From assembly GCA_946479905.1 (NCBI GenBank), contig CAMLIA010000196.1:1-7525 (forward strand): DNA of 7,525 nucleotides, in the 5' to 3' direction. This stretch comes from an uncultured Frankiales bacterium. GTDB lineage: Bacteria; Actinomycetota; Actinomycetes; Mycobacteriales; SCTD01. Of this stretch, positions 1 through 7,525 are shown piece by piece (within the stretch, counting starts at the first letter, position 1; every line of letters starts with the position of its first letter). Under the pieces are notes generated by a model, which was not told the origin of the DNA, did no database searches, and saw only the letters and a program-made list of their open reading frames with translations. Both the position numbers and the translations under genes were made by a program.

Positions 1-177
1 GGCGGTCACGTTGACCGTCGAGGGGGAGGCCTGCTGGTAGGTGGCGGGGTTGGCCGTGACGGACGTGACGGACGCCGAGGCGGCCGTGGCCATCAGCGGG
101 AGCGACACCCCCGTCAGGGTCGCAATGGTGGCGATACCCGCGAGTGCGCGGGTTCCCACCTTTGGCGTTCGGAACAT
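1..177 (-). CDS. Secreted protein, N-terminal part (gene runs off the window)
   Basis: Fifty-nine codons from an ATG at 177-175 run leftward off the window edge. The protein begins MFRTPKVGTRALAGIATIAT, a positively charged n-region followed by a hydrophobic core (about residues 12-30) and a small-residue Ala/Ser stretch (ATAASAS) that suits signal peptidase I cleavage near residue 35. The mature start is rich in Thr, Ser and Val (SVTSVTANPATYQQ), as in surface or Ig-like beta proteins, but too little is present to name a family. A purine-rich GAAAGGGA (190-183) lies 5 nt before the ATG and supports this start. The gene follows the membrane-tethered sigma factor on the same strand, 156 bp downstream, with a strong palindrome between them, so it may have its own promoter. 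That it is exported is fairly sure; the function is unknown. Confidence 0.8.
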   Translation of the reverse strand, partial: MFRTPKVGTRALAGIATIATLTGVSLPLMATAASASVTSVTANPATYQQASPSTVNVTA

Positions 178-283
178 GCAGATCCCTTTCGTTTGCACCA
201 AGCGGCGTTGCCTGGAGCTCAGTTCTGGAGCCCGGTGCTCCGTCCCTGTCGTGCTACCTGCCTGTCCGGCGGGCCGCGGGTCC

Positions 284-319
284 TTCACTCGCTCGGCAAC
301 GCGTTGCCGCTCGAGTGAA
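284..319. repeat. 36-bp near-perfect palindrome, possible terminator of the sigma gene or an operator
   Basis: The 36 bases are centred at 301/302, with arms pairing at all but two adjacent positions (292/311 and 293/310). The core is CGGCAACGCGTTGCCG and the outer arms are TTCACTCG and CGAGTGAA. As minus-strand RNA it could fold into a long hairpin starting 14 nt past the sigma-factor stop codon, without a U-tract. That suits a GC-rich actinobacterial terminator, but a symmetric protein-binding site is also possible. A direct GGTCC lies at 279-283 and again at 321-325, almost exactly flanking the palindrome. Confidence 0.6.
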
Positions 320-333
320 AGGTCCGCTGCCTA

Positions 334-1959
334 CTAGGACGACGGCAGGGGCTCTTGGTCGCGCCCAACAGGGTTTTCTCTCCCTGTGGACAGGTTGGTG
401 GTGGTTGGTCCAAGCGGGACTGTAGACCCATCCGGCGGCGCAGCGCTCGTCTGGTTCGTCCCGCTTGTCGTGAGCGTGGGGAGGGGGTCGTTGGGCCCGC
501 CGACGACCACTCGTTCGGCAAGAACGGTGGTCAGATCCGCTGCGTACAGCGCTTGGACGACGAAGCGGTCGCTGGACGGCAGCGTGCCCGCGGTGGCCGC
601 CGGCAGGGTGAACGTGGTGTCGATGACGACGCTCACGGTCCCGTTCGCGTTGCGCGTGACGTCCGTCGCCGGGGCAGCGTCCGTGGCGCCCAGCTGAGCC
701 GGCACCGCCGCCCCCTCGACCGGCAGAGCGGCATCAGCGTTGTAGGTGACCGACCCGTCCTCGGCGTTGGACAGCGTTTGCGTCAGCACGAGCGGGCCCT
801 GGTCGGTCGCGGCGACGAACTTGCTGAACGCGGCTGTCGTGCCGGCCACCTGGTCGAACGTCTGCGACCCCTGGATCGCCGGACGCGACCTCGCGCTGAG
901 CAGGCCGGACAGGGACAGCCGGCTGGTGGTCTCAGCAGGCGCGACCACGGGATCCACCACCGGGGCTGCCACCGGCGGGCTCGTGGGCTTGTGCACCACC
1001 GGCTTCGAGGGGGCGACGGCAGGAGCGGCAGCCGCGGGGTGCGCCCCGGGCCTCGGCGTCCGTGCATGCACGACGTGAGCGGCAGGCGGGGTGGCGGCGC
1101 GGGCAGGCGCCGCCGTCACGCCCACGGTGCCGTGCGGCAGAGTCGGCTCGCCGAGCAGGCCCTCGAAGGGGCCCGCGGTCGGGAGGGCACCGACCACCTG
1201 CCCGCCCCGGTCACTGCTCCGCAGGCCCAGCACACCTGCCAGCACGAGCAGCAGCGCGACGACAGCAGCGCCGGTGGGCCGGGCTGCTGAGCCGAGCCGC
1301 TCGCGGTTGGCGGCGAGCACGTTGGCGAGGTCGAGGTCCGCGCCGGGCTCGACGTGGGTGCCGACCAGGAGCCGGCGCAGCGAGCGGCGGGCCCGGTGCA
1401 GGATGTGCTTGACCTGCTCGACCGGGACGTCGAGCTCCTCGGCGATCTGCGGGAGCGACTTCTCCTGGACCTCGCGCTTGATGAGCGCCTCGCGGTGCAG
1501 GGGCGACAGCAGCGCGAGCGCCTCCCGGACGAGCGCGGCGTCCTCCGCCGCGACGACCGGGTCGAGCTCCTCGTCCTCGGCCAGCTCGGCACCGACGCTC
1601 TCGAGGTCGACGAGCCGCGGCCGGCGCTGGTCGGCCCGGTAGCGGTCGATGCAGAGGTTGGTGATCGTCCGGCGGGCGTAGGCGAGCGCCTGCAGCTCGT
1701 TGTCGAGCTCCGGCAGCGCGAGGAAGAGCTTGAGGAAGCCCTCCTGGACGACCTCGTCGACGTCACGCTGGTCGTGCAGGAAGCGGCGCGCGTGGAGCGC
1801 GAAGGACCACCGGTGCCGCATGTAAAGGGCAGCGAAGTCGTGCGGGTCGGAGCCGAGCGGACGGGTGGGCTCGAGCAGGTCCCCGCGGTCGTCCACGAAG
1901 ACGGGATCGTCGGCCACAGGGGGCAGCACGACCACGTCCCGCTGGGCGGCCTCCGTCAC
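334..1959 (-). CDS. ECF-like sigma factor with C-terminal transmembrane helix and extracytoplasmic domain
   Basis: The 541-residue protein begins as an RNA polymerase sigma factor. Region 2 covers about residues 41-110 (DVDEVVQEGFLKLF at 66-79; NLCIDRYRAD at 101-110). Region 4 covers about 142-198 (ALALLSPLHREALIKRE, then the helix-turn-helix LPQIAEELDVPVEQVKHILH). A classical ECF factor would end near 200. Here one hydrophobic helix follows (about 229-247, GAAVVALLLVLAGVLGL), preceded by Arg-rich sequence, which predicts the sigma domains in the cytosol. Outside come a Pro/Ala-rich spacer (about 280-345), a beta-rich stretch (about 346-490) and a Thr/Ser-rich tail. GTG at 1959 is the only start codon after the upstream in-frame stop; GGAAG and AGAGG lie just before it. 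The gene ends in TAGTAG. Inference: a membrane-anchored sigma factor activated by signal-dependent release. No anti-sigma gene is adjacent. Confidence 0.9.
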   Translation of the reverse strand: MTEAAQRDVVVLPPVADDPVFVDDRGDLLEPTRPLGSDPHDFAALYMRHRWSFALHARRFLHDQRDVDEVVQEGFLKLFLALPELDNELQALAYARRTITNLCIDRYRADQRRPRLVDLESVGAELAEDEELDPVVAAEDAALVREALALLSPLHREALIKREVQEKSLPQIAEELDVPVEQVKHILHRARRSLRRLLVGTHVEPGADLDLANVLAANRERLGSAARPTGAAVVALLLVLAGVLGLRSSDRGGQVVGALPTAGPFEGLLGEPTLPHGTVGVTAAPARAATPPAAHVVHARTPRPGAHPAAAAPAVAPSKPVVHKPTSPPVAAPVVDPVVAPAETTSRLSLSGLLSARSRPAIQGSQTFDQVAGTTAAFSKFVAATDQGPLVLTQTLSNAEDGSVTYNADAALPVEGAAVPAQLGATDAAPATDVTRNANGTVSVVIDTTFTLPAATAGTLPSSDRFVVQALYAADLTTVLAERVVVGGPNDPLPTLTTSGTNQTSAAPPDGSTVPLGPTTTNLSTGRENPVGRDQEPLPSS

Positions 1960-1994
1960 GTGCCTCTGCTTCCGTTGTCCGTGCCCGCAGGCAT
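1956..1994 (-). CDS. Possible 12-codon leader ORF overlapping the sigma-factor start
   Basis: An ATG at 1994-1992 opens a short frame, MPAGTDNGSRGT, whose TGA (1958-1956) overlaps the sigma GTG start in the arrangement GTGA. Such a 4-base overlap is a common layout for translational coupling. There is no strong Shine-Dalgarno before the ATG. It would lie close to the transcript start predicted from the ECF-like promoter at 2008-2033, so it could be read as a nearly leaderless peptide. It is very short and may be chance. Confidence 0.25.
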   Translation of the reverse strand: MPAGTDNGSRGT

Positions 1995-2007
1995 CCCGTC
2001 ATCTGTG

Positions 2008-2033
2008 TAGGACGACAAGAGCCTGCCACGGTT
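2008..2033 (-). promoter_or_regulatory. Candidate ECF-type promoter of the sigma-factor gene
   Basis: Read on the minus strand, CAACC carries AAC at 2033-2031 and GTCGTCCTA carries CGTC at 2014-2011, with exactly 16 bases between. AAC-N16/17-CGTC is the general layout of ECF sigma promoters. It would start transcription near 2002-2005, giving a 5' leader of roughly 45 nt before the GTG at 1959. As the gene encodes an ECF-like factor, autoregulation is a reasonable inference. The bases further upstream (about 2041-2100) are distinctly AT-richer than the surroundings and may hold other control sites; I could not assign them. Confidence 0.4.
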
Positions 2034-2132
2034 GCTGCTGCGAACAAGTTTTAGCCATTTCGAACTATGCGTAATCGTGATCTTGGTCAGAGTTAGGGAT
2101 GTCTGTCCGCTTCGCGCGTTTGGACCGGTGCT

Positions 2133-2138
2133 TACGCT
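2133..2138 (+). promoter_or_regulatory. Candidate -10 element for leaderless cysS transcript
   Basis: TACGCT fits the actinobacterial TANNNT -10 pattern and ends six bases before the GTG start of the CysRS gene. That is the spacing expected when the transcript begins at the start codon. No Shine-Dalgarno-like sequence precedes the GTG, which agrees with a leaderless mRNA. No convincing -35 is seen. Confidence 0.3.
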
Positions 2139-2144
2139 GCCCAC

Positions 2145-3542
2145 GTGCTGACCCTCATGGACACCCGGACGCGCGCGGTAGGGCCGATCGTCCCGTCGAC
2201 CCCCGGGCTCCTCAAGGTCTACGCGTGCGGCCCGACCGTCTACCGCTACGCCCACGTCGGGAACCTGCGCACCTTCCTGCTGACGGACCTCATCCGTCGT
2301 ACCGCCGTGGCCCACGGCCTCCAGGTCCGGCTGGTGCAGAACATCACCGACGTCGGCCACCTCCAGGACGACACCGACCTCGACGCCGACGGCGAGGACA
2401 AGCTGCTCGCGCAGGCCCGGGCGGAGGACAAGGACCCCTTCGCGGTCGCGCGGCACTACGAGGAGGCCTTCCACCGCGACCAGTCGCTGCTCGGCGTGCA
2501 CCCGGCGGACGCCTACCCGCGGGCGTCGGAGTGCATCGACCTGATGCTGGCCATGATCGAGCGGCTGGTCGAGAAGGGCCATGCGTACGTCGGGGGCGAC
2601 GGCACCGTGTACTTCGCGGCCGAGTCCTACGCCTCCTACGGGGCGATCAGCGGCAACAAGCTGTCCGAGCTGCGGGCCGGGCACCGGACCGACGCCGCGG
2701 AGCTCGCGAAGGGCAAGCGGTTCCACGCCGACTGGGCGCTGTGGAAGCGTGCCGGCGCCGACCGGGCGATGACCTGGGACTCGCCGTGGGGGCCCGGCTT
2801 CCCCGGCTGGCACATCGAGTGCTCGGCGATGTCGCTGGACATCCTCGGCTCGACCATCGACATCCACACCGGCGGCATCGACCTGCGGTTCCCGCACCAC
2901 GAGGACGAGCGCGCGCAGAGCGACTGCTTCGCGGGCAAGGAGGTCGTGCGGCACTGGGTGCACGGCGAGCACCTGCTCTTCGAGGGCCGCAAGATGGCGA
3001 AGTCCACCGGGAACGTGGTGCTGGTGAGCGACGTCGTCGAGCGCGGCTTCGACCCACTGGCACTGCGACTGGCCTTCCTCGGCACGAGGTACCGCCAGCA
3101 GGCCAACCTCTCGTGGGCGGAGATCGCCGGCGCGCAGAAGACGCTGTCCCGGTGGCGGGCCGCGGTCGCCGCGTGGGCGGAGGAGCCGTCGAAGCCGATG
3201 TGCGCCGAGATCCAGCAGGGGGTCCTGGATGCCTTCAGCGACGACCTGGACACCCCGCGGGCGCTGCAGGTGCTCCGTGCCTTCGAGAAGGCCGACATGC
3301 CGGCCGGCTGCAAGTTCGAGACCTTCGCCTGGGCCGACCGGCTGCTCGGGCTCGACCTCGCCCGCGACGTCGGCCGCGCATCTGCGACGCTGCCACCCGG
3401 GGCGTCGGAGCTGCTGGCCGAGCGTGCCGAGGCCAGGGGGGCGAAGGACTTCGCGGCCTCGGACCGGCTGCGGGACGAGCTGGCTGCCCTTGGCTTACTG
3501 GTGAAGGACACCCCCACCGGCCAGGAGTGGACCCTGGCCTGA
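2145..3542 (+). CDS. cysS: Cysteinyl-tRNA synthetase
   Basis: The 465-residue class I synthetase charges tRNA-Cys with cysteine in the cytosol. The HIGH-type motif is HVGN at 37-40 and the KMSKS-type motif is KMAKS at 283-287. The residues that bind zinc and recognise cysteine in E. coli CysRS (C28, W205, C209, H224, H234, E238) match here C28, W222, C226, H241, H251 and E255, with a constant offset of 17 after the first. The C-terminal DALR-type region ends with AKDFAASDRLRDELAALG and DTPTGQEW, typical of CysRS; it is absent from the shorter MshC ligases. Length is normal. GTG at 2145 gives the familiar LTLMDTRTR opening; ATG at 2157 is the alternative. It stands apart from other translation genes, and its KMAKS and IHTGGID variants suggest a less common CysRS branch, perhaps a second copy. 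Confidence 0.95.
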   Translation: MLTLMDTRTRAVGPIVPSTPGLLKVYACGPTVYRYAHVGNLRTFLLTDLIRRTAVAHGLQVRLVQNITDVGHLQDDTDLDADGEDKLLAQARAEDKDPFAVARHYEEAFHRDQSLLGVHPADAYPRASECIDLMLAMIERLVEKGHAYVGGDGTVYFAAESYASYGAISGNKLSELRAGHRTDAAELAKGKRFHADWALWKRAGADRAMTWDSPWGPGFPGWHIECSAMSLDILGSTIDIHTGGIDLRFPHHEDERAQSDCFAGKEVVRHWVHGEHLLFEGRKMAKSTGNVVLVSDVVERGFDPLALRLAFLGTRYRQQANLSWAEIAGAQKTLSRWRAAVAAWAEEPSKPMCAEIQQGVLDAFSDDLDTPRALQVLRAFEKADMPAGCKFETFAWADRLLGLDLARDVGRASATLPPGASELLAERAEARGAKDFAASDRLRDELAALGLLVKDTPTGQEWTLA

Positions 3543-3554
3543 GCCGGGCGGCTC
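3541..3554 (+). terminator. Weak hairpin at the cysS stop codon
   Basis: GAGCC (3541-3545) and GGCTC (3550-3554) can pair around a GGGC loop, starting inside the TGA stop codon. The stem is only five base pairs and no T-run follows, so this is at best a weak terminator. The remaining 78 bases up to the next gene show only that gene's ribosome binding site. Confidence 0.2.
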
Positions 3555-3632
3555 TCCACAGATCCGCGGAGGCCACGTCAAGCCCACCGGCGAGCGGCCA
3601 GGCTCTGGTCATGCAGCAGGGAAAGGGGCACG

Positions 3633-4181
3633 ATGACGACCGTGACGACGCTCCCGTTCAGCCGGGCGCTCACCTATGACGACCTCGCGTCGATGCCGGA
3701 GGACGGCCACCGGTACGAGCTCATCGACGGCGTGCTCATCGTGAGCCCCAGCCCGCAGCTGCCACACCAGGACATGGTGGGCAACCTCTACCTGCTGCTG
3801 CGTGCGTCGTGCCCAGCGGATCTCAAGGTCGTCCTCGCGCCTTTCGACGTGGTCCTCGCCGACGACACCGTGCTCATCCCGGACCTCATCGTGGTGTCCC
3901 GCGCCCAGGTCACCCGCAAGAACCTGCCGGGACCTCCGCTGCTCGCCGTCGAGGTCCTCTCGCCGAGCACGCGCCGCATCGACCTGCTCCTCAAGCGTGA
4001 TCGTCTGCAGGCCGCGGGCGCCCCCTCCTACTGGCTCGTCGACCCGGTCGACGTGAGCGTCACCGTGCTGGAGCTGCGCGACGGAAGCTATGTCGAGGTC
4101 GCTCGCGTCATGGGCGAGGAGGCGTACGACGTAGGCCTGCCCTACCCGATGAGGATCGTGCCGAGCCAGCTGCTCGACTGA
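3633..4181 (+). CDS. Uma2-family protein (PD-(D/E)XK nuclease fold, DUF820)
   Basis: The 182-residue protein has the full Uma2 motif series: YELIDG with E29, IPDLIVV with D84, LAVEVLSPSTRR with E107, the following basic LLLKRD (K121), and YWLVDP at 133-138. In this family the acidic residues and lysine form a restriction-endonuclease-like active site. Real substrates are not established; the family is very common in cyanobacteria and actinobacteria, often in many copies. Length is usual (about 180-200). AGGAAAGG at 3618-3625 lies seven nt before the ATG at 3633 and makes this start convincing. It lies 90 bp after cysS on the same strand and could be co-transcribed. Its stop codon is directly followed by the stop codon of the opposing gene, with no space for a terminator. 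I see no toxin or antitoxin partner beside it. Confidence 0.88.
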   Translation: MTTVTTLPFSRALTYDDLASMPEDGHRYELIDGVLIVSPSPQLPHQDMVGNLYLLLRASCPADLKVVLAPFDVVLADDTVLIPDLIVVSRAQVTRKNLPGPPLLAVEVLSPSTRRIDLLLKRDRLQAAGAPSYWLVDPVDVSVTVLELRDGSYVEVARVMGEEAYDVGLPYPMRIVPSQLLD

Positions 4182-5153
4182 TTAGTGACCGGACGCGAGC
4201 CGGGCGTTGTCGATGACGATGGCCGCGGGCCCCTCGATGAGCTTCAGGGTGGACAGCGCCGTCTCGCCGAACGCCTGCTTGACGGCTGACGAGAGCGCGA
4301 GCACGCCGACGACCGAGCCGCCGTGGCCGCGGAGCGGCATGGACAGGAAGGTGGCCATCTCGACGCCACCGGTCAGCTCGTCAGGGTCCTCGACGATCTT
4401 GCCGCCGGCCTCGGCGACCCGGACGTCGAGACCCGACACGTCCAGCTGCGAGCCGCCGTAGGACGACAGGCCCTCGACCGCGGCGGTGAGGAACTCGTCG
4501 TAGTGGGAGCGGGCCGTGGGCTGCCCCACCGCGAGGTAGGCGGACTTCTCGGCGCCGAGCATGACCGCGGCCAGGTCGTAGCCGACGAACCGCTGCAGCA
4601 CGCCCAGCAGCGCCGCGACGGAGGCCTCCAGGCCGTTGGCGGTGGCGGCGATGGCCATCACCGACTGGGCGACGGAGGACTCGAAGAGCTTGCGGTCGAG
4701 CAGGTCGCAGACCCGGGACAGCACGTCCTCCTCGGTCAGCTCGAGGGTGTCCGGCGCCAGCCGGGCGCGGCCACCCCGCGCGGCGGTGGCGGCCATGAGG
4801 ACCTCCTCGATGGTGCCGGAGAGCTCCGGCGCCTCGAAGTCCTTGGTGAGGTAGCGGTCGACGCCGGCCTGACCGGCCCAGTAGCGGTCGGAGGCGGCGT
4901 CGAGGGAGGTCAGCATGATCACCGGGATGTCCGCGGTCTGCCAGTCGTCCTTGAGCAGCCGGGCGGCGATGAAGCCGGAGACGCGTGGCATCTGCACGTC
5001 GAGCACGACCGCGTCGGGCTGCTCCTTGAAGACGGCCTGGACGGCCTCGATGCCGTCCTCGGCGGCCACGACCTCGTGGCCCTCCTTGGTCAGCACACTC
5101 GTCACGATCCTGCGCAGGGTCGGCGAGTCGTCCGCGATCACGATCCTTGCCAT
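4182..5153 (-). CDS. Response regulator with receiver and GAF domains
   Basis: The 323-residue protein starts with a CheY-like receiver domain (about residues 2-120). The acid pocket is D8/D9, the phosphoacceptor is D52 in LDVQMP, T82 sits in MLTS and K104 in LTKD, so all phosphorylation residues are intact. A helical linker (about 125-160) leads to a GAF-like domain (about 160-318), recognised by the pattern MATFLSMPLRGHGGSVVGVLAL near 266-287 and a closing helix AIVIDNARL. There is no DNA-binding or enzymatic output domain, so output is probably by protein contact or ligand-gated signalling. The ATG at 5153-5151 shares one base with the cheA stop (TGATG), and AGGA lies five nt upstream inside cheA, which points to coupled translation. 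The likely phosphodonor is the upstream CheA. The GAF ligand is unknown. Confidence 0.88.
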   Translation of the reverse strand: MARIVIADDSPTLRRIVTSVLTKEGHEVVAAEDGIEAVQAVFKEQPDAVVLDVQMPRVSGFIAARLLKDDWQTADIPVIMLTSLDAASDRYWAGQAGVDRYLTKDFEAPELSGTIEEVLMAATAARGGRARLAPDTLELTEEDVLSRVCDLLDRKLFESSVAQSVMAIAATANGLEASVAALLGVLQRFVGYDLAAVMLGAEKSAYLAVGQPTARSHYDEFLTAAVEGLSSYGGSQLDVSGLDVRVAEAGGKIVEDPDELTGGVEMATFLSMPLRGHGGSVVGVLALSSAVKQAFGETALSTLKLIEGPAAIVIDNARLASGH

Positions 5154-7345
5154 CAGCGTCCTACCAGCCTTCGCACCGTCGACACCAGCTGCTCCTGGTC
5201 GAACTCGTTCTTCAACAGGTAGGCGGAGCAGCCCGCCTCGAGCCCAGCCTGCCGCGCATGGTCCTCACCACGGCTGGTCATGATGATGACCGGGACGTTC
5301 TCCCAGCCCTTGGTACGACGGATCGTACGCGTGAGGTCGAAGCCGTCCATGCCCGGCATCTCCACGTCCGACAGCACCAGGTCGGCCGGGTCGTCCCGCA
5401 GCCGGGAGGCGCCGTCGAGGCCGTCGACCGCGGTCTCGACGAGGTAGCCCGCGGCCTCGAGGATGACCCGCTCGAGCTCCCGGACGCCCACGGAGTCCTC
5501 GACGACCAGGATGCGGGCCCGCTTCCCCGTGGGGGTCGTGGCCGCCTTCCGGCCGACGGGGGCGGACGGTACGGCGTAGGTGGTCGTCCCGACGGCGCGG
5601 TCCGCCAGCTCCCGCAGGTCCAGCAGGCACACGACGGAGCCGTCCCCGTCGATGGTCGCCCCGGCGACGTAGGGGACCCGGCCGAGGAAGGAGCCCATGT
5701 CCTTCACGACCAGCTCGGACTCGCCCTCGAGGCGGTCGACCGCCCAGGCGATCTGCCGGCCGGAGGTGTGGCGCACGACCAGGGCGGCGCGCGGGGCCTC
5801 CCCGCTGTCGCGCTCCAGGCCGAGGGCCGCGCCCAGGTCGAGCAGGGGGACCGACACGCCGTGGCGGAGGACCACCGGGGCACCGGCGAGCGTGTGGACC
5901 TCGGCGTCCCGCAGCGACAGGGACTCGACGACGCCGGGGACCGGCACGGCGTACCGCTCGTCGCCGACCCGCGCGACCAGGCAGCGGAGCACGCCCAGGG
6001 TGACGGGCAGGGTGAGGACGAAGGAGGTGCCGGTGCCGCGCTCGGAGCGCACCTCGACCGAGCCGCCGAGCTCCTCGACCGCGTCGCGCACGACGTCGAG
6101 GCCGACACCGCGGCCGCTGGTCTCGGTGACGGTCTCGGAGGTGCTGAAGGAGGGGGTGAAGAGCAGCGCGAGCAGGGCCGAGCCGACCAACGGGCTGTCG
6201 GCGGGGATCATGCCGAGCCCGATGGCCTTCTCGCGCACGGCGTCCTCGTCGACGCCGGCCCCGTCGTCGCTGACCTCGATGACGACGGTGCCGCCGACGG
6301 ACCTCGCCGCAACGGTCACCGTGGCGCGCGCCGGCTTGCCTGCTGCGACGCGGTCCTCGGGCGCCTCGCAGCCGTGGTCGACGGCGTTGATGACGAGGTG
6401 CTTGAGGGCGTCGGCGACGCCGTCGAGGACCTGCTTGTCGAGCTCGACGTCCTCGCCGGTGGTGACCAGCTCGACGTCCTTGCCGGTTGCCTGCGCGACG
6501 TCGCGCAGGATGCGCGGCAGGGCGGCGAGGACCCGGCGGACCGGGACCATCGCCAGGCCCATCGCGCCGTCGCGGACCAGGGCCATGCCCCCGCGGTGGC
6601 CCTCGACGAGCTCGCGCAGGCCGCGCACGGTGCCCGCCATCTCGTCCGAGGCGCCGACCAGTCGGTGCAGGGCGAGGACCACGTCCGGCGGCAGCGCGGC
6701 CGCGTGCTTGTGGGTGGCCTGCCGCAGCACGCCGGCCCAGCGCGCCTGGTCGGCGGCCAGCGTGAGCAGGGTGCCGGTCGTCTGCTCGACGCGGCGGGCG
6801 CCCAGGTCGGCCTCTCCGACGACGTCGAGCAGGTCGTAGACCTTGGAGGCCGCCACCCGCACCGAGTCCGAGCCCTGGCGGCTGGACGGCACGTCCTCGA
6901 CCGGGAGTGCCTGCTCGGGCACCTCGACGACAGCCAGCGCCGGGACCGCGCACGGGTCGGCACCGGCGACGGCGGCCACGAGCGCGTCGACGATCGGCTG
7001 CAGGGCGGCGTCGTCCAGCGCGTCCTCACCGGGCAGCGCGCGGGAGATGCCGTCGCAGGCGGCCAGCAGCAGGTCGACGTGGTCATTGCGCACGGCGAAC
7101 CGGCCGTCGCGCAGGGCGCCGAGCAGGTCCTCCATGTTGTGGGCGACGTGCAGCACGCCCTCGAGGCCGAGCATCCGCGCGGAGCCCTTGACGGTGTGCG
7201 CGTCGCGGAACAGCAGCGTCACGACCTGCCGGGGCGACTGGTGGGTCTCGAGCTGCAGCAGCCCGGACTGCAGCGAGGCCAGCCGCTCCTCGACCTCGGC
7301 GCGGAAGGTCGCCAGGAGCTCTGGATCGTCACCCCATGCCGGCAT
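5153..7345 (-). CDS. cheA: Hybrid chemotaxis histidine kinase CheA with C-terminal receiver domain
   Basis: The 730-residue hybrid CheA has these domains in order: HPt (about 5-125) with phosphorylated H50 in RDAHTVKGSARMLG; a short linker with no recognisable P2 domain; a dimerisation helix pair (about 160-255); a HATPase (about 260-447) with N-box HLVINAVDHG (N320), G1 SDDGAGVD (D360), FTPSFST at 396-402 and G2 GRGVGLDVV at 411-419; a CheW-like domain (about 448-585) for coupling to receptors; and a receiver (about 609-728) with E616/D617, phosphoacceptor D660 in LSDVEMPGMDG, T690 and K712. All catalytic residues are present. It follows a receptor gene (94 bp gap) and overlaps a REC-GAF gene. 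The ATG at 7345 is the only ATG/GTG/TTG before an in-frame stop at 7393, yet the one strong Shine-Dalgarno is 25 nt away. Confidence 0.95.
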   Translation of the reverse strand: MPAWGDDPELLATFRAEVEERLASLQSGLLQLETHQSPRQVVTLLFRDAHTVKGSARMLGLEGVLHVAHNMEDLLGALRDGRFAVRNDHVDLLLAACDGISRALPGEDALDDAALQPIVDALVAAVAGADPCAVPALAVVEVPEQALPVEDVPSSRQGSDSVRVAASKVYDLLDVVGEADLGARRVEQTTGTLLTLAADQARWAGVLRQATHKHAAALPPDVVLALHRLVGASDEMAGTVRGLRELVEGHRGGMALVRDGAMGLAMVPVRRVLAALPRILRDVAQATGKDVELVTTGEDVELDKQVLDGVADALKHLVINAVDHGCEAPEDRVAAGKPARATVTVAARSVGGTVVIEVSDDGAGVDEDAVREKAIGLGMIPADSPLVGSALLALLFTPSFSTSETVTETSGRGVGLDVVRDAVEELGGSVEVRSERGTGTSFVLTLPVTLGVLRCLVARVGDERYAVPVPGVVESLSLRDAEVHTLAGAPVVLRHGVSVPLLDLGAALGLERDSGEAPRAALVVRHTSGRQIAWAVDRLEGESELVVKDMGSFLGRVPYVAGATIDGDGSVVCLLDLRELADRAVGTTTYAVPSAPVGRKAATTPTGKRARILVVEDSVGVRELERVILEAAGYLVETAVDGLDGASRLRDDPADLVLSDVEMPGMDGFDLTRTIRRTKGWENVPVIIMTSRGEDHARQAGLEAGCSAYLLKNEFDQEQLVSTVRRLVGR

Positions 7346-7370
7346 GTCTTGAGGTTCGGCCGTTCGGAGG

Positions 7371-7377
7371 CCCTCCT
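7371..7377 (-). promoter_or_regulatory. Distant Shine-Dalgarno upstream of cheA
   Basis: A textbook AGGAGGG occurs on the minus strand, but 25 bases separate it from the cheA ATG, far more than the usual 5-10. The bases just after it can pair with it (GGAG with CTCC) or fold as GGCC-TCCGAAC-GGCC. The second fold would bring the site closer to the ATG. There is no in-frame alternative start codon between site and ATG. Confidence 0.35.
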
Positions 7378-7384
7378 GTAGCCG

Positions 7385-7436
7385 CTTGCGTCATCACAAC
7401 TGCTCCCCGCGACCCGCGCGGGCGCTATGACGCAAG
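7385..7436 (-). terminator. Nested inverted repeat after the chemoreceptor gene
   Basis: A perfect 10-bp inverted repeat, CTTGCGTCAT (7385-7394) and ATGACGCAAG (7427-7436), encloses a second stem with arms CCCGCG (7406-7411) and CGCGGG (7417-7422). On the minus strand it begins four bases after the receptor stop codon, so a terminator or transcript-stabilising hairpin is likely. There is no U-tract. The outer arms with their 32-base separation could instead be paired regulator sites in front of cheA. Confidence 0.55.
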
Positions 7437-7439
7437 GGG

Positions 7440-7525
7440 TCAGGCGGAGAACTGGGCGATGGAGGCGCGGAGCTCGGCGGCGAGCTCGTTGAGCTGCGCG
7501 GCGGCGGCGGCCGACTGGCGCGAGC
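7440..7525 (-). CDS. Methyl-accepting chemotaxis protein, C-terminal end (partial)
   Basis: The last 27 complete codons read SRQSAAAAAQLNELAAELRA and then SIAQFSA before the TGA at 7442-7440. This Ala/Leu/Glu-rich heptad pattern with a final short phenylalanine-containing tail is the usual end of the helical signalling hairpin of actinobacterial chemoreceptors. The position immediately upstream of cheA fits. The rest of the gene, with the ligand-binding and HAMP regions, is outside the window, so the stimulus cannot be guessed. No CheR-binding pentapeptide of the NWETF kind is seen at the end. Confidence 0.75.
   Translation of the reverse strand, partial: SRQSAAAAAQLNELAAELRASIAQFSA

Follow-up and report, generated by a model that had tools for sequence, protein, structure and literature searches.

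Several ECF sigma factors that are fused to membrane segments are already known, namely those of groups ECF48, ECF52 and ECF53, and IutY. In Streptomyces coelicolor the ECF52 protein SCO4117 is an actinobacterial sigma factor fused to a TM segment, a proline-rich region and an outside domain, for which proteolytic release has been proposed (PMC5826349; PMC8999054). ECF48 and ECF53 are likewise actinobacterial C-terminal fusions with a long extension, in which one to two TM helices and a zinc-finger domain have been described, while IutY (ECF243) from Pseudomonas putida combines a sigma factor with its membrane regulator in one protein and has been shown to be released by Prc and RseP (PMC8999054). 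ECF41 and ECF56 (SigJ, SigG1) carry a C-terminal extension and function without a classical anti-sigma factor. This extension is a SnoaL-like domain, and to our knowledge these proteins have neither a TM segment nor an outside domain.

The sigma factor described here is encoded in a 7,525-nucleotide stretch of DNA (the window) and resembles each of these systems in part. It has a TM segment and a proline-rich extension of the ECF52 type, as judged from hydropathy and composition. ECF52, however, carries a carbohydrate-binding module as well as a zinc finger (pfam13490); searches here gave no zinc finger and, for the outside domain, no match to a known module. The absence of a zinc signature also distinguishes the protein from ECF48 and ECF53. 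IutY differs in having a membrane anti-sigma part and in serving a siderophore system; no anti-sigma domain was found here. The structure of SigG1 (7qh5) was among the sequence and fold matches of the sigma part, but the SnoaL-like extension of ECF41 and ECF56 is a different one. The first-pass annotation had described a one-protein layout without a recognised anti-sigma factor, and this description stands; the membrane-fused ECF architecture itself is less new than was implied, given the published ECF48, ECF52 (SCO4117), ECF53 and IutY. Set against published descriptions, what is new is the lack of a recognisable anti-sigma domain, the unmatched ectodomain and, in part of the members, an Ig-like neighbour. 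A literature search outside the main ECF classification (2021) returned no description of the family, which may already carry an ECF number.

Layout and conservation of the sigma factor

The gene and the parts of its product are as follows (alignment A1 is defined below):

334..1959, minus strand: membrane-tethered ECF sigma factor gene, an uninterrupted ORF of 541 aa with a GTG start
1366..1839, minus strand: sigma regions 2 to 4, residues 41-198, with Pfam and TIGR02937 matches and ECF sigma factor matches in the PDB
1279..1365, minus strand: short, conserved juxtamembrane linker, residues 199-227, with invariant or near-invariant columns in alignment A1
1222..1278, minus strand: single TM helix, residues 228-246, Kyte-Doolittle 2.28
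925..1218, minus strand: Pro/Ala-rich spacer, residues 248-345, with 19 Pro and 21 Ala in 98 residues and mostly pLDDT <50
502..921, minus strand: all-beta outside domain of ten strands, residues 347-486, from the AlphaFold2 model and a held-out profile

A Pfam scan placed Sigma70_r2 at residues 47-113 (E 9.3e-12) and Sigma70_r4_2 at residues 143-194 (E 2e-10), both above cut-off, and TIGR02937 (sigma70-ECF) scored 88 bits against a cut-off of 42.9. Sigma region 3 reached only 14.2 of the 25.3 bits needed in the Pfam scan; the presence of regions 2 and 4 without region 3 is that of an ECF (group 4 sigma-70) factor, and the best PDB relatives of the sigma part, both by sequence and by fold, are ECF sigma factors. 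Topology of this protein and of the family was assigned from hydropathy and charge. The top 19-residue Kyte-Doolittle window starts at residue 228 and is the sole peak of at least 1.6 in the protein. As the first-pass annotation had proposed, the sigma regions, the TM helix, the Pro/Ala-rich spacer and the beta-rich part lie in one frame.

The beta-rich part was modelled by AlphaFold2 as a domain of ten strands within residues 347-486; in the full protein its ten-residue blocks average 77-97, mostly above 90. Residues 338-498 modelled alone gave a pLDDT of 92.5 and a pTM of 0.87, so that the outside domain is confidently folded as predicted. Its lack of a recognised relative, suspected earlier from the sequence, persisted in database searches: the C-terminal half of the protein had no Pfam match at E≤1, and the domain had no match in the PDB or BFVD at E≤0.001 in fold searches. 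No Pfam or significant fold match to a carbohydrate-binding module was obtained, absence in fold searches being no proof.

Of 303 proteins that match the sigma factor at E≤1e-5, we examined the 120 listed. Sixty of these are 490-650 aa long and 37-78% identical to the query; this length class is represented by alignment A1, which comprises 61 proteins. A profile of the outside domain, derived from half of the homologues and applied to the ones held out, detected the domain in 57 of the 60 (all except P0024, P0035 and P0067). The held-out profile detected it in none of the 49 examined homologues of 395-480 aa, which by consensus consist of a sigma domain and a Pro/Ser-rich tail, and in none of the 11 shorter ones. 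In Pfam searches with the A1 proteins, weak matches alone appeared beside the sigma and HTH models, with DUF7645 in 10 proteins (best E 0.02). G388, Q394, G440 and E482 are near-invariant in the outside domain. A TM-like peak of at least 1.6 is present in 119 of 121 proteins (the 120 examined homologues and the query); no TM segment was seen in the L034 relative. K and R together are commoner in the 30 residues before the TM segment than in those after it in 100 of 116 proteins, which fits a sigma domain inside and a tail outside. A match at E≤1e-25 was obtained in 15 of the 41 genomes searched around the L001 genome, L001 being one of the 41.

Recurrence of the outside domain also bears on whether a sequencing or assembly frameshift joined a sigma gene to a separate downstream gene. 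Because the same domain occurs in 57 of the 120 examined homologues, all from the long class and from many contigs, the fusion is not a frameshift product. The gene moreover runs in a single frame with a GC3 of 0.89, and no point in favour of a frameshift was found; we rejected this explanation as extremely improbable.

In a separate case, the sigma gene of L023 (L023:11-679, minus strand) has an in-frame stop and reaches the contig end, and is either a broken copy or an assembly error.

Anti-sigma domains and the juxtamembrane segment

Signatures of known anti-sigma elements were sought in the family. The zinc anti-sigma signature HxxxCxxC was found in none of the 121 proteins, and none of the 61 proteins of alignment A1 has a Pfam match at E≤0.1 to an anti-sigma, zinc-finger or ZAS model. 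By the same Pfam search a fused membrane anti-sigma domain as in ECF243 (IutY) is absent from the 61 proteins, and a zinc-finger-bearing C-terminal extension as in ECF48 and ECF53 is absent both by Pfam (61 proteins) and by the HxxxCxxC scan (121). There is also no anti-sigma gene beside the sigma gene within the window. As far as the window extends, the flanks consist of a divergent cysS on one side and the 59-codon start of a signal-peptide-like gene on the other, and the earlier observation that no anti-sigma gene is adjacent is upheld to that extent.

The segment between the sigma domain and the membrane is short. The gap from the GT after sigma region 4 to the TM segment has a median of 33 aa (range 19-167, 116 proteins), and linker 199-227 falls far short of a class I anti-sigma domain, for which a mean length of about 100 has been given (PMC7406223). 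The linker is nevertheless well conserved: among the 61 proteins V203 and P205 are invariant, and G200, T201, G206, D208 and L209 occur in at least 90%. In the AlphaFold2 model residues 211-247 form a helix, with low-confidence block means of 45-67 and no packing seen. Silencing of the sigma domain without an anti-sigma domain might come about by simple confinement to the membrane, or the conserved juxtamembrane segment might itself be a small inhibitor.

Neighbouring genes and a putative promoter motif

On its upstream side the sigma gene is followed in the window by the divergent cysS, a Uma2-type gene, a GAF-domain response regulator and a CheA-like hybrid kinase. The order kinase-regulator/cysS/sigma is common to the window, L001 (Frankiales MAG RYN_109), L021, L022 and L023. 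The kinase (Hpt-HATPase-CheW-receiver) and the receiver-GAF protein occupy positions 4182-7345 of the window, minus strand, and are kept in the same four relatives; in L001 a chemoreceptor-like ORF, recognised by eye (L001:1-597), lies before the kinase and ends at the locus edge.

The downstream side and the intergenic stretches contain the following features:

1..177, minus strand: first 59 codons of the downstream gene, judged by eye to resemble a signal peptide; the gene continues past the window end
178..333, minus strand: leader of the downstream gene, with a strong long hairpin
338..362, minus strand: GCGACC-N15-CGTC, a putative ECF-type promoter for the downstream gene, which overlaps the final codons of the sigma gene and lies 160 nt upstream of the ATG
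2011..2035, minus strand: GCAACC-N15-CGTC, a putative ECF-type promoter for the sigma gene, which lies 51 nt upstream of the GTG

The downstream gene and the motif that precedes both genes lie outside the interval considered in the first-pass annotation and may be the most informative part of the locus. In the window, L001, L021, L025 and L030, a gene with a signal-peptide-like start, encoded on the sigma strand, begins 157-349 nt past the sigma stop codon; these are the 5 of 12 loci with enough downstream sequence in which a secreted-type gene is directly next (the L022, L023, L029 and L032 sequences run no further than the sigma gene or its vicinity). L025 and L030 encode sigma factors of the shorter class. 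The secreted-type protein has 1243 aa in L001 and at least 408 aa in L021. Pfam matches to Ig-like domains were obtained in four relatives, to Big_1 in L001 (E 2.9e-6), L030 (2.2e-7) and L025 (4.7e-10) and to Big_7 in L021 (E 1.6e-4), with only L025 above the curated cut-off. In L034 a large secreted-type protein, recognised by eye and lacking a Pfam match, is encoded next to the sigma gene. The filter used detected no secreted-type gene downstream in L024, L031 and L033.

In L026-L028, which belong to the shorter class, a gene for a membrane protein of 325-327 aa comes first after the sigma gene. These hydrophobic proteins are encoded 11-65 nt after it (L026:3550-4527, minus; L027:7654-8634, plus; L028:6450-7433, minus); the one scanned, from L027, has no Pfam or NCBIfam match, and a role as partner of the tethered sigma factor is possible. 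In L026 and L028 a secreted-type protein follows the membrane protein; a stretch of it matches the L001 Ig-like protein (tblastn E 3e-11 and 6e-15).

The leader of the downstream gene folds stably. Positions 178-340 of the window, minus strand, gave a fold of -76.2 kcal/mol (z -3.99, none of 200 shuffles as good), mostly one long hairpin, with no Rfam match above gathering. The leaders of the Ig-like genes in L025 and L030 have an exact block in common, ACACGCTGATCAGGTGC (L025:11190-11206 and L030:5021-5037), with conserved flanks; the block, likewise without an Rfam match above gathering, is perhaps a leader RNA.

ECF promoters have a two-part form, and in actinobacteria the elements are of AAC type at -35 and CGTC type at -10. 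When intergenic stretches were aligned, a motif of this form, GACGACC-N15-CGTC, was first noticed by eye ahead of both the sigma gene and the downstream gene. We counted it in ten 260-nt regions, consisting of the sigma upstreams of 5 cysS-linked loci and the upstreams of 5 downstream genes. ACC-N15-CGTC occurs on the sense strand in 9 of the ten, a count made on the same regions in which the motif was found, which were chosen after it had been seen and some of which are related; in L022 the ACC is replaced by ACGACT. Other spacings in these regions gave no matches at 13, 14, 16, 17 and 18, three at 12, two at 8 and one each at 9 and 20. In 2,000 dinucleotide shuffle sets the mean was 0.31 regions, with maxima of 3 at spacing 15 and 4 at any spacing of 8-24. 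Upstreams of other genes at the same loci had the motif in 0 of 20 cases.

Among 15 sigma upstreams the strict motif is present in 6 (window, L001, L021, L023, L027 and L028). It is absent from those of L025 and L030 and from the regions before the downstream genes of L024 and L034. Outside the ten regions, GGAACC-N15-CGTC precedes the secreted-protein gene of L026. When all bases of 16 loci were searched, GACGACC-N-CGTC occurred 12 times each at spacings 13 and 16 and 6 times at spacing 15, and all 6 of the latter precede a sigma or secreted-protein gene.

Whole-genome searches gave a different result. In four genomes there were 55 matches at spacing 15 (20, 11, 7 and 17) versus 51 for the reversed pattern, and 181 at spacing 14 (48, 47, 20 and 66) versus 35 reversed; these counts are therefore dominated by other sequence and lend the motif no support. 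The stricter RCRACC-N15-CGTC-YTA had 6 matches in seven genomes versus 18 reversed. Of the 7 sites known beforehand in those genomes it recovered just 2, and its other 4 matches overlap apparent ORFs. A genome-wide regulon is not supported, there being no enrichment of the motif over its reversed patterns. It is position at the locus alone that argues for a promoter.

In several promoters an AAGTT/AACTT-like element was seen by eye about 15-20 nt before the -35-like element (about 2040-2060 of the window, minus strand, and in relatives); it is perhaps an UP element or an activator site.

Proposed switch and competing explanations

The layout and its conservation, the lack of a recognised anti-sigma domain, the neighbouring gene and the shared motif are observations on sequence and model. 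The reading of them that we prefer, with a probability of about 0.55, is a surface-signalling switch in one polypeptide, in which a tethered sigma factor is released by proteolysis and activates its own gene and the neighbouring one. The TM helix would keep the ECF sigma domain at the inner face of the membrane, and the folded beta domain, carried on the Pro/Ala-rich stalk, would reach into the cell wall or past it. The switch would be triggered when the outside domain meets a signal or loses a wall partner. Cleavage outside and then within the membrane, by a protease of the site-2 type, would most likely free the sigma domain, which would guide RNA polymerase to the GACGACC-N15-CGTC-like promoter of its own gene, giving positive feedback, and to the promoter of the gene next to it, whose product would be a secreted Ig-like surface protein.

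We infer that the sigma factor is inactive while tethered and reads a motif of the ACC-N15-CGTC type; from the position of this motif, it probably activates both genes. Release by proteolysis after outside sensing appears the likeliest switch by analogy, because the closest published cases, SCO4117 and IutY, have been explained in this way. Site-2 proteases (PF02163) were found in 3 of 3 genomes searched; as they were likewise found in 14 of 14 control genomes, their presence says little about proteolytic release. A tentative, and on balance doubtful, extension is a closed local feedback loop of sensor, transducer, sigma factor and target, in which a family of such one-protein switches, lacking an anti-sigma domain, uses an ectodomain of unsolved fold to watch the surface, perhaps the target Ig-like protein itself.

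If the switch operates as proposed, it would constitute a minimal route from surface to promoter, with one protein, one membrane pass and a target next door, and would raise the question of how a sigma factor stays inactive without an anti-sigma domain. It would also supply a candidate promoter/sigma pair for GACGACC-N15-CGTC and a handle on the large Ig-like proteins that little-studied actinobacteria of the Frankiales type secrete.

Other explanations differ in how activity is controlled. Segment 199-227 might be a minimal anti-sigma element that folds back on sigma regions 2 and 4, with the outside domain steering it by conformational change or cleavage. Its conservation among the 61 proteins and the modelled helix at 211-247 are consistent with this, but the model has low confidence there and shows no packing, and Pfam finds an anti-sigma match in none of the 61; we regard such an element as rather unlikely. 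It is also conceivable that the full-length sigma factor is active uncleaved and engages RNA polymerase while still in the membrane, thereby linking export of the surface protein to transcription of its gene. No recognised anti-sigma domain restrains the sigma domain, the putative target is secreted, and there is precedent in transcription factors such as CadC, which are integrated in the membrane and act without being released from it. No sigma factor of this kind turned up in the literature search, however, and for the published tethered cases release by proteolysis has been proposed (ECF48, ECF52 and ECF53) or shown (IutY), making activity in the tethered state unlikely.

The tail could, alternatively, be mainly an anchor and the outside domain have no sensing role; transcription of the sigma gene, or an unlinked anti-sigma factor, would then determine activity. 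The 49 of 120 examined relatives that have a Pro/Ser-rich tail in its place would accord with such an arrangement. A domain that is confidently folded in the model, recurs in 57 of the 60 long members and retains near-invariant residues is not readily explained by anchoring, which we consider improbable. Release of the tethered sigma factor by proteolysis remains the explanation that we favour.

The L001 genome encodes, in addition, a paralogous ECF sigma factor with 29% identity to the query (L003:1309-2640, plus strand). By eye, its sigma region 4 is followed by a hydrophobic stretch and a long tail, and it is perhaps another tethered ECF sigma factor in the same cell.
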